A DNA stretch of 64,000 nt. Origin: Pseudomonas helvetica. GTDB taxonomy: Bacteria; Pseudomonadota; Gammaproteobacteria; Pseudomonadales; Pseudomonadaceae. The stretch lies in the NCBI RefSeq assembly GCF_039908645.1, contig NZ_CP150917.1:2801501-2865500 (forward strand). The letters are read 5' to 3'. Under the pieces are notes generated by a model. That model searched no databases. It worked only from the letters and a program-made list of their open reading frames with translations, and had not been told where the DNA came from. Positions 1 to 64,000 of this stretch are shown one piece after another (the first letter of the stretch is position 1; the number at the start of each line of letters is the position of its first letter). A program made the translations under genes and the position numbers.

Positions 1-175
1 ACGGGGTCACCCAACGCATGGCCTTCTCACCGCTGGGTGTACTGACCTCCTGCAAATTGTTGTAGTCGGGAAGAAACCCTGAGTACTGTTCCTTCTCCGT
101 GACTCTTGAAGTGCATCCGCCGAGCAGCAGACCGCTCAAGGCAACGCCGACAAGCATTTTTCTGGACAGACTCAT
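1..175 (-). CDS. DUF3313-type lipoprotein, N-terminal part (cut by window edge)
   Basis: The first 58 codons of a minus-strand gene are visible, starting at 175 behind a GGAG Shine-Dalgarno about 9 bases upstream. The N-terminus has a lysine, a short hydrophobic stretch and a lipobox LLLGGC, so this is a lipoprotein signal peptide cleaved before Cys. The mature start, with YSGFLPDYNNLQE, is typical of the DUF3313 lipoproteins of proteobacteria, whose function is unknown. The rest lies beyond the window. The signal and lipobox are certain; the family call rests on one short motif. Confidence 0.75.
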   Translation of the reverse strand, partial: MSLSRKMLVGVALSGLLLGGCTSRVTEKEQYSGFLPDYNNLQEVSTPSGEKAMRWVTP

Positions 176-458
176 ACTGTTTACTCCATGGATTAAGACG
201 TTCTATACCGCATCGAGTTGACGGCAGTGACAGGCTATAGGGCTAATACCTGCACGCTGGATTCCTTATGACGCGGCCTGCATAGAGTGCCTTGTGTCCT
301 TTGCTGGAGTATGTCCCGCTTATTTCCATGCAGTAGAAATGTTACCCAAATGAAATATATGACTGGCCGATGTTCCAGCTTTTTCTCCTTCGGAAAAATG
401 TTCCCGTTGGGGCGCTTTGGGTGAGCGCGTATCCAACAGTTGACTCAGCCTGCTCAGG

Positions 459-1139
459 CTATGTAACCCCGAAGGCAAAATCCGAGGGATCGAAGCGATC
501 GGTCGTCTTCATCCGAATACTTCGCAGGCCCACCGTTTCCAGGTGCGACGCATAGAGAGGCTCCGAAAAGTAACTTATCAGGATGGAGCGACGGCGTGCG
601 CCGATTAAGTTCAGACTGGCCGCATGCACTAAATCGACATCAAACACCAGGATGTCACCCGCGGAGCCTGAAAGCCGTACGGACCGGGACTCGTCATTGA
701 AGTCGAATGGCGGCTCTCCCTGCTCAGGGCGATGGCTGCCAGGGACGATACGAGTTGCGCCGTTCTCGGGACCATAATCGTCGAAATAAGCCAGGACGTT
801 CACAATGTCGCCTGGCCGTTGGGCCGACAAGTCGCGGTGCAACTGCTGATGACCGCCACCTGCAAGAGGCTCGCGACCTTCTACCTGCGAGAGGAAGAAC
901 CGTTCTCCGATCAACTCACCCACCACCGCCAGCACCTCCGGCAGACGACACACAGCCTGAATCTTCGAATCAGCGTCCAGCAGCGAATGGCGCCAATCCA
1001 TGCCACGCGGCACTGGCCATTGGTCCGCCGGCTTCACGCCCGCATCGAACACGGCACGAAGGTCATCCAGCCACTTGGCCGGGATCGCTCGACGGAGCAG
1101 TGCATAGCCATTTCGATGAAGTTGCTCGCGGTCAGTCAT
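459..1139 (-). CDS. phytanoyl-CoA dioxygenase (PhyH) family protein
   Basis: A 226-residue protein with the layout of a small Fe(II)/2-oxoglutarate dioxygenase of the PhyH family. The metal triad can be read as His101 and Asp103 (in LHRDLS) with the distal His172 (DVDLVHAAS), followed by an arginine cluster at 182-184 suited to binding 2-oxoglutarate. PGSHRP near residue 135 is also typical of the fold. Members hydroxylate diverse small molecules, and nothing nearby reveals the substrate. It stands alone, with non-coding DNA on both sides. Confidence 0.85.
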   Translation of the reverse strand: MTDREQLHRNGYALLRRAIPAKWLDDLRAVFDAGVKPADQWPVPRGMDWRHSLLDADSKIQAVCRLPEVLAVVGELIGERFFLSQVEGREPLAGGGHQQLHRDLSAQRPGDIVNVLAYFDDYGPENGATRIVPGSHRPEQGEPPFDFNDESRSVRLSGSAGDILVFDVDLVHAASLNLIGARRRSILISYFSEPLYASHLETVGLRSIRMKTTDRFDPSDFAFGVT

Positions 1140-1476
1140 GGATTCCTCAATTCCCTCGCCATTTACGCGTCTTGCAAAGCGCCCCCGGGCTGGACAACAG
1201 CATTGGGCAATGATCGGCCAATGTTTAAGCGTAGCTTTTACGAGTCTAGTGAGCAGAGCGAGCGGTGTTGAGTATTAGCTGTGGGTGACTGAGCGTTTTT
1301 GGTCCACTAGCGACGGGCCGGGGAAGGCCTGTTCAGTGGAAAGTCGGGAACTGGGTAGTGGGCTTTCTGTATCGGAAAAATTGGGGGGATTTATGCGTGC
1401 CAACTTTCAAATCGGTTCGATTGCCATACTTGGTGCGCAGATAGAGAGGTGGCGCCGGTTTCAATGAAGGGGAGTG
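1140..1476. other. intergenic stretch with no recognised gene
   Basis: 337 bases between the dioxygenase start and the 3' end of the LysR gene. A 24-codon frame from ATG 1393 follows a G-rich run and is open to 1467, but it shows no recognisable motif. I see no terminator, repeat or RNA gene. The promoter of the dioxygenase should lie at the left end of this stretch. Confidence 0.5.
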
Positions 1477-2376
1477 CTACCGGCCCTGCAAAAGTTCATC
1501 GACCACGCCCAAGAATGCCTCGACTAGCAGGGTGCGTCCTTGTGTTCGCGTGAGTATCAGCAGTTGCGCGCAGGTTTCGGGGTCTGCCAGCGGGCGGTAG
1601 GTCACCCCCTTTTTGGCCAGGGTCTTGGTGCACTGGGGCACCAGAGCGACGCCTTGGCCAGCGGCCACCAAGGCGATGATCGAGGTGATCTGTCGCCCAG
1701 ACGGACCTGGACGTATTGGCAGACCGTTGTGTCGGTACAGATGCTCTATGGATTCATTGAGCCCGGAGCCATAATCGGCCGGAAACAGAATCAACGGGTG
1801 CGCACTGAGCTGGGCCAGGGTGACCTTGTCCTGGCTGGCCAGCGGGTTGTCACTGGAAAGGGCGGCCACCAGTGGTTCTCCCCCGAGAGACAATACCTGT
1901 ACATCGGTTTGCCCGCTTTCAGGCTGCAGCCGGCTCATGCCGATATCGATGCGGCCATCGACGACTTGCGAATAAAGACTGCCGGAAGCACTTTCCACCA
2001 GCGTCAGCTGAACCTCTGGGAAGCGCTGGGCAAAGGCTTGAATGGTTTGGCTGAACAGATCCGACAGCGCAATCGAACTGGCGTAACCCAGCGCCAACTG
2101 ACCGGCCGATCCGGCGGCAAGCTTGCCGGCGATGACTTCGGTCAGGTTGGCCTGTTCCAGTACGGCCCGCGCGTAAGGCAGGAAATGCCGGCCTTGTGCT
2201 GTTAGCGTCACCGTGCGGCTGGTGCGGTCGAACAGGCGAAAGCCCAGCTCGGACTCCAGGGCCGAAATCTGTCGGGTCAAGGGTGGCTGGGCGAGGTGCA
2301 GGCGCAACGCTGCGCGACCGAAGTGCAGCTCTTCGGCGACCGTCAAAAAGTAACGTAACTTGCGTAGGTCAAGCAT
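1477..2376 (-). CDS. LysR-family transcriptional regulator
   Basis: A 299-residue LysR regulator. It has an N-terminal winged helix-turn-helix (about residues 1-60: LRKLRYFLTVAEELHFGRAA, then LTRQISALESELG) and a two-lobed substrate-binding domain from about residue 90. The helix-turn-helix spacing and HFGRAA place it with regulators of the BenM/CatM/CbbR type. It is divergent from the MFS exporter gene at 2581 across 204 bases, the usual arrangement for a LysR protein and its target, so control of that exporter is likely. The inducer cannot be told. Confidence 0.92.
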   Translation of the reverse strand: MLDLRKLRYFLTVAEELHFGRAALRLHLAQPPLTRQISALESELGFRLFDRTSRTVTLTAQGRHFLPYARAVLEQANLTEVIAGKLAAGSAGQLALGYASSIALSDLFSQTIQAFAQRFPEVQLTLVESASGSLYSQVVDGRIDIGMSRLQPESGQTDVQVLSLGGEPLVAALSSDNPLASQDKVTLAQLSAHPLILFPADYGSGLNESIEHLYRHNGLPIRPGPSGRQITSIIALVAAGQGVALVPQCTKTLAKKGVTYRPLADPETCAQLLILTRTQGRTLLVEAFLGVVDELLQGR

Positions 2377-2580
2377 CCTGTTCCTTGGGTATTGATCGGT
2401 CCGAATTCGGTATTGGTGTTCGGCAGGCTGCGTATTCTATAAAGACCTCCGAGAATGAATCGAGAGGTCTCATGAGTTCGCGTCTGCATAGCGCTCGGTG
2501 ATTGTCGTCGCGGCGCTGCTACAGTTCCTGATGCCTTCCTGCTTGAATATCAACGTCCCACTCTCCAGCCTCTCAATACG
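2377..2580. promoter_or_regulatory. divergent promoter region between LysR and MFS genes
   Basis: 204 bases separate the two divergent starts and should carry both promoters and the LysR operator. I could not single out one T-N11-A dyad with confidence. The MFS start lacks a good Shine-Dalgarno, which is odd. In its frame there is no stop after 2473 but also no upstream ATG. Confidence 0.5.
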
Positions 2581-3822
2581 ATGAATGATTTGAAAGACGA
2601 AGTATCTTCCCTGCGCGCGCCGCAATCCGCTGATGCTTCAGTCCGTCGCCGATCCCTGGTGGCTGGCTGCGGTGCTCACGCCGTACATGATGGGCTGACC
2701 GACGTTATCTATGTGCTGTTGCCGATCTGGCAGTCGCAGTTCGGCATGAGCTACGCCCAGATCGGCCTGTTGCGCGGTGTCTATGCCGGGATGATGGCCG
2801 GTTTTCAACTGTTGGCGAGCCGGGCCGCCAAGCGATGGGGACGAGAGCGCATGCTGGTGGGCGGAACGGCACTCGCAGGCCTGGCCTATTTGCTGGCGGG
2901 GCAGGCTGGCGGGTTGACGGTGCTGTTGTTGGCGCTGCTGTTGGGAGGATTGGGCGCCAGTACTCAGCACCCGCTGGCATCTTCGTTGATTACCGATACT
3001 TACGAGGCGGGCGGAGGTGTCAAACAAGCGTTGTCGCAGTACAACTTCTCCGGCGATATTGGCAAAACGTTGATCCCGGGGTTGATCGGTCTGTTGCTGA
3101 CAGTCATCAGTTGGCGCGCCAGTGTCACGCTACTGGGTCTGCTCGGGTTGGCGGCAGCGGGCCTGCTGTGGTGGCTGATCCCGGCTCGTGCCGAACCTTT
3201 GTCCACGCACGGCAAAGCGACCAAGGCGATCACGGGTAACGGTTCTGCCATCGGGCTGCGCGCGTTGATCCTGACCGGTACGCTGGACAGCGCGGTGCGT
3301 ATGGGGTTTCTCACTTTCTTGCCATTTCTGTTGAAAGACAAGGGCGCCGGGACGGCAGGCATCGGCCTGGCGTTGACGATGTTGTTCGTGGGGGGCGCGT
3401 TCGGCAAGTTGCTGTGTGGCTATCTGGGGGCACGCATCGGTATGGTGAAGACGGTGTGGCTGACCGAGTTCACCACGGCGGTGTTGATCGTCATGGCGGT
3501 GTATCTGCCGTTTTTCGGCCTGATGGTGATGTTGCCGCTGCTGGGGCTGGCGCTGAACGGCACGTCGTCGGTGCTGTATGGCGCCGTGCCGGATCTGGCG
3601 GGGCCGGGTAAACGCGAGCAGGCGTTCGCGGTGTTTTACACCGGCACCATTGGGGGGGGTGCGCTGGCGCCGGTGTTGTTTGGCACCCTCGGTGATGTCA
3701 CCGGTGTTCCCGTCGCGGTGATCATGTTGGCTGCCACCTTGTTGCTGACACTGCCGTTGTCCTGGTTTGTGCAGAGGGGGCTGGACGCTGATGCACGATC
3801 GCGATACCTGTTTCAGGACTAG
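2581..3822 (+). CDS. MFS exporter, fosmidomycin-resistance (FSR)-like
   Basis: A 413-residue major facilitator with about 12 hydrophobic segments after a cytoplasmic N-terminus of about 25 residues. The opening GCGAHAVHDGLTDVIYVLLP and the following QFGMSYAQIGLL resemble the FSR branch of the MFS, drug exporters including fosmidomycin resistance proteins, rather than sugar permeases. The cytoplasmic loop around residue 200 is charged, as expected between the two six-helix halves. It is probably regulated by the divergent LysR gene. The substrate is unknown. ATG 2581 is kept as the start because it is the first methionine in the open frame, although no clear Shine-Dalgarno precedes it. Confidence 0.85.
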   Translation: MNDLKDEVSSLRAPQSADASVRRRSLVAGCGAHAVHDGLTDVIYVLLPIWQSQFGMSYAQIGLLRGVYAGMMAGFQLLASRAAKRWGRERMLVGGTALAGLAYLLAGQAGGLTVLLLALLLGGLGASTQHPLASSLITDTYEAGGGVKQALSQYNFSGDIGKTLIPGLIGLLLTVISWRASVTLLGLLGLAAAGLLWWLIPARAEPLSTHGKATKAITGNGSAIGLRALILTGTLDSAVRMGFLTFLPFLLKDKGAGTAGIGLALTMLFVGGAFGKLLCGYLGARIGMVKTVWLTEFTTAVLIVMAVYLPFFGLMVMLPLLGLALNGTSSVLYGAVPDLAGPGKREQAFAVFYTGTIGGGALAPVLFGTLGDVTGVPVAVIMLAATLLLTLPLSWFVQRGLDADARSRYLFQD

Positions 3823-3851
3823 ACAGGGTCAAGAGTGGTTGCGCAACCTCT

Positions 3852-4196
3852 CTAATACCTCTCGGGGCACTTGAAGCCCCAGCCATCAACTATCAGATCT
3901 TTTACTTCTTCGCCAGTGGTGGTGATGCCTAGACATTCCTTGTTTCTCTTGTAGTTGAACTCGCAATATTGCACCCCTTGGGTGCATCTTTCGATTTCAC
4001 TAATACCCATGTTTTTAAGTATTACTGCAGTGCCAACCGACTGCATCTCATTCGGTAAACCTGGCTTCCAGCCATGTTTAATCAATGCTTTTCGTGCATT
4101 TAAGAATGACATTCCTTTTTTAATCGGAACATCTGTTGCGTTCGCAAAAAAGCTAACGCAACAGAGCAAAATGCAAGCAACAAGGTGTGGTTTCAT
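3852..4196 (-). CDS. small secreted four-cysteine protein, paralogue of 5445-5858
   Basis: 114 residues with a clear signal peptide (MKPHLVACILLCCVSFFANA, cleaved near Ala20) and an AT-rich gene unlike its GC-rich neighbours. The mature part has GMSFLNARKALIKHGWKP followed by a C-terminal half with four cysteines (pattern C-x6-C-x9-C, then CP near the end), consistent with two disulfides in the periplasm. The same order of motifs (GESL..AK.KLIKQGW, C, C, YTKNGVCL, T.GE...D, W...CP) recurs in the protein at 5445-5858, so the two are paralogues. I know no function for the family. Small disulfide-bonded periplasmic proteins next to lysozyme genes are often immunity proteins or lysozyme inhibitors, and that is my inference here. 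Confidence 0.8.
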   Translation of the reverse strand: MKPHLVACILLCCVSFFANATDVPIKKGMSFLNARKALIKHGWKPGLPNEMQSVGTAVILKNMGISEIERCTQGVQYCEFNYKRNKECLGITTTGEEVKDLIVDGWGFKCPERY

Positions 4197-4412
4197 TTAA
4201 GCGATCCGCCAAAGCTCTTGTGTGTGAAACCAGATAGTCCCATTGCTGTAATGCAATGGTCTCTCCATGAGCTTATCGTAATGTTTAAAAAATCTGTCGG
4301 CCGCCATGGTGGAGAAAAACGCTAAGGATGACGCCGTTTGCCAATCGTATGGTGCCAAGCCGGGGGAGTGATGCCTACGTGAATTGCAGGGCTCAGCGGG
4401 ACAAATAGCAAT
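4197..4412. other. intergenic stretch with no recognised gene
   Basis: 216 bases between the start of the small secreted protein gene and the 3' end of the SRAP gene. The promoter of the former should lie at the left. I see no repeat or terminator. Confidence 0.4.
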
Positions 4413-5090
4413 TCAGACCGGTTTGATCAGACTCGCGCCTTGGTTGCGCACATTACCAATGGCTGCGCTGACCTTGAACCATTCGAAGGCCTCGGACGGC
4501 TCTCCCTGTTGAATCATCATATGCTCGGCGCGCTCCTTGGGGGTGGTCGGGTCGAGCCATTCTCGTGCCACCTCGGGCGCCAGTGTTACCGGGCGTTGAT
4601 CGTGGATGTCCACTATGCCGCCTGCCGAATCGGCAGTGATGATCACGAAGCCGTCATACTCGCTGGGCGCGTGGTCGCCGCTCGGAAACTGGCCGATAGC
4701 AGCGCACAGGATCGGTGAGCCGTCCCGATGCCGGATCAAATAGGGTTGCTTCTTTGGCCCGCCCTCATCGACCCACTCAAACCAGTTGTTGATGGGGGTG
4801 ATTGCTCGGTGTGGCCAGATCGCCCGGTAGAATGGGCTATGCGCTACCTTTTCGACTCTGCCGTTCGGTTTCGCTGGCTGATCGGTTGCCCAATGCGGTC
4901 GCCAACACCACCTGACCAGGTCGGCGTACAGCGTGTCGCCCTCCTGGTGAAAGAGGGCGACCCTTGTTGTGGGGGCGACGTTGTATTGCTCGAGCGGCTG
5001 GTCGCCAACGGTGTTGACCAGAGCATTGGGCATGCTCAGCGCCGCCACGAAGTCGTGGATACCCTTGTATTGCGAAAGTCGTCCGCACAT
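4413..5090 (-). CDS. SOS response-associated peptidase (SRAP/YedK/HMCES family)
   Basis: An intact 225-residue SRAP protein. Cys2, exposed after removal of the initiator methionine in MCGRLSQY, is the catalytic residue that forms a thiazolidine crosslink with abasic sites in single-stranded DNA. The other hallmarks are present: YNVAPTT near residue 40, WFEWVDE around 110, and the conserved histidine of the DIHDQRP segment near 165. The family protects abasic sites at stalled forks. A second, ruined copy lies at 14410-15145. SRAP genes are often found near mobile DNA and mutagenesis genes. I see no LexA box directly upstream. Confidence 0.93.
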   Translation of the reverse strand: MCGRLSQYKGIHDFVAALSMPNALVNTVGDQPLEQYNVAPTTRVALFHQEGDTLYADLVRWCWRPHWATDQPAKPNGRVEKVAHSPFYRAIWPHRAITPINNWFEWVDEGGPKKQPYLIRHRDGSPILCAAIGQFPSGDHAPSEYDGFVIITADSAGGIVDIHDQRPVTLAPEVAREWLDPTTPKERAEHMMIQQGEPSEAFEWFKVSAAIGNVRNQGASLIKPV

Positions 5091-5232
5091 GGCTGAACCC
5101 TCAAGTTCAACCCTGAGTTTAGACGATCGTTTTCGGGCGCTCTATGAGGCCGTCCAACATACTGCCGAAGCAGTGCGCGCATTTGGGAGGGTGGGCCAAT
5201 GTGGGGTTTTGATGGGAGCTTGAGTGGGCTAG

Positions 5233-5408
5233 AACCTCCTGAGTTACACGCCCCAGCCTGCACAAACACCCGATTGGCTCATGGAAGAGCGCACGCCCGA
5301 CTTGCCCCGGCGCATGCTCGACGAATTATCGGCATCACCGACGACGGCGACCGAGGACTGATCGCTCTGGCTGCGTGCCAGGCGTCTGTGAGGGGGGGAT
5401 CACACTGA
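5233..5408 (+). pseudogene. decayed phage spanin end (Rz1/Rz overlap), copy A
   Basis: Two overlapping frames are preserved here. One, closing at 5361, reads TPQPAQTPDWLMEERTPDLP, which fits the proline-rich C-terminal part of an Rz1 outer-membrane spanin (lambda Rz1 has a Pro-rich tract, then AWIMQPPPDW). The other, closing at 5408, reads RIIGITDDGDRGLIALAACQ, which could be the end of the inner-membrane spanin Rz; nested Rz/Rz1 frames are the normal arrangement. No start or signal sequence remains, so this is a remnant. The same 114-base core recurs at 12186-12299. The assignment rests on motif reading and nested frames, not on a search. Confidence 0.5.
5281..5394 (+). repeat. direct repeat copy A (partner 12186-12299)
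   Basis: Aligning 5281-5394 with 12186-12299 base by base gives 17 mismatches in 114 positions and no gap, about 85% identity by hand count. Both copies sit in the same two reading frames of a spanin-like remnant. The similarity ends just after a shared TGTGAGGG. Confidence 0.85.
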
Positions 5409-5444
5409 AGCGCAATGACCGCAATTTTCGGCAATGGTCGGTCG

Positions 5445-5858
5445 CTAGCCCGCGCCGCGCTTACTTGGTTTTGGAGGTGCGTCAGGACACTCATCGGCCC
5501 ATCGCGTAACCGTCATGTCATTGAATTGCTCGCCGATAGTGTCTACGCGCAGGCAAACGCCGTTCTTTGTGTAGAACAAGATGCAACGCGAGCTATCAAA
5601 AGAGCAGACATCGACCTCATAGTACTTGTGCGCAGCCAGCTCACGCTCCACGCCACTATATTCATAGCCGTCGGCGGTATGTATCCGTGTCGGCGTCCAT
5701 CCTTGTTTGATGAGCTTGGCCTTGGCCGCGACCAAGGACTCACCGACGGCGATGCCTGCCGGCCCGCGCCTGTCGTTTGTCGCCTGCGAGCCATCCGCAA
5801 ACGCTGCATTGGCGCCAATGCAATAGAGGGCGATGAACGCGAGGATCGAAAGCTTCAT
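5445..5858 (-). CDS. small secreted four-cysteine protein coupled to a lysozyme remnant
   Basis: 137 residues with a signal peptide (MKLSILAFIALYCIGANAAFA), a helix GESLVAAKAKLIKQGWTP and a C-terminal four-cysteine module (VCSFDSSRC, NGVCL, ADECPD) matching the paralogue at 3852-4196. A basic, proline-rich tail follows. Its ATG overlaps the stop of the upstream lysozyme fragment as ATGA (5855-5858), so the two were translated as a coupled pair. A periplasmic disulfide protein made together with a peptidoglycan hydrolase suggests an immunity or inhibitor role, which is inference. Alternatively it may be an accessory secreted protein of unknown function. The gene itself looks intact. Confidence 0.78.
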   Translation of the reverse strand: MKLSILAFIALYCIGANAAFADGSQATNDRRGPAGIAVGESLVAAKAKLIKQGWTPTRIHTADGYEYSGVERELAAHKYYEVDVCSFDSSRCILFYTKNGVCLRVDTIGEQFNDMTVTRWADECPDAPPKPSKRGAG

Positions 5859-6106
5859 TTAACACTCCCTTCAGTCGATTTGTAGTTCGCCAAAAATTTT
5901 GAACATTCGACATACGGTTGCGGCGGGTAATGACTCGCTTTGCCAGGCCCTTCGGGAAGTGCCGCCCACCTCGTTGCCGCCTTCGGCATGGCTCCGGGGA
6001 TGTCGCCAGCCTTGATCTTGTCGATCACACCAAGGGTGCGTATGTCGACCGCGATGAGGTCTTGGGTGTTAGGCGTAAAGTCGGTAAGTCCCATCTTTTC
6101 CTCCAT
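5855..6106 (-). pseudogene. C-terminal fragment of a phage-type lysozyme (GH104-like)
   Basis: 83 codons reading GLTDFTPNTQDLIAVDIRTL, then IKAGDIPGAMPKAATRWAALP, then YPPQPY and KFLANY. This is the pattern of the C-terminal half of GH104-type phage endolysins (DF.P..QD.....I...G, WASLP, YGQP, FL..Y). The N-terminal half with the catalytic glutamate is missing, and similarity stops right at the ATG near 6106, where unrelated plus-strand sequence begins. It is therefore a truncated gene, cut by deletion or rearrangement, even though the remaining frame is open and starts with ATG. It overlaps the secreted protein gene downstream by four bases. Confidence 0.6.
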
Positions 6107-6272
6107 GAAAGAAGGGCATCAGTCTGCGCCGATGATCGTGCTCGGCAAAGGGCGGGAGCCAAAGGACGTGTCCGTTGCGGTTCAGGAGTACAACGGCACG
6201 CGCTTCATCAACGCGCCCGACGATATCCGGCGCTACCTGTCGTCACAGTACAGCGTCGTGCAGGCGTCGTAA
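6105..6272 (+). CDS. short ORF of unknown function, possibly a gene fragment
   Basis: 55 codons from ATG 6105; an inner ATG at 6132 gives 46. The segment REPKDVSVAVQEYNGTRFIN followed by APDDIRRYLSSQY has the composition of a real folded domain, unlike the other short frames nearby, but I do not recognise it. No convincing Shine-Dalgarno is seen. It starts exactly where the lysozyme fragment of the opposite strand ends, so it may itself be a piece joined by rearrangement. Confidence 0.35.
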   Translation: MKEGHQSAPMIVLGKGREPKDVSVAVQEYNGTRFINAPDDIRRYLSSQYSVVQAS

Positions 6273-6302
6273 TCGGTAGCGATCAGGTACACGCACCAAA
6301 AA

Positions 6303-6339
6303 CGGCCCGCCGCACTTCGTGACGGCAGGCTGCGGGCCG
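6303..6339 (+). terminator. GC-rich inverted repeat, possible terminator
   Basis: CGGCCCGC at 6303-6310 pairs with GCGGGCCG at 6332-6339. It lies just after the short ORF ending at 6272. No T-run follows, so a role as an intrinsic terminator is doubtful. Confidence 0.35.
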
Positions 6340-6955
6340 ACGGTTCGCTTGCGAGCCGCCGGCCTATTCCTTTGGCGCGACCGCAACGTGGGACAAAGTT
6401 GAAGACTCATGGCCTGCTACGGCAGTATTTCCCCCGCGGGCACCGACAGTTCGGCTGACACGCAAGGACAAGGGGGGGCTGTACCAGTAGGCCTAAATCG
6501 GCCGAATAGTGACGGTCTTGCATTAACCAGCGCGGTGTATGGTCAGTCAGACCTCCGTTCGCTTCGCTATTTTTAGGAAGAGCACTCAAGCCGAATGCGG
6601 ACATTCGAAAACTGAACACGCAAAAAAGACTTCCAGAGCATGTCGGCGTGAGAGATGGCGGGCGCTACGAATGCCTCTGAAGTGATTTGTAAAACATAGG
6701 GCCTTTCCAGCCTCACCTAATATGTACATCATCCAGTACATCGAAAGCGCTGACGCTAGAAAAATCTCAACGCTTTCAAGGAGAAAGAGCTCGGATTCCA
6801 GTCTCGTTTCCCGCTCCAAATACAGAAAAACGCCACTCAATGAGTAGCGTTTTTTTTGCGCTTTTTTTTATTGAAACGTCCGTTAGGGAAACTCTGAAAA
6901 AGACTTTCAGATTTGGTGAAATACCCGCCTCACACGAACCGAACGACTGAGCCTC
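6340..6955. other. non-coding or degraded stretch
   Basis: About 600 bases in which I recognise no gene on either strand. A frame on the minus strand between 6586 and 6840 is open but has no family features, and it runs into the terminator hairpin at 6829-6858. The only clear element is that terminator. Confidence 0.5.
6829..6858 (+). terminator. rho-independent terminator
   Basis: The arms 6829-6839 (AACGCCACTCA) and 6841-6851 pair with one mismatch and are followed by a run of eight T on the plus strand. A run of five A precedes, so it could act in both directions. No gene ends immediately before it, which suggests the gene it once served has been lost. Confidence 0.75.
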
Positions 6956-7368
6956 GATGAAACAAATGTTCTTCGCCGATTTTCAATGGCGAATGCAAAG
7001 CCGCCTTCAACTTCTATGCCCAATGCCTGCCAGGCCAGATCGAAGTCATGATGAACTTCGGCGAAAGCCCTGCCCTCGATGACGTGCTGGTGGATTACCA
7101 CGACCGCATCATCTACACCCGCCTGTTGGCCGGCGACCAGACCATCTTCGGCTTGGACACCATTCCGGAACGTCCCGACAACGGCATCAGCGGCTGCTCC
7201 GTGTCCCTCAACGTGACCAGCATCGCTGAAACCAAGCAGATCTTCGCCGCGCTGACGGATGGGGGCAACATTCAACTGCCGCTGCAAGCGATCGTCTGGG
7301 TCGCGTGCTTCGGTATGCTGGTCGATCGCTTTGGACGTGCCATGAATAGTGAGTTACAAGGCGAATAA
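6956..7368 (+). pseudogene. VOC/PhnB-like protein, frameshifted
   Basis: From about 6982 the frame reads FNGECKAAFNFYAQCL, IIYTRLLAGDQTIFG, DNGISGCSVSLNV and FGMLVDRFG, the signature of PhnB-like (glyoxalase/VOC-fold) proteins of about 140 residues. That frame has a stop at 6958 and no start. ATG 6956 lies in another frame and opens MKQMFFAD, the right length for the missing first strand. Removing one T from the TTTT at 6980-6983 joins the two. The usual C-terminal PWMIN is also altered. Either a pseudogene or a homopolymer sequencing error. It lies tail to tail with the HxlR gene. Confidence 0.7.
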
Positions 7369-7413
7369 CCGCTGGCAGTCCTAAAGTGCCGCGCTCATCC
7401 GCTGTACTGCTCC

Positions 7414-7923
7414 TCAATCGACCTGGCAAGGCTCATCCGGGTCAGCCATGGATCCCAGCCGCTGACGCATGCCCGCGCTGGCGGCTGGTCCGGCCTGTAC
7501 GCTGCACTGGTCCAAGGGCACAAGATGGCCATCGGTGATATCCGCCATCATCGGCAGCACCGGCCGCCCAGTCTTCCGCTCGACAATCTGCACGCTTTCC
7601 CCTTCTGGAGCGTAATGGCGATTGCCCCAGGCCACAAAGGCCATGAGCACCACGCGGAAATCTTCGCCCTTGGCAGTCGGCACGTATTGGTAGCGCAACG
7701 GGCGCTGACTGTAAGGCTGACGCTCGAGCAGACCCGCCTCCACCAGCGAGTTCAAGCGTCTGGTGAGCATGTTCGGGGCAATATCCAGGCTTCGGGAAAA
7801 CTCCTCAAAGCGTCTCAGGCCATGCAGGGCATCGCGCATGATCAAAATGCTCCACCACTCGCCAACCCTTTCCAGGCTGCGGGCAATCGGACATTCGGCA
7901 TGGATGAGGGTCTTGCGCTGCAT
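7414..7923 (-). CDS. HxlR-family winged-helix regulator
   Basis: 169 residues. The N-terminus has ECPIARSLERVGEWWSILIM, then RRFEEFSRSLDIAPNMLTRRL and VPTAKGEDF, the full HxlR signature with the conserved early cysteine (Cys11) used by some members for redox or electrophile sensing. A C-terminal extension of about 60 residues follows the DNA-binding domain. It starts behind AAGGAA and is divergent from the FabF-like gene at 8037, with 113 bases between them, so it probably controls that gene. Confidence 0.9.
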   Translation of the reverse strand: MQRKTLIHAECPIARSLERVGEWWSILIMRDALHGLRRFEEFSRSLDIAPNMLTRRLNSLVEAGLLERQPYSQRPLRYQYVPTAKGEDFRVVLMAFVAWGNRHYAPEGESVQIVERKTGRPVLPMMADITDGHLVPLDQCSVQAGPAASAGMRQRLGSMADPDEPCQVD

Positions 7924-8036
7924 GGCAGTTCCTTACGGGGGGGTTCAAACATTTGTTGGTCCGGTATGTTACTTTCATAATGATAGTGACGTCCATATGT
8001 CGCTACCCCCCAATATGCAGAAGGAGCTAGACCAAC

Positions 8037-9305
8037 ATGAACAAACGTATCGTCGTCACAGGCATGGGCGCACTGACCCCACTTGGCTGCGGAGTCGAGC
8101 AGATATGGCAACGCCTTCTTGCCGGGCAGTCGGGGATCCGCCAGTTGCCGCCGGAGCTAATCGGCGATCTGTCTATCAGCATCGGCGGCCAGGTTCCCGA
8201 CCGCACCCAAGACCCTGAGGCCGGCTTCGATCCGGATCTACTGCTGGCACCAAAAGAACAGCGCAAGATGGACCGCTTCATTCTGTTCGCCCTGGCAGCG
8301 GCCCATGAAGCGTTGGCACAGGCCGGCTGGGCGCCGCAAACCCCAGCGGCACAGGAGCGCACCGCCACCATCATCGCTTCGGGTGTGGGCGGATTTCCGG
8401 CGATTGCCGAAGCTGTGCGGACGACTGACAGCAAGGGGCCGCGACGCTTGTCACCCTTCACCATTCCATCATTTCTAAGCAATATGGCCGCCGGTCATGT
8501 CTCAATCAGTCATGGCTTCAAGGGGCCGCTGGGGGCTCCAGTGACGGCGTGTGCGGCGGGCGTCCAGGCCATCGGCGACGCTGCGCGGATGATTCGTGCA
8601 GGGGAAATTGACGTAGCGCTCTGTGGCGGGGCGGAAGCGGCCATTCACCGGGTCAGCCTGGCTGGCTTCGCTGCCGCACGCGCCCTGTCGAGCGATTACA
8701 ACGACACCCCGGAACGCGCCTCGCGCCCCTTCGATCAGGCCCGCGACGGTTTCGTCATGGGCGAGGGCGCCGGCCTACTGGTCATCGAAGAGTTGCAACA
8801 TGCCCTGGCGCGCGGCGCCAGGCCCATCGCTGAACTGGTGGGTTATGGCACCAGCGCCGACGCGTACCACATGACTGCCGGGCCGGAAGATGGTGACGGC
8901 GCCCGCCGGGCCATGCAGCAGGCACTGCGCCAAGCCGGTGTGGAAGCATCCCAGGTTCAGCACCTGAATGCCCACGCCACCTCGACCCCGGTGGGCGATA
9001 AAGGTGAGCTGGCGGCAATCAAAGCCCTATTCGGCATAGGCAGCGGCCTTGCGATCAGTTCGACCAAATCCGCCACTGGCCACCTGTTGGGTGCTGCGGG
9101 GGGGATCGAGGCGATCTTCACCGTACTTGCGCTGCGCGATCAGGTGGTCCCGGCGACACTCAATCTGGAAGCCCCGGATACCGCTGCCGAAGGCCTAAAC
9201 CTGATTCGCGGCCGGGCCCAGCACCTGCCCCTGGAATATGCACTGTCCAATGGCTTCGGTTTCGGCGGGGTCAACGCCAGCGTGCTGTTCCGACGCTGGA
9301 TTTAA
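8037..9305 (+). CDS. beta-ketoacyl-ACP synthase II (FabF-like)
   Basis: A 422-residue thiolase-fold condensing enzyme. The Cys-His-His triad can be placed at Cys172 (VTACAAGVQA), His312 (NAHATSTPVGD) and His348 (KSATGHLLGAAGG), with Lys343 nearby. It would elongate acyl-ACP with malonyl-ACP. An AAGGAG Shine-Dalgarno lies 10 bases upstream of the ATG. It stands alone, not next to acpP or fabG, and faces an HxlR regulator, so it is probably a second, regulated FabF rather than the housekeeping enzyme. A role in stress-adapted membrane lipids or in a secondary product is possible. Confidence 0.88.
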   Translation: MNKRIVVTGMGALTPLGCGVEQIWQRLLAGQSGIRQLPPELIGDLSISIGGQVPDRTQDPEAGFDPDLLLAPKEQRKMDRFILFALAAAHEALAQAGWAPQTPAAQERTATIIASGVGGFPAIAEAVRTTDSKGPRRLSPFTIPSFLSNMAAGHVSISHGFKGPLGAPVTACAAGVQAIGDAARMIRAGEIDVALCGGAEAAIHRVSLAGFAAARALSSDYNDTPERASRPFDQARDGFVMGEGAGLLVIEELQHALARGARPIAELVGYGTSADAYHMTAGPEDGDGARRAMQQALRQAGVEASQVQHLNAHATSTPVGDKGELAAIKALFGIGSGLAISSTKSATGHLLGAAGGIEAIFTVLALRDQVVPATLNLEAPDTAAEGLNLIRGRAQHLPLEYALSNGFGFGGVNASVLFRRWI

Positions 9306-9390
9306 AACTGGGTATTCAGTCCGGTTTTCAGTGTCGTTGAGGTTTCAGCACCGGTAGGTCGAGACCTCAACATCCCCCAGGACATTGGTC

Positions 9391-9671
9391 CTACCAATCA
9401 ACCGCCCCACTGACCGCCTTCGACTCTGCTATCGGGGTATTTAAGAAATGAAAATCCGAATTCACAAACTCCGCAGGATCGATGCCGACCGGGGCGACAG
9501 GCAAAACAGTTTCTTCAGGCATGACTGTTCCTTTACCGCTATAGCGGCTGACTTTGAAGGGGGGGGATTCAGTGGTAGCGCTGCAGTCGAATGATCAACC
9601 TGATGATCGGTTACAGCCTCATTCGCACTGTCAACAACGAGCAGGGTCTTGGCAAAAAATGTGCCCATCAA
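9391..9671 (-). pseudogene. small protein gene interrupted at a C8 homopolymer
   Basis: The minus strand opens at ATG 9671 (MMGTFFAKTLLVVDSANEAV) and runs through a tract of eight C (9559-9566 on the plus strand as G). After the tract the frame that looks natural is the next one: FKVSRYSGKGTV, then a 43-residue stretch starting at ATG 9522 (MPEETVLPVAPVGIDPAEF) and closing at 9391. With nine C the two would be one protein of about 94 residues. The ATG at 9522 has its own AGGA Shine-Dalgarno, so the short peptide may be made by itself. I do not recognise the product. Decay, a sequencing error and phase variation are all possible. Confidence 0.4.
9559..9566. repeat. G8/C8 homopolymer tract inside a reading frame
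   Basis: Eight consecutive G on the plus strand. A one-base change in length would switch the minus-strand frame between two open segments (see 9391-9671). Confidence 0.8.
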
Positions 9672-9748
9672 CTACAAATGAATAGATGGGTAGCCAGTTC
9701 TACGTTTCGGGCTTGTTTGATGGGCTTTCTAATAGAAAGGGAATTTAT

Positions 9749-10237
9749 ATGTCATATGAAGGCGTAACTCGAGAAAAATTCTTTACTGTTTTTCCAAAAA
9801 TTGAAATACAGAAGGTTAGTCATAGTTGTTGGGCTGCGAGTTTTTCGGTATTGATGAGACTAAATGGTGTGCAGGTTTCGGAACAGGCTGTGATTGGTTT
9901 CTATCCTGAGTGGGTTTATGATGGTATTACCTTTGATCAGTTGTATAGTCTTGCTGAATATTATAATAAGTTTCATTTTTCAAAGGAGAGCGGACTTGTA
10001 CATGGCGTGCGCGAGATTAAGGCCTATAAAAAGCTGGAGCCGATTTTGCAGTATGCAGGTCAGTATTCAGGTTTTTTGGTTTTTGTTAAGCAGCACTATG
10101 TAGTGGTGCTTGGCTATGATGCTGCTGCTAGTACAATTGATTATTATGATCCTTGGTTCGGAGTTATTGAGACGTGCGATCTACAATATTTTTTGAAATG
10201 GGGTACTCAGCACACATTAGTAGTTGCTGGGGATTAA
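9749..10237 (+). CDS. papain-like cysteine peptidase (C39-like fold), AT-rich
   Basis: 162 residues from ATG 9749, chosen because AAAGG lies 8 bases upstream; an in-frame ATG at 9686 has no such site. Cys27 (VSHSCWAASFSVL), His116 (KQHYVVVLGYD) and Asp134 (YYDPWFG) form the order and spacing of a papain-like catalytic triad as in Pfam Peptidase_C39_2 proteins. There is no signal peptide and no transporter domain. The gene is visibly AT-rich, a sign of transfer. Such single-domain peptidases occur as secreted effectors or as RiPP leader peptidases. Here it has neither an ABC transporter nor an obvious partner, except possibly the small opposite-strand peptide at 9391-9522. Confidence 0.7.
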   Translation: MSYEGVTREKFFTVFPKIEIQKVSHSCWAASFSVLMRLNGVQVSEQAVIGFYPEWVYDGITFDQLYSLAEYYNKFHFSKESGLVHGVREIKAYKKLEPILQYAGQYSGFLVFVKQHYVVVLGYDAAASTIDYYDPWFGVIETCDLQYFLKWGTQHTLVVAGD

Positions 10238-10459
10238 TATTTGAGTTGTAGATGTTTACGGGCGTCGTCTGGCTTGTTCGAAAATAAAGGGGCGGACTCA
10301 TTCGCTGGTGGTACCAGCTGGGTTACGGTCGCGACAACGAATCGGTAAAGATGCTGCGGATATCAAGCTTTCGGTTTCCTGTGGGCATGGGACGTCCTAT
10401 GCCGGGCCATGCCCCGACAGTGGAGTGCTACGATGCGGTCACCTTAAAGAGATCACCAC
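10238..10459. other. intergenic stretch, no recognised gene
   Basis: 222 bases. The right end should hold the promoter of the small gene at 10460. I see no recognised motif. Confidence 0.4.
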
Positions 10460-10693
10460 ATGACCAAGCATGATATTTATGACGAGCACGAAGGATTTCG
10501 GCTCTGGAACTACATGGAGTGCGAAACACTGGAGAGCGGCCAGGAGGTCTGGCGGATCAATGTCGAGGTGAAGCGCGTTGATGAGGTGGTGATTCCGGTT
10601 GTGGCCGGTGACCAGACTTACGCTGACCGCGGGCTGGCGCAGGTAGCGGGCCGGGAGCAGGGGGCGTGGATGGTTGCTGAGCGAGGTCTATAG
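10460..10693 (+). CDS. small hypothetical protein
   Basis: 77 residues, soluble and acidic, starting MTKHDIYDEHEGFRLWNYME and ending shortly after a GAWMVAERGL segment. AGAGA lies about 8 bases before the ATG. I cannot name a family. The sequence has balanced composition and GC-rich codons, so it looks like a true gene of the host type. Another small gene follows on the same strand at 10753. Confidence 0.5.
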   Translation: MTKHDIYDEHEGFRLWNYMECETLESGQEVWRINVEVKRVDEVVIPVVAGDQTYADRGLAQVAGREQGAWMVAERGL

Positions 10694-10752
10694 GTTTTCT
10701 GTGGGTACGGGGGAGTCCTACACTCTGCTGACGCACCAATGAAGTGTCGGCC

Positions 10753-10962
10753 ATGAATGTTGATGAGTTTGTGAAAAAGGTTTTCGAAATTGCGGATGAG
10801 CTTGAGTATTGCGTTGAGCTGCGCCGCCCGGGCAGAAGCATCTGCTTCAATAAGACCAGCGACAAGTGGCTGAGTGAACATCACATCCGGGCACTGTTTC
10901 CGGCGATCCTTGATCCCGAATTGTCTGATCGGGATATTAGGCTCTGTACGAGAACTACCTGA
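10753..10962 (+). CDS. small hypothetical protein, 3' end overwritten by an inverted-repeat element
   Basis: Starting at ATG 10753 (GAAG 8 bases upstream) the product is 69 residues: MNVDEFVKKVFEIADELEYC, then RRPGRSICFN and HHIRALFPAIL. The last codons, after ELSDRDI, run into AGGCTCTGTACGAG at 10939, a sequence related to the nearby inverted-repeat arms. The natural C-terminus has therefore probably been replaced. The family is not recognised. Confidence 0.5.
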   Translation: MNVDEFVKKVFEIADELEYCVELRRPGRSICFNKTSDKWLSEHHIRALFPAILDPELSDRDIRLCTRTT

Positions 10963-10966
10963 TCGC

Positions 10967-10993
10967 CACTCGGCGACTTTTCGTACAGACCCT
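10967..10993 (+). repeat. 27-bp inverted repeat, left arm
   Basis: This pairs with 11578-11604 in inverted orientation, 26 of 27 bases identical (core CGGCGACTTTTCGTACAGAC). The arms enclose the membrane-protein gene at 11011-11472. A partial inward-facing copy, AGGCTCTGTACGAG, lies 15 bases to the left at 10939-10952. Confidence 0.9.
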
Positions 10994-11010
10994 GGCAAGC
11001 AGAAGGTGGG

Positions 11011-11472
11011 TCAGTGCACCAATGATGGTTGGGTAGCGACCGAGACGGTGAAGGTCACGACAAACAGCACGACGAGCGCCCAGAACATCACCATAACTGT
11101 CAGCATGACGACCTTCAGGCTTTGATAAAGCCAGCGCAACCAATGGCCTTCGGGTTTTGCTTCTGAGCGGGTTCTGAGTACGCCTTTCAAATAGAAGCCG
11201 AGGAGGGCCAGCAGTGCGCCATCAATGAACAGCGCAGGCAGGCCGGCTTCGGGGAAAATGCTTCCCCACCGATAGAATGACGACCGGCTCAGGAACACCA
11301 CATAACAAATCAGGCTGCCGTAGGGGACGGCTCTCCACCATTTACCGGCCAGCGCTCCGACCATCAGGCACATAATCACCATGAACGGGTTGAGGAGAAT
11401 ATTGATCATCCACTCCAGTACATTGGGGAAGTAGTTCGGGGAATGGATGCTGCGCCAGATGTGTTCAAACAT
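11011..11472 (-). CDS. membrane protein of unknown function between inverted repeats
   Basis: 153 residues with four hydrophobic segments (about residues 25-50, 52-72, 78-98 and 118-145) and short charged loops, starting MFEHIWRSIHSPNYFPNVLE. The topology suggests an inner-membrane protein. I do not recognise a family. The gene is the only cargo between two 27-bp inverted repeats about 610 bases apart and is transcribed away from the right arm. Small four-helix membrane proteins in accessory islands can be immunity proteins or holin-like proteins, but nothing here decides this. Confidence 0.6.
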   Translation of the reverse strand: MFEHIWRSIHSPNYFPNVLEWMINILLNPFMVIMCLMVGALAGKWWRAVPYGSLICYVVFLSRSSFYRWGSIFPEAGLPALFIDGALLALLGFYLKGVLRTRSEAKPEGHWLRWLYQSLKVVMLTVMVMFWALVVLFVVTFTVSVATQPSLVH

Positions 11473-11577
11473 TGTTCAGGTTCCTGCCTTCTATGAAGTA
11501 AGTGTTGCTTCGGTGCTTCCGTGCCGCTGCATGGTATCGGCGTATTGTCGGGTTACATAAGTCCTGTTGTGTAAATT

Positions 11578-11604
11578 AGGGTCTGTACGAAAAGTCGCCG
11601 AATG
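11578..11604 (-). repeat. 27-bp inverted repeat, right arm
   Basis: Inverted copy of 10967-10993 with one mismatch. AGGGTCTGTACGAAAAG at the outer end resembles a transposon end, but no transposase lies between the arms. Confidence 0.9.
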
Positions 11605-12095
11605 TCTCAAGGGAGCCCACCAGGGCTGTCGAGTGAGTTCAGCTCGCCTTGGTGATAAATGGGTGATTGATACAGGGCTTATTGATTTTGATGTGGTGTG
11701 ACTCTGGCTATGCTGGCTCAACGATCTCGTCACCAGGGTCGCGCTTCAGCTCTGCCAGGCTCTCATTCCGAAACATTCGCGCCACGTTTTCGCTTATCTG
11801 CACTTTGTGGCGCGGACTCTCGATTGCCTGGTATGACAGAGTCGGTCCGAGCGCATGGCTGTCGCTGCGGGCTTCGCAATTGCGGCAACTGCTGGAGCGG
11901 CTTTCATCGGGAAGGGCGTTGGTGCTGGTTGTGCAGGTGCTGGCTCGATGGGCGTGCAGCCGAACGATGTGATCGATATCAAGAACCCGACGACCCTGCG
12001 CGCGGTGATGCTTGGGATCATTGTTCACGAAAACAGCGGGAGTCCATATCCGGATGCCGTGCTCGAGGAAGGGCTGCGCAGGGCGTTGCTGTGAA
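11605..12095. other. degraded accessory DNA with one doubtful short frame
   Basis: A plus-strand frame from ATG 11855 to 12094 (79 codons) starts Gly/Ala-rich (GFAIAATAGAAFIGKGVGAG) and then reads NPTTLRAVMLGIIVHENSGS and YPDAVLEEGLRRALL. The second half could be a real domain. No Shine-Dalgarno is evident and I know no match. It abuts the spanin remnant. I treat the stretch as decayed prophage or island DNA. Confidence 0.35.
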
Positions 12096-12317
12096 TGCCT
12101 CGGTGTGTGTCAGTCCTCATCGACGCAGCGGATTCAGCCAGTGGTTGCGCAGTGCCAACCGCTACCGGCGCCGGCAGTGTGGTTCATGAAGGAGCGCGCG
12201 CCCGACTTGCCCCAGCGCATGCTCAACGAATTATCGGCATCACCGATGACGGTGATCCGGGATTGATCGCGCTGGCGACATGTCAGGCGTATGTGAGGGA
12301 GGTTAATCAATGGGGGT
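12096..12317 (+). pseudogene. decayed phage spanin end (Rz1/Rz overlap), copy B
   Basis: One frame, closing at 12266, contains LGVC followed by QSSSTQ, QCQPLPAPAVWFMKERAPDL and a short tail. This matches the architecture of mature lambda-type Rz1: lipobox cysteine, short linker, Pro-rich tract, W-x-M, P-D. The overlapping frame reads RIIGITDDGDPGLIALATCQ and AYVREV, fitting the end of an Rz protein. No proper signal sequence or Rz N-terminus remains. Its core is 85% identical to copy A at 5281-5394, and the repeat unit is 12186-12299. Confidence 0.5.
12186..12299 (+). repeat. direct repeat copy B (partner 5281-5394)
   Basis: Ungapped 114-base match to 5281-5394 with 17 mismatches by hand count. 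Differences fall in both overlapping frames without creating new stops in either, so the two copies diverged while still coding or recently after. Confidence 0.85.
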
Positions 12318-12434
12318 TGTGTTGGGTCGACAGAACACCAAAAATAGACAGTATTGTAGCGACATGCAGTTTTGTAATCTTGCTCAATAGATAGAGCCTT
12401 CTGTCACAAAATTACTCAGCATTTAAGGAGCGGT

Positions 12435-12965
12435 ATGAGCATAGGGATAACGCTGCGCGAGCTTGAGCTTGGCGACATTGACGATCAGTATCTGTCTTGG
12501 TTCAACAATGATGACGGGCATTTGAATTACTTTACTGGGTCCGGCCGTGTATTCACGAAACAGATGATCACGGAAGATTACAGAAAAGGAGTCGAGTCAG
12601 GCCTGTGGGCTTATTTTCTGATTGAGAGTGATAGTGGAGAAAAGATAGGGAACGTGAAAATAGGTCCAATGGACCTGAAAAATAAGACTTCAGACCTTGT
12701 GTGTTTGATCGGGAATCGAAAGTTTATTGGTCAGGGGGTTGCTAAAAAAGCCATCGCCTTAGCTAATGAAATCGCCTTTTCAAGATTCGATATCCGACGT
12801 CTTCAGGGAGGGATGCTCTCGGGAAATATTGCGTCGATAAAAGCGTACACCGCAGCCGGCTGGGTTGTTGAGGCCACGTTGAATGGCTACTACTGGGTAA
12901 ACGGCGAGGCCGTGGATAGAGTATGCGTGTCATGCTTGAATCCAGAGTATTTTCCGAAGGGGTGA
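12435..12965 (+). CDS. GNAT-family N-acetyltransferase (RimJ/RimL-like)
   Basis: 176 residues with the GNAT fold. Motif A, which binds acetyl-CoA, is seen in LVCLIGNRKFIGQGVAKKAI, and motif B in SGNIASIKAYTAAGWVVEA. The N-terminal part, LRELELGDIDDQYLSWFNND, and IGNVKIGP resemble acetyltransferases that act on nucleotide sugars or on protein N-termini. The C-terminal RVCVSCLNPEYFPKG is unusual. AAGGAG lies 7 bases before the ATG. Codon use is more AT-rich than the core genes. No partner gene lies beside it, so the acceptor is unknown. Confidence 0.85.
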   Translation: MSIGITLRELELGDIDDQYLSWFNNDDGHLNYFTGSGRVFTKQMITEDYRKGVESGLWAYFLIESDSGEKIGNVKIGPMDLKNKTSDLVCLIGNRKFIGQGVAKKAIALANEIAFSRFDIRRLQGGMLSGNIASIKAYTAAGWVVEATLNGYYWVNGEAVDRVCVSCLNPEYFPKG

Positions 12966-13098
12966 GTTGTATTGCGCGATGCCCGGTCGGCAGGACGCCG
13001 GGGGTATCGCTTGAGGTGAGGGCGTTGCCATGTCCAGGGGACTGTCAGATATTTTGTGTGCGGGCCGGTAACGGCCTGCCGTCAGGCAGGCCGTGCTT
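12966..13098. other. intergenic stretch with a hairpin-rich segment
   Basis: The segment around 13063-13095 contains complementary GGCCTGC blocks (ACGGCCTGCCGTCAGGCAGG) that can fold, perhaps the terminator of the acetyltransferase gene, although no T-run longer than four follows. Confidence 0.35.
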
Positions 13099-13215
13099 TT
13101 ACCAGGTCGGCCTGATAAATCGATCTCCGTACAGAATCGCAAATTGATTCATCGCGCTTTTCCAGTCATGTGCCGCTGAGCCCCAGTTTGCGGTGATATT
13201 GCGTTGCCCATGGAG
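13099..13215 (-). mobile_element. IS256-family transposase, C-terminal remnant
   Basis: On the minus strand, ending with TAA at 13101-13099, the frame reads QRNITANWGSAAHDWKSAMN then QFAILYGDRFIRPTW. This is the conserved C-terminus of IS256/Mutator-type transposases (RNI...W..p...W..a.NQfAi.f.dR). Only about 38 codons remain. No catalytic DDE residues or terminal repeats are left. Confidence 0.75.
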
Positions 13216-13318
13216 TCACTCTTTCTTGAACTTGATGTCACCGGCGCTGGCAACGAAATGGTTGCAAGTGGGCGGGTTGGGTGGTGATACCAAAGGCCTC
13301 AACCGCAGGTCGCAGCAC

Positions 13319-14152
13319 TTATGGAGTTGCTTGCTGCCAATCACCAATTAGCTCCTCCGTCCCTTGCTTGTCTACGCGGTAGACCTTCCCGTCTCGAACT
13401 AATTCGGCATAACCTTCAAAGAAAAAAGCGCGCTTGTCATAGCGCATAGGGATTATGACCTTGCCAGCTTTATCAATGAACCCCCATTTACCATCGATTG
13501 CCACTGTGAAAAGATTATCATTGAGGTATTTTCCGGCCCACACATTATAAGCAATTTGATCATAATTTAACGGCGTTAACTGATTGCCTTTCATGTCGTA
13601 TATCATGCCGTCGCGTGCGCCTTTAAAGGCAATTATAACCCCTTCGGAAATAGATGGTTTGGTCCTAAGTACTGGCTCAATTATGTTGCGCCCTGCAGTA
13701 TCAATAACTCCCCAGCCATGTTCTCCCTTTACTATCGCAAGGCCTCCGTGCTCGTCTCTGAAGTAGTCTATCTCTTTATACAGAAGAGAGATAACTATAT
13801 TTCCCTTTGCGTCTAGATATCCGCACTTGCCTTCAGTGCAAACACCAACAAGTCCATGATTGAAATTCAAACCTTTATCATACTCGAAGGGTATAGCGAT
13901 TCCCCCGTTCTGATCGATATAGCCTATCTTCTTGTCTATTCTTGCAATGCTTATACCTCCCTTAAATAGCAATACATTTTTGTAGATTGGTGGAATCACA
14001 ATCACACCATTCTTATCTTTAGCCCCCCAGCTTCGATTCAGCTCAAAGGGAATCGGATACTCGTCAGCATTATTATTTCCAGCAGATGCGTGGCTGGAAA
14101 AAATGCAAAAAACAAAAAAATACAAACCCCATATCACTCGTACAGCAACCAT
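13319..14152 (-). CDS. secreted WG-repeat protein, AT-rich
   Basis: 277 residues with a signal peptide (VRVIWGLYFFVFCIFSSHAS) and several WG/KWG beta-repeats: WGAKDKNGVIVIPPIYKNV, GYIDQNGGIAIPFEYDKG, CGYLDAKGNIVISLLYKE, WGVIDTAGRNIIEPVLR and WGFIDKAGKVIIPMRYDK. The repeats form a beta-rich scaffold of unknown function in many bacteria. The gene is AT-rich compared with its surroundings. Secreted WG-repeat proteins are frequent among orphan genes in polymorphic-toxin islands, which is where it sits, but a link to immunity is only inference. Confidence 0.85.
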   Translation of the reverse strand: MVAVRVIWGLYFFVFCIFSSHASAGNNNADEYPIPFELNRSWGAKDKNGVIVIPPIYKNVLLFKGGISIARIDKKIGYIDQNGGIAIPFEYDKGLNFNHGLVGVCTEGKCGYLDAKGNIVISLLYKEIDYFRDEHGGLAIVKGEHGWGVIDTAGRNIIEPVLRTKPSISEGVIIAFKGARDGMIYDMKGNQLTPLNYDQIAYNVWAGKYLNDNLFTVAIDGKWGFIDKAGKVIIPMRYDKRAFFFEGYAELVRDGKVYRVDKQGTEELIGDWQQATP

Positions 14153-14206
14153 AAATTTGATTCCATTCCAAAATTTTCGGGTTAATTCGGGAGACTCTGA
14201 AGGGGT

Positions 14207-14405
14207 TTAAGACACTGCGTTCCGCCTCCGTGAATGCTTGGGTGGGACGGCAAAACCCAACCAGTGCTCCGGATGACCCAACCGAGACAGCAACGTGCCA
14301 TGGAGCAAGCTTACCGCGCTCCAGCAGGCAGGGCAGCGAAAATCAGGGCGTCGTTCATTGATACGCTGCATGTGAGGCGAGCCACACTTCGAGCAGACCG
14401 CCTAC
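14207..14405 (-). mobile_element. transposase zinc-ribbon remnant (IS1595-like)
   Basis: A minus-strand frame ending at 14207 reads VCSKCGSPHMQRINERRPDF then RCPACWSAVSLLHGTLLSRL and HPEHWLGFA. C-x2-C...C-x2-C with the trailing sLl.gT.l pattern and a tryptophan is the N-terminal zinc ribbon of IS1595/ISXO2-type transposases. About 65 codons remain with no integrase-like core. Confidence 0.6.
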
Positions 14406-14409
14406 TATA

Positions 14410-15145
14410 TCATCCATGCTGAGGAACTTCGGCGGCACCCGACAGGACTCGGGGATGTGGAGTGTCTAGGTGCGGGTGTCTGGTCAGGCTCGCGCCTTGG
14501 TTGCGCACATTGCCAATCGCTGCGCTGACCTTGAACCATTCGAAGTCCTCGGGCGGCTCTCCCTGTTGAATCATCATATGCTCGGCGCGTTCCTTGGGTG
14601 TGGCCGGGTCGAGCCAATCCCGTGCCAGTTCCGGCGCAAGCACCAACGGTCGCCGGTCATGAATGTCGACCATGCCGCCGGCGCTGTCGGCGGTGATGAT
14701 CACAAAGCCGTCGTGCTCCCCAGGGCCTTCATCGCTATCGGGAAACTGGCCGATGGAGGCACACAATATCGGTGAACCGTCCCGGTGCCGGATCAAATAG
14801 GGTTGCTTCTTCGGTCAGCCTTCGTCGACCCACTCAAACCAGTTGTCGATGGGTGTGATGGCGCGTTTGGCCAGGTCGCCCGAAAGAATGATCCGTGCGC
14901 GACTTTCTCAACCCTGACATTGATCGGCGCGGCGCGATCCTTCGCCCAGTGCGGGCCTCACCCCCAGCGCACCCGGTCAGCGTGCAGAGTGTCGCCTTCG
15001 AGATGGAACAGGGCGACCTGAGTCGATGGCGCGACGTTGTACCGCTCGAGGCCTGATCGCCTAGGGTGTTGACCAGGGCGTTAGGCATGCTCAGCGCCGC
15101 AACGAAGTCGTGGATTCCTCTGTACTGGGAAAGTCTTCCGCACAT
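14410..15145 (-). pseudogene. ruined second copy of SRAP (YedK) gene
   Basis: Alignment with the intact gene at 4413-5090 shows the same start (MCGRLSQYRGIHDFVAALSM), then a one-base deletion at the codon after GDQ (near 15052), a nonsense change of the tryptophan codon after RW, a second one-base deletion after WPN, and another nonsense change at EGG. From 14796 the original frame continues to NQGASLT, where similarity ends near 14490 and the frame runs on to 14410. Four disabling lesions make loss of function certain. Confidence 0.95.
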
Positions 15146-15338
15146 TGGCAAAGTCCTCCAGTGGAGGTTTCAGCTTAGCTGAGTCTGGAACTGCTCATCT
15201 CCGTGAAAAACCGGTACCGGCTCTGAGAGCGTTGATCATGGCGGAGCGCACCGCTGACTTGCGCCGGCCATGTTTCATGGCATATCGATGGACGATCCGA
15301 TTGTTGTTGACGCTCCAGAAAGCACATCGTAAATTATT
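15146..15338. other. intergenic stretch upstream of the TetR gene
   Basis: About 190 bases without a convincing gene. The TetR frame stays open upstream to 15145, but the sequence there does not look like a TetR N-terminus. Confidence 0.4.
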
Positions 15339-15354
15339 GGGAACGATCATTCCA
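15339..15354. promoter_or_regulatory. TetR operator, autoregulatory copy
   Basis: GGGAACGATCATTCCA lies 15 bases before the TetR start codon and differs at two positions from the perfect palindrome TGGAATGATCATTCCA found before the downstream operon at 16016-16031. Confidence 0.75.
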
Positions 15355-15369
15355 ATTGTATGGATTAGC

Positions 15370-15951
15370 ATGCGCACCAAGGAATTTGAACCCGACGAAA
15401 TCGCCGATGCCGCCATGCGCGTTTTCTGGGAGCGCGGCTATGCTGCGACCTCTGTGCAGGATCTGGTCGAAGGCACGGGGCTGTCGCGCAGCAGTCTCTA
15501 CAGCACGTTTGAGAGCAAGCAGGGGCTCTATCAACAGGCGCTGCGCCGATACCAGGCAATAACTACGGCCAATGTGGAACTGATGGCCGGCCCCGGTTCG
15601 ACAAAAGATGTGATCCAGCAACTTCTGATGCGCATTGTGGAGGACGAACTGGGCGATCCACAGCGCCGCGGCTGCCTAGTTGCCAATGCGACGCTGGAGC
15701 TGGCGGGTCATGACGAGTCAGTGGCCGAACTGGTGGCCCATAACTTCCAGCGCCTTCTGAAGGCGCTGGAGAAACTGATCATCCGGGGGCAGCAATCAGG
15801 CGAGATTGCTGCCGAGAAGAACCCGCGTGCGCTGGCCCGTTTCTTTGTCAACACCATGCAGGGGATGCGTGTACTGGGCAAGGGCAGCCCTGCGCGGCAG
15901 CGTCGCCAGTGCCTACTGGATGTGATCGACGTGGCGCTCAATACGCTATAA
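15370..15951 (+). CDS. TetR/AcrR-family repressor
   Basis: 193 residues from ATG 15370 (MRTKEFEPDEIADAAMRVFW), the normal TetR N-terminus; the open frame upstream is not conserved. The helix-turn-helix reads YAATSVQDLVEGTGLSRSSLYSTFESKQ. The C-terminal ligand domain with RRGCLVANATLELA and ARFFVNTMQGMRVLGK is typical of the AcrR subgroup related to YxaF/LmrA-type repressors. It is followed by a terminator and a dehydrogenase-MFS operon on the same strand. Matching palindromes before both transcription units indicate repression of itself and of the operon. Confidence 0.93.
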   Translation: MRTKEFEPDEIADAAMRVFWERGYAATSVQDLVEGTGLSRSSLYSTFESKQGLYQQALRRYQAITTANVELMAGPGSTKDVIQQLLMRIVEDELGDPQRRGCLVANATLELAGHDESVAELVAHNFQRLLKALEKLIIRGQQSGEIAAEKNPRALARFFVNTMQGMRVLGKGSPARQRRQCLLDVIDVALNTL

Positions 15952-15958
15952 CCACCCA

Positions 15959-16004
15959 CCCGCCATCCTGGTGCATCGGAGTGCACAGGGATGGCGGGTT
16001 TTGT
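15959..16004 (+). terminator. rho-independent terminator of the TetR gene
   Basis: CCCGCCATCC (15959-15968) pairs with GGATGGCGGG (15989-15998), followed by TTTTGTTT. It begins 8 bases after the stop codon. Confidence 0.9.
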
Positions 16005-16015
16005 TTGATCTAAAT

Positions 16016-16031
16016 TGGAATGATCATTCCA
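16016..16031. promoter_or_regulatory. perfect palindromic TetR operator before the dehydrogenase operon
   Basis: TGGAATGATCATTCCA is a perfect 16-base palindrome, 38 bases before the GTG start of the dehydrogenase gene. A near copy precedes the TetR gene. Confidence 0.85.
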
Positions 16032-16068
16032 GTTAGGGGGTCTTCATCCGCTATCAAAAGGAGTTCAT

Positions 16069-16932
16069 GTGAGCATTAACCAGAAAACCACCATCGCTAT
16101 CCTCGGCACTGGCCTGATCGGCGCTCCCGTAGCGCGCAATATGCGCAAGCGGGGGTTCACCGTGCATGCCTGGAATCGCACCGCCGCCAAGGCACAGGCT
16201 TTGGTGGATGACGGAATCCTGGCATTCGACAGCCCGGCCGATGCTGTAAGGGGGGCCGACATCATCGTGACTGTACTTAAGGATGGTCGCTGCGTTCAGG
16301 AAGCCATACAGGCAGCGGCACCGGCCTTGAACAAGGCCGCCGTCTGGCTGCAATTGAGCACCGTGGGTATCGAGGCCATCGAGACGCTTTCCTCGTTGGC
16401 CGAGCAGTATGGATTGGTGTTCTATGACGCTCCGGTGCAAGGCACTCGCCAGCCAGCCGAACTAGCGCAACTGATCATTCTGGCGTCTGGTCCGGTCGAG
16501 CAGCGCGAAGTCGTTCAGCCAGTCTTTGATGCTATCGGCAAACGCACCTTGTGGGTGTCCGAGCACGCGAGCGCTAGCAGCCGCTTGAAGCTCGCCCTCA
16601 ACAACTGGGCCTTTGCGCTGACCCACGGGCTCGCAGAGAGCCTCGCGCTTGCCAAAGGGCTGGGCGTCGATCCGGCGTTGGTGGTGGATGTGGTCACGGG
16701 CGGTCCGATGGACAGCAGCTATTTCCAGGCCAAGGCCGCCACCATCCTGGCCGAGGAATACACCGCTAGTTTCTCCATCGTCAATGCAGTGAAGGACGCA
16801 AGATTGGTGGTCGAGGCAGCCGCCCAAGTCGGTGTGCGGATGGATGGGGCGCAGGCCGGTCTTTGCCGCTTCGAGCGTGCGCTGGAAGCTGGGCACGGCG
16901 CCAAGGACATGGCCGCGTCCTATCTCGCCTGA
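16069..16932 (+). CDS. NAD(P)-dependent dehydrogenase of the 6PGDH/3-hydroxyisobutyrate family
   Basis: 287 residues starting with GTG 16069, because the overlapping ATG (16067) is followed at once by TGA; AAAGGAG lies 6 bases upstream. The Rossmann motif is ILGTGLIGAPVARNM, and the substrate loop has STVGIEAIE and the PVQGTRQPA segment. Lys174 in SRLKLALNNW is the expected catalytic lysine of the superfamily. The C-terminal helical domain is complete. Some members are imine reductases or reduce small beta-hydroxy acids; the substrate is not evident. It is co-transcribed with the MFS gene 21 bases downstream under TetR control. Confidence 0.87.
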   Translation: MSINQKTTIAILGTGLIGAPVARNMRKRGFTVHAWNRTAAKAQALVDDGILAFDSPADAVRGADIIVTVLKDGRCVQEAIQAAAPALNKAAVWLQLSTVGIEAIETLSSLAEQYGLVFYDAPVQGTRQPAELAQLIILASGPVEQREVVQPVFDAIGKRTLWVSEHASASSRLKLALNNWAFALTHGLAESLALAKGLGVDPALVVDVVTGGPMDSSYFQAKAATILAEEYTASFSIVNAVKDARLVVEAAAQVGVRMDGAQAGLCRFERALEAGHGAKDMAASYLA

Positions 16933-16953
16933 CATACATAAGGAGAACACCGT

Positions 16954-18171
16954 ATGAGCATCCGAAATCAAGAAACTCCCGTAACCGTTCATGAGGCAAT
17001 CGCTGTAGGGCTACCTGTCTGGAAGCTGCTGGCGTTCACGATGGCGGGTTTCCTTGCCATCATGACCGAGACTATGCCAGCCGGTCTGTTGCCGCAGATT
17101 GGCGAGGGCCTGGGTGTCTCCGAAGCCTTGGCGGGCCAGTTAGTGACCCTGTATGCACTGGGGGCGGTACTGGCCGCAATCCCGATCATCGCCGCCACAC
17201 GCAGTTGGAACCGCAGGCCGTTGCTACTGCTGGCCATTGGCGGTCTGCTGGTCTTCAATTCCGTCACGGCTTTGTCCGCCCACTATGAGCTAATCCTGGC
17301 AGCGCGCTTCGTCGCTGGTATGGCGGCCGGCGTGATATGGGGGCTGCTGGCCGGATATGCACGGCGCATGGTGCCCCAGCACCTGCAGGGACGAGCACTG
17401 GCAATAGCGGGCGTTGGCCAGCCCATTGCCTTGGCCATCGGCGTGCCGTTGGGAACGTGGCTGGGCACCTTGTTCGATTGGCGAGGCGTGTTTTGGATCA
17501 TGTCGGCGTTGTCGCTACTGCTATTTGCCTGGGTGCGGTTGGCGGTGCCGGACTTCGCAGGACAGTCCGCCAGACAGCGCGTGCCGATCCGACGCATCTT
17601 CCTGATGCCCGGCATCCGTCCGGTACTGCTCGCGCTATTCGCGTGGATATTGGCGCACAACGTTCTCTACACTTACATCGCGCCCTTCCTGGCGTCGGTG
17701 GGGCTTGGGCATCGGGTGGACGCCGTGCTGGCGTTGTTCGGTGTGGCCTCCATTATGGGAATCTGGATCACCGGCGTGCTGGTGGATCGCTGGCTGCGCA
17801 CACTGACCTTGCTGAGTCTGGCCGTGTTCACCGTAGCGGCACTGATGTTGGGTTTCTCGGGCGGCTCGGCGCTGGTGGTGCTACTGGGCGTTGCGACATG
17901 GGGTCTGACCTTTGGCGGTGCACCGACGTTGCTACAAACCGCTCTGGCTGATACGGCTGGCGAGGGGGCCGATGTGGCGCAATCCATGCTGGTGACGGTC
18001 TTCAACCTGGCTGTGGCCGGTGGCGGCGCGGTGGGCGGTGTCTTGCTAGAGCGTCTCGGGCCTGCGTCTTTTCCGTGGGCATTGGCCGTGTTGGCGTTGC
18101 TGGGCCTGTCGGTGGTCTGGTCGGCCGGAGTGCATGGCTTCCGGCCAGGCCATCGCATCGCTGCTTCTTGA
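16954..18171 (+). CDS. MFS efflux transporter (AraJ/YdhP-like)
   Basis: 405 residues, about 12 membrane segments. The region around residue 40, FLAIMTETMPAGLLPQIGEG and LGVSEALAGQLVTLYALGAV, is the typical DHA1-type drug/sugar efflux signature (AraJ, YdhP, SotB group). AAGGAG lies 8 bases before the ATG. It forms an operon with the upstream dehydrogenase and is repressed by the TetR protein through the palindrome at 16016, so it should be induced by the compound that the pair handles. Confidence 0.92.
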   Translation: MSIRNQETPVTVHEAIAVGLPVWKLLAFTMAGFLAIMTETMPAGLLPQIGEGLGVSEALAGQLVTLYALGAVLAAIPIIAATRSWNRRPLLLLAIGGLLVFNSVTALSAHYELILAARFVAGMAAGVIWGLLAGYARRMVPQHLQGRALAIAGVGQPIALAIGVPLGTWLGTLFDWRGVFWIMSALSLLLFAWVRLAVPDFAGQSARQRVPIRRIFLMPGIRPVLLALFAWILAHNVLYTYIAPFLASVGLGHRVDAVLALFGVASIMGIWITGVLVDRWLRTLTLLSLAVFTVAALMLGFSGGSALVVLLGVATWGLTFGGAPTLLQTALADTAGEGADVAQSMLVTVFNLAVAGGGAVGGVLLERLGPASFPWALAVLALLGLSVVWSAGVHGFRPGHRIAAS

Positions 18172-18419
18172 TCGAAGGCATCCCGTGTAAAGGACCGCGA
18201 TGAATACTTAGCACAATGTGGTGTGACGGCTCTTGCGCTGATGATTTTTTTGAGGGGGGGCGACGTATCTGGTGGCTTCGGAATGGTTGCCACCGGATCG
18301 GCCCATCACGACGTTACTCTTAATCCTACTGCCGGTAAGTGTGCTGCTGTCGCTGCTCACCTGGCATCTGCCCGCACCTAGTGATTGCAGGCGCCTGGGC
18401 GCGCTGTTGGCATTGAACG
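18172..18419. other. intergenic stretch with no confident gene
   Basis: 248 bases. A plus-strand frame contains a short hydrophobic run (TLLLILLPVSVLLSLL) around 18310-18360 that could be the end of a lost membrane protein, but there is no start site and no family match. Confidence 0.4.
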
Positions 18420-18629
18420 TCACTCTGCTGCCATCAGCATCGCAAGCGCCATTTTGATGAACTCCTCATTCCGGTCGGTCGTGTCCAGGGCGCCGCATAA
18501 GTTGTCGACGGCGTTGGCCGAACCACTCCGCTCAACCCGGTTCGATAGCCTCAGGATGGCTGACTCTAGGGCGAGTTGGTTTTCGTTGATCTTGAACAGC
18601 AGGGAAGGAAGCAGGTCTGATTTTGGCAT
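18420..18629 (-). CDS. small conserved-type hypothetical protein
   Basis: 69 residues with a strong GGAGGA Shine-Dalgarno 8 bases before ATG 18629. It starts MPKSDLLPSLLFKINENQLA and continues with an acidic helical region (DNLCGALDTTDRNEEFIKMA). I recall similar short proteins of about 70 residues as common orphan genes in Pseudomonas. No function is known to me. It is soluble and likely helical throughout. Confidence 0.65.
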   Translation of the reverse strand: MPKSDLLPSLLFKINENQLALESAILRLSNRVERSGSANAVDNLCGALDTTDRNEEFIKMALAMLMAAE

Positions 18630-18805
18630 CGCGAATCCTCCGTGGAGGCTTTAGCTTCGCAGATGAAATATCGTGTTACACGACGGGGAAATGGAGCGGT
18701 CGAGGGAGGGGGCGGAAGGGCTGAAAAACGGGCTTAGTTCTGGAACACTTCCAAAATAGTTCTGGAACACATGCCGAGCGCCGAGATTTTCACCAAACCC
18801 CAGAA

Positions 18806-18832
18806 ACGACAAAGCCCTGAATAATCAGGGCT
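18806..18832 (-). terminator. terminator downstream of tRNA-Ser
   Basis: AGCCCTGA/TCAGGGCT stem with an ATTAT-type loop at 18813-18832, read on the minus strand and followed by TTTGTCGTTTC. It lies 15 bases past the tRNA 3' end. Confidence 0.75.
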
Positions 18833-18846
18833 CTAACGTACAAATA

Positions 18847-18934
18847 TGGCGGAGGCGATGGGATTCGAACTCATGGACCTGTTACAGTCGACGGTTTTCA
18901 AGACCGTTGCCTTAAACCACTCGGCCACACCTCC
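18847..18934 (-). tRNA. tRNA-Ser (anticodon UGA)
   Basis: 88 bases including an encoded CCA end. The acceptor arms GGAGGTG and CGCCTCC pair, with discriminator G before CCA. The anticodon loop CTTGAAA gives UGA, decoding UCA. A long variable arm is present, as required for serine tRNAs, and the T-arm contains GTTCGAATCCC. Confidence 0.97.
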
Positions 18935-19058
18935 GTATTGCGTTGCGGGCGCCATAATACCTGAATGAAACACACTGTCAAACTCTCTGCATAGCTTGTT
19001 ACAGAGCGTCTGTTATGATCTTTGCGACTGAACGTTTCAAACCAACAGGAGTGTCGCC

Positions 19059-19730
19059 ATGCGCGAACAGGATTACGCAGTTAATAACAGCGTGCAGGCT
19101 GAGCAGCTAGAGGTTAGCCGCGTCCTGCGCAACACTTACGGTTTACTCGCCCTTACGCTCGCATTCAGCGGTGTGATGGCGTTCGTTGCTCAGCAGATGC
19201 GTGTCGGCTACCCGAACGTGTTCGTGGTGCTGATCGGCTTCTACGGGCTTTTCTTCCTGACCAACAAGCTCCGTGACTCGGCCTGGGGCCTGGTGTCGGC
19301 GTTTGCCCTGACCGGCTTCATGGGGTTCCTGCTGGGCCCGATTCTCAACCGTTATCTGGGCATGCAAGGCGGCGCTGAAGTGGTCAGCTCGGCATTCGCG
19401 ATGACCGCACTGGTATTCGGTGGTCTGTCGGCCTATGTGCTGATCACCCGCAAGGACATGAGCTTCCTCGGTGGTTTCATCACCGCTGGTTTCTTCGTCC
19501 TGCTGGGCGCGACGCTGGCGGGCATGTTCTTCAAGATCAGCGGTCTGCAACTGGCGATCAGCGCGGGCTTCGTGCTGTTTTCTTCGGTCTGCATTCTGTT
19601 CCAGACCAGCGCCATCATTCATGGCGGCGAGCGCAACTACATCATGGCGACCATCAGCCTGTATGTATCGATCTACAACCTGTTCGTCAGCTTGTTGCAG
19701 CTGTTCGGCATCATGGGCCGCGATGACTGA
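19059..19730 (+). CDS. yccA: Bax inhibitor-1/YccA family membrane protein
   Basis: 223 residues with seven hydrophobic segments and the BI-1 signature in the last third (FQTSAIIHGGERNYIMATIS, then YNLFVSLLQLF). In E. coli YccA interacts with the membrane protease FtsH and modulates its activity. Start ATG 19059 follows AGGAG by 8 bases. It is monocistronic, with a strong terminator 15 bases after the stop. The gene order tRNA-Ser then yccA is, as far as I recall, common in Pseudomonas. Confidence 0.95.
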   Translation: MREQDYAVNNSVQAEQLEVSRVLRNTYGLLALTLAFSGVMAFVAQQMRVGYPNVFVVLIGFYGLFFLTNKLRDSAWGLVSAFALTGFMGFLLGPILNRYLGMQGGAEVVSSAFAMTALVFGGLSAYVLITRKDMSFLGGFITAGFFVLLGATLAGMFFKISGLQLAISAGFVLFSSVCILFQTSAIIHGGERNYIMATISLYVSIYNLFVSLLQLFGIMGRDD

Positions 19731-19744
19731 TCGCCAGCCTTGAG

Positions 19745-19771
19745 CAAAAAACCCGCTACGGCGGGTTTTTT
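19745..19771 (+). terminator. rho-independent terminator of yccA
   Basis: AAAAAACCCGC/GCGGGTTTTTT hairpin with loop TACG, with an A-run before it, so it may serve both strands (yccA and the lipoprotein gene that ends at 19795). Confidence 0.93.
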
Positions 19772-19794
19772 GTTGTCTGGCATTCGGGCAGGGC

Positions 19795-20124
19795 TCACTC
19801 GGTGACGATGATGCTGCCATCGGCCTGTTGTCGGTAAATGGTGTAGGGCAGCAACACAGTGTCGAGAGCACCGGAAATAACGGCGTCTATCAAGACGATA
19901 ATCGTGGCGTTGTCGTATTTTTGCGCGTCGACGCCTGAACGCAGGGGAGCATACAGCGTACAGAAATCGTAGGTCACGCCGCTGTAGATTCGAGGGACGG
20001 CGCCGCAATAGCTTTTCTGTTCCTTGAGACTCTTTATGGCCGCATCGTCATGGCGCACCACTGTCTGGATGGTGCCGCACCCCACGAGCATCAGTGCCGC
20101 CAATAACATTGCCTGAGCTTTCAT
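19795..20124 (-). CDS. YceK/YidQ-family (DUF1375) lipoprotein
   Basis: 109 residues from ATG 20124, preceded by GGAA. The signal peptide MKAQAMLLAALMLVGCG has the lipobox LVGC. The mature part, with YSGVTYDFCTLYAP and the later DAVISGALDTVLLPYTIYRQ, matches the DUF1375 pattern (Y.Gv..D......D...s...Dt.llP.ti). The function is unknown. An in-frame start at 20181 would put a basic stretch before the signal peptide and is not used. Confidence 0.88.
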   Translation of the reverse strand: MKAQAMLLAALMLVGCGTIQTVVRHDDAAIKSLKEQKSYCGAVPRIYSGVTYDFCTLYAPLRSGVDAQKYDNATIIVLIDAVISGALDTVLLPYTIYRQQADGSIIVTE

Positions 20125-20181
20125 ACCGCCATTCCTTCGCCGGAAAACCCTCAACCTACACCGCTCGGAACAAATCGGCAC

Positions 20182-20619
20182 TCACGCCATCGGCGGCAAC
20201 CGCCGTTTCACCGGGGTCTTCTTGACGATTGCGGTATTGGTTTCGGCATAGCTGTTGAGGCGGTCGAGCAGGGTGTCCAGCTGTTCCATCGAGCGCACGT
20301 GCAGGCGCGCGATGAAGCAGTCATCGCCGGTGACCTTGTCGCATTCGGTGAACTCGGGAATGGCCTGGATCTGCCGTTCGACATTCTGCAACTGGCCGGG
20401 CAACGGGCGAATACGCACGATGGCCTGCAATTGATAACCGAAGCATTTGGGATCGATGTCGACGGTGTAGCCCTTGAGTACGCCACGCTCTTCGAGTCGG
20501 CGCAGGCGCTCGGCGACGCTGGGTGAGGACAGGCCGCTGATCTGTGCCAGGGCCTTGAGCGAGCGTCGGGAGTCTTCCATGAGGGCGGCGATCAGCAGTT
20601 GGTCAATGTCGTCAGTCAT
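20182..20619 (-). CDS. Lrp/AsnC-family transcriptional regulator
   Basis: 145 residues from ATG 20619 (MTDDIDQLLIAALMEDSRRS). The N-terminal helix-turn-helix reads LAQISGLSSPSVAERLRRLE, followed by GVLKGYTVDIDPKCFG and the RAM ligand domain (VTGDDCFIARLHVRSMEQLD). It sits divergently beside the EamA-type exporter gene at 20753, with 133 bases between, and Lrp-type regulators often control such amino-acid exporters, so that is the likely target. Confidence 0.94.
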   Translation of the reverse strand: MTDDIDQLLIAALMEDSRRSLKALAQISGLSSPSVAERLRRLEERGVLKGYTVDIDPKCFGYQLQAIVRIRPLPGQLQNVERQIQAIPEFTECDKVTGDDCFIARLHVRSMEQLDTLLDRLNSYAETNTAIVKKTPVKRRLPPMA

Positions 20620-20752
20620 ACAACCCCCGATTAGGCAAATACTGGAATCTGCCTTGATAAAAAAGGTGAACTGGCAGTTTAGCCTGCATTTGACGCTGGA
20701 GTGGCACGGCGCTGGATTGGCATACTTTGGGCTCATATCGAGGAGCCTGATC

Positions 20753-21646
20753 ATGGATAAAACACTGCGTCGTGGTTCGTTGGAAATGACCGCCGCTATG
20801 CTTATTTCCGGGACCATCGGATGGTTCGTGCTGGTATCCGGCCAGCCCGTGCTGGACGTGGTGTTCTGGCGCTGTGTGTTCGGCGCTGCGACCTTGCTGC
20901 TGATTTGCGCAGTGTTCGGCTTTCTGCGCCCGGGCATTCTGACCCGCCCCACGTTCCTGCTGGCGGTGCTCAGCGGCGTCGCGATTGTCGGTAACTGGGT
21001 GCTGTTGTTTGCCTCCTACTCACGAGCGTCGATTGCCATCGGCACTGCGGTCTATAACGTGCAACCGTTCATGCTGGTGGGTTTGGCTGCGTTGTTTCTC
21101 GGCGAGAAGATCACCGCACAAAAGCTGTTCTGGCTCGGGGTTTCTTTTCTCGGGATGCTGGCAATCGTCAGTGCCCATGGCGAGCAGGGCGCGGGAGGCG
21201 GTGAGTACCTGCTGGGGATTGCACTGGCCTTGGGCGCCGCGCTGCTTTATGCCTTTGCCGCGCTGATCATCAAACGCCTGACCGGCACACCGCCGCATTT
21301 GATCGCGTTGATTCAGGTCTGCACCGGCGTGCTGTTGCTTGCACCCTGGGCGAATTTTTCCGCGTTGCCGCAACAACCCAGCGCCTGGGCCAGTTTGCTG
21401 ACATTGGGCATCGTGCACACTGGCGTGATGTATGTGCTGCTGTACGGCGCGATACAGAAACTGCCGACGGCACTAACTGGCGCACTGTCGTTTATCTACC
21501 CGATTGCGGCGATTTTCGTCGACTGGTTCGCCTTCGGCCATCGCCTCGAACTGTTGCAGTGGATCGGTGTGGTCGCGATTCTGCTGGCCGCTGCCGGTAT
21601 GCAACAGGGGTGGGGCAACGGCGTTCGTAAAGTCGCGACGCAGTGA
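20753..21646 (+). CDS. EamA/DMT-family exporter
   Basis: 297 residues with ten membrane segments in two EamA repeats (about residues 10-140 and 155-290), as in YdcZ/RhaT-type drug/metabolite transporters. Start ATG 20753 follows GGAG by 8 bases; the frame is open upstream but not conserved. The second repeat contains YLLGIALALGAALLYAFAAL. It is divergent from an Lrp regulator, so export of an amino acid or similar compound is plausible. Confidence 0.9.
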   Translation: MDKTLRRGSLEMTAAMLISGTIGWFVLVSGQPVLDVVFWRCVFGAATLLLICAVFGFLRPGILTRPTFLLAVLSGVAIVGNWVLLFASYSRASIAIGTAVYNVQPFMLVGLAALFLGEKITAQKLFWLGVSFLGMLAIVSAHGEQGAGGGEYLLGIALALGAALLYAFAALIIKRLTGTPPHLIALIQVCTGVLLLAPWANFSALPQQPSAWASLLTLGIVHTGVMYVLLYGAIQKLPTALTGALSFIYPIAAIFVDWFAFGHRLELLQWIGVVAILLAAAGMQQGWGNGVRKVATQ

Positions 21647-21653
21647 CCGACGC

Positions 21654-22733
21654 TCAGATTTTCCAGCGCGGCGCAGTCTTCACCAAGCGCTGGCGCATGT
21701 CATTCAGGTTGGCAGTCAGTTGCCGGGTCAGTAATCGGTAACCGTCCAGCGCGCTGTAGACCGGGGTGCCCATGGCGGTCTGCGGTGCGGTTTCATCGGT
21801 CGCGCGCTCCAGGCGTTGTGTCGTACCGGATTGCAGTGCCCGGGCCATGCCAATCAGTAACACGCGAACCTGTTGGTGCTCGGCTTTCAGCGCCAGTTGC
21901 ATTTGTGCCATGGCCTGTTCGTCGCTGGCTTCGGGGCGGGTGTTGGCGAGAATTTCCAGAGTGCTGATGCACATTCGCAAATTGCGCTGGAGGGCATCGA
22001 GTTCAGTCATGGACATTCGCACTTCCTTGGACACCGACGGCATCAACGAGCGCAGTTGCACCATCATCCCATTGAGACGACTGAGCATCTTGAGGTAGTG
22101 GTCATCGGTGACCGATTGGCCACTGATGATCCGGCTGTAAATGCTCGCGCAGTCGCGCAAGGCACTGGCGAGTTTGTAGCGCCAGGAGTAGACCGCGTAC
22201 AGCGGCAGTGCGAAGGAAAAGGCCAGTGCCAGGATAATACCGATGAGGATATCGACTGTGCGCCAGAGTCCGTCAGTCACCGGGTTGTCGCCGTGTCCGG
22301 CGACGATGAATACGGTGATGGCCGACAACAGCGCGGTGTAACCACCTTTGCCAATCGCGTGGTAAGAAAAAAAGCCGCAGACCACCGACATACCGAAGTA
22401 AGTCAGCCACGGCATGCCGAGCCACGCCTGCTGCGCCACCAGCAGCAAACCCACGCCAGCACCGATCAGCGTGCCATACGCGCGCTCGGCAGCTTTTTTG
22501 CCGATATTGCCGTGGTGCTGCAAACCACCGATCACCACCAACATGGTTACCGACGCCCATTCACCGTGGGGCAGATGGATGCCGGTGGTCAGCAGAATCG
22601 TCGCCAACAGCCCCAGCGACACCCGAACGGCGTGGATCAGTTTGGCGTTGCGATAGCGCCGGTACGGGTCCAGAAGCGGACGCAGCAGCCGGCGCAGCAA
22701 CGGAGGCAATCGAGATGATCGAAAGGCTGTCAT
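21654..22733 (-). CDS. FUSC-family membrane protein (YccS/aromatic-acid-exporter type)
   Basis: 359 residues. The N-terminal half has about six membrane segments including LPHGEWASVTMLVVIGGLQH and the FUSC motif KAAERAYGTLIGAGVGLLL; the C-terminal half is soluble and helical. Such proteins resemble the AaeB/YccS efflux components and often export aromatic acids. It is shorter than YccS (about 700 residues) because the second membrane unit is absent, which is usual for single-FUSC proteins. The stop lies only 8 bases from the end of the convergent exporter gene. Confidence 0.85.
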   Translation of the reverse strand: MTAFRSSRLPPLLRRLLRPLLDPYRRYRNAKLIHAVRVSLGLLATILLTTGIHLPHGEWASVTMLVVIGGLQHHGNIGKKAAERAYGTLIGAGVGLLLVAQQAWLGMPWLTYFGMSVVCGFFSYHAIGKGGYTALLSAITVFIVAGHGDNPVTDGLWRTVDILIGIILALAFSFALPLYAVYSWRYKLASALRDCASIYSRIISGQSVTDDHYLKMLSRLNGMMVQLRSLMPSVSKEVRMSMTELDALQRNLRMCISTLEILANTRPEASDEQAMAQMQLALKAEHQQVRVLLIGMARALQSGTTQRLERATDETAPQTAMGTPVYSALDGYRLLTRQLTANLNDMRQRLVKTAPRWKI

Positions 22734-22763
22734 CGGGTTCGCAGGGTGTCCTCGGTGTGCGTG

Positions 22764-24389
22764 CTAGAAAATATAGTCGGTGGTGAGGAAACTCGACTCC
22801 CGTCCGCGGATGATGTCGCTGATCAGTTCCTTGTTGCTCTCCTGGAACTTGGTCGCCACCAGCGTGCGGATCGAGAAAGTCCGCAACGCGTCGTGCACCG
22901 ACAGCGTGCCTTCAGCCGAATTCTTGCGCCCGTTGAACGGGAAGGTGTCCGGGCCGCGCTGGCACTGGGCGTTGATGTTGATCCGCCCGACCTGATTGGC
23001 AAAGATATCCACCAGCCGCCCAACCTCGGCGGGATTGGTGCCGAACAGGCTCAATTGCTGTCCGAAGTCTGACTCGAGGACGTAGTCGATCACAGTGTCC
23101 AGGTCACGATAAGGCACGATCGGCACCACCGGGCCGAACTGCTCTTCATGATAGACGCGCATGTCGGTGGTCACCGGGTACAGCACCGCCGGATAGAAGA
23201 ACGAACCGCGTGCCTGGCCGCCATTCTCGTTCACCACGTTGGCGCCTTTTCTCACGGCATCGTCCATCAGCCCATGCAGGTAATCGACCTTGCCTGACTC
23301 CGGCAGCGGCGTCAGAGACACACCGCTTTCCCACGGCATGCCGGGTTTGAGCGAGGCCAGCTTGTGGTTGAATTTCTCGATGAAACGGTCGACCACTTGC
23401 TCGTGAACGAAGAGGATTTTCAGCGCAGTGCAGCGCTGACCATTGAACGACAGCGAACCGGTGACGGCTTCGTTGACCGCATTGTCCAGATCCACCTCGG
23501 GCAGCACGATGCCGGGGTTTTTCGCGTCCAGCCCTAACGCTGCGCGCAAGCGGTGCGGTTTCGGGTGCAGTTTCTTCAGGTCACTGGCGGCCTTATTGGT
23601 GCCGATGAAGGCAAAGATGTCGATCTTGCCGCTGGCCATCAGCGCGCTGACGGTCTCGCGGCCGCTGCCGTAGATCACGTTGATCACCCCGGCCGGGAAG
23701 CTGTCGCGGAACGCTTCCAGCAACGGGCGAATCAGCAGGACGCCGAGCTTGGCCGGTTTGAACACCACGGTGTTGCCCATGATCAGCGCCGGAATCAGCG
23801 TGGTGAAGGTCTCGTTCAGCGGGTAGTTGTAAGGTCCCATGCACAAGGCGACGCCAAGCGGCACGCGGCGGATCTGGCCGAGCGTGTCCTGTTCCAGTTC
23901 AAATCGGCTGGAGCGACGGTCGAGTTCCTTGAGGGCGTTGATGGTGTCGACGATGTAATCGCAGGTACGGTCGAACTCTTTTTCCGAATCCTTGAGGTTC
24001 TTGCCGATCTCCCACATCAGCAACTTGACCACCGCCTCACGCTGTTCGCGCATGCGGGAGAGGAATGCTTCGACATGCTGAATCCGTTCGGCCACCCGCA
24101 TCGTTGGCCAGTTGCCCTGACCACGGTCATAGGCGCGGACGGCAGCATCGAGGGCGGTCAATGCGGTGTCGGCGTCGAGCAGTGGCGTGCTGCCGAGAAT
24201 GACTTGCTCATCACCGTTTTCGCCGGTCAGGTAGACCGGGCTGCGGACGATTGCCAGAGGGCCGTTCCAGATTTTCAGGACGCCATCGACAAGGTATTCA
24301 CGTTGCTCGGTTTGCCCGTCGAGACGGTATTGCTCCGGGATGTCGCGGGCGGTCGGGAACAGGTTGCCAAGGATGTTTTCTGTGCTCAT
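22764..24389 (-). CDS. gapN: aldehyde dehydrogenase, NADP-dependent glyceraldehyde-3-phosphate dehydrogenase type
   Basis: 541 residues from ATG 24389 (MSTENILGNLFPTARDIPEQ). The ALDH core is clear: GPYNYPLNETFTTLIPALIM, NTVVFKPAKLGVL, the catalytic cysteine in SLSFNGQRCTALKILF, and EEQFGPVVPIVPY. It follows the pattern annotated in pseudomonads as non-phosphorylating GapN, which oxidises glyceraldehyde-3-phosphate to 3-phosphoglycerate with NADP. The usual ELGGK segment carrying the general-base glutamate reads GLDAK here, which is odd (see findings). The substrate call is therefore moderate. Confidence 0.8.
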   Translation of the reverse strand: MSTENILGNLFPTARDIPEQYRLDGQTEQREYLVDGVLKIWNGPLAIVRSPVYLTGENGDEQVILGSTPLLDADTALTALDAAVRAYDRGQGNWPTMRVAERIQHVEAFLSRMREQREAVVKLLMWEIGKNLKDSEKEFDRTCDYIVDTINALKELDRRSSRFELEQDTLGQIRRVPLGVALCMGPYNYPLNETFTTLIPALIMGNTVVFKPAKLGVLLIRPLLEAFRDSFPAGVINVIYGSGRETVSALMASGKIDIFAFIGTNKAASDLKKLHPKPHRLRAALGLDAKNPGIVLPEVDLDNAVNEAVTGSLSFNGQRCTALKILFVHEQVVDRFIEKFNHKLASLKPGMPWESGVSLTPLPESGKVDYLHGLMDDAVRKGANVVNENGGQARGSFFYPAVLYPVTTDMRVYHEEQFGPVVPIVPYRDLDTVIDYVLESDFGQQLSLFGTNPAEVGRLVDIFANQVGRININAQCQRGPDTFPFNGRKNSAEGTLSVHDALRTFSIRTLVATKFQESNKELISDIIRGRESSFLTTDYIF

Positions 24390-24708
24390 GTCGCTACCCC
24401 GTCTGGATTGGGTGATGCGGATAAGGTTTTTATCGCCAGACACTGCCATGAGGTCAAGACCTGTCAGCCGTGTCTTTTTCTGGAATGACGGCGATGGCTA
24501 CACATCATTCTGATGCCGGTTTTGGCTCGGCATAGGATGTGCGCCATGATTAGCATTGCTGAATCGTTTTATCAGATTGCTTCGGCAACTGCTACGGAGG
24601 ATTTGAGCGACACCAGCACAGTTTCGTGTCTGCACCGCTCTTGCACCTTTCAACACACACAAACTGCCGCGTGCCGGGTAAACTTCATGCCTTTCCAGAG
24701 GAGTTCTC
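24390..24708. other. intergenic region between divergent gapN-like and DyP genes
   Basis: 319 bases holding the two divergent promoters. No open frame with coding character, repeat or clear operator was seen. The DyP gene has a good GAGGAG Shine-Dalgarno at the right edge. Confidence 0.5.
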
Positions 24709-25596
24709 ATGAGTTACTACCAGCCGGGCATCCTTGCCACCCCCGTTCCGCCTCAGGCGCGTCATTTGTTTTTCGCTCTCGAATCCGCCGAAGCTCTGCC
24801 GGCTGCGCTCGACAACCTGATGAAACTGGTGGACGGCAAGTCGGCAGTGGTCGGTTTTGGCAAGTCGCTGGTCAATGCACTGGGCGCGAAAGTAGCGGGG
24901 CTGCGACCGTTCCCGGCGATGATCGGCGTTGGCGTCGATAACCCTTCGACCCAACACGCGCTTTGGTGCTGGTTGCACGGTGAGGATCGCGGCGAGTTGC
25001 TTAATCGTAGCCGCGCCCTTGAAGTTGCGCTGGCTCCGGCGTTGCGCCTGGTGCAGATGAATGAAGCCTTCCGTCATATGAGTGGCCACGACCTGACAGG
25101 CTATGAAGACGGCACCGAAAACCCCCACGACGAAGCCGCCGTTGCCGCAGCGCTGGTGGCCGAGGGTGAGGACAGTCCGGTGGGTGGCAGCTTCGCCGCG
25201 ATCCAGCAGTGGCAGCATGACCTGAGCGGTTTTAATGCGATGCCGTCCCATGAGCAGGACAACATCATTGGTCGCCGCAAGAGCGACAACGAAGAACTCG
25301 ACGACGCGCCAATTTCCGCCCACGTCAAACGCACGGCCCAGGAAAGCTTCACCCCCGAAGCCTTCATTGTGCGCCGTTCGATGCCGTGGATCGAAGGTGA
25401 TCGTGCCGGCCTGATGTTCCTGGCCTTCGGTCATTCCTTCAACGCCTTCGAAGCCCAACTGCGCCGCATGAGTGGCCTGGAAGACGGCGTCGTTGACGGT
25501 CTGTACCGCATGAGCCGGCCGATCACCGGTGGTTACTACTGGTGCCCTCCGCTCAAGGACGGCCAGCTGGATCTGCGTGCACTGAACATCGGCTGA
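24709..25596 (+). CDS. Dyp-type heme peroxidase
   Basis: 295 residues. The family motif GXXDG is present as GYEDGTENP (about residues 130-138), the proximal heme histidine lies in ISAHVKRTAQ (about residue 205), and the distal arginine is in FIVRRSMPW. No Tat or Sec signal is present, so it is cytoplasmic or an encapsulin-type cargo, but no encapsulin gene is adjacent. DyP peroxidases oxidise dyes and phenolics with hydrogen peroxide. It belongs to the B-type (YfeX/TyrA-like) group by length. Confidence 0.93.
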   Translation: MSYYQPGILATPVPPQARHLFFALESAEALPAALDNLMKLVDGKSAVVGFGKSLVNALGAKVAGLRPFPAMIGVGVDNPSTQHALWCWLHGEDRGELLNRSRALEVALAPALRLVQMNEAFRHMSGHDLTGYEDGTENPHDEAAVAAALVAEGEDSPVGGSFAAIQQWQHDLSGFNAMPSHEQDNIIGRRKSDNEELDDAPISAHVKRTAQESFTPEAFIVRRSMPWIEGDRAGLMFLAFGHSFNAFEAQLRRMSGLEDGVVDGLYRMSRPITGGYYWCPPLKDGQLDLRALNIG

Positions 25597-25612
25597 AGAC
25601 CAACGCAGATCC

Positions 25613-25693
25613 TGTAGGAGCAAAGCTTGCTCGCGATGAACGATATCGCGGTGTATCAGACATACCGCCATCGCGGGCAAGCCTTGCTCCTAC
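25613..25693. repeat. REP-type inverted pair
   Basis: GTAGGAGCAAAGCTTGCTCG at 25614 onward pairs with the inverted copy ending at 25693, each arm about 25 bases with a few mismatches. This is a common intergenic repeat type in Pseudomonas. It lies between convergent genes. Confidence 0.85.
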
Positions 25694-25718
25694 GGATCGG
25701 GGGGGCGCTAATCGCTTT

Positions 25719-27464
25719 TTACTGTGCGGCGGGGGCATAGACTTCGCGGCCGGCGAACCAGGTGCTCAGCACCCGAGTGTCGTGCAGGGCTTTTTCGTCG
25801 ACCTTGAACACATCGCGGTCGACGATAATGAAGTCCGCCTGCTTGCCGGGCTCAAGCGAACCGATCTGCTGTTCCAGGCCAATGGTGCGGGCGGCGTTGA
25901 CGGTGTAGGCGTAGAACATGCTCTCGCGATCGATGCCCTCGGCGGCGTTCAACACACCTTTGGGCCCGACACGGGTGATGGCCTGGGCCATCGCATTGAA
26001 CGGGTTCGGCGATGACACCGGCCAGTCACTCGCACCGGCAATCGTTGCGCCTTGCTTGAGCAACGAGTGCGCCGGGTACTGATAGCGGAAGGCGAGCGCG
26101 CTGACGTACGGCTTGATCATGTCCAGGGTGTACTCGTCAGCCGAGGCCCAGAGCAACTGCATCGAGGCGATCACATTGAGTGGCTTGAAGCGGGCGAACT
26201 CCTTGGGGTTGACCAGTTGCAGGTGGGTGATGGAGTGGGTCACGCCGCTTTGCCGATCCTTGCGCGCCTGCTCGATCCCGTTCAACGACTCGCGCACCGC
26301 ACGGTCGCCAATGGCGTGGATGTGCACCAGCCAGCCGCGTTGGTCGGCGGCACTGACCAGCTCACCGAAATGCGCCGGATCGATCAACAGCTCACCCTGT
26401 TTGTGCGAGTTGTTATAGGGATTGATCAGCGCCGCGCTCTGCGCCGGAAATTCCAGTACGCCGTCGGCGAAAATCTTGATGCCGGGCAGGCTCAGGTTCG
26501 GGATGTCCTGGAACTGCTTGCGCACCGTGTCCAGCGTCCCCAGATCGGCCGGGCGGCTTCGCGGGTTGGCCACCAGCAGCGCGGCGATGTGCGCGCTCAT
26601 GGCCCCGGTTTCAGACAGCGCCTTGTACACCGGCAGGACGCCGACGGTTTTCTCCGTGGGCTTGAGGGCGAACACCGGTTCCCCCGGCGCGGCGTTGGCG
26701 GCCGGGTCCATCCAGGCCGTGATACCCAGACTGTTGTTGAACCGCAGCGCAGCCTGGGCGGCTCGCAGCAGGTCCGCCGGACTGGCTTTGGGCATGATCG
26801 AAGCGACCCGGTCCCAACCCGCATCCACCAGAAAACCGTTGGGCGCGCCATTCGCCAGGCGGCCGATAGTGTCGCGCTCGGCGGCGGGCAGGGTGTTGAT
26901 CAGCGCGGCGTCGATCCCGGCACGCGTGAGCATTACGTTGTTGGCCCAGGCGGTGTGGTGGTCGCTGCCGGTGAACACGATCGGCACCTGCGCCCATTCA
27001 CCCTGGTTGAAACGCTGGGCAAAGGCTTCGGCTTGCGCCCAGTAGGTCGAACTCATGCCGGCCACACTCAGCACATCGCCGTGTTTTGCCTTGCCGTCGT
27101 CACGCCAGCCGCGCAGACGTTTTTCCAACTCATCGAGACTGACCTGTTCATCTTCCATGTTGGCCGAGGCCAGTTCGAGGCCGCCGAAGATCGCGTGTGA
27201 ATGGCTGTCGATCAGGCCGGGCATCAGGGTTTTACCCGCCAGATCGATGACCCGGGTCGAGGGCTCGATCAACGCCTTGATCTGCGCGTCGCTGCCGACC
27301 TGCAACACTTTGCCGTCCTCCACTGCCAGGGCCTGGACCTTGGGTTGGGCGTGGTCGGCGGTGAAGATCTTGCCGTTGATCAATACCAGATCGGCGGCGG
27401 CCATGGCTTCCATCGAGGCAAAAGCCACGGCGCAGCTCAGGAGTGTCGGGATAACTCTATTCAT
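25719..27464 (-). CDS. periplasmic amidohydrolase family 3 protein (YtcJ-like)
   Basis: 581 residues with a signal peptide (LLSCAVAFASMEAMAA, cleaved near residue 23). Amidohydrolase landmarks: VIDLAGKTLMPGLIDSHSHA with the metal-binding HSH, a later HIHAIGDRA, GASDWPVSSPNPF, and the C-terminal LEPGKQADFIIVDRD strand. YtcJ-type enzymes hydrolyse amide or N-formyl bonds, with substrates mostly unknown. It is divergent from a LysR gene (27569), its likely regulator. Another relative occurs at 45260-47218. Confidence 0.92.
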   Translation of the reverse strand: MNRVIPTLLSCAVAFASMEAMAAADLVLINGKIFTADHAQPKVQALAVEDGKVLQVGSDAQIKALIEPSTRVIDLAGKTLMPGLIDSHSHAIFGGLELASANMEDEQVSLDELEKRLRGWRDDGKAKHGDVLSVAGMSSTYWAQAEAFAQRFNQGEWAQVPIVFTGSDHHTAWANNVMLTRAGIDAALINTLPAAERDTIGRLANGAPNGFLVDAGWDRVASIMPKASPADLLRAAQAALRFNNSLGITAWMDPAANAAPGEPVFALKPTEKTVGVLPVYKALSETGAMSAHIAALLVANPRSRPADLGTLDTVRKQFQDIPNLSLPGIKIFADGVLEFPAQSAALINPYNNSHKQGELLIDPAHFGELVSAADQRGWLVHIHAIGDRAVRESLNGIEQARKDRQSGVTHSITHLQLVNPKEFARFKPLNVIASMQLLWASADEYTLDMIKPYVSALAFRYQYPAHSLLKQGATIAGASDWPVSSPNPFNAMAQAITRVGPKGVLNAAEGIDRESMFYAYTVNAARTIGLEQQIGSLEPGKQADFIIVDRDVFKVDEKALHDTRVLSTWFAGREVYAPAAQ

Positions 27465-27568
27465 GCGGGATGCCTTGTTTTTATTCGTCTGGCAGCGAGA
27501 CTAGTGGCTTGGCACGCTGGGCAGAACACCTGAAACCAGCAAAACCCTTTTGCCTGAATGGAAAAACC

Positions 27569-28486
27569 ATGGACACGCTCAGTGCCTTGAAAATGTTTGT
27601 TGCGACCGCGGAGCACGGCAGTTTCAGCCGTGCCGCGCAGCAACTGGGCAAGACCCCGTCGGCGCTGACCAAAGCGGTCAGTCATCTGGAGGATGAGCTG
27701 GGTGCGCGCTTGTTCGAGCGCAGCACGCGGCGCACTTTATTGACTGAGGTCGGGCGGCTTTATCTGGAGACCGCGCGCCAGGTGTTGCAACGCCTGCAAG
27801 AGGTCAGCGAAGAGATCCTGCAGGTGCAGCATGGTTTGCAGGGCACGCTGAAAATCACTGCGCCGCTGGCCTTTGGTCGGGCCTTTCTCGACGAGGCGTG
27901 CGCAGGCTTTCTCGATGAGTACCCGCAAATCAGTTTGCACATCGACCTGTGCGATGAGTTCGTCGATCTGCTCGAAAGCGGCTACGACCTGGCGTTGCGT
28001 GAAGGTCATGACGACCTGCCCGGACAGATCGCCCGAGTCATCGGTGAGAATCGCCTGGCCCTGTGTGCCAGCCCGGATTACCTGGCGCGCAACCCGGTTC
28101 CGGTGACGCCGCAGACCCTCGATCAGCATCACTGGCTGCTCTATCACCATGCGGCCCTGAGCCGTGAATTCTGGTGGGTCGAGCGCGACGGTCAACGGCT
28201 CAGCTTGCCCCAGCCGTCGCGGCCGCGCCTGAAGAGCGACAATTACGACTTGCTGCTGGCCAGTGCGCTGGCGGGACGCGGGCTGCTGCACGCACCGCTG
28301 TGGAGTGCCGCGCCGTATCTGGCGGATGGCCGGCTGGTGCGGTTGATGGCCGACTACGAGATTGATCCGGACGCGTTCGGTTCGCACATCCTGGCGGTGT
28401 ATCCCAGCCACCGTCGCGCCACTGCCAAGGTGGCGGCTTTCATCGATTTCATTTCGGTTTTTCTGCGCCAGCGCGGCTTGGGCTAA
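27569..28486 (+). CDS. LysR-family regulator (CrgA/DmlR-like)
   Basis: 305 residues from ATG 27569, chosen by the normal LysR start MDTLSALKMFVATAEHGSFS; the frame is open further upstream but not conserved. The helix-turn-helix is RAAQQLGKTPSALTKAVSHL. LLTEVGRLYLETARQVLQRL and GTLKITAPLAFGRAFL place it in the large CrgA/DmlR group. Its start is about 100 bases from the divergent amidohydrolase start. Confidence 0.93.
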   Translation: MDTLSALKMFVATAEHGSFSRAAQQLGKTPSALTKAVSHLEDELGARLFERSTRRTLLTEVGRLYLETARQVLQRLQEVSEEILQVQHGLQGTLKITAPLAFGRAFLDEACAGFLDEYPQISLHIDLCDEFVDLLESGYDLALREGHDDLPGQIARVIGENRLALCASPDYLARNPVPVTPQTLDQHHWLLYHHAALSREFWWVERDGQRLSLPQPSRPRLKSDNYDLLLASALAGRGLLHAPLWSAAPYLADGRLVRLMADYEIDPDAFGSHILAVYPSHRRATAKVAAFIDFISVFLRQRGLG

Positions 28487-28526
28487 GCGTTACGACTGGC
28501 GGTTATTGTCAGGAAAACCCGAGAGG

Positions 28527-28540
28527 AGTACAAATGTACT
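28527..28540. promoter_or_regulatory. LexA2-type operator overlapping the lexA2 start
   Basis: AGTAC-AAAT-GTACT is a perfect interrupted palindrome. It matches the AGTAC-N4-GTGCT type box described for the second LexA of P. putida, rather than the E. coli CTGT-N8-ACAG box. It covers the spacer and ATG of lexA2 (28534), so bound repressor would block both transcription and translation start. Confidence 0.8.
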
Positions 28541-29151
28541 CCATGACGACTTTGACTCCCCGCCGTACTGCCATCCTGACCTTCATCCGCGACCGTATCG
28601 CGCAACAAGGCCAGTCACCGAGCCTCGCTGAAATCAGCGAGGCGTTCGGTTTTGCCTCACGCAGCGTGGCGCGCAAGCATGTGGTGGCGCTGACCGAGGC
28701 CGGTTTCATCGAGGTCAATCCGCACCAGGCCCGCGGTATTCGCTTGCTCAATCAGCCGCGTCGCCCCGAGTTGCTGGACATCCCGGTACTCGGGCGGGTG
28801 GCCGCCGGTGTGCCGATGGGCGTCGATGCCGAGGTGCACAGCCGCTTGTGGCTGGATCCGGCAATGTTCTCGCGCACACCGGACTACTTGCTGCGGGTTC
28901 AGGGCGACTCGATGATCGGCGACGGCATTCTCGACGGTGATCTGGTGGGCGTGCGCCGCAGTGCCGAGGTGCGGAACGGCCAGATCGTCGTTGCGCGGCT
29001 TGAGGGCGAAGTCACCATCAAGCGCTTTGAGCGGGTAGGGGACAGCGTGCGGTTGCTGCCGCGCAACCCGGATTACAGCCCCATTGTGGTCGCCGCCGAT
29101 CAGGACCTGGCGATTGAAGGGGTGTTCTGCGGTCTGGTGAGGCAAGGGTGA
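28534..29151 (+). CDS. lexA2: LexA2 repressor of the mutagenesis cassette
   Basis: 205 residues. The N-terminal winged helix includes SPSLAEISEAFGFASRSVAR. The self-cleavage site is Ala91-Gly92 in VLGRVAAGVPMG, and the Ser/Lys dyad is Ser126 (QGDSMIGDGI) and Lys163 (GEVTIKRF), so autocleavage is intact. ATG 28534 is preferred to ATG 28543 because GAGAGGAG lies 5 bases upstream of it. It opens a four-gene operon with imuA, imuB and dnaE2. LexA2 represses this operon and is inactivated by RecA filaments after DNA damage. Confidence 0.95.
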   Translation: MYSMTTLTPRRTAILTFIRDRIAQQGQSPSLAEISEAFGFASRSVARKHVVALTEAGFIEVNPHQARGIRLLNQPRRPELLDIPVLGRVAAGVPMGVDAEVHSRLWLDPAMFSRTPDYLLRVQGDSMIGDGILDGDLVGVRRSAEVRNGQIVVARLEGEVTIKRFERVGDSVRLLPRNPDYSPIVVAADQDLAIEGVFCGLVRQG

Positions 29152-29768
29152 TGGGCGCCGTCGTTGCGCTGGATACGCTGTTCAATGGCGGCCAGGTCTG
29201 GAAAGGCCGGCCCGCGCCGCCGAGCATCAGCCCGCAACCGACCGGGCATGCGGCACTGGACGCGGCGTTGCCCAGCGGCGGCTGGCCGGAAGCGGCACTG
29301 AGCGAAATCCTTGTCGCCGGGCAGGGCGTGGGCGAGTTGCAGCTGGTATGGCCAACCTTGGCCCGACTGACGACCGCCGGTGAGCGGGTGGTGCTGGTAG
29401 CGCCGCCGTATGTGCCGTATCCCCAAGCCTGGCAGAACGCCGGGGTGGATTTGCGGCAATTGTCGATCATCCAGGCCAGTGACCGCGAGGCACTGTGGGC
29501 GGCGGAACAATGCCTGCGCTCAGGCAGTTGCGGGGCGGTGTTGTGCTGGCCGCAACAGGCGGATGACCGCGCCTTGCGCCGTTTGCAGGTGGCGGCGGAA
29601 ACCGGGCAGACCCTGGCGTTTGCCTATCGCTCGATCAAGGACGCCATCAATCCTTCGCCGGCAGCCCTGCGCATCGCCATCGATTCAAGGCCCGCGCAGT
29701 TAAGGGTGCTCAAGTGCCGTGGCGGGCTGGCCCGTTCGGCACCGATTGCCTTCGCCACGGGGCAGTGA
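29151..29768 (+). CDS. imuA: ImuA, RecA-like accessory factor of the ImuB/DnaE2 mutasome
   Basis: 205 residues. The start ATG overlaps the lexA2 stop (TGATG), and a GTG immediately before is an alternative. The sequence (LDAALPSGGWPEAALSEILV, GELQLVWPTLARLT, VLVAPPYVPYPQAWQNAGVD) is a RecA/SulA-like fold without a full Walker A, as in ImuA proteins, some of which are called SulA-like in databases. ImuA binds ImuB and RecA and is needed for damage-induced mutagenesis. Translationally coupled on both sides. Confidence 0.93.
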   Translation: MGAVVALDTLFNGGQVWKGRPAPPSISPQPTGHAALDAALPSGGWPEAALSEILVAGQGVGELQLVWPTLARLTTAGERVVLVAPPYVPYPQAWQNAGVDLRQLSIIQASDREALWAAEQCLRSGSCGAVLCWPQQADDRALRRLQVAAETGQTLAFAYRSIKDAINPSPAALRIAIDSRPAQLRVLKCRGGLARSAPIAFATGQ

Positions 29769-29775
29769 GGTTGGC

Positions 29776-31191
29776 ATGCGCTGGGTCTGTATCCTTTTCC
29801 CGCAACTGGCGCTGGACGCGGTGTTGCGTCAGCGCAGCGATCCTGACGAACCGTTGGTGTTGCTGAGCGGCCCGGCGCAGCGTCGGGTGTTGCAAGCGGT
29901 CAATGCGCCGGCGCGAGCATTGGGGCTGCGTCCGGGCCAGTCGATGACCGCCGCCCAGGCCTTGAGCAAGGCCTTTGTCAGCGCCGACTATGACGTGGCC
30001 GAAATCGAGCATTGGCAGCAGTTTCTCGCCGCCTGGGCCTATCGCTTCAGCTCCCAGGTCAGCGTGCATTACCCGCGTGCGGTGCTGTTTGAAATCGAAT
30101 CGAGCCTGGGGCTGTTCGGGCCTTGGTCGCAGTTCGAGGCGCGGTTGCGCGCAGAGCTCACGGCACTGGGGTTTCGCCATCGACTGGTCGCGGCGCCCAA
30201 CCCGCTGGCCGCACGGGTCCTGGCCAATGCCTACGACGGTCTGGCGGTGCCGGACAATGATGCGTTACGGCAATTGCTCGGGCAGATGCCGGTCGAGCGG
30301 ATCGGGCTTGAGCAAACGGTCGCCACCGCACTGTCGCGCATGGGCTTGCGCACCTTGGGCCAGGTTCAGGCGCTGCCGCGTCAAACCCTGGCCCGACGCT
30401 TCGAGGCGCAAGTGCTCAAGCACCTCGATACCTTGTTGGGCGAACGGCCGCTGGCCCTGGGGTTTTATCTGCCGCCGGACCGTTTCGATGTGCGGATCGA
30501 GCTGAATTTCGATGTGCAATCCCATCAGGCATTGCTGTTCCCCTTGCGCCGGCTGACCGGTGATCTCTCGGCGTTCCTCTGTGGCCGGGACAGCGGCGTG
30601 CAGCGCTTTGACCTGCATCTGGAACACGCCGGGTTGCCGGACACGCTGATCAAGGTCGGCCTGCTGAGCGCCGAGCGCGACCCGGCGATGCTCTTCGAAC
30701 TCGCGCGCGGTCGGCTGGAACAGGTGCAGGTCGAGGCGCCGGTACGCGGTTTTCGGCTGTCGGCGCAGGACTTGCCAAGCTTCGTCCCGCAGCGCCGGGA
30801 GCTGTTCGACGAACGCCCGCAACAGTCCTTGCCCTGGGAACAACTGCGCGAACGCTTGCGTGCGCGGCTCGGGGATGAGGCGGTGCAGGGCCTGGGTTTT
30901 CAGTCCGATCACCGGCCGGAGTGTGCCTGGCTGCCGAATGCACAACCTCAGGCCTGTCCGGCGCTGCCTGATGTACAGCGTCCCGGCTGGTTGCTGACCG
31001 AGCCGTTACCCGTGCACGAAGGCACGGCGCGCATCCTCATGGGGCCGGAGCGCATCGAGTCCGGCTGGTGGGATGGCGCCGACGTGCGCCGCGATTACTA
31101 CCTGATCGAAACCCGCACAGGCTCCAAGGCCTGGGCCTATCGTACGGTGGGCGAGGCCGGGCCGCTGTGGCTGCAAGGCTGGTTCGCATGA
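29776..31191 (+). CDS. imuB: ImuB, Y-family polymerase-like protein without active site
   Basis: 471 residues from ATG 29776 ([20 protein letters not shown]). It has the Y-family fold (palm/finger, then HhH at [20 protein letters not shown], then little finger), but the catalytic aspartate and glutamate residues are not in place (ILFPQLALD instead of the DxD motif). It acts as the adaptor linking the beta clamp, ImuA and DnaE2. A clamp-binding-type segment lies near the C-terminus. It overlaps dnaE2 by four bases (ATGA). Confidence 0.95.
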
Positions 31192-34100
31192 GCGCCGGCT
31201 ACGCCGAACTGCACTGCCTGTCGAACTTCAGTTTCCAGCGCGGGGCGTCCAGTGCCCACGAGCTGTTCGAGCGGGCCAAACGTCAGGGTTACCAAGCCCT
31301 GGCGATCACCGACGAGTGCACCCTGGCCGGTATCGTCCGCGCCTGGCAAGCGGCCAAGGCGCTGGAATTGCCGTTGATCATCGGCAGTGAAATGCGCATC
31401 GAGAACGGCCCCAAGCTGGTGTTGCTGGTGGAAAACCTTGAGGGTTATCAGGCCCTGTGTCGGCTGATCACCCATGCCCGACGGCGTACGGAAAAGGGCC
31501 AGTACCGGGTGTTGCGCGAAGACTTCAACGGGCCATTGCCCGGACTGTTGGCGTTGTGGGTGCCAGATGCCGTTGACGCACTGGAACACGGCGCCTGGCT
31601 GAAAGGTATTTTCGGCGAGCGGCTGTGGCTGGCGGTCGAGCTGCATTGCGGGCAGAACGACGCCCGGCGTCTGGCTGATTGGCAGGCCCTGGCTGCCCGC
31701 TTGCAGATTCCGGTGGTGGCCAGCGGCGATGTGCACATGCATGCCCGTGGTCGGCGTGCATTGCAGGACACCATGACGGCGATTCGTCTGCATGTGCGGG
31801 TCGCCGACGCCGGGCAGCGCTTGCATCCCAATGGCGAACGGCACTTGCGCAGCCTTGAGGCGTTGCGTGAACTGTACCCAGCGTCGCTGCTTGAAGAAAC
31901 GCTGATCATTGCCCGACGTTGTACTTTCGACCTCGGCCAGTTGCGCTACCAATACCCGCGTGAGCTGGTGCCTGAAGGGCAGACCCCGACTTCCTGGCTA
32001 CGTCGGTTGACCGAACAGGGCCTGAGCAGACGTTGGCCTGAAGGGCCGGACAGCACGGTCATGGCGCTGATCGAAAAGGAGCTGAAGCTGATCGCCGAGC
32101 TCGGTTACGAGAGTTACTTCCTCACCGTCGAAGACATCGTCAGCTTCGCCCGCAGCCAGCGCATTCTGTGTCAGGGGCGCGGTTCGGCCGCCAACTCGGC
32201 GGTGTGTTACGCGCTGGGAATCACTGAAATCGACCCGAGCCGGACGAGCATGCTGTTCGAGCGGTTCCTCTCCAAAGAGCGCAACGAGCCACCGGACATC
32301 GACGTCGATTTCGAGCACGAGCGCCGCGAAGAAGTCTTGCAGTACGTGTTCCAGCGTTACGGCAGGACGCGGGCCGCACTGACGGCGGTGGTCAGCACTT
32401 ACCACGGTGCCGGTGCGATCCGCGACGTGGCCAAGGCCCTCGGTTTGCCGCCGGATCAGGTCAACGCGCTGGCCGATTGCTGTGGCCATTGGAGCGACGA
32501 TGTACCGCCGCTGGAGCGTCTGCGCGAAGGTGGCTTCGACCCGGACAGCCCGGTGTTGCGCCAGGTGCTGAGCTTGACCCGGCAGTTGATCGGCTTCCCC
32601 CGGCACCTGTCCCAGCATCCGGGCGGTTTCGTGATTTCCGAGCAGCCGCTGGACAGCCTGGTGCCGGTGGAAAACGCAGCCATGGCCGAGCGCACGATCA
32701 TCCAGTGGGACAAGGACGACCTGGATATGGTCGGCCTGCTCAAGGTCGACATTCTTGCCCTCGGCATGCTCAGCGCCATTCGCCGCTGCTTTGACCTGCT
32801 GCGCGACCACCGCGGGCGAGACCTGAGCCTGGCCAACATACCGTCCGAGGACCCGCAAACCTACGAGATGATCAGCCGCGCCGACACCATCGGAGTGTTC
32901 CAGATCGAGTCTCGGGCGCAGATGTCGATGTTGCCCCGGCTCAAACCCCAAAACTTCTATGATCTGGTGATCGAAGTGGCCATCGTTCGTCCCGGTCCGA
33001 TCCAGGGCGGGATGGTGCACCCGTACCTGCGGCGACGTAACAAGGAAGAGCCGGAAACCTATCCCTCGGTGCAACTGGAGGCCGTGCTCAAACGCACTCT
33101 CGGCGTGCCGTTGTTTCAGGAGCAGGTCATGCAGATCGCGATTGTGGCCGCCGACTACAGTCCCGGCGAGGCCGATCAGTTGCGCCGTTGCATGGCGGCC
33201 TGGAAGCGCCATGGCGGTCTTGAGCCGCACCAGAAACGCCTTCGCGAAGGCATGCTGAAAAACGGCTACTCGGAGGAGTTCGCCGCGCAGATCTTCGAGC
33301 AGATCAAGGGCTTTGGCAGTTACGGTTTTCCCGAATCCCACGCCGCCAGTTTTGCCTTGCTGACCTACGCCAGCTGCTGGTTGAAATGCCATGAGCCGGC
33401 GGCGTTCGCCTGTGCGCTGATCAACAGCTGGCCGATGGGTTTCTACAGTCCGGACCAGATTCTCCAGGATGCGCGCCGGCATCAGTTGCAGATTCGTCCG
33501 GTGGACGTGGCCGCCAGCAATTGGGATTGCAGCCTCGAGCCGACTGACGGCGAACAACCGGCGATTCGCTTGGGATTGCGCATGATCAAGGGCTTTCGCG
33601 AGGACGATGCGCGCCGCATCGAAGCCGCGCGTTTGCAGGGTGAGTTCATCGACATCGCCGACCTGGGCGAGCGCGCCCGACTCGATGCTCGCGCGCAAGA
33701 ACAACTGGCCGACGCCGGAGCGTTGCGTCGGCTGGCCGGTGATCGCCATCGCGCGCGCTGGGAAGTGGCGGGGGTGCAGAAACAGCTGGGGTTGTTCGCC
33801 GGGTTGCCGAGCCAGAAAGAGCCTTGCGTGGTGTTGCCCAAACCGACCGTGAGCGAAGACCTGCAAGCCGACTACAGCAGCGTCGGCACCACACTCGGCC
33901 CGCATCCGCTGGCGTTGTTGCGCGATGAGTTGCGTGCCCGACGTTGCCGCAGCTCACGGGAATTGCTGGAGGTCGAACATGGGCGCAACGTCAGCGTCGC
34001 CGGCCTGGTCACCGGCCGCCAACGCCCGGGCACGGCCAGTGGCGTGACCTTCGTGACCCTTGAAGATGAGTTCGGCAACATCAACGTCGTGGTCTGGCGC

Positions 34101-34265
34101 GACCTCGCCGAGCGTCAACGCAAAGCACTGATCGGCTCGCAATTGCTCAAGATTGACGGCCGCTGGGAGAAGGTCGGCGAAGTCCGGCACCTGATCGCCG
34201 GACGCTTGAGCGACCTGAGCCCGTTGCTCAACGGCATCAGCGTGCATAGCCGGGATTTTCACTAG
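31188..34265 (+). CDS. dnaE2: error-prone DNA polymerase DnaE2 (ImuC)
   Basis: 1025 residues from ATG 31188, which overlaps the imuB stop; the usual family length. The PHP domain opens with [18 protein letters not shown] and has GDVHMHARG. The polymerase III alpha active-site aspartates lie in [18 protein letters not shown]. The tandem HhH and the OB fold ([20 protein letters not shown]) close the protein. It extends across lesions with ImuB and the clamp. Last gene of the LexA2-controlled operon. Confidence 0.97.
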
Positions 34266-34462
34266 TCGCCATGATTATTCAAGAAACTGACGCCAGAAAA
34301 TATAATCACTGTCATCAGTAGTGGCGCTTTGGCATAATGGCGCCCGCTGACGTCCTGCACGTCGCTTATCGATTCGAATCCCCATCGCTTTTTCGCCACC
34401 ACAATCCGCAGTGGCGGGTCGCTGTCATGCCGGGATAAACCGTTTTTCAGAAGGAATGCACA
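34266..34462. promoter_or_regulatory. intergenic region before the lipoprotein operon
   Basis: 197 bases between dnaE2 and the CsgG-like gene. It should hold the promoter of the three-gene lipoprotein operon. TTTGGCATAATGG near 34328-34341 contains a reasonable -10 element (CATAAT). No strong terminator is seen after dnaE2. Confidence 0.4.
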
Positions 34463-35143
34463 GTGAGAATGATCTCTCGAATGGTGGTATCAGGGGCAGC
34501 GATTGCCGTATTGGGTGCGATGGCCGGGTGTGCGACCGAAAGCTCCCGGGCATTGCCGGTAGCCAAAGTCGAAAGCGCCAGCCAGGCCTTTGTCGGTGTT
34601 CGAGTGCCGATGGCCGTTGGCAAGTTCGACAACCGTTCGAGCTATATGCGCGGGATCTTCTCCGATGGCGTGGATCGCCTCGGCGGTCAGGCCAAGACCA
34701 TCCTGATCACTCATTTGCAGCAGACCAACCGCTTCAGCGTGCTGGACCGCGACAACATGGGCGAGATCCAGCAGGAAGCATCGATCAAGGGGCAGGCCCA
34801 GCGCCTCAAGGGTGCTGATTTCGTGGTGACCGGCGACGTTACCGAGTTCGGTCGCAAAGAGACCGGCGATCACCAGCTGTTCGGCATTCTTGGCCGTGGC
34901 AAGACCCAGGTGGCATACGCCAAGGTCAATTTGAATATCGTCAATATCAGCACCTCGGAAGTCGTTTATTCGACCCAGGGCGCAGGTGAATACGCCTTGT
35001 CCAACCGTGAAGTCATCGGCTTCGGCGGTACTGCTGCCTACGATTCGACCCTCAACGGCAAGGTGCTCGACCTGGCCATGCGCGAGGCGATCAATCGCCT
35101 GGTGGATGGCATGAACTCGGGTGCATGGAAGCCGGGCAACTGA
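34463..35143 (+). CDS. CsgG-like outer-membrane lipoprotein
   Basis: 226 residues with a lipoprotein signal (VVSGAAIAVLGAMAGCAT, lipobox AMAGC). GTG 34463 is taken as start because AAGGA lies 8 bases upstream; ATG 34469 is a close alternative. The mature domain (VGVRVPMAVGKFDNRSSYMR, LQQTNRFSVLDRDNMGEIQQE, FVVTGDVTEF, GFGGTAAYDSTLNGKVLDLAM) is the CsgG/curli-assembly fold that forms secretion channels or periplasmic rings. No curli genes are present. It heads an operon with DUF4810 and DUF799 lipoproteins, an arrangement also seen in other proteobacteria. Confidence 0.92.
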   Translation: MRMISRMVVSGAAIAVLGAMAGCATESSRALPVAKVESASQAFVGVRVPMAVGKFDNRSSYMRGIFSDGVDRLGGQAKTILITHLQQTNRFSVLDRDNMGEIQQEASIKGQAQRLKGADFVVTGDVTEFGRKETGDHQLFGILGRGKTQVAYAKVNLNIVNISTSEVVYSTQGAGEYALSNREVIGFGGTAAYDSTLNGKVLDLAMREAINRLVDGMNSGAWKPGN

Positions 35144-35173
35144 TCAAGGTCGATGACAAGGAGCGGTACAAGC

Positions 35174-35545
35174 ATGTTCAAACGTTATATGTCGTGGGCG
35201 TTGATGACGTCGATGTTGCTGGTCAGTGGCTTACTGGCCGGATGCAACAGTCCGAAAACCCTTTATCAGTGGGAAGGCTACCAGCCACAGGTTTATGAGT
35301 ATTTCAAAGGCGAAGAGCCCAAGGAAGCTCAGGCCGAAGCGCTGGAGCGCGACCTGCAAAAGATCAAGTCCACCGGCAAGACTCCGCCGCCTGGTTACCA
35401 CGCTCACCTGGGGCTGTTGTACCTGAGCCTGGGCAAGGACGATCAGATGGTGCAGCAGTTCAGAACCGAGAAGACCCTGTTTCCCGAGTCGACACCGTAC
35501 ATGAACTTTCTGCTTAAAAACGCCAAGACCGGAGATGCCCAATGA
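35174..35545 (+). CDS. DUF4810-type lipoprotein
   Basis: 123 residues from ATG 35174 (SD AAGGAG further upstream, GAGCGG nearer). The signal peptide has lipobox LLAGC, then NSPKTLYQWEGYQPQVYEYF, the DUF4810 signature, and HAHLGLLYLSLGKDDQMVQQ, a single TPR-like helical hairpin. It probably forms a complex with the CsgG-like and DUF799 lipoproteins encoded on either side; its stop overlaps the next start (ATGA). Confidence 0.92.
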   Translation: MFKRYMSWALMTSMLLVSGLLAGCNSPKTLYQWEGYQPQVYEYFKGEEPKEAQAEALERDLQKIKSTGKTPPPGYHAHLGLLYLSLGKDDQMVQQFRTEKTLFPESTPYMNFLLKNAKTGDAQ

Positions 35546-36201
35546 TCGCGCGCTCATTGAAACTGATGGCCGGCTTGCTGGCCCTGGCCGTCCTCGGCGG
35601 TTGCGTCAGCCCCAAGACCGTGGACTACTCGGCTTACAAGCAAAGCCGTCCAAAAACCATTCTGGTGCTGCCGCCGCTGAACAACTCGCCGGACGTCAAG
35701 GCGTCCTACAGCATGCTCTCGCAGGTTACGTACCCGCTGGCTGAAGCCGGTTACTACGTGCTGCCGATCGCGCTGGTCGACGAGACGTTCCACCAGAACG
35801 GCCTGACCACGCCGGCGGACATCCACCAGGCGCCGGCCAACAAACTGCAAGAAATCTTCGGTGCCGATGCCGCGCTTTACATTACCGTGACTGACTACGG
35901 CACTCGCTACATGGTGATCTCCAGTGCAACCGTGGTTACCGCCAGCGCGAAACTGGTGGACCTCAAGACGGGCACGACCTTGTGGACCGGCTCGGCCAGC
36001 GCGTCGAGCGAAGAGGGCAACAACAACAGTGGAGGCGGTTTGTTGGGTGCGCTGATCACCGCAGCGGTCAAGCAGGTCATCAACAGCTCCACCGACGCCG
36101 GTCACCCGATTGCCGGTATCACCAGCGCACGACTGCTGTCGGCGGGACACCCGGCGGGCTTGCTGTACGGGCCGCGGTCGCCGATGTACGGCACCGACTG
36201 A
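35542..36201 (+). CDS. DUF799 (GNA1162-like) lipoprotein
   Basis: 219 residues with lipobox LGGC and the DUF799 pattern (PKTILVLPPLNNSPDVKASY, PLAEAGYYVLPIALVDETF, GADAALYITVTDYGTRYMV, LVDLKTGTTLWTGSASASSE). The meningococcal member GNA1162 has a TolB-like N-terminal fold. A Gly/Asn/Ser-rich loop (GNNNSGGGLLG) interrupts the second half. Start overlaps the DUF4810 stop by four bases. Probably an outer-membrane anchored assembly with its two neighbours. Confidence 0.92.
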   Translation: MIARSLKLMAGLLALAVLGGCVSPKTVDYSAYKQSRPKTILVLPPLNNSPDVKASYSMLSQVTYPLAEAGYYVLPIALVDETFHQNGLTTPADIHQAPANKLQEIFGADAALYITVTDYGTRYMVISSATVVTASAKLVDLKTGTTLWTGSASASSEEGNNNSGGGLLGALITAAVKQVINSSTDAGHPIAGITSARLLSAGHPAGLLYGPRSPMYGTD

Positions 36202-36409
36202 AATTCCGGTTGCCGACATGCGGTGCTCAACACAGCGGCGGGCACGAGACTATTCTGGTGGGTGAGGGCGCTGACAATATCGACACGTCCGACCAACGGT
36301 CACCGCTGGTCTGATTGATAGTCGACAGCGACCACCGAGCGAGGCCATTCTGATAACTGGCGAGCGCACGCAATGGCGTTCGCCTCCGATCAACAAACGG
36401 AGGTGTTCC
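36202..36409. other. intergenic stretch without a recognised gene
   Basis: 208 bases. Right end holds the promoter and a strong GGAGG Shine-Dalgarno of the YdcH gene. I did not find a clear terminator for the lipoprotein operon. Confidence 0.4.
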
Positions 36410-36649
36410 ATGCCGGTTAATCATGACCTGTATCAGGACCTGAGCTGCTCAAAGGAAGTCATTCAGCAAAAGCGCGCCAATGATCCTCACCTGAACGCGC
36501 TGCTGGACAAATATTCGGATATCGACAAGCGTGTCCTGGAGGCAGAAGCCCAGGCTCTGGCAGATGACGAATTGAGGAAGCTCAAGGCAAAGCGCCTTTC
36601 AATCAAAGACGAAATATCCCGGAGTTTGAACGGTTCTGTCAGAACGTGA
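36410..36649 (+). CDS. YdcH-family (DUF465) small protein
   Basis: 79 residues, entirely helical and charged: NHDLYQDLSCSKEVIQQKRA, then DPHLNALLDKYSDIDKRVLE and LKAKRLSIKDEISRSL. This is the DUF465 two-helix pattern of YdcH (E. coli) proteins. GGAGG precedes the ATG by 8 bases. The function of the family is unknown. It is monocistronic with a hairpin just downstream. Confidence 0.9.
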   Translation: MPVNHDLYQDLSCSKEVIQQKRANDPHLNALLDKYSDIDKRVLEAEAQALADDELRKLKAKRLSIKDEISRSLNGSVRT

Positions 36650-36656
36650 CCACCGT

Positions 36657-36683
36657 GGGGGGCGCGGTGTCGCCCCCTTGTTT
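36657..36683 (+). terminator. terminator after the YdcH gene
   Basis: GGGGGCG (36658-36664) pairs with CGCCCCC (36671-36677), followed by TTGTTT. Confidence 0.75.
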
Positions 36684-36727
36684 GGCAGCCCGCTTGCAAG
36701 CGTTGATTCAACATTGAGTGTTGCGTA

Positions 36728-37891
36728 TCAGGCGATTGCCCCTGTCTGGGCCGGGATCGTCTGTTGCGCCATGTCGCGCAAGGCCAGCATCGAGGCTGCC
36801 GATTCGTGCTCGATACGCCGCTTGAGCAGCAGTCGATTGGCCAGGCGCATCAGTCGTCCGCTGAAGCGGTATTCCAGGGTGCGAACGAAGCGCGTGCTGC
36901 CACCCTCGCTGGCGCATTCATAAGTCAGCAGCAGCTCCAGACCATGATCACCCTGAGCGCGAGCGCTCCAGCGTCGCCCCGGCAAATACTCCTCGACCTC
37001 CCAGCTCAGATGCCCGGCTCGTCCACCCGCATGAATGTCCTCTTCAAAACGTGCCCCCGCGTGCAGCGGTCCTGGCGGGCCGTCGACTTTCAGCGATGAC
37101 GGGTGCCACTCAGGCCAACGCGTCGCGGTGCTGGCGTAGGCAAGCACCGAGATCGGGTCGCGCCCGATGTCGATCCGGTGTTGCAGGCGGGTCATGGGCG
37201 CTCGTCTCGTTTGAAGGTGCGAATGATCGGGTTCAGCCTCCCAATACAGCGTGCCAAACAGGTAGTCCATTAGCGGGAAAACGATATTGAAATTGCGCTC
37301 CTGCATCAGCTCGCGACGGTGATGCAGTGCGTGTAGGCGGCGCATCTGGCGAATCCACGGCAGGCGGGTGACGGGATTGCCCGGCGGCAGATGTTCGCAG
37401 GCGTGAAACACCTCGTAGGCCAGATAGCCAAGGATCATGCAGCCTGCGAACAGTCCGGCGATGTTGCCATTGAGATGTTTGAGCAGCCACCAGGCGGGCA
37501 GGGTGATCGCCAGGCTGTGCAGCACAATCAGCCACGCCGGAAACAGAATCACCCGCCAGTCGCGCGCAGAATCGTAGGTCATGTAGCCGGGGGCGAAAAA
37601 ACTGTGGTGATCGCCTGCGTGTCGGGCATAGAACAACCGCGCAAAAGCCTTTTTGTGATGGCCCAGGTGGCGGTGCACCACGTAGACCGCGAAATTGAAA
37701 AACAACAGCGTCAGCGGCACCGCCAGCCACTCCAGCGGTTGCACCTGGTGCACGGTGCTCCAGAACAGCGTGATGCCCAGCACACCGAAGGCCAATACAA
37801 AACCGCCGTGCAGCCACGGGTTGTAGAGCCGATGAATATCGGCCCGGTAACGGGCACGAAACGCCTGCGTGGTTTGCCTCACCGCGATCAC
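36728..37891 (-). CDS. sterol desaturase/fatty-acid hydroxylase fused to an SRPBCC domain
   Basis: 387 residues, starting GTG 37891. The N-terminal 215 residues are a membrane di-iron hydroxylase with the histidine boxes HRHLGHHKK, HAGDHHSFF, FHACEH and HALHHRRE and four hydrophobic segments. From about residue 235 a second domain begins (RIDIGRDPISVLAYASTATR, then WPEWHP, and a long beta-grasp to the end) of the SRPBCC lipid-binding type. The fusion suggests that the SRPBCC half binds or presents the substrate lipid. The substrate is not known. No clear Shine-Dalgarno precedes the start. Confidence 0.85.
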   Translation of the reverse strand: MIAVRQTTQAFRARYRADIHRLYNPWLHGGFVLAFGVLGITLFWSTVHQVQPLEWLAVPLTLLFFNFAVYVVHRHLGHHKKAFARLFYARHAGDHHSFFAPGYMTYDSARDWRVILFPAWLIVLHSLAITLPAWWLLKHLNGNIAGLFAGCMILGYLAYEVFHACEHLPPGNPVTRLPWIRQMRRLHALHHRRELMQERNFNIVFPLMDYLFGTLYWEAEPDHSHLQTRRAPMTRLQHRIDIGRDPISVLAYASTATRWPEWHPSSLKVDGPPGPLHAGARFEEDIHAGGRAGHLSWEVEEYLPGRRWSARAQGDHGLELLLTYECASEGGSTRFVRTLEYRFSGRLMRLANRLLLKRRIEHESAASMLALRDMAQQTIPAQTGAIA

Positions 37892-37994
37892 CTGTTGTCG
37901 TTGTTATTAACAAAAGACTAGTCGCGGAGAAATTATTCAGCCAATGGATGTCGGGAATGAGTGGGTATTCACGCCGAACGGGTATGGATTTTGC

Positions 37995-38858
37995 TCAGAT
38001 CAACGGATCCCAGCGCTGCGACCAGTCGCTGTCGGTCTTGACCAGTTCGCGCAACAACTCGAAGGCCTGTTGCAGCACCGCCGAGTCGCGATCCCGCGAA
38101 TACACCAGATAGGTCGGGTAACTGAATTCCGGGGCTTTGGGCACCCGTTCCAGCACGCCGCTGTCGAGGTAGGTCTGAACCACCCGAGTGCGGAAATAAC
38201 CGGTGCCACCGTTCTGCAGGATGTATTGCAGCGCCAGCGGGCCGAGATTGAAGCTCACCGCGGCTTTGGCCTTGTCCGGCAGCGCCGCGTCGTGCTGGCG
38301 CCGGAACTCCTTGCCCCAGTCGATATAGACGTAGGGTTCGGGTCTGGACGGCAGGCGCACCAGAATGAGTTTCTCCTCAAGCAGTTGCTCCACTTGCAGC
38401 TGTGGCCAGTACTCGGGTTGAAACACCAGCGCGGCATCCAGCACGCCCAATTCCAGCTGGCGCAGCAGGTTTTCGCCGTCGCGGATTTCTGTGCGCAAGG
38501 CGTGGCTGGGGATCTTCTCACGCAGTTCGCGGGCCCAACTGAGCATCAATGGGTTGCACAAACTGACCTCGCCGCCGATGTGCAGCACATTGCGGTAGCC
38601 TTCCGGCAACGGCAAATCCCGGCGCGCGGCTTCCCACGTCTGTACCAGCTGATTGGCGTACACCACGAAGGCTTCACCGTCTGCGGTCAGGCGAGCGCCA
38701 GCGCGGTTGCGCACGAACAAGGTGCTGGCGAGCTGGCTTTCGAGCTTCTGTACCCGAGCGGTGATCGCGGTCTGGGTGACGTGCAGCTTATCGGCGGCGG
38801 CCGCAAGACTGCCGCAGCGAACGATTTCCAGAAAGGTACGGGCGAGATCGATGTCCAT
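37995..38858 (-). CDS. LysR-family regulator
   Basis: 287 residues from ATG 38858 (MDIDLARTFLEIVRCGSLAA), the canonical LysR start; the frame is open upstream to 39116 but that part overlaps the divergent gene. The helix-turn-helix is AAADKLHVTQTAITARVQKL. The ligand domain has GGEVSLCNPLMLSWARELRE. It is divergent from the GH63 glucosidase gene at 38998, with 139 bases between, so it may control that gene. Confidence 0.93.
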   Translation of the reverse strand: MDIDLARTFLEIVRCGSLAAAADKLHVTQTAITARVQKLESQLASTLFVRNRAGARLTADGEAFVVYANQLVQTWEAARRDLPLPEGYRNVLHIGGEVSLCNPLMLSWARELREKIPSHALRTEIRDGENLLRQLELGVLDAALVFQPEYWPQLQVEQLLEEKLILVRLPSRPEPYVYIDWGKEFRRQHDAALPDKAKAAVSFNLGPLALQYILQNGGTGYFRTRVVQTYLDSGVLERVPKAPEFSYPTYLVYSRDRDSAVLQQAFELLRELVKTDSDWSQRWDPLI

Positions 38859-38997
38859 AAGCAGTCGCTGAGGTGAAGAGCCCCGCAGTGTAGAGCAAGC
38901 GCGCCTGAACTCGAACTGAATGAGCAGGAAGCGGCATGCACGGGGGCGAATCCTCGCTCTACACTGCAAACCATCCCGGACAACAACGGACGTTCCC

Positions 38998-41622
38998 ATG
39001 ACAGCGCAGTCGGCCACGAACATTCTCGACACCGTCGAAGGCCAACGTCTGGTTGGTGATGAGGCGGAGTGCTGGCGTGAGTGGGGCCCGTATTTGAGTG
39101 AACGGCAATGGGGCACCGTGCGCGAGGACTACAGCGCCGATGGCGATGCCTGGACCTATTTCCCGCATGAGCACGCCCGCAGCCGGGCCTATCGTTGGGG
39201 CGAGGACGGATTGGCCGGGTTCTGCGACCGGGCCCAGCACTGGTGCATCGGGTTGGGGCTATGGAACGAGCGCGACCCGATTCTCAAGGAGCGCCTGTTT
39301 GGTCTGAACAATGCCGAAGGCAATCACGGCGAGGACGTCAAAGAGCTGTATTTTTATGTCGATGGCGTGCCGAGCCATGCCTACATGCGCATGCTCTACA
39401 AATACCCGCAAGCTATGTTTCCCTATGCCGATCTGGTGGCTGAAAACGCTCGTCGCGGCCTTTGCGATACCGAGTATGAAATCCTCGATACCGGGGTGTT
39501 CGAGGACGACCGCTACTTCGACGTAACGGTGGAATACGCCAAGAACAGCCCGGACGATCTGTTGATGCGGGTCACCGTGCACAACCGTTCGGATCTGCCG
39601 GCGCGCCTGCGAGTCTTGCCCCAGGTGTGGGCGCGCAATACCTGGAGTTGGGGCGGTGACCGACACATGCCCAGTCTGACGCTGACCGGTGATTCGGTCC
39701 TGGCGCAGCACCCGATGCTCGCGGACCGGCAACTCAGTGCCTGGGGCGAGGAGGGCTGTGAGTGGCTGTTCTGCGACAACCATACCAATCATCCGAAACT
39801 CGACGGTGTGCCCGCCAACGGCCCGTTCAAGGATGGCATCAACGATTATCTGGTCGACGGTGTGGCGGGGGCGATTCGGCGTGACGCCGGTACTCGGGTC
39901 GCGGCGCATTTTGTTCTCGAACTGGACGGGCTGGCGCGCAAATGCATCTACCTGCGCTTTGCGCCGACCGTCGCGCCCAAGATCAACGCCAAGGTGCTGT
40001 TCGAACGCCGCCGCTTGGAGGCCGATGACTATTACGCGGTGCTGCAAGCACAGATGACGGACCCGGACGCACGTAACGTTCAGCGTCAGGCGCTGGCCGG
40101 GTTGCTCTGGTCCAAGCAGCTGTATTACTTCGACGTCAATCGCTGGCTCGACGGCGACCCCGGACAGCCCTCGCCACCGCCCGGACGGCTGAACATCCGC
40201 AACACCCATTGGCGGCATTTGTCGAACTCCGACATCGTTTCCATGCCCGATACCTGGGAATATCCGTGGTACGCCTCGTGGGACCTGGGCTTTCAGGCCG
40301 TTGCTTACGCGTTGATCGATCCGGGTTTTGCCAAGCATCAACTGCTGCTGTTGGTCAAAGACCGCTTCATGCACCCCAACGGCCAACTGCCGGCCTACGA
40401 ATGGCGTTTCGACGATGCCAACCCGCCGGTGCATGCCTGGGCCAGTTGGCGGGTGTATCAGCGTGACAAGGCCTTGACCGGCGTCGGCGATATGGATTTT
40501 CTCGAGCGGATTTTCCACAAGCTGCTGCTGAATTTTTCCTGGTGGGTCAACCGCAAGGATGCCGAAGGTCGAAACCTGTTCCAGGGCGGGTTTCTCGGGC
40601 TGGACAACATTGCGCTGTTTGACCGTTCGGCCGCGTTACCACCCGGTTTTCACCTGGATCAGGCCGACGGCACGGCATGGGTGGCGGCGTATGCGCTGGA
40701 CTTGATGCGGATTGCCCTGGAACTGGCCAAGCGCAATCCGGTGTACGTCGACATCGCGGTGAAGTTCTTCGAGCACTTCCTCTATATCGCTGGCGCCATC
40801 AACCGCGTGGACGATGCCGCGGAAGGGTTGTGGGATGAGCAGGATCAGTTTTTCTACGATGTGCTGCACCGCCCGGATGGCGTCAGCGAACCGCTGCGCC
40901 TGCGCTCCATCGTTGGCTTGATGCCACTGTTTGCGGTGCAGGTGCTGGAACAGCATGAGCACGAGGGGTTGCCGGGCTTGCGTGAACGTTTATTGGGCTT
41001 CCTGCATCATCGGCCGGACCTGGCAAGTCTGATTTCACGCTGGACCGAGCCTGGAAAAGGCAATCGGATCCTGCTCGCGCTGTTGCGTGGCGAGCGCACC
41101 AAAAACCTGCTCAAGCGCATGCTCGATGAGGCCGAGTTCCTCTCCGAATTCGGCGTTCGCTCCTTGTCCAAAGCCTTCGCCGAGCATCCGTTTCGCATGC
41201 AGATCAATGGCAATAAACTGTGTGCCGACTATGAACCGGCGGAATCCGGTTCGCGGCTGTACGGCGGCAATTCCAACTGGCGCGGGCCGTTGTGGATGCC
41301 GATCAACTACCTGCTGATCGAGTCGTTGCGTGAGTTTCATCGCTACTACGGCGAAAATTTTTCGGTCGAATACCCCAGCGGCTCAGGCTATCTGGCATCG
41401 CTTGCCCAGGTAGCCGACAGTTTGAGCCAGCGTCTGACCCGACTGTTCTTGCGGGATGAAAACGGTAGCCGACCGTCGATGGTCGGCTACGCGCAGCTCC
41501 AGGCCGACCCGTTGAGCTGCGACCTGGTGCTATTTCACGAGTATTTCCACGGCGAAACCGGCCGCGGCTTGGGTGCCAGCCATCAAACCGGCTGGAGCGC
41601 GCTGGTCGCGTTGTTGCTCTGA
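38998..41622 (+). CDS. GH63-type glucosidase (MGH1-like)
   Basis: 874 residues from ATG 38998 (MTAQSATNILDTVEGQRLVG). The (alpha/alpha)6 barrel region is in the second half: NSDIVSMPDTWEYPWYASWD, WWVNRKDAEGRNLFQGGFLG, LYGGNSNWRGPLWMPINYLL and YFHGETGRGLGASHQTGW. This is the pattern of GH63 mannosyl-oligosaccharide-glucosidase relatives that bacteria use on glucosylglycerate or short glucans. The N-terminal half is the beta-sandwich domain. No signal peptide, so cytoplasmic. Its divergent LysR gene may regulate it. Confidence 0.9.
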   Translation: MTAQSATNILDTVEGQRLVGDEAECWREWGPYLSERQWGTVREDYSADGDAWTYFPHEHARSRAYRWGEDGLAGFCDRAQHWCIGLGLWNERDPILKERLFGLNNAEGNHGEDVKELYFYVDGVPSHAYMRMLYKYPQAMFPYADLVAENARRGLCDTEYEILDTGVFEDDRYFDVTVEYAKNSPDDLLMRVTVHNRSDLPARLRVLPQVWARNTWSWGGDRHMPSLTLTGDSVLAQHPMLADRQLSAWGEEGCEWLFCDNHTNHPKLDGVPANGPFKDGINDYLVDGVAGAIRRDAGTRVAAHFVLELDGLARKCIYLRFAPTVAPKINAKVLFERRRLEADDYYAVLQAQMTDPDARNVQRQALAGLLWSKQLYYFDVNRWLDGDPGQPSPPPGRLNIRNTHWRHLSNSDIVSMPDTWEYPWYASWDLGFQAVAYALIDPGFAKHQLLLLVKDRFMHPNGQLPAYEWRFDDANPPVHAWASWRVYQRDKALTGVGDMDFLERIFHKLLLNFSWWVNRKDAEGRNLFQGGFLGLDNIALFDRSAALPPGFHLDQADGTAWVAAYALDLMRIALELAKRNPVYVDIAVKFFEHFLYIAGAINRVDDAAEGLWDEQDQFFYDVLHRPDGVSEPLRLRSIVGLMPLFAVQVLEQHEHEGLPGLRERLLGFLHHRPDLASLISRWTEPGKGNRILLALLRGERTKNLLKRMLDEAEFLSEFGVRSLSKAFAEHPFRMQINGNKLCADYEPAESGSRLYGGNSNWRGPLWMPINYLLIESLREFHRYYGENFSVEYPSGSGYLASLAQVADSLSQRLTRLFLRDENGSRPSMVGYAQLQADPLSCDLVLFHEYFHGETGRGLGASHQTGWSALVALLL

Positions 41623-41638
41623 ACGCCAGGCAATTTCC

Positions 41639-41783
41639 GTAGCAGCTGGCGTAGCCTGCGTCCGGCTGCGAAGCAGCCGTAAACCCTATGTGCAAGGTTT
41701 AGCTGAAAAGCCGCAGTGCCTGATTTCACGACGGCTACGTCCGAACGCGGCCCGCACCGAACGCAGCCTTCGGCAGCTGCTAC
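41639..41783. repeat. REP-type inverted pair (GTAGCAGCTG type)
   Basis: GTAGCAGCTGGCGTAGCCTG at 41639 onward pairs with the inverted copy ending CAGCTGCTAC at 41783. The arms are about 25 bases with several mismatches. It lies between the convergent glucosidase and HoxX-like genes. A related pair is at 44585-44730. Confidence 0.8.
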
Positions 41784-41796
41784 AAAGCCCTGTCGA

Positions 41797-43515
41797 TCAA
41801 GCGATCAGCGTCACTTCGCGCTCCAATGCCCACGGCGCGATCAAGCGCTGCGGGGTCTGGCAGGTTTTGCGCTTGAACACGAAGTTGCGGCACTTCTCGG
41901 CGAACTGCTGGCGGTTGTGCACCATGTCCAGTTGCATCTGGGCCAGCTCGGCCTCGCGACAGTGTTCGATCTGCTGAACGTCCATGCTGGTTCTTTGCGC
42001 GCGAAACGCCGCGTACTTTTCATCGGTCAAAGCGCCCTTGGCCTGTTGCAACAGCCATTGGCTGAACTCGCGGGGGCAGCGCGGACCAATCTCCTGAATC
42101 ATCCCCAACTGCCAGGACTGAAACGCGCTGACCGGCAGGCAGTCTTCGGTCAGCTTGTGCGCGATTTCGCTGCCCACTGCTCGGGGCAGGCTGTAGGTCC
42201 AGTATTCGGAGCCATACAGGCCCATGGTTTTGTAATGCGGATTGAGTACGACACCCGCTCGGGCAAACACGATGTCGGCGGCCAGCGCCAGCATCACACC
42301 GCCGGCTCCGGCACTGCCGGTCAGGCCGCTGACCACCAGTTGCCGGGCCGTCAACATTTCCTTGCAGACATCGTCGATCGCCTGAATATTGGCCCAGGCT
42401 TCCAGCCCCGGCACCTTGGCAGCCTGAATGACATTGAGGTGCACACCGTTGGAAAAGCTTCCACGACCGCCCTTGATCAGCAGCACCTGGGTGTCCCGAG
42501 CCTTGGCCCACTGCAGCGCTGCAACTAGCCGCTGGCATTGTTCGGTGCTCATGGCGCCGTTATAGAACTCGAAGGTCAGTTCACCGACGTGCCCCGACTC
42601 CCGATAACGAATCGGTTGATAGGTCGCCTCGTTGAACGGTTGGTTGGCGATCGATCCGTCCAGTACCGGTATTGCATCGAGTTGCCCGGCCAGCACATGC
42701 CGCGCCGGCAATTTGAAGGTTTCTTCTCCTGGCTGAGCCTTGCGCTTGAGCGAGCCGATCCACAGGCTGTGATCGCCGGTCGCGACCAGTACGGCATCGT
42801 CTTGCACGGCAAGGATTTCCCCCGGCGTGCCGGTACGTGAATCCAGGTGGGCGTCGTACAGGTAATACTGCCCGCCGGCCAGGCTCGCCAGCACTCCGGG
42901 TTGACCGTCGGCGGCATCGAGGGTGCGTTTGATGAACTGCGCGCAATCGTGCCAGCTGAAGGTTCGGTCGGCCTGTTTCATGTTTGGCTTCAGGCGCCCG
43001 ATGACGTTCGGTTGCGTGTAATCGAGGGGTGTCGGGACGAAGTCGCTGGCGAATTTTTCCACCACGTCACGGATGCAATAGATCGCGGCGTCGCTCACCG
43101 GGCCGTTGTACAGCTCGGATTTGCGCACGTCGGCGGGCATATTGAATTCATAGGTCGACCAGATCGGCCCGGCGTCCATTTCTTCGACCGCCTGCAAGGC
43201 CGTGACGCCCCAGCGGCTGACCTGCTGGGTGATGGCCCAGTCGAGCGCGCTGGCACCGCGGTCGCCGACGATGCCTGGATGAATGATCACCACCGGCCGG
43301 TCCGGGTTGCTCCAGAGCTGTTGCGGAACACGATCCTTGAGAAACGGGCAGATCACCAGATCGGCCGCCGATTCTTCGATCTGCCGGCACACCGAGGCTT
43401 CGTCGGTGAACAGCACCACGCTGGGCTCGTGACCTGACTGGCGCAAGTCCAGCCAGGCCCGTTGGGTCAAACCGTTGAACGCCGATGACAACAAAATGAT
43501 CTTCAATGATCGCAT
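41797..43515 (-). CDS. HoxX-like formyltransferase/enoyl-CoA hydratase fusion
   Basis: 572 residues. The N-terminal third is a formyltransferase-type domain (IILLSSAFNGLTQRAWLDLR, DLVICPFLKDRVP, PVVIIHPGIVGDRGASALDW). The C-terminal half is a crotonase domain (LTFEFYNGAMSTEQCQRLVA, GGRGSFSNGVHLNVI, GLTGSAGAGGVMLALAADIV, GLYGSEYWTYSLPRAVG). This fusion is HoxX, which makes CO for [NiFe]-hydrogenase cofactor from formyl-THF-derived formyl-CoA. No hydrogenase genes lie in this window, so here it may serve another formyl- or CoA-transfer reaction. Confidence 0.88.
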   Translation of the reverse strand: MRSLKIILLSSAFNGLTQRAWLDLRQSGHEPSVVLFTDEASVCRQIEESAADLVICPFLKDRVPQQLWSNPDRPVVIIHPGIVGDRGASALDWAITQQVSRWGVTALQAVEEMDAGPIWSTYEFNMPADVRKSELYNGPVSDAAIYCIRDVVEKFASDFVPTPLDYTQPNVIGRLKPNMKQADRTFSWHDCAQFIKRTLDAADGQPGVLASLAGGQYYLYDAHLDSRTGTPGEILAVQDDAVLVATGDHSLWIGSLKRKAQPGEETFKLPARHVLAGQLDAIPVLDGSIANQPFNEATYQPIRYRESGHVGELTFEFYNGAMSTEQCQRLVAALQWAKARDTQVLLIKGGRGSFSNGVHLNVIQAAKVPGLEAWANIQAIDDVCKEMLTARQLVVSGLTGSAGAGGVMLALAADIVFARAGVVLNPHYKTMGLYGSEYWTYSLPRAVGSEIAHKLTEDCLPVSAFQSWQLGMIQEIGPRCPREFSQWLLQQAKGALTDEKYAAFRAQRTSMDVQQIEHCREAELAQMQLDMVHNRQQFAEKCRNFVFKRKTCQTPQRLIAPWALEREVTLIA

Positions 43516-43640
43516 GAGTGACTCTTCCCTGAGGATGCGCGGCCGGAGGCTCCCATTGAGCCGTCCCTGGCCTTTGATGGAGGCGCAAGGGTAGAGAGTG
43601 TGTGGCGAGGGTTAGCTGATCGAGATCAATCTGAAACGAC

Positions 43641-43675
43641 AAAACCCGCAGCCTTGTGAAAAGGCGGCGGGTTTT
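43641..43675 (-). terminator. terminator hairpin
   Basis: AAAACCCGC...GCGGGTTTT arms with an inner GCC/GGC pair; A-run and T-run on both sides, so it can act in both directions. It probably serves the DUF6124 gene on the minus strand. Confidence 0.8.
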
Positions 43676-43702
43676 CGTTATTCGCAGACACGACCGAGAA
43701 CC

Positions 43703-43835
43703 TGTGGCGAGGGGGCTTGCCCCCGTTGGGGCGCGAAGCGACCCTAAAACCGGTGTCCGCGGTGTATCTGGAAGTTTCCGTTGGCCGGGGTGACGACTGC
43801 TGCGCAGCCGAACGGGGGCAAGCCCCCTCGCCACA
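43703..43835. repeat. REP-type inverted pair (GTGGCGAGGGGGCTTGCCCCC type)
   Basis: TGTGGCGAGGGGGCTTGCCC at 43703 and its perfect inverted copy ending at 43835; arms of 25 bases identical, spacer about 83 bases. This is the REPIN arrangement that RAYT transposases mobilise in Pseudomonas. No RAYT gene is in the window. Confidence 0.92.
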
Positions 43836-43856
43836 AGTGCCCCACGGTGTTGCTTT

Positions 43857-44231
43857 CTACTCCAGTGAATCCGGCGGATCAAGGTGATCCAAGGCGCGAT
43901 TCACCGCCAATTCGGTCAGCGAAATCATCTGCTGAATCGCCAGCGCGGTATTGCGTTTGGGGCCTTCGAGGTCGAATGCCAGATCGCTGGCCATGACATT
44001 CACTGAGGCGAGGGTTTCGCAGGCGTGGGCCAGCAGGGTTTCGCTGTCAACGTCGGGGGCAATGACGAAAATGCAGCCGGGGCGTCGGTCGGCTAACAAT
44101 GCCTTGGTTTCGGGCAGCACCAGGTAGTGATCGAGCGCACGGTGTGCAGCGGCGTGGAGCTCTTTTGAATCGAGGGAGGCGTAGGGAGAGACGGGATCGG
44201 TTTCGGGAGGGTTGGGCGTTGGTTTGAACAT
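43857..44231 (-). CDS. DUF6124 family protein
   Basis: 124 residues from ATG 44231, AGGAG 6 bases upstream. MFKPTPNPPETDPVSPYASL, KELHAAAHRALDHYL and the later LLAHACETLASVNVMASDLA and AIQQMISLTELAVNRALD are the family pattern (older name DUF3077) widespread in Pseudomonas. The function is unknown. The conserved proline-rich start and helical rest suggest a small cytoplasmic regulator or structural protein. Monocistronic. Confidence 0.93.
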   Translation of the reverse strand: MFKPTPNPPETDPVSPYASLDSKELHAAAHRALDHYLVLPETKALLADRRPGCIFVIAPDVDSETLLAHACETLASVNVMASDLAFDLEGPKRNTALAIQQMISLTELAVNRALDHLDPPDSLE

Positions 44232-44803
44232 GGTGATGCTCCTGATTGTTTCAAAGGAGCTGCCAATATCACTTGCAGATGATGGGTGGCAGCTAAGCGC
44301 GGGTCTGCAAGACCGGGAAACCAGGAACCCGGCAGACCCTAAGGTCTCCCGCGCAAAGCCGCCATAAAGCGGACACAAAAAATCGTCCTTTGCTTATGGT
44401 GTTGCTGTGCGACTGGTTATTTCCGGCGGGCTTGCAGACCCGATCACTGATGAGCAGTGACACGGAAACAATAAGAGCAAGGCCAAAAGCGCACAAGCCG
44501 GCGGATTCTGGCGTAGGTGTAGGCCGTGACGCAAGACGTTGTAGCCTCTGATGAGCACTGCGTAGGCAAGCTTAAACGCCCGTCGTAGCAGCTGCCGAGC
44601 CCGCGAGGCTGCGTTCGGCCGCGAAGCGGTCGTAAAATCAAGCAACACCTTCTTTCAGGTAAATCGCGTACGCAGGGTTGGCGAGGACTCTGTCCTCGAA
44701 CGCAGCCTCGCGGGCTCGGCAGCTTGCTACGGGTGCAGGCTCTACACCTTGGTTATCTATGTAGGGTTTCACGTGGAGGACCAAGGCATAAAGTGACCCT
44801 CGA
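44232..44803. other. intergenic region with REP-type pair
   Basis: 572 bases. The left part holds the promoter of the DUF6124 gene. 44585-44730 is a REP-type inverted pair. The right part contains the missing upstream portion of the antitoxin gene but no usable N-terminal coding. No other gene seen. Confidence 0.55.
44585..44730. repeat. REP-type inverted pair (GTAGCAGCTGCCGAGCCCGC type)
   Basis: GTAGCAGCTGCCGAGCCCGC at 44585 and an inverted copy ending at 44730, about 32 matching bases per arm with one inserted base. Same type as 41639-41783. Confidence 0.9.
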
Positions 44804-45019
44804 TTGGAAGTGGCCGAGGGCGACACTGACGAGTTCATCCGTGCGGTTGGATACGTCGCCAAAGCGCGCGGTATGGCCCAGATTGCGAATGACTCAGGCC
44901 TTGGTCGGGCAAGCTTGTACAAAGCATTTGCGCCAGGCGCCAAGCCACGCTTCGACACGGTGATTAAAGTGATGCGTGCGATGGGCATTGAGCTCCACGC
45001 CACCGTAGGGCGTGCTTGA
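44804..45019 (+). pseudogene. HigA-like addiction-module antitoxin, N-terminally truncated
   Basis: From codon TTG 44804 the frame reads LEVAEGDTDEFIRAVGYVA, KARGMAQIANDSGLGRASLY and KAFAPGAKPRFDTVIKVMRA. This is the helix-turn-helix of COG3636-type addiction-module antidotes (normally preceded by about 25 residues such as a TRPFD...YL start). In-frame TAA lies 12 bases upstream and no ATG is available, so the N-terminus is lost. A REP pair ends at 44730 just before it. The partner toxin (HigB-like) is absent on both sides. Confidence 0.75.
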
Positions 45020-45033
45020 AATCCTTGAACAAC

Positions 45034-45242
45034 AAGCCCGCCAATGGCGCAATGCTGTTCACTTAAGCCGATGTTTCAGGCACAACCGCAGTTGTGGCGA
45101 GGGAGCTTGCTCCCGCTGGGGCGCGAAGCGGCCCTGAATTGGGCCTGCTACGCAGTCCAGCGGGAGCAAGCTCCCTCGCCACAGATACTTCTCAGGCCTC
45201 CAGACTTCCTTAAGTGAACAGCATTGCGCCATTGGCGGGCTT
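45034..45242. repeat. 209-bp element with perfect 34-bp inverted ends enclosing a REP pair
   Basis: AAGCCCGCCAATGGCGCAAT from 45034 (34 bases to 45067) has a perfect inverted copy at 45209-45242. Between them sits a REP pair of 27-bp arms at 45093-45119 and 45157-45183, also perfect. The whole can fold as a long double hairpin. It lies between the antitoxin remnant and an amidohydrolase 3' end. It carries no gene. Confidence 0.9.
45093..45183. repeat. REP-type inverted pair (GTGGCGAGGGAGCTTGCTCCC type)
   Basis: TGTGGCGAGGGAGCTTGCTC at 45093-45119 (27 bases) and a perfect inverted copy at 45157-45183. Confidence 0.94.
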
Positions 45243-45259
45243 ACTGTCAAAGGCATTTG

Positions 45260-47218
45260 TCAAAACGCAAAACACGAACAGCCAAACGCGCCCCAGAATC
45301 CCTGGAAGTCGCTGACGGGTGCGTTCGACAAGCGCGCCCGCTCATGGCTGTGGGCATGCACTGCGCAGGCACCTGCGCATTGATGCATCTGGGCAGTGAG
45401 CGGTGCCAAGGGTTTCCAGTGCCCCGGCACGTTCACCACCGGTGACCAGTCGGGCATGACCGGCAAATGCGGTGGGCCGAGTTTTTCGAATTCGAGGCTG
45501 CCGTACACCACCTTGCCATCGACCACGGTCAGCACCGATTCAATCCATTTGATCGCTTCGTCGTCGACGCTGAAGTAGTCGGCAGACAACGCCACCAGAT
45601 CGGCCAGTTGCCCGACCTTGATCTGGCCCTTTGTGCCTTGCTCGGAGGAGAACCAGGCGCTGCCATGGGTGTAGAGTTCCAGCGCTGTGTCACGGCTCAG
45701 GCCTTGCGGGTAAAGCTCCAGGCCGCCGACGGTGCGGCCGCTGACCAGCCAGTAGAGTGATGTCCATGGGTTGTAGCTGGAAACCCGTGTGGCGTCGGTG
45801 CCGGCACCGACCGGAATACCTTCGGCGAGCATGCGCTGGATCGGAGGGGTGTGCTCGGCAGCCTTGGCGCCGTAACGGTCGACAAAGTATTCGCCCTGAA
45901 AAGCCATGCGGTCCTGAATCGCAATGCCGCCGCCCAGTGCACGAACCCGCTCGATGTTCTGCGGGGTGATGGTTTCGGCGTGATCGAAGAACCACGGCAG
46001 CCCGTCGAACGGGATATCGCGGTTGACCTTTTCGAACACATCGAGCATCCGGCTGATCGATTCGTTGTAGGTGGCGTGCAGGCGAAATGGCCAGCGCTGC
46101 TCGACCAGATGCCGCACCACGGGCTCCAGTTCCTGCTCCATGGTTTGCGGCAGATCGGGGCGTGGTTCGAGGAAGTCTTCAAAGTCGGCGGCGGAGAACA
46201 CCAGCATTTCGCCAGCGCCGTTGTGCCGCAGGAAATCGTCACCCTGGCCGTAGTGCGAGGTACTGGTCCAGTTCTTGAAGTCGGTCAGTTCTTCCTTGGG
46301 TTTTTGGGTGAACAGGTTGTAAGCGATGCGCACGCTCAGTTGCCGGTCCTTCGCCAATTGCTGGATGACCTGATAGTCGTCCGGGTAATTCTGAAAGCCG
46401 CCACCGGCATCGATGGCGCTGGTGACACCGAGGCGATTGAGTTCGCGCATGAACTGCCAGGTCGAGTTGAGCTGATACTCCAGTGGCAGCTTCGGCCCCT
46501 TGGCCAGCGTCGAGTAGAGAATCATCGCATTCGGGCGGGCGATCAGCATGCCTGTAGGGTCGCCATTGGCATCGCGCTGGATTTCGCCACCCGGCGGGTT
46601 CGGGGTATTGCGGTCGTAGCCCACCACTTTGAGTGCTGAGCGGTTGAGCAGGGCGCGGTCATACAGGTGCAGGACGAACACCGGTGTGTCAGGCGCAGCC
46701 TTGTTCAGCTCTTCAATCGTCGGCAGGCGCTTTTCGGCGAACTGGAACTCGGTCCAGCCACCGACCACGCGCACCCATTGCGGTGCCGGTGTGCGATCAG
46801 CCTGGTCCTTGAGCATGCGCAAGGCGTCGACCAATGACGGCACACCTTCCCAGCGCAGTTCGAGGTTGTAGTTCAGGCCGCCACGGATCAGGTGCAGGTG
46901 CGAGTCGTTGAGGCCAGGGATCACCGTACGTTTTTGCAGGTCGATGACTTGCGTGCTGGCGCCGCGCAGGGGCATGACGTCCGTATCATTGCCGACGGTA
47001 ATAAACCGCCCGTCCTTGATGGCGACCGCGCTCGCAAGGGGTTTATCCCGGTCGACCGTGTGCATGCGACCGTTGAACAGGATGAGATCGGCTGGGGAGT
47101 TGGTCATGCTGGTGCTCTGCGCAAATAGAGGACTGGTCCAGGCGCTGACGGTGCCTGCCGAAAGGCCTTGCAGTACGCGGCGGTGGTTGAAATCGTCGTG
47201 TTCATCAGGTGGGCTCAT
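45260..47218 (-). CDS. amidohydrolase family 3 protein (YtcJ-like), possibly Tat-exported
   Basis: 652 residues from ATG 47218, chosen because GGAGAA lies 8 bases upstream; the frame is open to 47329 but that part has no export signal. The N-terminus has FNHRRVLQGLSAGTVSAWTS, resembling a twin-arginine signal. The enzyme body has VIDLQKRTVIPGLNDSHLHL with the metal-binding HLH, FDHAETITPQNIERVRALGG, GAGTDATRVSSYNPWTSLYW and the C-terminal IKVGQLADLVALSADYFSVD. Substrate unknown. A Cys-rich tail (ending GCSCFAF) is unusual for the family. Confidence 0.88.
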   Translation of the reverse strand: MSPPDEHDDFNHRRVLQGLSAGTVSAWTSPLFAQSTSMTNSPADLILFNGRMHTVDRDKPLASAVAIKDGRFITVGNDTDVMPLRGASTQVIDLQKRTVIPGLNDSHLHLIRGGLNYNLELRWEGVPSLVDALRMLKDQADRTPAPQWVRVVGGWTEFQFAEKRLPTIEELNKAAPDTPVFVLHLYDRALLNRSALKVVGYDRNTPNPPGGEIQRDANGDPTGMLIARPNAMILYSTLAKGPKLPLEYQLNSTWQFMRELNRLGVTSAIDAGGGFQNYPDDYQVIQQLAKDRQLSVRIAYNLFTQKPKEELTDFKNWTSTSHYGQGDDFLRHNGAGEMLVFSAADFEDFLEPRPDLPQTMEQELEPVVRHLVEQRWPFRLHATYNESISRMLDVFEKVNRDIPFDGLPWFFDHAETITPQNIERVRALGGGIAIQDRMAFQGEYFVDRYGAKAAEHTPPIQRMLAEGIPVGAGTDATRVSSYNPWTSLYWLVSGRTVGGLELYPQGLSRDTALELYTHGSAWFSSEQGTKGQIKVGQLADLVALSADYFSVDDEAIKWIESVLTVVDGKVVYGSLEFEKLGPPHLPVMPDWSPVVNVPGHWKPLAPLTAQMHQCAGACAVHAHSHERARLSNAPVSDFQGFWGAFGCSCFAF

Positions 47219-47348
47219 GGCGCCGTTCTCCGCAGGTGTTCGGTCGAGCGAGCAGCCGAATGTGCGAGCCATACGGCCAGCAAAGAATATAGACGGCAAA
47301 TCCGCAGTCGATGTGTCGGGCGGGCACATTTACGACCGGCAGAAACGA

Positions 47349-47375
47349 CGAATCCCGCCATAAGGGCGGGATTCG
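47349..47375 (-). terminator. hairpin terminator before the amidohydrolase operon
   Basis: CGAATCCCGCC pairs with GGCGGGATTCG (11 bp, loop ATAAG). It separates the SCP2 gene from the amidohydrolase gene on the same strand. The T-run on the minus strand is interrupted. Confidence 0.7.
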
Positions 47376-47414
47376 TAGGCAGCCAGAGGGCTCCCGAGGC
47401 TGGGAGCCGTCGTC

Positions 47415-47729
47415 TTAGCTTGGGAACAGCTCGGACAGTTTCATGGCCAGCATCATGTCGCCTTCAGCGCGCAGTTTGCCGCCCATGAATGCCTGCATGC
47501 CGTCGGTCGAGCCGTCGACGATGCCTTCCAGGGTTTCGCCGTCCATGACCAGAGTCACTTGAGCGTCCGGGTTCTCGCCTTCTTTCAGCTCGCACGTGCT
47601 GTCTTTAACGATCAGCGAGAAGTTCTTGGTGTCGTCGATGCGGAAACCGAAAACCAGGTCCAGACCGGCAGCAGCGGCTGGGTTGAACTTGGCTTTCATG
47701 GCTTGTACGGCGTCAGCTACGGAGGTCAT
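47415..47729 (-). CDS. SCP2 sterol-binding domain protein
   Basis: 104 residues forming one SCP2 domain: VADAVQAMKAKFNPAAAAGL, DDTKNFSLIVKDSTCELKEG, DAQVTLVMDGETLEGIVDGS and MQAFMGGKLRAEGDMMLAMK. Such proteins bind lipids or fatty acyl-CoA in a hydrophobic tunnel. Cytoplasmic. Ends just before a terminator hairpin, and the next upstream gene on the strand is a histidine phosphatase 50 bases away. Confidence 0.94.
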   Translation of the reverse strand: MTSVADAVQAMKAKFNPAAAAGLDLVFGFRIDDTKNFSLIVKDSTCELKEGENPDAQVTLVMDGETLEGIVDGSTDGMQAFMGGKLRAEGDMMLAMKLSELFPS

Positions 47730-47779
47730 GGTTCGATCCTTTTATGAAGTGTTACAGCAAGGGTCACAGTGATCCGGAC

Positions 47780-48490
47780 TCAACGGAAAGTGATGAGTTC
47801 CGGGGCCTTCAGCAGTTGCAAATGTGCATGACTGTTGAAGGAAGCCAGTGTCACCTCGCGACCACGGAACTTCAGTTGGTTGAGCGAGGTGTTAACGATT
47901 TGCCAATTCAGCTCAAAGGCCTGCCTGGCCGGCATTTGAGTAATCAGGTGGAGCAGGGCAGTGATGGTCCCGCCGGAGGTGAACACGGCGATTTTCTGGG
48001 TGTTGTCGGCCTGTTCGAGAATACGCTGCAAACCGGCCTGGACCCGCTCGACGAAGCCTGGCCAGCTTTCCAGCCCCGGTGGGTCGTAAGTACCGGCCAA
48101 CCAACGCTCGATGATCAAGGCAAAGATTCGCTGAAACTCGCCGCGATTCTGCGCGGCATTGCGCAGAATATTCAGGGCTTCGGGTTCTTCGGGCAGCAGG
48201 TCCGGAATCAGCGCGCGAATCACCGCGTCGGCGTCGAACTCGTTGAAGGCTGAATCGATTTCCAGCGGCGGCACTGGCAGGCCGACAGCGCCGAATTGTG
48301 CCAGGGCACTGCTGGCGGTGTGTTGCTGGCGACGCAGGTCGCCCGACAGGCAGCGATCGAAACTCAATCCCAGTTCAGCCAGGTGACTGCCGAGTATTTC
48401 TGCCTGGCGAATACCAGTCGGCGACAGCACGTCGTAGTCGTCTGCACCGAAAGAGGCCTGGCCATGTCGAATCAAATAGATGCTGCCCAC
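47780..48490 (-). CDS. histidine phosphatase family protein
   Basis: 236 residues from GTG 48490, preferred because it gives the usual start (GSIYLIRHGQASFGADDYDV); a TTG at 48553 is the alternative, and neither has a good Shine-Dalgarno. The RHG motif holds the phosphohistidine, and SGDLRRQQHT, NEFDAD and VFTSGGTITALL complete the active site of a branch-1 phosphoglycerate-mutase-like phosphatase. Substrate unknown. Confidence 0.88.
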   Translation of the reverse strand: MGSIYLIRHGQASFGADDYDVLSPTGIRQAEILGSHLAELGLSFDRCLSGDLRRQQHTASSALAQFGAVGLPVPPLEIDSAFNEFDADAVIRALIPDLLPEEPEALNILRNAAQNRGEFQRIFALIIERWLAGTYDPPGLESWPGFVERVQAGLQRILEQADNTQKIAVFTSGGTITALLHLITQMPARQAFELNWQIVNTSLNQLKFRGREVTLASFNSHAHLQLLKAPELITFR

Positions 48491-48695
48491 GTCCGCGTCA
48501 TCCGGGTACGTTGAAGGTTTTGCGAGGTTATGAGGATGGCGATGAGCTGTCAATGAAAAAACATACGCTTGTTTGAAATGCTCGTTGGGGGCCTGTTGCA
48601 GAAGGTTTCACGACTGGTCGCAACGCGGCTGCATGGGTATGCTGAAGGTATACGCGCCTGCGTGTTCTGCGGCGCACTGTCGTTAAGGAGTCAAT

Positions 48696-49718
48696 GTGGA
48701 GTTTTTCGCCGAGTACGCAAGTTTTCTGGCTAAAACCGTTACCCTGGTGATCGCCATTCTGGTGGTCCTGGCCAGCTTTGCGGCGTTGCGCAGCAAAGGC
48801 CGGCGCAAGTTCACGGGCCAGTTGCAGGTCAGTAAACTCAATGATTTCTACAAGGAACTGCGTGAGCGCCTGGAGCAGACACTGCTCGACAAGGACCAGC
48901 TCAAGGCCTTGCGTAAATCCGAAGCCAAGTCCGAGAAAAAACAGAAGAAAAAGCCGGAAGCCAAACCGCGGGTGTTCGTGCTGGATTTCGATGGTGACAT
49001 CAGGGCTTCAGCGACTGAAAGCCTGCGCCATGAAATTACCGCGTTGTTGTCCCTGGCCACGCCGAAGGACGAAGTCGTGCTGCGCCTGGAAAGCGGCGGT
49101 GGCATGGTTCACAGCTACGGTCTGGCGTCCTCGCAACTGGCGCGCATTCGTCAGGCCGGTGTGCCATTGACCGTGTGTATCGACAAGGTCGCGGCCAGCG
49201 GTGGTTACATGATGGCGTGCATCGGCGAGAAGATCATCAGTGCGCCGTTTGCCATTCTGGGTTCGATCGGGGTGGTGGCGCAGTTGCCTAACGTCAATCG
49301 CCTGCTGAAAAAGCACGACATCGACTTTGAAGTCCTGACGGCGGGTGAGTACAAACGCACGCTGACAGTGTTTGGCGAAAACACCGAGAAGGGCCGGGAG
49401 AAGTTCCAGGAAGACCTGGATGTGACTCACGAACTGTTCAAGAACTTCGTCTCACGCTACCGGCCGCAACTGGCCATCAATGAAGTGGCCACCGGTGAAG
49501 TCTGGCTGGGTGTTGCCGCACTGGAAAAACGACTGGTCGATGAGCTGAAAACCAGCGATGAATACCTTGCCGAACGGGCCAAGGGCGCAGAGCTGTTTCA
49601 CTTGCATTATGCCGAACGCAAGAGCCTGCAAGAACGCGTCGGCCTGGCGGCCAGCGGTTCGATTGATCGGGTCTTGCTGACGTGGTGGAGCCGTCTCACC
49701 CAGCAGCGTTTTTGGTAG
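48696..49718 (+). CDS. sohB: SohB-type inner-membrane serine protease
   Basis: 340 residues. Start GTG 48696 after AAGGAG; an overlapping ATG is in another frame. One N-terminal membrane segment (TVTLVIAILVVLASFAAL), a Lys-rich linker, then the S49 domain. The nucleophile is Ser179-like in KVAASGGYMMACIGEKIISA (Ser in ASGG), the lysine in the earlier LESGGG motif region and the downstream GSIGVVAQLPNVNRLLKKHD are typical. SohB is a homologue of signal peptide peptidase SppA. Confidence 0.95.
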   Translation: MEFFAEYASFLAKTVTLVIAILVVLASFAALRSKGRRKFTGQLQVSKLNDFYKELRERLEQTLLDKDQLKALRKSEAKSEKKQKKKPEAKPRVFVLDFDGDIRASATESLRHEITALLSLATPKDEVVLRLESGGGMVHSYGLASSQLARIRQAGVPLTVCIDKVAASGGYMMACIGEKIISAPFAILGSIGVVAQLPNVNRLLKKHDIDFEVLTAGEYKRTLTVFGENTEKGREKFQEDLDVTHELFKNFVSRYRPQLAINEVATGEVWLGVAALEKRLVDELKTSDEYLAERAKGAELFHLHYAERKSLQERVGLAASGSIDRVLLTWWSRLTQQRFW

Positions 49719-49736
49719 GGAGCACGGGGCTCGCCA

Positions 49737-49757
49737 ATGCGGGCCCGTTTTTACGGC
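49737..49757 (+). terminator. rho-independent terminator of sohB
   Basis: GGGC-T-CGC pairs with GCG-G-GCCC around a CAAT loop, followed by GTTTTT. Confidence 0.85.
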
Positions 49758-49923
49758 GTCGAGTGCAATGCTCGACGCTGCTCAGTTTCGAGTTTTTACC
49801 CGCCGTATTTCAGGTCTTTTGAGACCGTCGCGTTTTCCCACCGGATTGAGGACATTTCCTGCTTTTTTTGCGGCAGGCGATGCATAAGCTCATAGCTCCC
49901 GAATCAACTGCAAAGGATTGCAA

Positions 49924-52900
49924 ATGATGGCGCTAGAGAGTCAACACCAGCCTGTCCCCCGCCGGTTATCTGCTCGGAACAAACAGCCACTGTCGAGCCT
50001 TGCACTGGACGCCGTATTGCCCTCGACCCCGACCCAATATGCCGCGAAGCTGATCGAGGAACGTTGGGGGGCAGAGTTATTGGCTGCTCGCCTGGTTGAC
50101 CTCAATTACCATTTTTATGGTTACCCTGCACAACAGGACGTGCAGCAAGGCCGGGTCAGAAAATCACAAAGCCTGGTACAGGCCCTGTTGTCCAACCATC
50201 AGACCGTGGGCGCGGGTCGTTTCGGGGAAACGGGATTCGGCCTGTACACGCCTCCTGTCGTGGGCCCGGAAATCCAAATCGTCGAGATCGATGAGTCTAT
50301 CAATCCAGACGGCGGGTTCCTGGACTATGAGGGCATCTACCGCCAGACCAACCCTCAGCTCTACGGTCCGAGCACTCAGCTAAAGCTGCAGCCGGCAGCG
50401 TTCAAAAAGTGGGTGTGGGAGCTGGAGTTCAAGGACAAATACACCGCTTATGTGCACGCTGCGTGGCCTTCCGACGAGGTTTGTCTTGCCCCCCAAGGTT
50501 ATCCGCTGCGCACTTCGGTCAAGACGGCCTTTGTCATGGCGGCTTATTTGCAACACCGGGAAAACAGCCTGACCCAGGACGGACTCAAACTGGCACTGCG
50601 GGCTGCAGGGTTTGATCCGCAGCAAACGTGGGAGCAACTGACGGTTGAGCAATTGCAGGCCTGGGCGACGACGGAGTCCTCCATAGAGGCTGCGCGTCTG
50701 GTCATTTACCGTTATGTATCGAGCGATATCTGGAGCTTTCGAGAGAAAACCAGTGAGCGGATTTTGCTTTATATCCCGAGTAACTCTTCTCCGTTCCACG
50801 AGTTCGCCGATCAAAAGGCGTTACACAAATGGGTGGTCGATGTGGGCCGGGACGTTGCCCGGCGGGATGCTCTGGCAGCGCATTTTTCCGAAGATGACCG
50901 GCAGGACGGCACATTCCACGCGGGCGTGTCGACCGCGTTGGAGGGCATGGCGCTTTACCCCAAACAGCATCATTTGAAGAAAGGCCATGGTTTTTTCAAC
51001 GATGATGGTTACTGGGATCCTGCCGATTACATTCACTTTGAGGTCGCGATGTCTCCAGCCGATCCCTTCGCGCAGTGGGTGTTGCTGATGAAGCAAGCGG
51101 CCCAGTCCAGTATTGAAACGATCCGTGACGATGCCCAGGCCAATCGGGATGATTTGAGTGCGGTGGTCGAGCCCATTGTGCAATGGATCAACAAATTTGG
51201 TCCCTTGGCGTTGTTCATTCCGGGTGGCGAAGGTTTGTTGGCGCTGTCCGGGCTGATCGATGCCGGTTATGGGCTGGCTCAGGCGGTTGATGGCAAGACC
51301 GCTGAAGAGCGCTCGGCAGGTGTCACACGCACCGTATTCGGTTTGCTCAATGCCTTGCCACTGGCCGCGGAAGGGGCAGCCATCAAGGCCGAAGAGCATG
51401 CCGTCGGCATCGGGTCTGAATCCGGTCCTGCCCCCGCGTTTATGGACGAACCCTTGTCCGGCGAGTCCTCGCTGGTGGCCGGAAATGTTGCACCTTCCGC
51501 CGTTGGCGCTGAACGGGCGCAGCTGATGCGAGGTATTGGGCCGAGTGTCCAGGCATTCAGTGATGAGGTTCTGGTCCAGATAGCTCATGTCAGCCCCGTG
51601 GATGATGATGTATTACGCCTGATGCACACCGGGCAGCGGTCACCGGCTCCGGTGCTGGCGGATACCATCAGTCGTTTCACGCTCGATCAGGATCTGCAGC
51701 GTGCCGTTGACGCGTTCCCCGAAGGCTCGGCGCAGGCCGAACAGCTAAAAAGCACGCGAGTCGAACAGTTCAGGCAGCGCTACGACGCGCTACAGCATTC
51801 GGATAATGACTGGATCAGGTTATTTCGGGATCAATACCCGGGTTTACCAAAAAGTGCGGTGGAGCAAATGCTCGACAGGTCGGGAGTGGACATTGCTGCG
51901 CCCCACACGCTGGCTGACGCCAAGCGAGTGCTCGGGCAGTTGGGCGGCAAGGCGCAGCAGTACACGCAGCATGTACGTCTGTGCCGCGCCTATGAGGGGC
52001 TTTATCTGAAGTCGGTCGAAAACGCCGACAGTGATGTGCTTGTATTGCAGACGCTGGAACGGCTGCCGGGCTGGTCGCGTGCGACTCGAATCGAGGCGCT
52101 CTACGGGCGGGTCGGTACGGCTGACTTTGATCAAGCGCTGTTCGGGCTTCTGCCGCAAGAACAACGCGCGGCCCTCGGTTTGCGTCCAGGCCGCGAATGG
52201 CAGGACTTGCAGTCCAAAATTCGGGAACACGTCCTGCCGCGCTCCGAATTGATGCTGGGGCTACACAGGATCGACTCCGGATTGCCCTTTCAGCGTTTCG
52301 GGTTGCACGGCGGTGGATTCCCTGGCACCGCGCAGTTCGGCGAGCTGTCCACAGAAATCATGAGGCTTCAGGTTAAAGAGATTTATCCTGCTTTTACGAC
52401 TGAACAAGCGGATGAGTTTCTATTGAATGCAGGCGCCCAGGCTCAGGCTGATCTTTATCGGCTGAGGTTGCAGTCAGAGCAACTACGTTTCGATATCACC
52501 GGTTGGATCGAAAACATCACCGATGATATCGAAGAGATGGATATAGATATTCTGCTCGCGGGTGATGAGGGCACGGAGGGAATGAGCGACGCCGAGATTA
52601 AGGCGGAGAACGACGCGCGCATAGACGAATGGATGGATATTGAACGTGATACCCGATATGAGCTGGCCGAAGACCTGATCGCCATTTGGCAAAAGCGTAG
52701 CGGGCCAGAAAGCCGGGTTTATCGGGACGGACAGTTCATCGGCTTTCACCTGGATATGGACTTCGAGCAGATGCACTACCTCCCGCAGCTCAACGTAAAG
52801 TTGAATGACGTAGTCTCTCTCACCATGCCGAATTTCAAGTTAACGCAGCGCGGCAGCCTTAACGGATTCCTTGAGTGTTTCCCCAACCTTCGCACATTGA

Positions 52901-53757
52901 ATATGCAGGGCGTTGATCTACGACTCTTTGACCAGAATGGCATAGCGGTTGGTCGATTGCCGCCTGCCATCGGCCAGTTGTCTCGGCTTGAGGTCTTGAA
53001 CCTGAAAGCGACCCGGCTGGTCCTGACGGAGGGAACCGTAGGCCAACTCGCCGAGCTCACCCGACTTCAGGAGCTCGATCTAAGCGAAAATCCGTTGGGT
53101 CTCCCACCGCCAGTGTTTGAGATGTCCGAATTGCGTCAACTCAAGTTGAGGCGTGCGGAGCTTGAGTCTTGCCCGACTTTTGCTCTGGATTTTCCTGGCC
53201 TGGGGCGCTTGGATCTACGTGATAACCAGCTTGTCCGAGTGCCTGAATCGGTTCGTAAGCAGTCGGTGGCCGTGGGCAACGTCTTGCTTTCAGGCAATCC
53301 GTTAACCGACGCAGACAGTTTGAAATGGATCATGGAACACCGTAAGCAGACCCGGATCAACCTGTGGATGGGGGCTGCGGCACGCGATTTTGCCAGGCCA
53401 AACGCTTGGTTGACCGGGCTTCTCCCTGAGCAGGCGGCACAACAGACCGCACGCTGGGAGCGTCTTTTTGCAAAAGAGGGGAGTAATCGTTTCTTCGACA
53501 CTTTGGACGTACTGACGCGCACGGCCGATTTCCTGGTGGACTATGCACCTTTGCAACAGCGAGTGTGGCGAATGGTTAATGAGATGGATGCTTCGCAGGA
53601 GCTTTGCCAGCACCTGTTCGAGGGCGTGGAATGGTCGCCTCTCGATGGGGATGACCCGTTTGCCAGTTTTGTACGACTGGAAGACAGAATCACTTTATTC
53701 AAGGAGCCGCCTGTGAAAAAAGCCAGTCTCGACGGCGAGACTTTTCAAGCGTCGTAG
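49924..53757 (+). CDS. DUF6543/LRR effector-like protein with truncated NEL ligase domain
   Basis: 1277 residues from ATG 49924 (AAAGGA 6 bases upstream; TTG 49918 is not used). The N-terminal two thirds match the DUF6543 (dermonecrotic-toxin-like) region common in Pseudomonas effector proteins. Leucine-rich repeats lie at about 955-1125 (e.g. NLRTLNMQGVDL, RLEVLNLKATRL, RLQELDLSENPLGLPPP). A NEL-type start follows (RFFDTLDVLTRTADFLVDYA, RVWRMVNEMDASQELCQHLF). Where IpaH/SspH ligases have the catalytic C-E-D-R, this one has Leu1252 (RLEDRITL), and it ends 25 residues later, before the rest of the NEL domain. It is likely secreted into hosts or neighbours, but without ligase activity. Confidence 0.88.
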   Translation: MMALESQHQPVPRRLSARNKQPLSSLALDAVLPSTPTQYAAKLIEERWGAELLAARLVDLNYHFYGYPAQQDVQQGRVRKSQSLVQALLSNHQTVGAGRFGETGFGLYTPPVVGPEIQIVEIDESINPDGGFLDYEGIYRQTNPQLYGPSTQLKLQPAAFKKWVWELEFKDKYTAYVHAAWPSDEVCLAPQGYPLRTSVKTAFVMAAYLQHRENSLTQDGLKLALRAAGFDPQQTWEQLTVEQLQAWATTESSIEAARLVIYRYVSSDIWSFREKTSERILLYIPSNSSPFHEFADQKALHKWVVDVGRDVARRDALAAHFSEDDRQDGTFHAGVSTALEGMALYPKQHHLKKGHGFFNDDGYWDPADYIHFEVAMSPADPFAQWVLLMKQAAQSSIETIRDDAQANRDDLSAVVEPIVQWINKFGPLALFIPGGEGLLALSGLIDAGYGLAQAVDGKTAEERSAGVTRTVFGLLNALPLAAEGAAIKAEEHAVGIGSESGPAPAFMDEPLSGESSLVAGNVAPSAVGAERAQLMRGIGPSVQAFSDEVLVQIAHVSPVDDDVLRLMHTGQRSPAPVLADTISRFTLDQDLQRAVDAFPEGSAQAEQLKSTRVEQFRQRYDALQHSDNDWIRLFRDQYPGLPKSAVEQMLDRSGVDIAAPHTLADAKRVLGQLGGKAQQYTQHVRLCRAYEGLYLKSVENADSDVLVLQTLERLPGWSRATRIEALYGRVGTADFDQALFGLLPQEQRAALGLRPGREWQDLQSKIREHVLPRSELMLGLHRIDSGLPFQRFGLHGGGFPGTAQFGELSTEIMRLQVKEIYPAFTTEQADEFLLNAGAQAQADLYRLRLQSEQLRFDITGWIENITDDIEEMDIDILLAGDEGTEGMSDAEIKAENDARIDEWMDIERDTRYELAEDLIAIWQKRSGPESRVYRDGQFIGFHLDMDFEQMHYLPQLNVKLNDVVSLTMPNFKLTQRGSLNGFLECFPNLRTLNMQGVDLRLFDQNGIAVGRLPPAIGQLSRLEVLNLKATRLVLTEGTVGQLAELTRLQELDLSENPLGLPPPVFEMSELRQLKLRRAELESCPTFALDFPGLGRLDLRDNQLVRVPESVRKQSVAVGNVLLSGNPLTDADSLKWIMEHRKQTRINLWMGAAARDFARPNAWLTGLLPEQAAQQTARWERLFAKEGSNRFFDTLDVLTRTADFLVDYAPLQQRVWRMVNEMDASQELCQHLFEGVEWSPLDGDDPFASFVRLEDRITLFKEPPVKKASLDGETFQAS

Positions 53758-53783
53758 GTGGAGCGAGGAGTCTGTAGCCACAA

Positions 53784-53829
53784 TAAAAAACCTTGAGCCC
53801 GGCACAGGCGCCGGGCTCAAGGTTTTTTT
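53784..53829. terminator. strong bidirectional terminator
   Basis: AAAAAACCTTGAGCCCGGC pairs with GCCGGGCTCAAGGTTTTTTT around a short loop. It serves the plus-strand LRR gene and the minus-strand DUF934 gene. Confidence 0.95.
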
Positions 53830-53832
53830 CGA

Positions 53833-54327
53833 TCAGCGGCGACGAAACAGTGGCAGCGGTTCGTCGGTGGCGGCCTGGTAGGTCACCGAGAAGTCCTTGA
53901 GGCTTTCAAGGGCTTCGTACGGGTCCTTGTCGGCGCGCAATGCATACGCGTCGAAACCGCAGCGGTGCAGGTAGAACAACTGGTCGCGCAGCACATCGCC
54001 AATCGCCCGCAGTTCGCCCTTGTAGCCGTAACGGTCACGCAGCAGGCGCGCGTTGGAGTAGTTGCGCCCGTCGGTGAAGGCCGGGAAGTTCAAGGCAATA
54101 ACCTGGAACTGATCGACGTCGTCACCGATTTCCTCGGCTTCTTCATCGGCATCCAGCCACACGCCCAAACCGCCATCGCGAGCCTTGAGCGCATGCGCGT
54201 GATCGCGCCACAGGGCCAGCGGGACGATCAGGTCGTCGCAGTTGGAAATGCCGTCGAAGGTAGCGTCCTTGGGCAGCAAGTGCCAGGTTTCGTCGATGAC
54301 TTCGTTGTTCTTAATTATTCGCTGCAT
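53833..54327 (-). CDS. DUF934 protein (oxidoreductase-associated, CysH-like operon partner)
   Basis: 164 residues starting MQRIIKNNEVIDETWHLLPK. The family signature is FPAFTDGRNYSNARLLRDRY followed by GELRAIGDVLRDQLFYLHRC. DUF934 proteins are encoded beside cysI-type sulfite reductases and probably help electron delivery or sulfur transfer. It overlaps the end of the upstream cysI by 17 bases, so the pair is one operon. Confidence 0.94.
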   Translation of the reverse strand: MQRIIKNNEVIDETWHLLPKDATFDGISNCDDLIVPLALWRDHAHALKARDGGLGVWLDADEEAEEIGDDVDQFQVIALNFPAFTDGRNYSNARLLRDRYGYKGELRAIGDVLRDQLFYLHRCGFDAYALRADKDPYEALESLKDFSVTYQAATDEPLPLFRRR

Positions 54328-55969
54328 AGACGCGTTCCTTGAAGAGGTCGATGCCGATACGTTGATAGGTGTCGATGAAGCGTTCGTCTTCGGTACGTTG
54401 TTCCACGTACACGTCGATCAGCTTCGAGATCACGTCAGGCATGTCGTCCTGTGCAAAGGACGGGCCGAGGATCTTGCCCAGGCTGGCGTCACGGCTGGCG
54501 CTGCCGCCGAGGGATACCTGGTAGAACTCTTCACCTTTCTTGTCCACTCCGAGGATGCCGATGTGCCCGACGTGGTGGTGACCACAGGCGTTCATGCAGC
54601 CGGAAATGTTCAGGTCCAGTTCGCCGATGTCGAACAGGTAGTCCAGGTCATCGAAACGGCGCTGGATGGCTTCGGCGATCGGGATCGACTTGGCGTTGGC
54701 CAGGGAGCAGAAGTCGCCACCGGGGCAGCAGATGATGTCGGTCAGCAGGCCGATATTCGGTGTAGCGAAGCCTTGCTCGCGCAATTCACCCCACAGGGTG
54801 AACAGTTGGCTCTGCTCGACATCAGCCAGAATGATGTTCTGCTCATGGGAGGTGCGCAGCTGGCCAAAGCTGTAGCGGTCGGCCAGGTCGGCAACGCCAT
54901 CGAGCTGCTTGTCGGTCAGGTCACCCGGAGCAACGCCGGTCGGCTTGAGCGACAGGGTCACCGCGACATACCCCGGCTTCTTGTGAGCCAGGGTGTTGCG
55001 GGTGCGCCAGCGAGCAAAGCCCGGATATTGCTTGTCGAGTTCAGCCAGTTCTGCCGTCTGATCGTTCAGGGCTTTGTAGTCCGGATCGACGAAGTGCTTG
55101 GCGACGCGATGCACTTCAGCCTCGGTCAGCGTGGTCTGGCCACCGCGAAGGTATTCCATTTCCGCGTCGACTTTTTGTGCGAAGACTTCAGGCGTCAGGG
55201 CCTTGACCAGAATCTTGATCCGCGCCTTGTACTTGTTGTCGCGACGACCATAGCGGTTGTACACACGCAGGATGGCGTCGAGGTAGCTCAACAGGTCTGG
55301 CCACGGCAGGAATTCATTGATGAACGCGCCAACGACAGGCGTTCGGCCGAGGCCACCACCGACCAGCACGCGGAAACCCAGTTCGCCTGCGGCGTTGTGC
55401 ACTGGCTCAAGGCCGATGTCATGGACTTCAATGGCTGCACGGTCCGAGGTCGAACCGTTGATGGCGATCTTGAACTTGCGCGGCAGGTAGGCGAATTCCG
55501 GGTGGAAGGTGGTCCACTGACGGACGATTTCGCACCACGGACGCGGATCGATCAACTCGTCGGCAGCGACACCGGCGAACTGATCGGTGGTGACGTTGCG
55601 CAGGCAGTTGCCGCTGGTCTGGATAGCGTGCATCTGCACGGTCGCCAGCTCAGCCAGGATGTCCGGGATGTCTTCCAGTGCCGGCCAGTTGAACTGGACG
55701 TTCTGCCGGGTACTGATGTGGGCATAGCCCTTGTCGTAGTCGCGGGCAATCTTGGCCATCATTCGCGTCTGGCGCGAAGTCAGTTGGCCATAAGGCACGG
55801 CAACCCGCAGCATCGGAGCGAAGCGCTGGATGTAAAGGCCATTTTGCAGGCGCAGGGGGCGGAATTCTTCTTCGCTCAGCTCGCCTGCCAGATAGCGTCG
55901 GGTCTGATCACGGAACTGCTTGACGCGGTCCTCGATGATCCGCTGATCGTACTCGTCGTATACGTACAT
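54311..55969 (-). CDS. cysI: sulfite reductase hemoprotein (CysI/nitrite-sulfite reductase family)
   Basis: 552 residues from ATG 55969 (MYVYDEYDQRIIEDRVKQFR), AGGA 5 bases upstream; the frame is open to 56146 but unconserved. Two siroheme/ferredoxin repeats are visible, with the [4Fe-4S]-siroheme cysteines in CCPGGDFCSLANAKSIP and NISGCMNACGHHHVGHIGIL. It reduces sulfite to sulfide for cysteine synthesis. It is followed by DUF934 with a 17-base overlap, the normal pseudomonad order. Confidence 0.95.
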   Translation of the reverse strand: MYVYDEYDQRIIEDRVKQFRDQTRRYLAGELSEEEFRPLRLQNGLYIQRFAPMLRVAVPYGQLTSRQTRMMAKIARDYDKGYAHISTRQNVQFNWPALEDIPDILAELATVQMHAIQTSGNCLRNVTTDQFAGVAADELIDPRPWCEIVRQWTTFHPEFAYLPRKFKIAINGSTSDRAAIEVHDIGLEPVHNAAGELGFRVLVGGGLGRTPVVGAFINEFLPWPDLLSYLDAILRVYNRYGRRDNKYKARIKILVKALTPEVFAQKVDAEMEYLRGGQTTLTEAEVHRVAKHFVDPDYKALNDQTAELAELDKQYPGFARWRTRNTLAHKKPGYVAVTLSLKPTGVAPGDLTDKQLDGVADLADRYSFGQLRTSHEQNIILADVEQSQLFTLWGELREQGFATPNIGLLTDIICCPGGDFCSLANAKSIPIAEAIQRRFDDLDYLFDIGELDLNISGCMNACGHHHVGHIGILGVDKKGEEFYQVSLGGSASRDASLGKILGPSFAQDDMPDVISKLIDVYVEQRTEDERFIDTYQRIGIDLFKERVYAANN

Positions 55970-56261
55970 ATAGGTCCTGTTCTCAGGCTTGGGCCAATCA
56001 GGAACAGCTGCGTTTTCCGCTCGCTTGATTCCGATACTGCCTTGGCAATTCTGCGCGCACGGCCGCGCACTCCCCACGGAGCCGAGGCAAGATACCAGTT
56101 TGCGTTTATGCGCAAAAGTGATGTTTGAGTATATGTAAAGAACCAAATCGACTAATGAGACTGGTTATTGTCTTACCCACATTTGTGGTGCGGGCAATCC
56201 TCTACTTAACTGTGCTCGAGTCTTTCTGCAATCACCGATAAAACCGACAAGAGGCGATGCA

Positions 56262-56375
56262 ATGAGCAACCCAACCAAAGCACGGAAAAGCGATAGCACC
56301 GTCGATGCATGGGCCATTCTGTTTCTGATCTTCCTGGTAGTGGGCACTGCGGTGTTCTGGGTCAGCCATCAATAG
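56262..56375 (+). CDS. small membrane protein, 37 residues
   Basis: A 37-codon gene with GAGG 7 bases upstream: a polar N-terminus (MSNPTKARKSDSTVDAW), a single hydrophobic segment (AILFLIFLVVGTAVFWVSHQ) and a TAG stop. I recall very similar short proteins in many Pseudomonas genomes. It is probably a small inner-membrane protein of unknown role, divergent from cysI. Confidence 0.75.
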   Translation: MSNPTKARKSDSTVDAWAILFLIFLVVGTAVFWVSHQ

Positions 56376-56490
56376 GTAAGCGTGTCCGGGCCCTGTCCTG
56401 ACGATTGTCGGACAAAACGTCGATTAATCGCGATTTGCCAGCACTTCGCTGGCTATAATGCGCGGCTAATTGCCGGGGCTCGGATATTCA

Positions 56491-57576
56491 ATGTTCAAGT
56501 TTTTCTGTGGGGTATTGCTGACGTTTTGCTCGGTCTATGGATCGGGTACGCAAGCGGCGTCAGTGCTGTTCCTGAGTCCTGGCACCTCTACGGAAACTTT
56601 TTGGCTGAGCTATTCGCAATTCATGCAGGCTGCCGCCCGGGATCTGGGCATGGACCTGCAGATCCAGTATTCCGAGCGCGTGCCTGAAACCACGATCAAA
56701 CAGGCCCGTGAAGCCCTGCAAGGGCCAAAACGTCCGGACTATCTGGTGTTCGCCAACGAGCAATATGTTGCGCCGGAAATTTTGCGGCTGTCCGAGGGCA
56801 GCGGCGTGAAGCTGTTTATCGTCAATAGCGCGCTAAACGCTGATCAACTGGCGTTGCTCGGCAATCGCGAGAAAAAATACCCGGCTTTGCTCGGTAGCCT
56901 GGTACCCAACGATGAGGAGGGCGGTTACCTGATGCTCAAGGAGTTGATCCGCCTGCATCCTCCGGTCGCCCCCGGCCAGAAACTTGAATTGCTGGCGTTT
57001 GCCGGTTTGAAAATCACGCCGGCCTCGCAGTTGCGTGAAAAGGGCTTGATGCGGGCGTTGCGCGAGCACCCCGAGGTGCATTTGCAGCAACTGGTGTACG
57101 GCGGGTGGAACCGTCAGCGCGTCCATGAGCAGGCGACGTTGCTGTTCAAGCGCTATCCGCAGACGTCGCTGATCTGGACGGCCAACGATGAAATGGCGTT
57201 CGGCGCGATGCAGGCCTATGAAGAGGCGGGCGGCACGCCGGGCAAGGGCGCGCTGTTCAGCGCCGTCAATACCTCCCCGTCAGCCTTGCAGGCACTGCTG
57301 GATGGTCGTCTTAGTGTATTGGTAGGCGGACACTTCAGCCTGGGCGGTTGGGCGCTGGTGCAGTTGCATGACTATGACCAGGGCGTCCATGTCGAACGAT
57401 ATGGCGGTCGTGACCGGCAGGTCCCGCTGTTGCAGTTGATTGATCGGGAACAGGCCAGGCGCTTGTTGGCCATCGGTGCCACGCAGAACTACGGTGTGAA
57501 CTTTCGCAGCTTTTCGGCCAAGGATCGTCCGCTGAGCTATCGCTATCCGTTCAGCCTGCAAGCACTGATGCACTGA
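56491..57576 (+). CDS. periplasmic sugar-type substrate-binding protein (LacI-like fold)
   Basis: 361 residues from ATG 56491, with a signal peptide (MFKFFCGVLLTFCSVYGSGT, ending QAA). The body is a type-1 periplasmic binding protein: VLFLSPGTSTETFWLSYSQF, ARDLGMDLQIQYSERVPETT, LVFANEQYVAPEILRL, VPNDEEGGYLMLKELIRLHP, IWTANDEMAFGAMQAYEEAG and LQALLDGRLSVLVGGHFSLG. This group includes receptor-like proteins that signal through a histidine kinase or feed an ABC importer. No permease genes follow, so it may be a solo sensor component. Confidence 0.85.
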   Translation: MFKFFCGVLLTFCSVYGSGTQAASVLFLSPGTSTETFWLSYSQFMQAAARDLGMDLQIQYSERVPETTIKQAREALQGPKRPDYLVFANEQYVAPEILRLSEGSGVKLFIVNSALNADQLALLGNREKKYPALLGSLVPNDEEGGYLMLKELIRLHPPVAPGQKLELLAFAGLKITPASQLREKGLMRALREHPEVHLQQLVYGGWNRQRVHEQATLLFKRYPQTSLIWTANDEMAFGAMQAYEEAGGTPGKGALFSAVNTSPSALQALLDGRLSVLVGGHFSLGGWALVQLHDYDQGVHVERYGGRDRQVPLLQLIDREQARRLLAIGATQNYGVNFRSFSAKDRPLSYRYPFSLQALMH

Positions 57577-57583
57577 CGTCGGG

Positions 57584-57802
57584 CTAAACCCCGGCCAGAT
57601 GCAGGACCAGTTTCACGATACCGAACAGCGTCAGCGCAAAGACTGCGGTGAACAGAATGCCCAATATCACGAAATGACTGGGTTTGCCGTGTGTGAAGTC
57701 GCGGGCGCGGTTCTTCCCGCTCTGCACGCCGAACGCCGCCGCCATCACGCTGTGCAGCATCTGCCAGAAGCTGGGTGGTTTGTTGTCGACTGGATCGTCC
57801 AT
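57584..57802 (-). CDS. DUF2970 membrane protein
   Basis: 72 residues: PPSFWQMLHSVMAAAFGVQS, then DFTHGKPSHFVILGILFTAV and a C-terminal hydrophobic segment. DUF2970 small inner-membrane proteins of this length are common in gamma- and betaproteobacteria, with unknown function. Convergent with the binding-protein gene, 7 bases between stops. Confidence 0.9.
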   Translation of the reverse strand: MDDPVDNKPPSFWQMLHSVMAAAFGVQSGKNRARDFTHGKPSHFVILGILFTAVFALTLFGIVKLVLHLAGV

Positions 57803-57879
57803 AAATCCCTCGTCACCGGAGTGTATTAGGCAAGCATAGTCAATCTTCCCGGGGCCGTGAGGCCACCCACCCGCCAGGG

Positions 57880-58236
57880 TCAGCTCAACTGGCTCACATA
57901 AGTGCCCGTGCCCTTGAGAATGTTCTGCAACGTTTCTTCCACTTCAGCCAGATCCGCCGGCGCGGTGCTGTGGTGGATTTCCAGATGATCGTCGCCATTC
58001 AGCGCATCGGCGTCAGCGGCGGCTATTTCGATCAGCAGGCGGGTAGGGCTGAGGGTGACTTTCACGCCGTCGAGGGTCGACGGTTCGCCATCAAGGGTGA
58101 TCTCCAGCTCATCTTCATCCGGGTAGCGAGTCATCAAAAACATCTCGCCCTGATTGCTGTGGCAGCAGAGCATGGCCAGGTTGTCTTCTTCGTCATCGCA
58201 CGGGTTGGCGATAAGGTGGGCGGTGGTCAGTTGCAT
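57880..58236 (-). CDS. acidic hypothetical protein
   Basis: 118 residues, strongly acidic (CDDEEDNLAMLCC, DEDELEITLDGEPSTLDGVK, LNGDDHLEIHHSTAPADLAE). No signal peptide. I do not know the family, though short proteins of this kind are common in Pseudomonas. No good Shine-Dalgarno-free alternative start is seen. Confidence 0.6.
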   Translation of the reverse strand: MQLTTAHLIANPCDDEEDNLAMLCCHSNQGEMFLMTRYPDEDELEITLDGEPSTLDGVKVTLSPTRLLIEIAAADADALNGDDHLEIHHSTAPADLAEVEETLQNILKGTGTYVSQLS

Positions 58237-58740
58237 GGGGAAAATCCTCGCTCAAGGAGCGTTATGAAGACGACAAAAGCCGATTCTGCCAGCCCGAGTG
58301 AATTTCTGCTCGGATGTGTGTCTGAAAGTGTGTTGTGAACACTACAAGGGGAGTCGGTCATTTCTGGTACGAAGGCACCGTAAATCCGGGCATAAAACCG
58401 TCTTTTTTTCACGCAACTGCTAGTGTTGTTCGATGCGCTGCCGATGAGTTACGTACCGATGACCGAATATGTCGCAGCATCGCAAGCAGGCAGGTTGTCG
58501 CACCCGATAAGCTGCGCAACCAATGGGCACCTCTAAAGACATTGCTTGTCTATCCGGTAGTCGTTTTTACAGATGCCCTTTCATGGAAGGTGAATGTGAC
58601 CTGAGTGTCTCGTCCAGCTTCACCCATCTGTCACCCTGTTAACCTCTGCCCGAGATTCAGGAACTGGGTGACGGATTGCCCCGACAGGGGTTTTGCACGC
58701 GACGCTTCCATCAATAACAAGCCCAAGCGGAGTACCACAG
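58237..58740. promoter_or_regulatory. upstream region of gdhB, no gene recognised
   Basis: 504 bases. A plus-strand frame at 58335-58604 is open but has no family features and is probably not a gene. The region should hold the gdhB promoter and possibly a long leader. No REP pair or hairpin terminator was found. Confidence 0.45.
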
Positions 58741-61700
58741 ATGGCGTTCTTCACCGCAGCCAGCAAAGCCGACTTCCAGCAACAACTGCAAGCGGCACTG
58801 GCGCAGCACATCAGTGAACAGTCACTGCCACAAGTGGCGCTGTTCGCTGAACAATTCTTCGGCATTATTTCCCTCGATGAGCTGACCCAGCGCCGGTTGT
58901 CCGACCTCGCCGGCTGCACCCTTTCTGCCTGGCGCCTGCTTGAGCGCTTTGATCACGCGCAACCGCAAGTGCGCGTTTACAACCCGGATTACGAACGTCA
59001 CGGCTGGCAGTCGACCCACACGGCGGTCGAAGTGCTGCACCACGACTTGCCATTTCTCGTGGACTCGGTGCGCACCGAGCTGAACCGTCGCGGCTACAGC
59101 ATCCACACCTTGCAAACCACGGTGCTGAGCGTGCGTCGCGGCGCCAAGGGCGAGTTGCTGGAAATCCTGCCTAAAGGCTCCCAGGGCGAAGGCATTCTGC
59201 AAGAATCGCTGATGTACCTTGAGATCGACCGTTGCGCCCATACCGCCGAACTCAATGTATTGAGCAAGGAACTGGAGCAGGTTCTCAGTGAAGTCCGCGT
59301 TGCGGTCGCCGATTTCGAACCGATGAAAGCCAAGGTCCAGGAACTGATCGAAGGCATCGACAAGAGCAAGTTTGCCGTCGATGCCGAAGAAAAGAGCGAG
59401 ATCAAGGGCTTCCTCGAGTGGCTGGTGGGCAACCACTTCACGTTCCTCGGTTACGAAGAGTTCGTGGTTCGCGATGACAAGGATGGCGGCCATATCGAGT
59501 ACGACCAGAGCTCGTTCCTGGGCCTGACCCGATTGCTGCGCGCCGGCCTGACGGCTGACGACCTGCGTATCGAAGACTACGCCGTGAACTACCTGCGCGA
59601 ACCGACGCCGCTGTCGTTCGCCAAGGCTGCGCACCCAAGCCGTGTACACCGTCCGGCTTACCCTGACTACGTGTCGATCCGCCAGATCGATGCCAACGGC
59701 AAAGTCATCAAGGAATGCCGTTTCATGGGCCTGTACACCTCGTCGGTGTATGGCGAAAGCGTGCGGGTCATTCCGTACATCCGTCGCAAGGTCGATGTCA
59801 TCGAACAGCGCTCCGGCTTCCAGTCCAAGGCGCACCTGGGCAAGGAACTGGCCCAGGTACTCGAAGTACTGCCGCGTGACGATCTGTTCCAGACTCCGGT
59901 CGACGAGCTGTTCAGCACCGTGATGTCGATCGTGCAGATCCAGGAACGCAACAAGATTCGCGTGTTCCTGCGCAAAGACCCGTACGGTCGCTTCTGCTAC
60001 TGCCTGGCCTACGTGCCACGCGACATCTATTCCACCGAAGTGCGTCAGAAGATCCAGCAAGTGCTGATGGATCGCCTGAAAGCCAGCGATTGCGAATTCT
60101 GGACCTTCTTCTCCGAGTCCGTGCTGGCCCGTGTGCAACTGATTCTGCGGGTCGACCCGAAGAATCGTCTGGACATCGATCCACTGCTGCTGGAAAAAGA
60201 AGTGGTTCAGGCCTGCCGCAGCTGGCAGGACGACTACGCAAGCCTGGTGGTCGAAAGTTTCGGCGAAGCCCAGGGCACCAATGTGCTGTCCGACTTCCCG
60301 AAAGGCTTCCCGGCCGGCTACCGCGAGCGTTTCGCTGCGCATTCGGCTGTGGTCGACATGCAGCACCTGCTGAGCCTGAGCGAAAAAAATCCGCTGGTCA
60401 TGAGCTTCTATCAGCCGCTGGGTCAGGTGTCCGGTCAGCGCGAGCTGCACTGCAAGCTGTACCACGCCGATACCCCGCTGGCCCTGTCCGACGTCTTGCC
60501 AATCCTGGAAAACCTCGGCCTGCGCGTGCTGGGCGAGTTCCCGTATCGCCTGCGTCACAGCAACGGTCGCGAGTTCTGGATTCACGACTTCGCGTTCACC
60601 GCTGCTGAAGGCCTGGAACTCGACATCCAGCAGCTCAACGACACCCTGCAGGACGCGTTCGTCCACATCGTTCGCGGCGATGCCGAAAACGATGCATTCA
60701 ACCGTCTGGTACTGACCGCCGGCCTGCCGTGGCGCGACGTTGCGCTGCTGCGTGCTTACGCCCGTTACCTGAAGCAGATTCGTCTGGGCTTCGACCTGGG
60801 CTACATCGCCAGCACCCTGAACAACCACACCGATATCGCTCGCGAATTGACCCGGTTGTTCAAGACCCGTTTCTACCTGGCGCGCAAGCTGACCAGCGAC
60901 GACCTCGACGACAAGCAGCTGCGCCTGGAACAAGCGATTCTGAGCGCTCTGGACGACGTTCAAGTGTTGAACGAAGACCGCATCCTGCGTCGCTACCTGG
61001 ACCTGATCAAGGCTACCTTGCGGACCAACTTCTACCAGACCGACGCCAACGGTCAGAACAAGTCCTACTTCAGCTTCAAGTTCAACCCGCACGCTATTCC
61101 AGAGCTGCCGAAGCCAGTACCGAAGTTCGAAATCTTCGTTTACTCGCCACGCGTCGAAGGCGTGCACCTGCGCTTCGGCAACGTGGCTCGTGGTGGTCTG
61201 CGCTGGTCCGACCGTGAAGAAGACTTCCGTACCGAAGTCCTGGGCCTGGTAAAAGCCCAGCAAGTGAAGAACTCGGTCATCGTGCCAGTGGGCGCCAAAG
61301 GCGGCTTCCTGCCGCGTCGCCTGCCGTTGGGCGGCAGCCGTGATGAGATCGCAGCAGAAGGCATCGCCTGCTACCGCATCTTCATTTCCGGTCTGTTGGA
61401 CATCACCGACAACCTGAAAGACGGTGCGCTGGTACCGCCGGCCAACGTCGTGCGTCATGACGACGATGACCCGTACCTGGTGGTGGCAGCGGACAAGGGC
61501 ACTGCGACCTTCTCCGACATCGCCAACGGTATTGCGATCGACTACGGCTTCTGGCTCGGTGACGCCTTCGCGTCGGGCGGCTCGGCCGGTTACGACCACA
61601 AGAAAATGGGCATCACCGCCAAAGGCGCGTGGGTTGGCGTACAACGTCACTTCCGCGAGCGCGGCATCAACGTCCAGGAAGACAGCATCACTGTCGTGGG

Positions 61701-63642
61701 TGTCGGCGACATGGCCGGTGACGTGTTCGGTAACGGTTTGTTGATGTCCGACAAGCTGCAACTGGTCGCAGCGTTCAACCACCTGCACATTTTCATCGAC
61801 CCGAATCCACAGCCAGCCAACAGCTTCGCTGAGCGTCAGCGTCTGTTCGACCTGCCGCGTTCGGCGTGGTCGGATTACGACACCAGCATCATGTCTGAAG
61901 GCGGCGGGATCTTCTCCCGTAGCGCGAAGAGCATCGCGATTTCCCCGCAGATGAAAGAGCGCTTCGACATTCAGGCCGACAAGCTGACCCCGACCGAACT
62001 GCTGAACGCCTTGCTCAAGGCACCAGTGGATCTGTTGTGGAACGGCGGTATCGGTACGTACGTCAAAGCCAGCAGCGAAAGCCACGCCGATGTCGGCGAC
62101 AAGGCCAACGATGCACTGCGCGTGAACGGCAACGAACTGCGCTGCAAAGTCGTGGGCGAGGGCGGTAACCTCGGTATGACCCAACTGGGTCGTGTCGAAT
62201 TCGGTCTCAATGGCGGCGGCTCCAACACCGACTTCATCGACAACGCCGGTGGCGTGGACTGCTCCGACCACGAAGTGAACATCAAGATCCTGCTCAACGA
62301 AGTGGTGCAGGCTGGCGACATGACCGAGAAGCAACGTAACCAGTTGCTCGGCAGCATGACGGATGAAGTCGGCGGTCTGGTTCTCGGCAACAACTACAAG
62401 CAGACCCAGGCCCTGTCCCTGGCAGCCCGTCGCGCCTACGTGCGGATTGCCGAGTACAAGCGCTTGATGAACGACCTGGAAGGCCGTGGCAAGCTGGACC
62501 GTGCCATCGAGTTCCTGCCGACCGAAGATCAACTGAACGAGCGCGTTGCGGCAGGCCATGGTCTGACCCGTGCCGAGCTGTCGGTATTGATCTCCTACAG
62601 CAAGATCGACCTCAAGGAGCAGTTGCTCAACTCCCTGGTGCCGGACGACGACTATCTGACCCGCGACATGGAAACCGCTTTCCCGCCGATGCTGGTCAGC
62701 AAGTTCTCCGAGGCCATGCGTCGTCACCGTCTGAAGCGTGAGATCGTCAGCACCCAGATCGCCAACGATCTGGTCAACCACATGGGTATCACCTTCGTTC
62801 AGCGACTCAAAGAGTCGACCGGCATGAGCCCGGCGAACGTGGCCGGTGCGTATGTAATCGTGCGTGACATCTTCCATCTCCCGCACTGGTTCCGTCAGAT
62901 CGAGGCGCTGGATTACCAGGTTTCGGCCGACGTACAACTGGAGCTGATGGATGAGCTGATGCGTCTGGGCCGTCGTGCCACTCGCTGGTTCCTGCGCAGC
63001 CGTCGCAACGAGCAGAACGCAGCGCGCGACGTCGCACACTTCGGTCCACATCTGGCAGCGCTGGGCCTCAAGCTCGACGAACTGCTGGAAGGTCCGACGC
63101 GCGAAGGCTGGCAGACTCGCTATCAGGCCTACGTCGCCGCTGGCGTACCCGAGTTGCTGGCGCGCATGGTTGCAGGCACCAGTCACCTGTACACCTTGTT
63201 GCCAATCATCGAGGCAGCGGACGTGACTGGCCAGAATGCAGCGGACGTGGCCAAGGCCTACTTCGCCGTGGGCAGCGCGTTGGACCTGACCTGGTACCTG
63301 CAACAGATCAGTGCTCTGCCGGTGGAAAACAACTGGCAAGCGCTGGCCCGTGAAGCGTTCCGCGATGACATCGACTGGCAGCAACGGGCGATCACCATCT
63401 CGGTCCTGCAAATGGGCAACGGCAAGCAGGACGTGGAAACACGTCTGGCCTTGTGGATGGACCAGAACCAGACCATGGTCGAGCGCTGGCGCGCCATGCT
63501 GGTGGACATCCGTGCCGCCAGCGGCACCGACTACGCCATGTACGCGGTCGCCAACCGCGAACTGCTGGACCTGGCGTTGAGCGGTCAAGCGGTGGTGCCT
63601 GTCACGGCCACTGCAATCGCTGAACTGGAGCCTGCTGCCTGA
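58741..63642 (+). CDS. gdhB: NAD-specific glutamate dehydrogenase, large (180-kDa) type
   Basis: 1633 residues from ATG 58741 (MAFFTAASKADFQQQLQAAL), GGAG 9 bases upstream; a start at 58693 is not conserved. Long N-terminal regulatory regions with ACT-like folds precede the catalytic domain, where VARGGLRWSDREEDFRTEVL, LVKAQQVKNSVIVPVGAKGG and the DMAGDVFGNGLLMSDKLQLV segments match the family. The enzyme deaminates glutamate to 2-oxoglutarate with NAD and is activated by arginine in P. aeruginosa. It is monocistronic with a strong terminator. Confidence 0.97.
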   Translation: MAFFTAASKADFQQQLQAALAQHISEQSLPQVALFAEQFFGIISLDELTQRRLSDLAGCTLSAWRLLERFDHAQPQVRVYNPDYERHGWQSTHTAVEVLHHDLPFLVDSVRTELNRRGYSIHTLQTTVLSVRRGAKGELLEILPKGSQGEGILQESLMYLEIDRCAHTAELNVLSKELEQVLSEVRVAVADFEPMKAKVQELIEGIDKSKFAVDAEEKSEIKGFLEWLVGNHFTFLGYEEFVVRDDKDGGHIEYDQSSFLGLTRLLRAGLTADDLRIEDYAVNYLREPTPLSFAKAAHPSRVHRPAYPDYVSIRQIDANGKVIKECRFMGLYTSSVYGESVRVIPYIRRKVDVIEQRSGFQSKAHLGKELAQVLEVLPRDDLFQTPVDELFSTVMSIVQIQERNKIRVFLRKDPYGRFCYCLAYVPRDIYSTEVRQKIQQVLMDRLKASDCEFWTFFSESVLARVQLILRVDPKNRLDIDPLLLEKEVVQACRSWQDDYASLVVESFGEAQGTNVLSDFPKGFPAGYRERFAAHSAVVDMQHLLSLSEKNPLVMSFYQPLGQVSGQRELHCKLYHADTPLALSDVLPILENLGLRVLGEFPYRLRHSNGREFWIHDFAFTAAEGLELDIQQLNDTLQDAFVHIVRGDAENDAFNRLVLTAGLPWRDVALLRAYARYLKQIRLGFDLGYIASTLNNHTDIARELTRLFKTRFYLARKLTSDDLDDKQLRLEQAILSALDDVQVLNEDRILRRYLDLIKATLRTNFYQTDANGQNKSYFSFKFNPHAIPELPKPVPKFEIFVYSPRVEGVHLRFGNVARGGLRWSDREEDFRTEVLGLVKAQQVKNSVIVPVGAKGGFLPRRLPLGGSRDEIAAEGIACYRIFISGLLDITDNLKDGALVPPANVVRHDDDDPYLVVAADKGTATFSDIANGIAIDYGFWLGDAFASGGSAGYDHKKMGITAKGAWVGVQRHFRERGINVQEDSITVVGVGDMAGDVFGNGLLMSDKLQLVAAFNHLHIFIDPNPQPANSFAERQRLFDLPRSAWSDYDTSIMSEGGGIFSRSAKSIAISPQMKERFDIQADKLTPTELLNALLKAPVDLLWNGGIGTYVKASSESHADVGDKANDALRVNGNELRCKVVGEGGNLGMTQLGRVEFGLNGGGSNTDFIDNAGGVDCSDHEVNIKILLNEVVQAGDMTEKQRNQLLGSMTDEVGGLVLGNNYKQTQALSLAARRAYVRIAEYKRLMNDLEGRGKLDRAIEFLPTEDQLNERVAAGHGLTRAELSVLISYSKIDLKEQLLNSLVPDDDYLTRDMETAFPPMLVSKFSEAMRRHRLKREIVSTQIANDLVNHMGITFVQRLKESTGMSPANVAGAYVIVRDIFHLPHWFRQIEALDYQVSADVQLELMDELMRLGRRATRWFLRSRRNEQNAARDVAHFGPHLAALGLKLDELLEGPTREGWQTRYQAYVAAGVPELLARMVAGTSHLYTLLPIIEAADVTGQNAADVAKAYFAVGSALDLTWYLQQISALPVENNWQALAREAFRDDIDWQQRAITISVLQMGNGKQDVETRLALWMDQNQTMVERWRAMLVDIRAASGTDYAMYAVANRELLDLALSGQAVVPVTATAIAELEPAA

Positions 63643-63658
63643 TCATCAGGCGCTGAAT

Positions 63659-63697
63659 AAAAAAGCCCCGTCTCGAGAGAGGCGGGGCTTTTTTTTT
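63659..63697 (+). terminator. rho-independent terminator of gdhB
   Basis: AAAAGCCCCG pairs with CGGGGCTTTTTTTTT around a TCTCGAGAGAGG loop that itself contains a small palindrome. The long A-run and T-run make it bidirectional for the minus-strand gene ending at 63719. Confidence 0.95.
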
Positions 63698-63718
63698 GTT
63701 GCAAGTGAGCATGGTCGG

Positions 63719-64000
63719 TCAGGCAGGGAAATTCAGGTCAATCACTTGATAGAAGGCTTTATCGGTATTTGCCACGTCCCAAATGGCGAGAAGGACGTGG
63801 TATCCCTTGCGCGGAGGCAAAGTCACTTCGTGTCGTTGAAGAGGACCAGGCATCAGTTCTTTGTCGGCCTCAGGTCCCCAGTATGGCTGGTAACTGTTGA
63901 GGTACCTCTTGAGCGGGGTTTCTTCGAAATGTCTCCTCGCCAATGGTTCATTGGAGTTCCAGTCCGCTTTGGTGATCAAGTACTTCCATCGGCGGGTCAA
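63719..64000 (-). CDS. AA10 lytic polysaccharide monooxygenase (chitin-binding protein), C-terminal part
   Basis: The visible 93 codons, running off the window, read RRWKYLITKADWNSNEPLAR, then KGYHVLLAIWDVANTDKAFY and QVIDLNFPA. This is the end of an AA10 LPMO domain (W.Y.iTK.dW....L, GYhvILavWdvadt..aFYqviD). The copper-binding His1 lies upstream, outside the window. The protein ends right after the LPMO domain, so it has no C-terminal binding module. Such enzymes cleave chitin or cellulose and are secreted by type II systems. Confidence 0.88.
   Translation of the reverse strand: MTRRWKYLITKADWNSNEPLARRHFEETPLKRYLNSYQPYWGPEADKELMPGPLQRHEVTLPPRKGYHVLLAIWDVANTDKAFYQVIDLNFPA

Follow-up and report, generated by a model that had tools for sequence, protein, structure and literature searches.

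What function do two related genes for small four-cysteine (four-Cys) proteins serve, one of them coupled to a broken lysozyme gene? The 64,000-nt stretch of Pseudomonas helvetica DNA analyzed here, hereafter the window, carries both on its minus strand, in the order lysozyme remnant, A-subtype four-Cys gene, a gene whose product we take to be of the SRAP/YedK type, and B-subtype four-Cys gene (Table 1). A preliminary description had called the two proteins secreted paralogs with a common four-cysteine module and a KLIK.GW helix, and had proposed that they are immunity proteins or lysozyme inhibitors.

Table 1. Features around the two four-Cys genes, in window positions
Feature	Position	Strand	Basis or context
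Four-Cys protein, B subtype, 114 aa	3852..4196	-	ORF; homology to A subtype
SRAP/YedK-type gene	4413-5090	-	Between the two four-Cys genes
Four-Cys protein, A subtype, 137 aa	5445..5858	-	ORF; lysozyme remnant precedes
ATGA overlap, lysozyme-remnant stop/four-Cys start	5855..5858	-	Sequence
C-terminal lysozyme A remnant, 83-aa ORF	5855..6106	-	Homology searches
DUF3088 gene, 3′ fragment	6090..6272	+	Pfam PF11287, residues 51-106 of ORF 5940-6272, E 9e-10

The two proteins align almost from end to end, with 28% identity and a pair E value of 5e-14, which bears out the paralogy, and by eye both have the signal-peptide-like N-termini attributed to them. The common module also held: in a 23-row family alignment C85, C92 and C102 are invariant, along with W54, G69, E81, Y96, T107 and G109, and C124 is conserved in at least 90% of rows. 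The helix motif is slightly looser than claimed, since LIKxGW is shared and the leading K is not (KLIKQGW and ALIKHGW). The order of elements is identical in the models of the A and B proteins. Neither window protein reached a Pfam or NCBIfam cut-off or had a sequence match in PHROG, PADLOC or the PDB, the A protein scoring 18.6 bits against PepSY_2 (PF13670), below the gathering cut-off of 24.3. Among 61 family members, 28 match PepSY_2 at E <= 0.1 (best 3e-5). The Pfam-A families matched at that threshold were PepSY_2, Ntox30, Rad21_Rec8 and PASTA, with no known lysozyme inhibitor family, such as LprI/DUF1311, MliC/PliC or Ivy, among them.

The fragment preceding the A-type gene had been described as part of a GH104-type lysozyme, and it is indeed the C-terminal remainder of a lysozyme of lambda type, which we take to be GH104. 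Its ORF matches phage lambda lysozyme (3D3D/1AM7, E 6e-6) and the phrog_90 endolysin (E 5e-9), shares 81% identity with the C-terminal region of intact relatives, and spans about residues 121-201 of the 201 residues of lysozyme A with one codon missing. A profile of six near-intact lysozymes matches 3D3D at E 5e-17 and 1AM7 at E 6e-17, and aligns a Glu that is invariant in the six enzymes with that of lambda lysozyme (E19, presumably the catalytic residue). Because the remnant starts near residue 121, this shared Glu is missing and the catalytic domain is incomplete. The broken 5′ end abuts the 3′ fragment of a DUF3088 gene on the opposite strand, and the tblastn match to lysozyme stops at 6097. 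The DUF3088 fragment marks a rearrangement breakpoint at about 6090-6098.

The B-type gene is an orphan, with no lysozyme match beside it in this locus. The window genome (G000) carries four family copies, two in the window and two in tandem at 3.50 Mb, and no intact enzyme of the lambda-lysozyme type was found in it. At the second, likewise decayed locus (G000:C1:3502.7-3503.6 kb; L110 6723-7608), a lysozyme B tail is followed by two B-type four-Cys genes. Pseudomonas fluorescens FW300-N2E3 (L020), the closest of the relatives found, shares the arrangement seen at the window locus. Elsewhere in the window, a 183-aa protein (9686-10237, plus strand) lies in a low-GC patch and matches Peptidase_C70, an AvrRpt2-like papain-type protease family (24.6 bits vs a cut-off of 19); it has 99% identity in L020. 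By eye, a protein with six WG beta repeats (13319-14152, minus strand; PF14903, E 1e-34) looks secreted. Like translations, RLAPAHAxRIIGITDDGDxGLIALAxCQA, occur on the plus strand at about 5280-5400 and 12190-12310, one in each disturbed region.

To place these genes in context, we searched 398 Pseudomonas genomes with the 23-row family profile and found the family in at least 34. Carrier counts for the family and the lysozyme are lower bounds, as up to 11 and 8 first-look candidates, respectively, were scored per genome. The regions analyzed were 40 from 33 of the 34 carriers, plus the window; they do not include G243 or the short matches of G029, G036 and G348 (five rows in four places), which would be broken orphans. 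Close, near-intact lysozymes match the six-enzyme profile at E <= 4.3e-101. At least 11 of the 398 genomes hold such a near full-length enzyme, and in all 11 found the four-Cys gene lies directly behind it, so that the putative effector and immunity genes stand as one unit. In ten of these, an open 165-aa PAAR gene lies 6-136 bases upstream (PAAR domain PF05488 in the reference copy, E 3e-17); in the eleventh, L109, no PAAR gene was found upstream. The proposed profile search for intact lysozyme or spike genes nearby thus revealed both, in a PAAR-lysozyme-four-Cys gene order that recurs in relatives.

The coupling itself is genuine. Whether the ATGA junction was accidental had been raised as a concern, and the same overlap recurs in 13 of 13 near-intact pairs (11 from the 398-genome draw plus L021 and L025), which argues that it is not. 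Lysozyme-type matches of any kind were found in at least 65 of the 398 genomes; 17 of these adjoin a family member (11 near-intact, six as remnants only), and the other 48 genomes hold distant matches whose coordinates are unlinked to the four-Cys family. In a first set of 17 relative loci, which overlaps the draw in some genomes, the lysozyme was intact in four, broken or reduced to a remnant in seven and absent from six. The window genome has two TssC loci, but these T6SS genes add no weight because T6SS genes are also present in 32 of 34 non-carriers of the family. No T6SS core genes were recognized among the scanned neighbors of family loci.

The enzymes form two types, A and B, and the window proteins at 5445-5858 and 3852-4196 represent the four-Cys types that follow A and B, respectively. 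Subtype pairing is consistent in 13 of 13 pairs: six have A-type relatives directly behind an intact lysozyme A, and in seven genomes B-type relatives lie directly behind a near-intact lysozyme B. The distance matrices of the partners correlate with r 0.96, a value reached by none of 20,000 permutations; the correlation also holds within A (r 0.88, reached by 191 of 20,000) and within B (r 0.96, reached by 109 of 20,000). Comparing A with B enzymes gives 71-75% identity in three stretches of residues 1-120, 55% over residues 121-150 and 47% over residues 151-201, and within-type identity over the last two intervals is 77-92%. That A and B enzymes diverge most at residues 121-201 suggests that the C-terminal lobe of the lysozyme may be what the four-Cys partner reads.

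Several regions combine both subtypes. In L104 and L106 the order is PAAR, lysozyme B, immunity B, lysozyme A tail, immunity A, which is the layout of a sequential-displacement array, with a new module before the 3′ end of an old effector and the old immunity gene. The effector is absent from L111, L112 and L114, where immunity B is followed by a lysozyme A tail and immunity A; in L103, L107 and L108, immunity A lies behind immunity B without a lysozyme tail. In L104 the lysozyme A tail has decayed into several separate pieces, with the four-Cys gene kept. For Vibrio cholerae, Kirchberger 2017 (PMC5361080) explains the layout of L104 and L106 by a new effector-immunity module displacing the old effector; the arrays it describes likewise place a new module before an older effector 3′ end and a retained immunity gene, although the genus, enzyme and immunity family differ from those here. 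What the window shows is a decayed form alone, most readily interpreted as a later stage in the decay of a displacement-type array locus.

We also recorded recurrent neighbors. Of the 34 A-type four-Cys stretches, 24 have a convergent DUF6124 gene behind them, at a distance of 133-173 bases in all but one (the loci so flanked are L099, L103-L106, L111, L112, L114, L118, L126-L135 and L138); none was found beside the window copies. As the nine family-carrying genomes counted hold 20-39 DUF6124 copies each, this gene may be a recombination handle for array growth. The B-type orphans or fragments of L113, L115, L117 and L121-L124 occupy another chromosomal slot, with the same two flanking genes in these seven regions. 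Near the PAAR gene of four loci (L100 4914-5603, L107 5101-5790, L108 8502-9188 and L125), a conserved 229-aa protein is encoded, the L100 copy of which had no Pfam or NCBIfam match.

Most family members stand without an enzyme. The 41 regions (40 plus the window) hold 61 family stretches, 11 behind a near-intact lysozyme and 50 not. Forty-four of these 50 orphans are full-length and open, meaning that at least 90% of the query is covered without a stop, and 41 of the 44 have a start codon (ATG, GTG or TTG) in frame close to the expected position, whereas three have none. We calculated pairwise dN/dS from aligned codon 21 onward, for pairs with dS of 0.05-1.2. Median values were 0.24 for A orphans (345 of 351 pairs kept) and 0.19 for B orphans (19 of 136), and 0.17 and 0.14 for the paired A copies (6 of 6) and B copies (7 of 21), respectively.

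Taken with the layout, these data bear on what the four-Cys protein does. One account makes the locus the leftover of a prophage lysis cassette, with the lysozyme as endolysin and the four-Cys protein as an accessory lysis protein; the enzyme belongs to the lambda lysozyme type, relatives of it occur in 375 phage records (all below 60% identity), and integrase-like genes lie near two loci (L100 and L136). However, neither window four-Cys protein matches any of the 50,697 phage records searched (E <= 1e-5), and we therefore do not favor this account, which the PAAR gene ahead of most near-intact copies renders still harder to uphold; we regard it as very improbable. The ATGA co-translation would equally be expected if the four-Cys protein were a helper of the lysozyme, for instance as a chaperone in the periplasm or as a second effector produced alongside it, and inhibition is a function that we infer. 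Yet a helper would not be expected to stay open so often in the absence of its enzyme, and in the arrays the four-Cys gene persists as the enzyme tail breaks down, as expected of immunity, making a helper unlikely.

A further possibility concerns only the window and is compatible with an immunity origin, namely that its two copies are non-functional relics of that origin. The effector and PAAR genes are gone from the locus, and immunity A differs from its counterpart in L020 by seven non-synonymous and three synonymous changes, from which constraint may be relaxed in the window's own lineage. On the other hand, both window ORFs are complete with all four cysteines, and orphan dN/dS is about 0.2; we consider the relic interpretation possible but doubtful.

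We therefore hold it to be likely that the two window proteins are orphan periplasmic immunity proteins of two specificities, directed against a PAAR-linked lambda-type lysozyme that would be injected by a T6SS. The immunity role that the preliminary description had proposed, itself inferred, gains support from the position of the near-intact lysozymes, all before a family member and nearly all behind PAAR. By eye, the lysozymes lack the signal-peptide-like start that the four-Cys proteins have. From this layout and general knowledge of T6SSs, we propose that the PAAR spike tip would carry the lysozyme into neighboring cells, where it would cut peptidoglycan and presumably be toxic. The four-Cys protein would be exported, fold with disulfides in the periplasm, and bind and inhibit the lysozyme, probably at the C-terminal lobe, the part that differs most between A and B. 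At the window locus, a displaced module A would have lost its PAAR gene and the catalytic part of its lysozyme in a rearrangement involving the DUF3088 gene. The immunity genes that remain may still give protection from kin in which the effectors persist.

The closest known systems are T6SS peptidoglycan hydrolase effector-immunity pairs, which likewise join a cell-wall enzyme to an immunity partner and include Tae/Tai and Tge/Tgi. For TseP/TsiP (PMC11893102), TsiP is described as neutralizing lysozyme activity. The system here differs from these pairs by its lambda (GH104) type of lysozyme behind a separate PAAR gene, and also in that the window four-Cys proteins score below every family cut-off of the libraries searched. 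WHIX T6SS effectors (PMC12135965) have a lambda lysozyme-like toxic domain and are flanked by genes for predicted secreted proteins, but there the lysozyme domain extends the C-terminus of a WHIX protein, whereas the enzyme here stands alone, at about 184-207 aa. Small alpha-beta folds like those of BLIP, BamE and OsmE may offer a structural comparison for the four-Cys proteins. Carobbi 2022 reportedly deals with a lysozyme-like effector of Pantoea. We found no description of the PAAR-lysozyme-four-Cys module in the openly accessible article text and search listings consulted. The kind of system is already known; what is new is the unnamed family, the two-subtype pairing and the displacement scars.

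More tentatively, and with somewhat less than even confidence, we suggest that the four-Cys family represents periplasmic lysozyme inhibitors of a new class, small alpha-beta proteins which would tell the alleles of lambda-type lysozymes apart by their C-terminal lobe. Pseudomonas would then accumulate immunity genes matching both alleles as a kind of archive of earlier attackers, some of which left a fossil effector tail. If these proposals are true, an unannotated immunity family and its enzyme would receive names, and genes now listed as "hypothetical protein" in Pseudomonas would become predicted defense genes. The two matched allele pairs and the natural arrays would allow direct tests of the displacement model, and the question of the binding site, raised by the A/B difference in the C-terminal lobe, would become directly testable.
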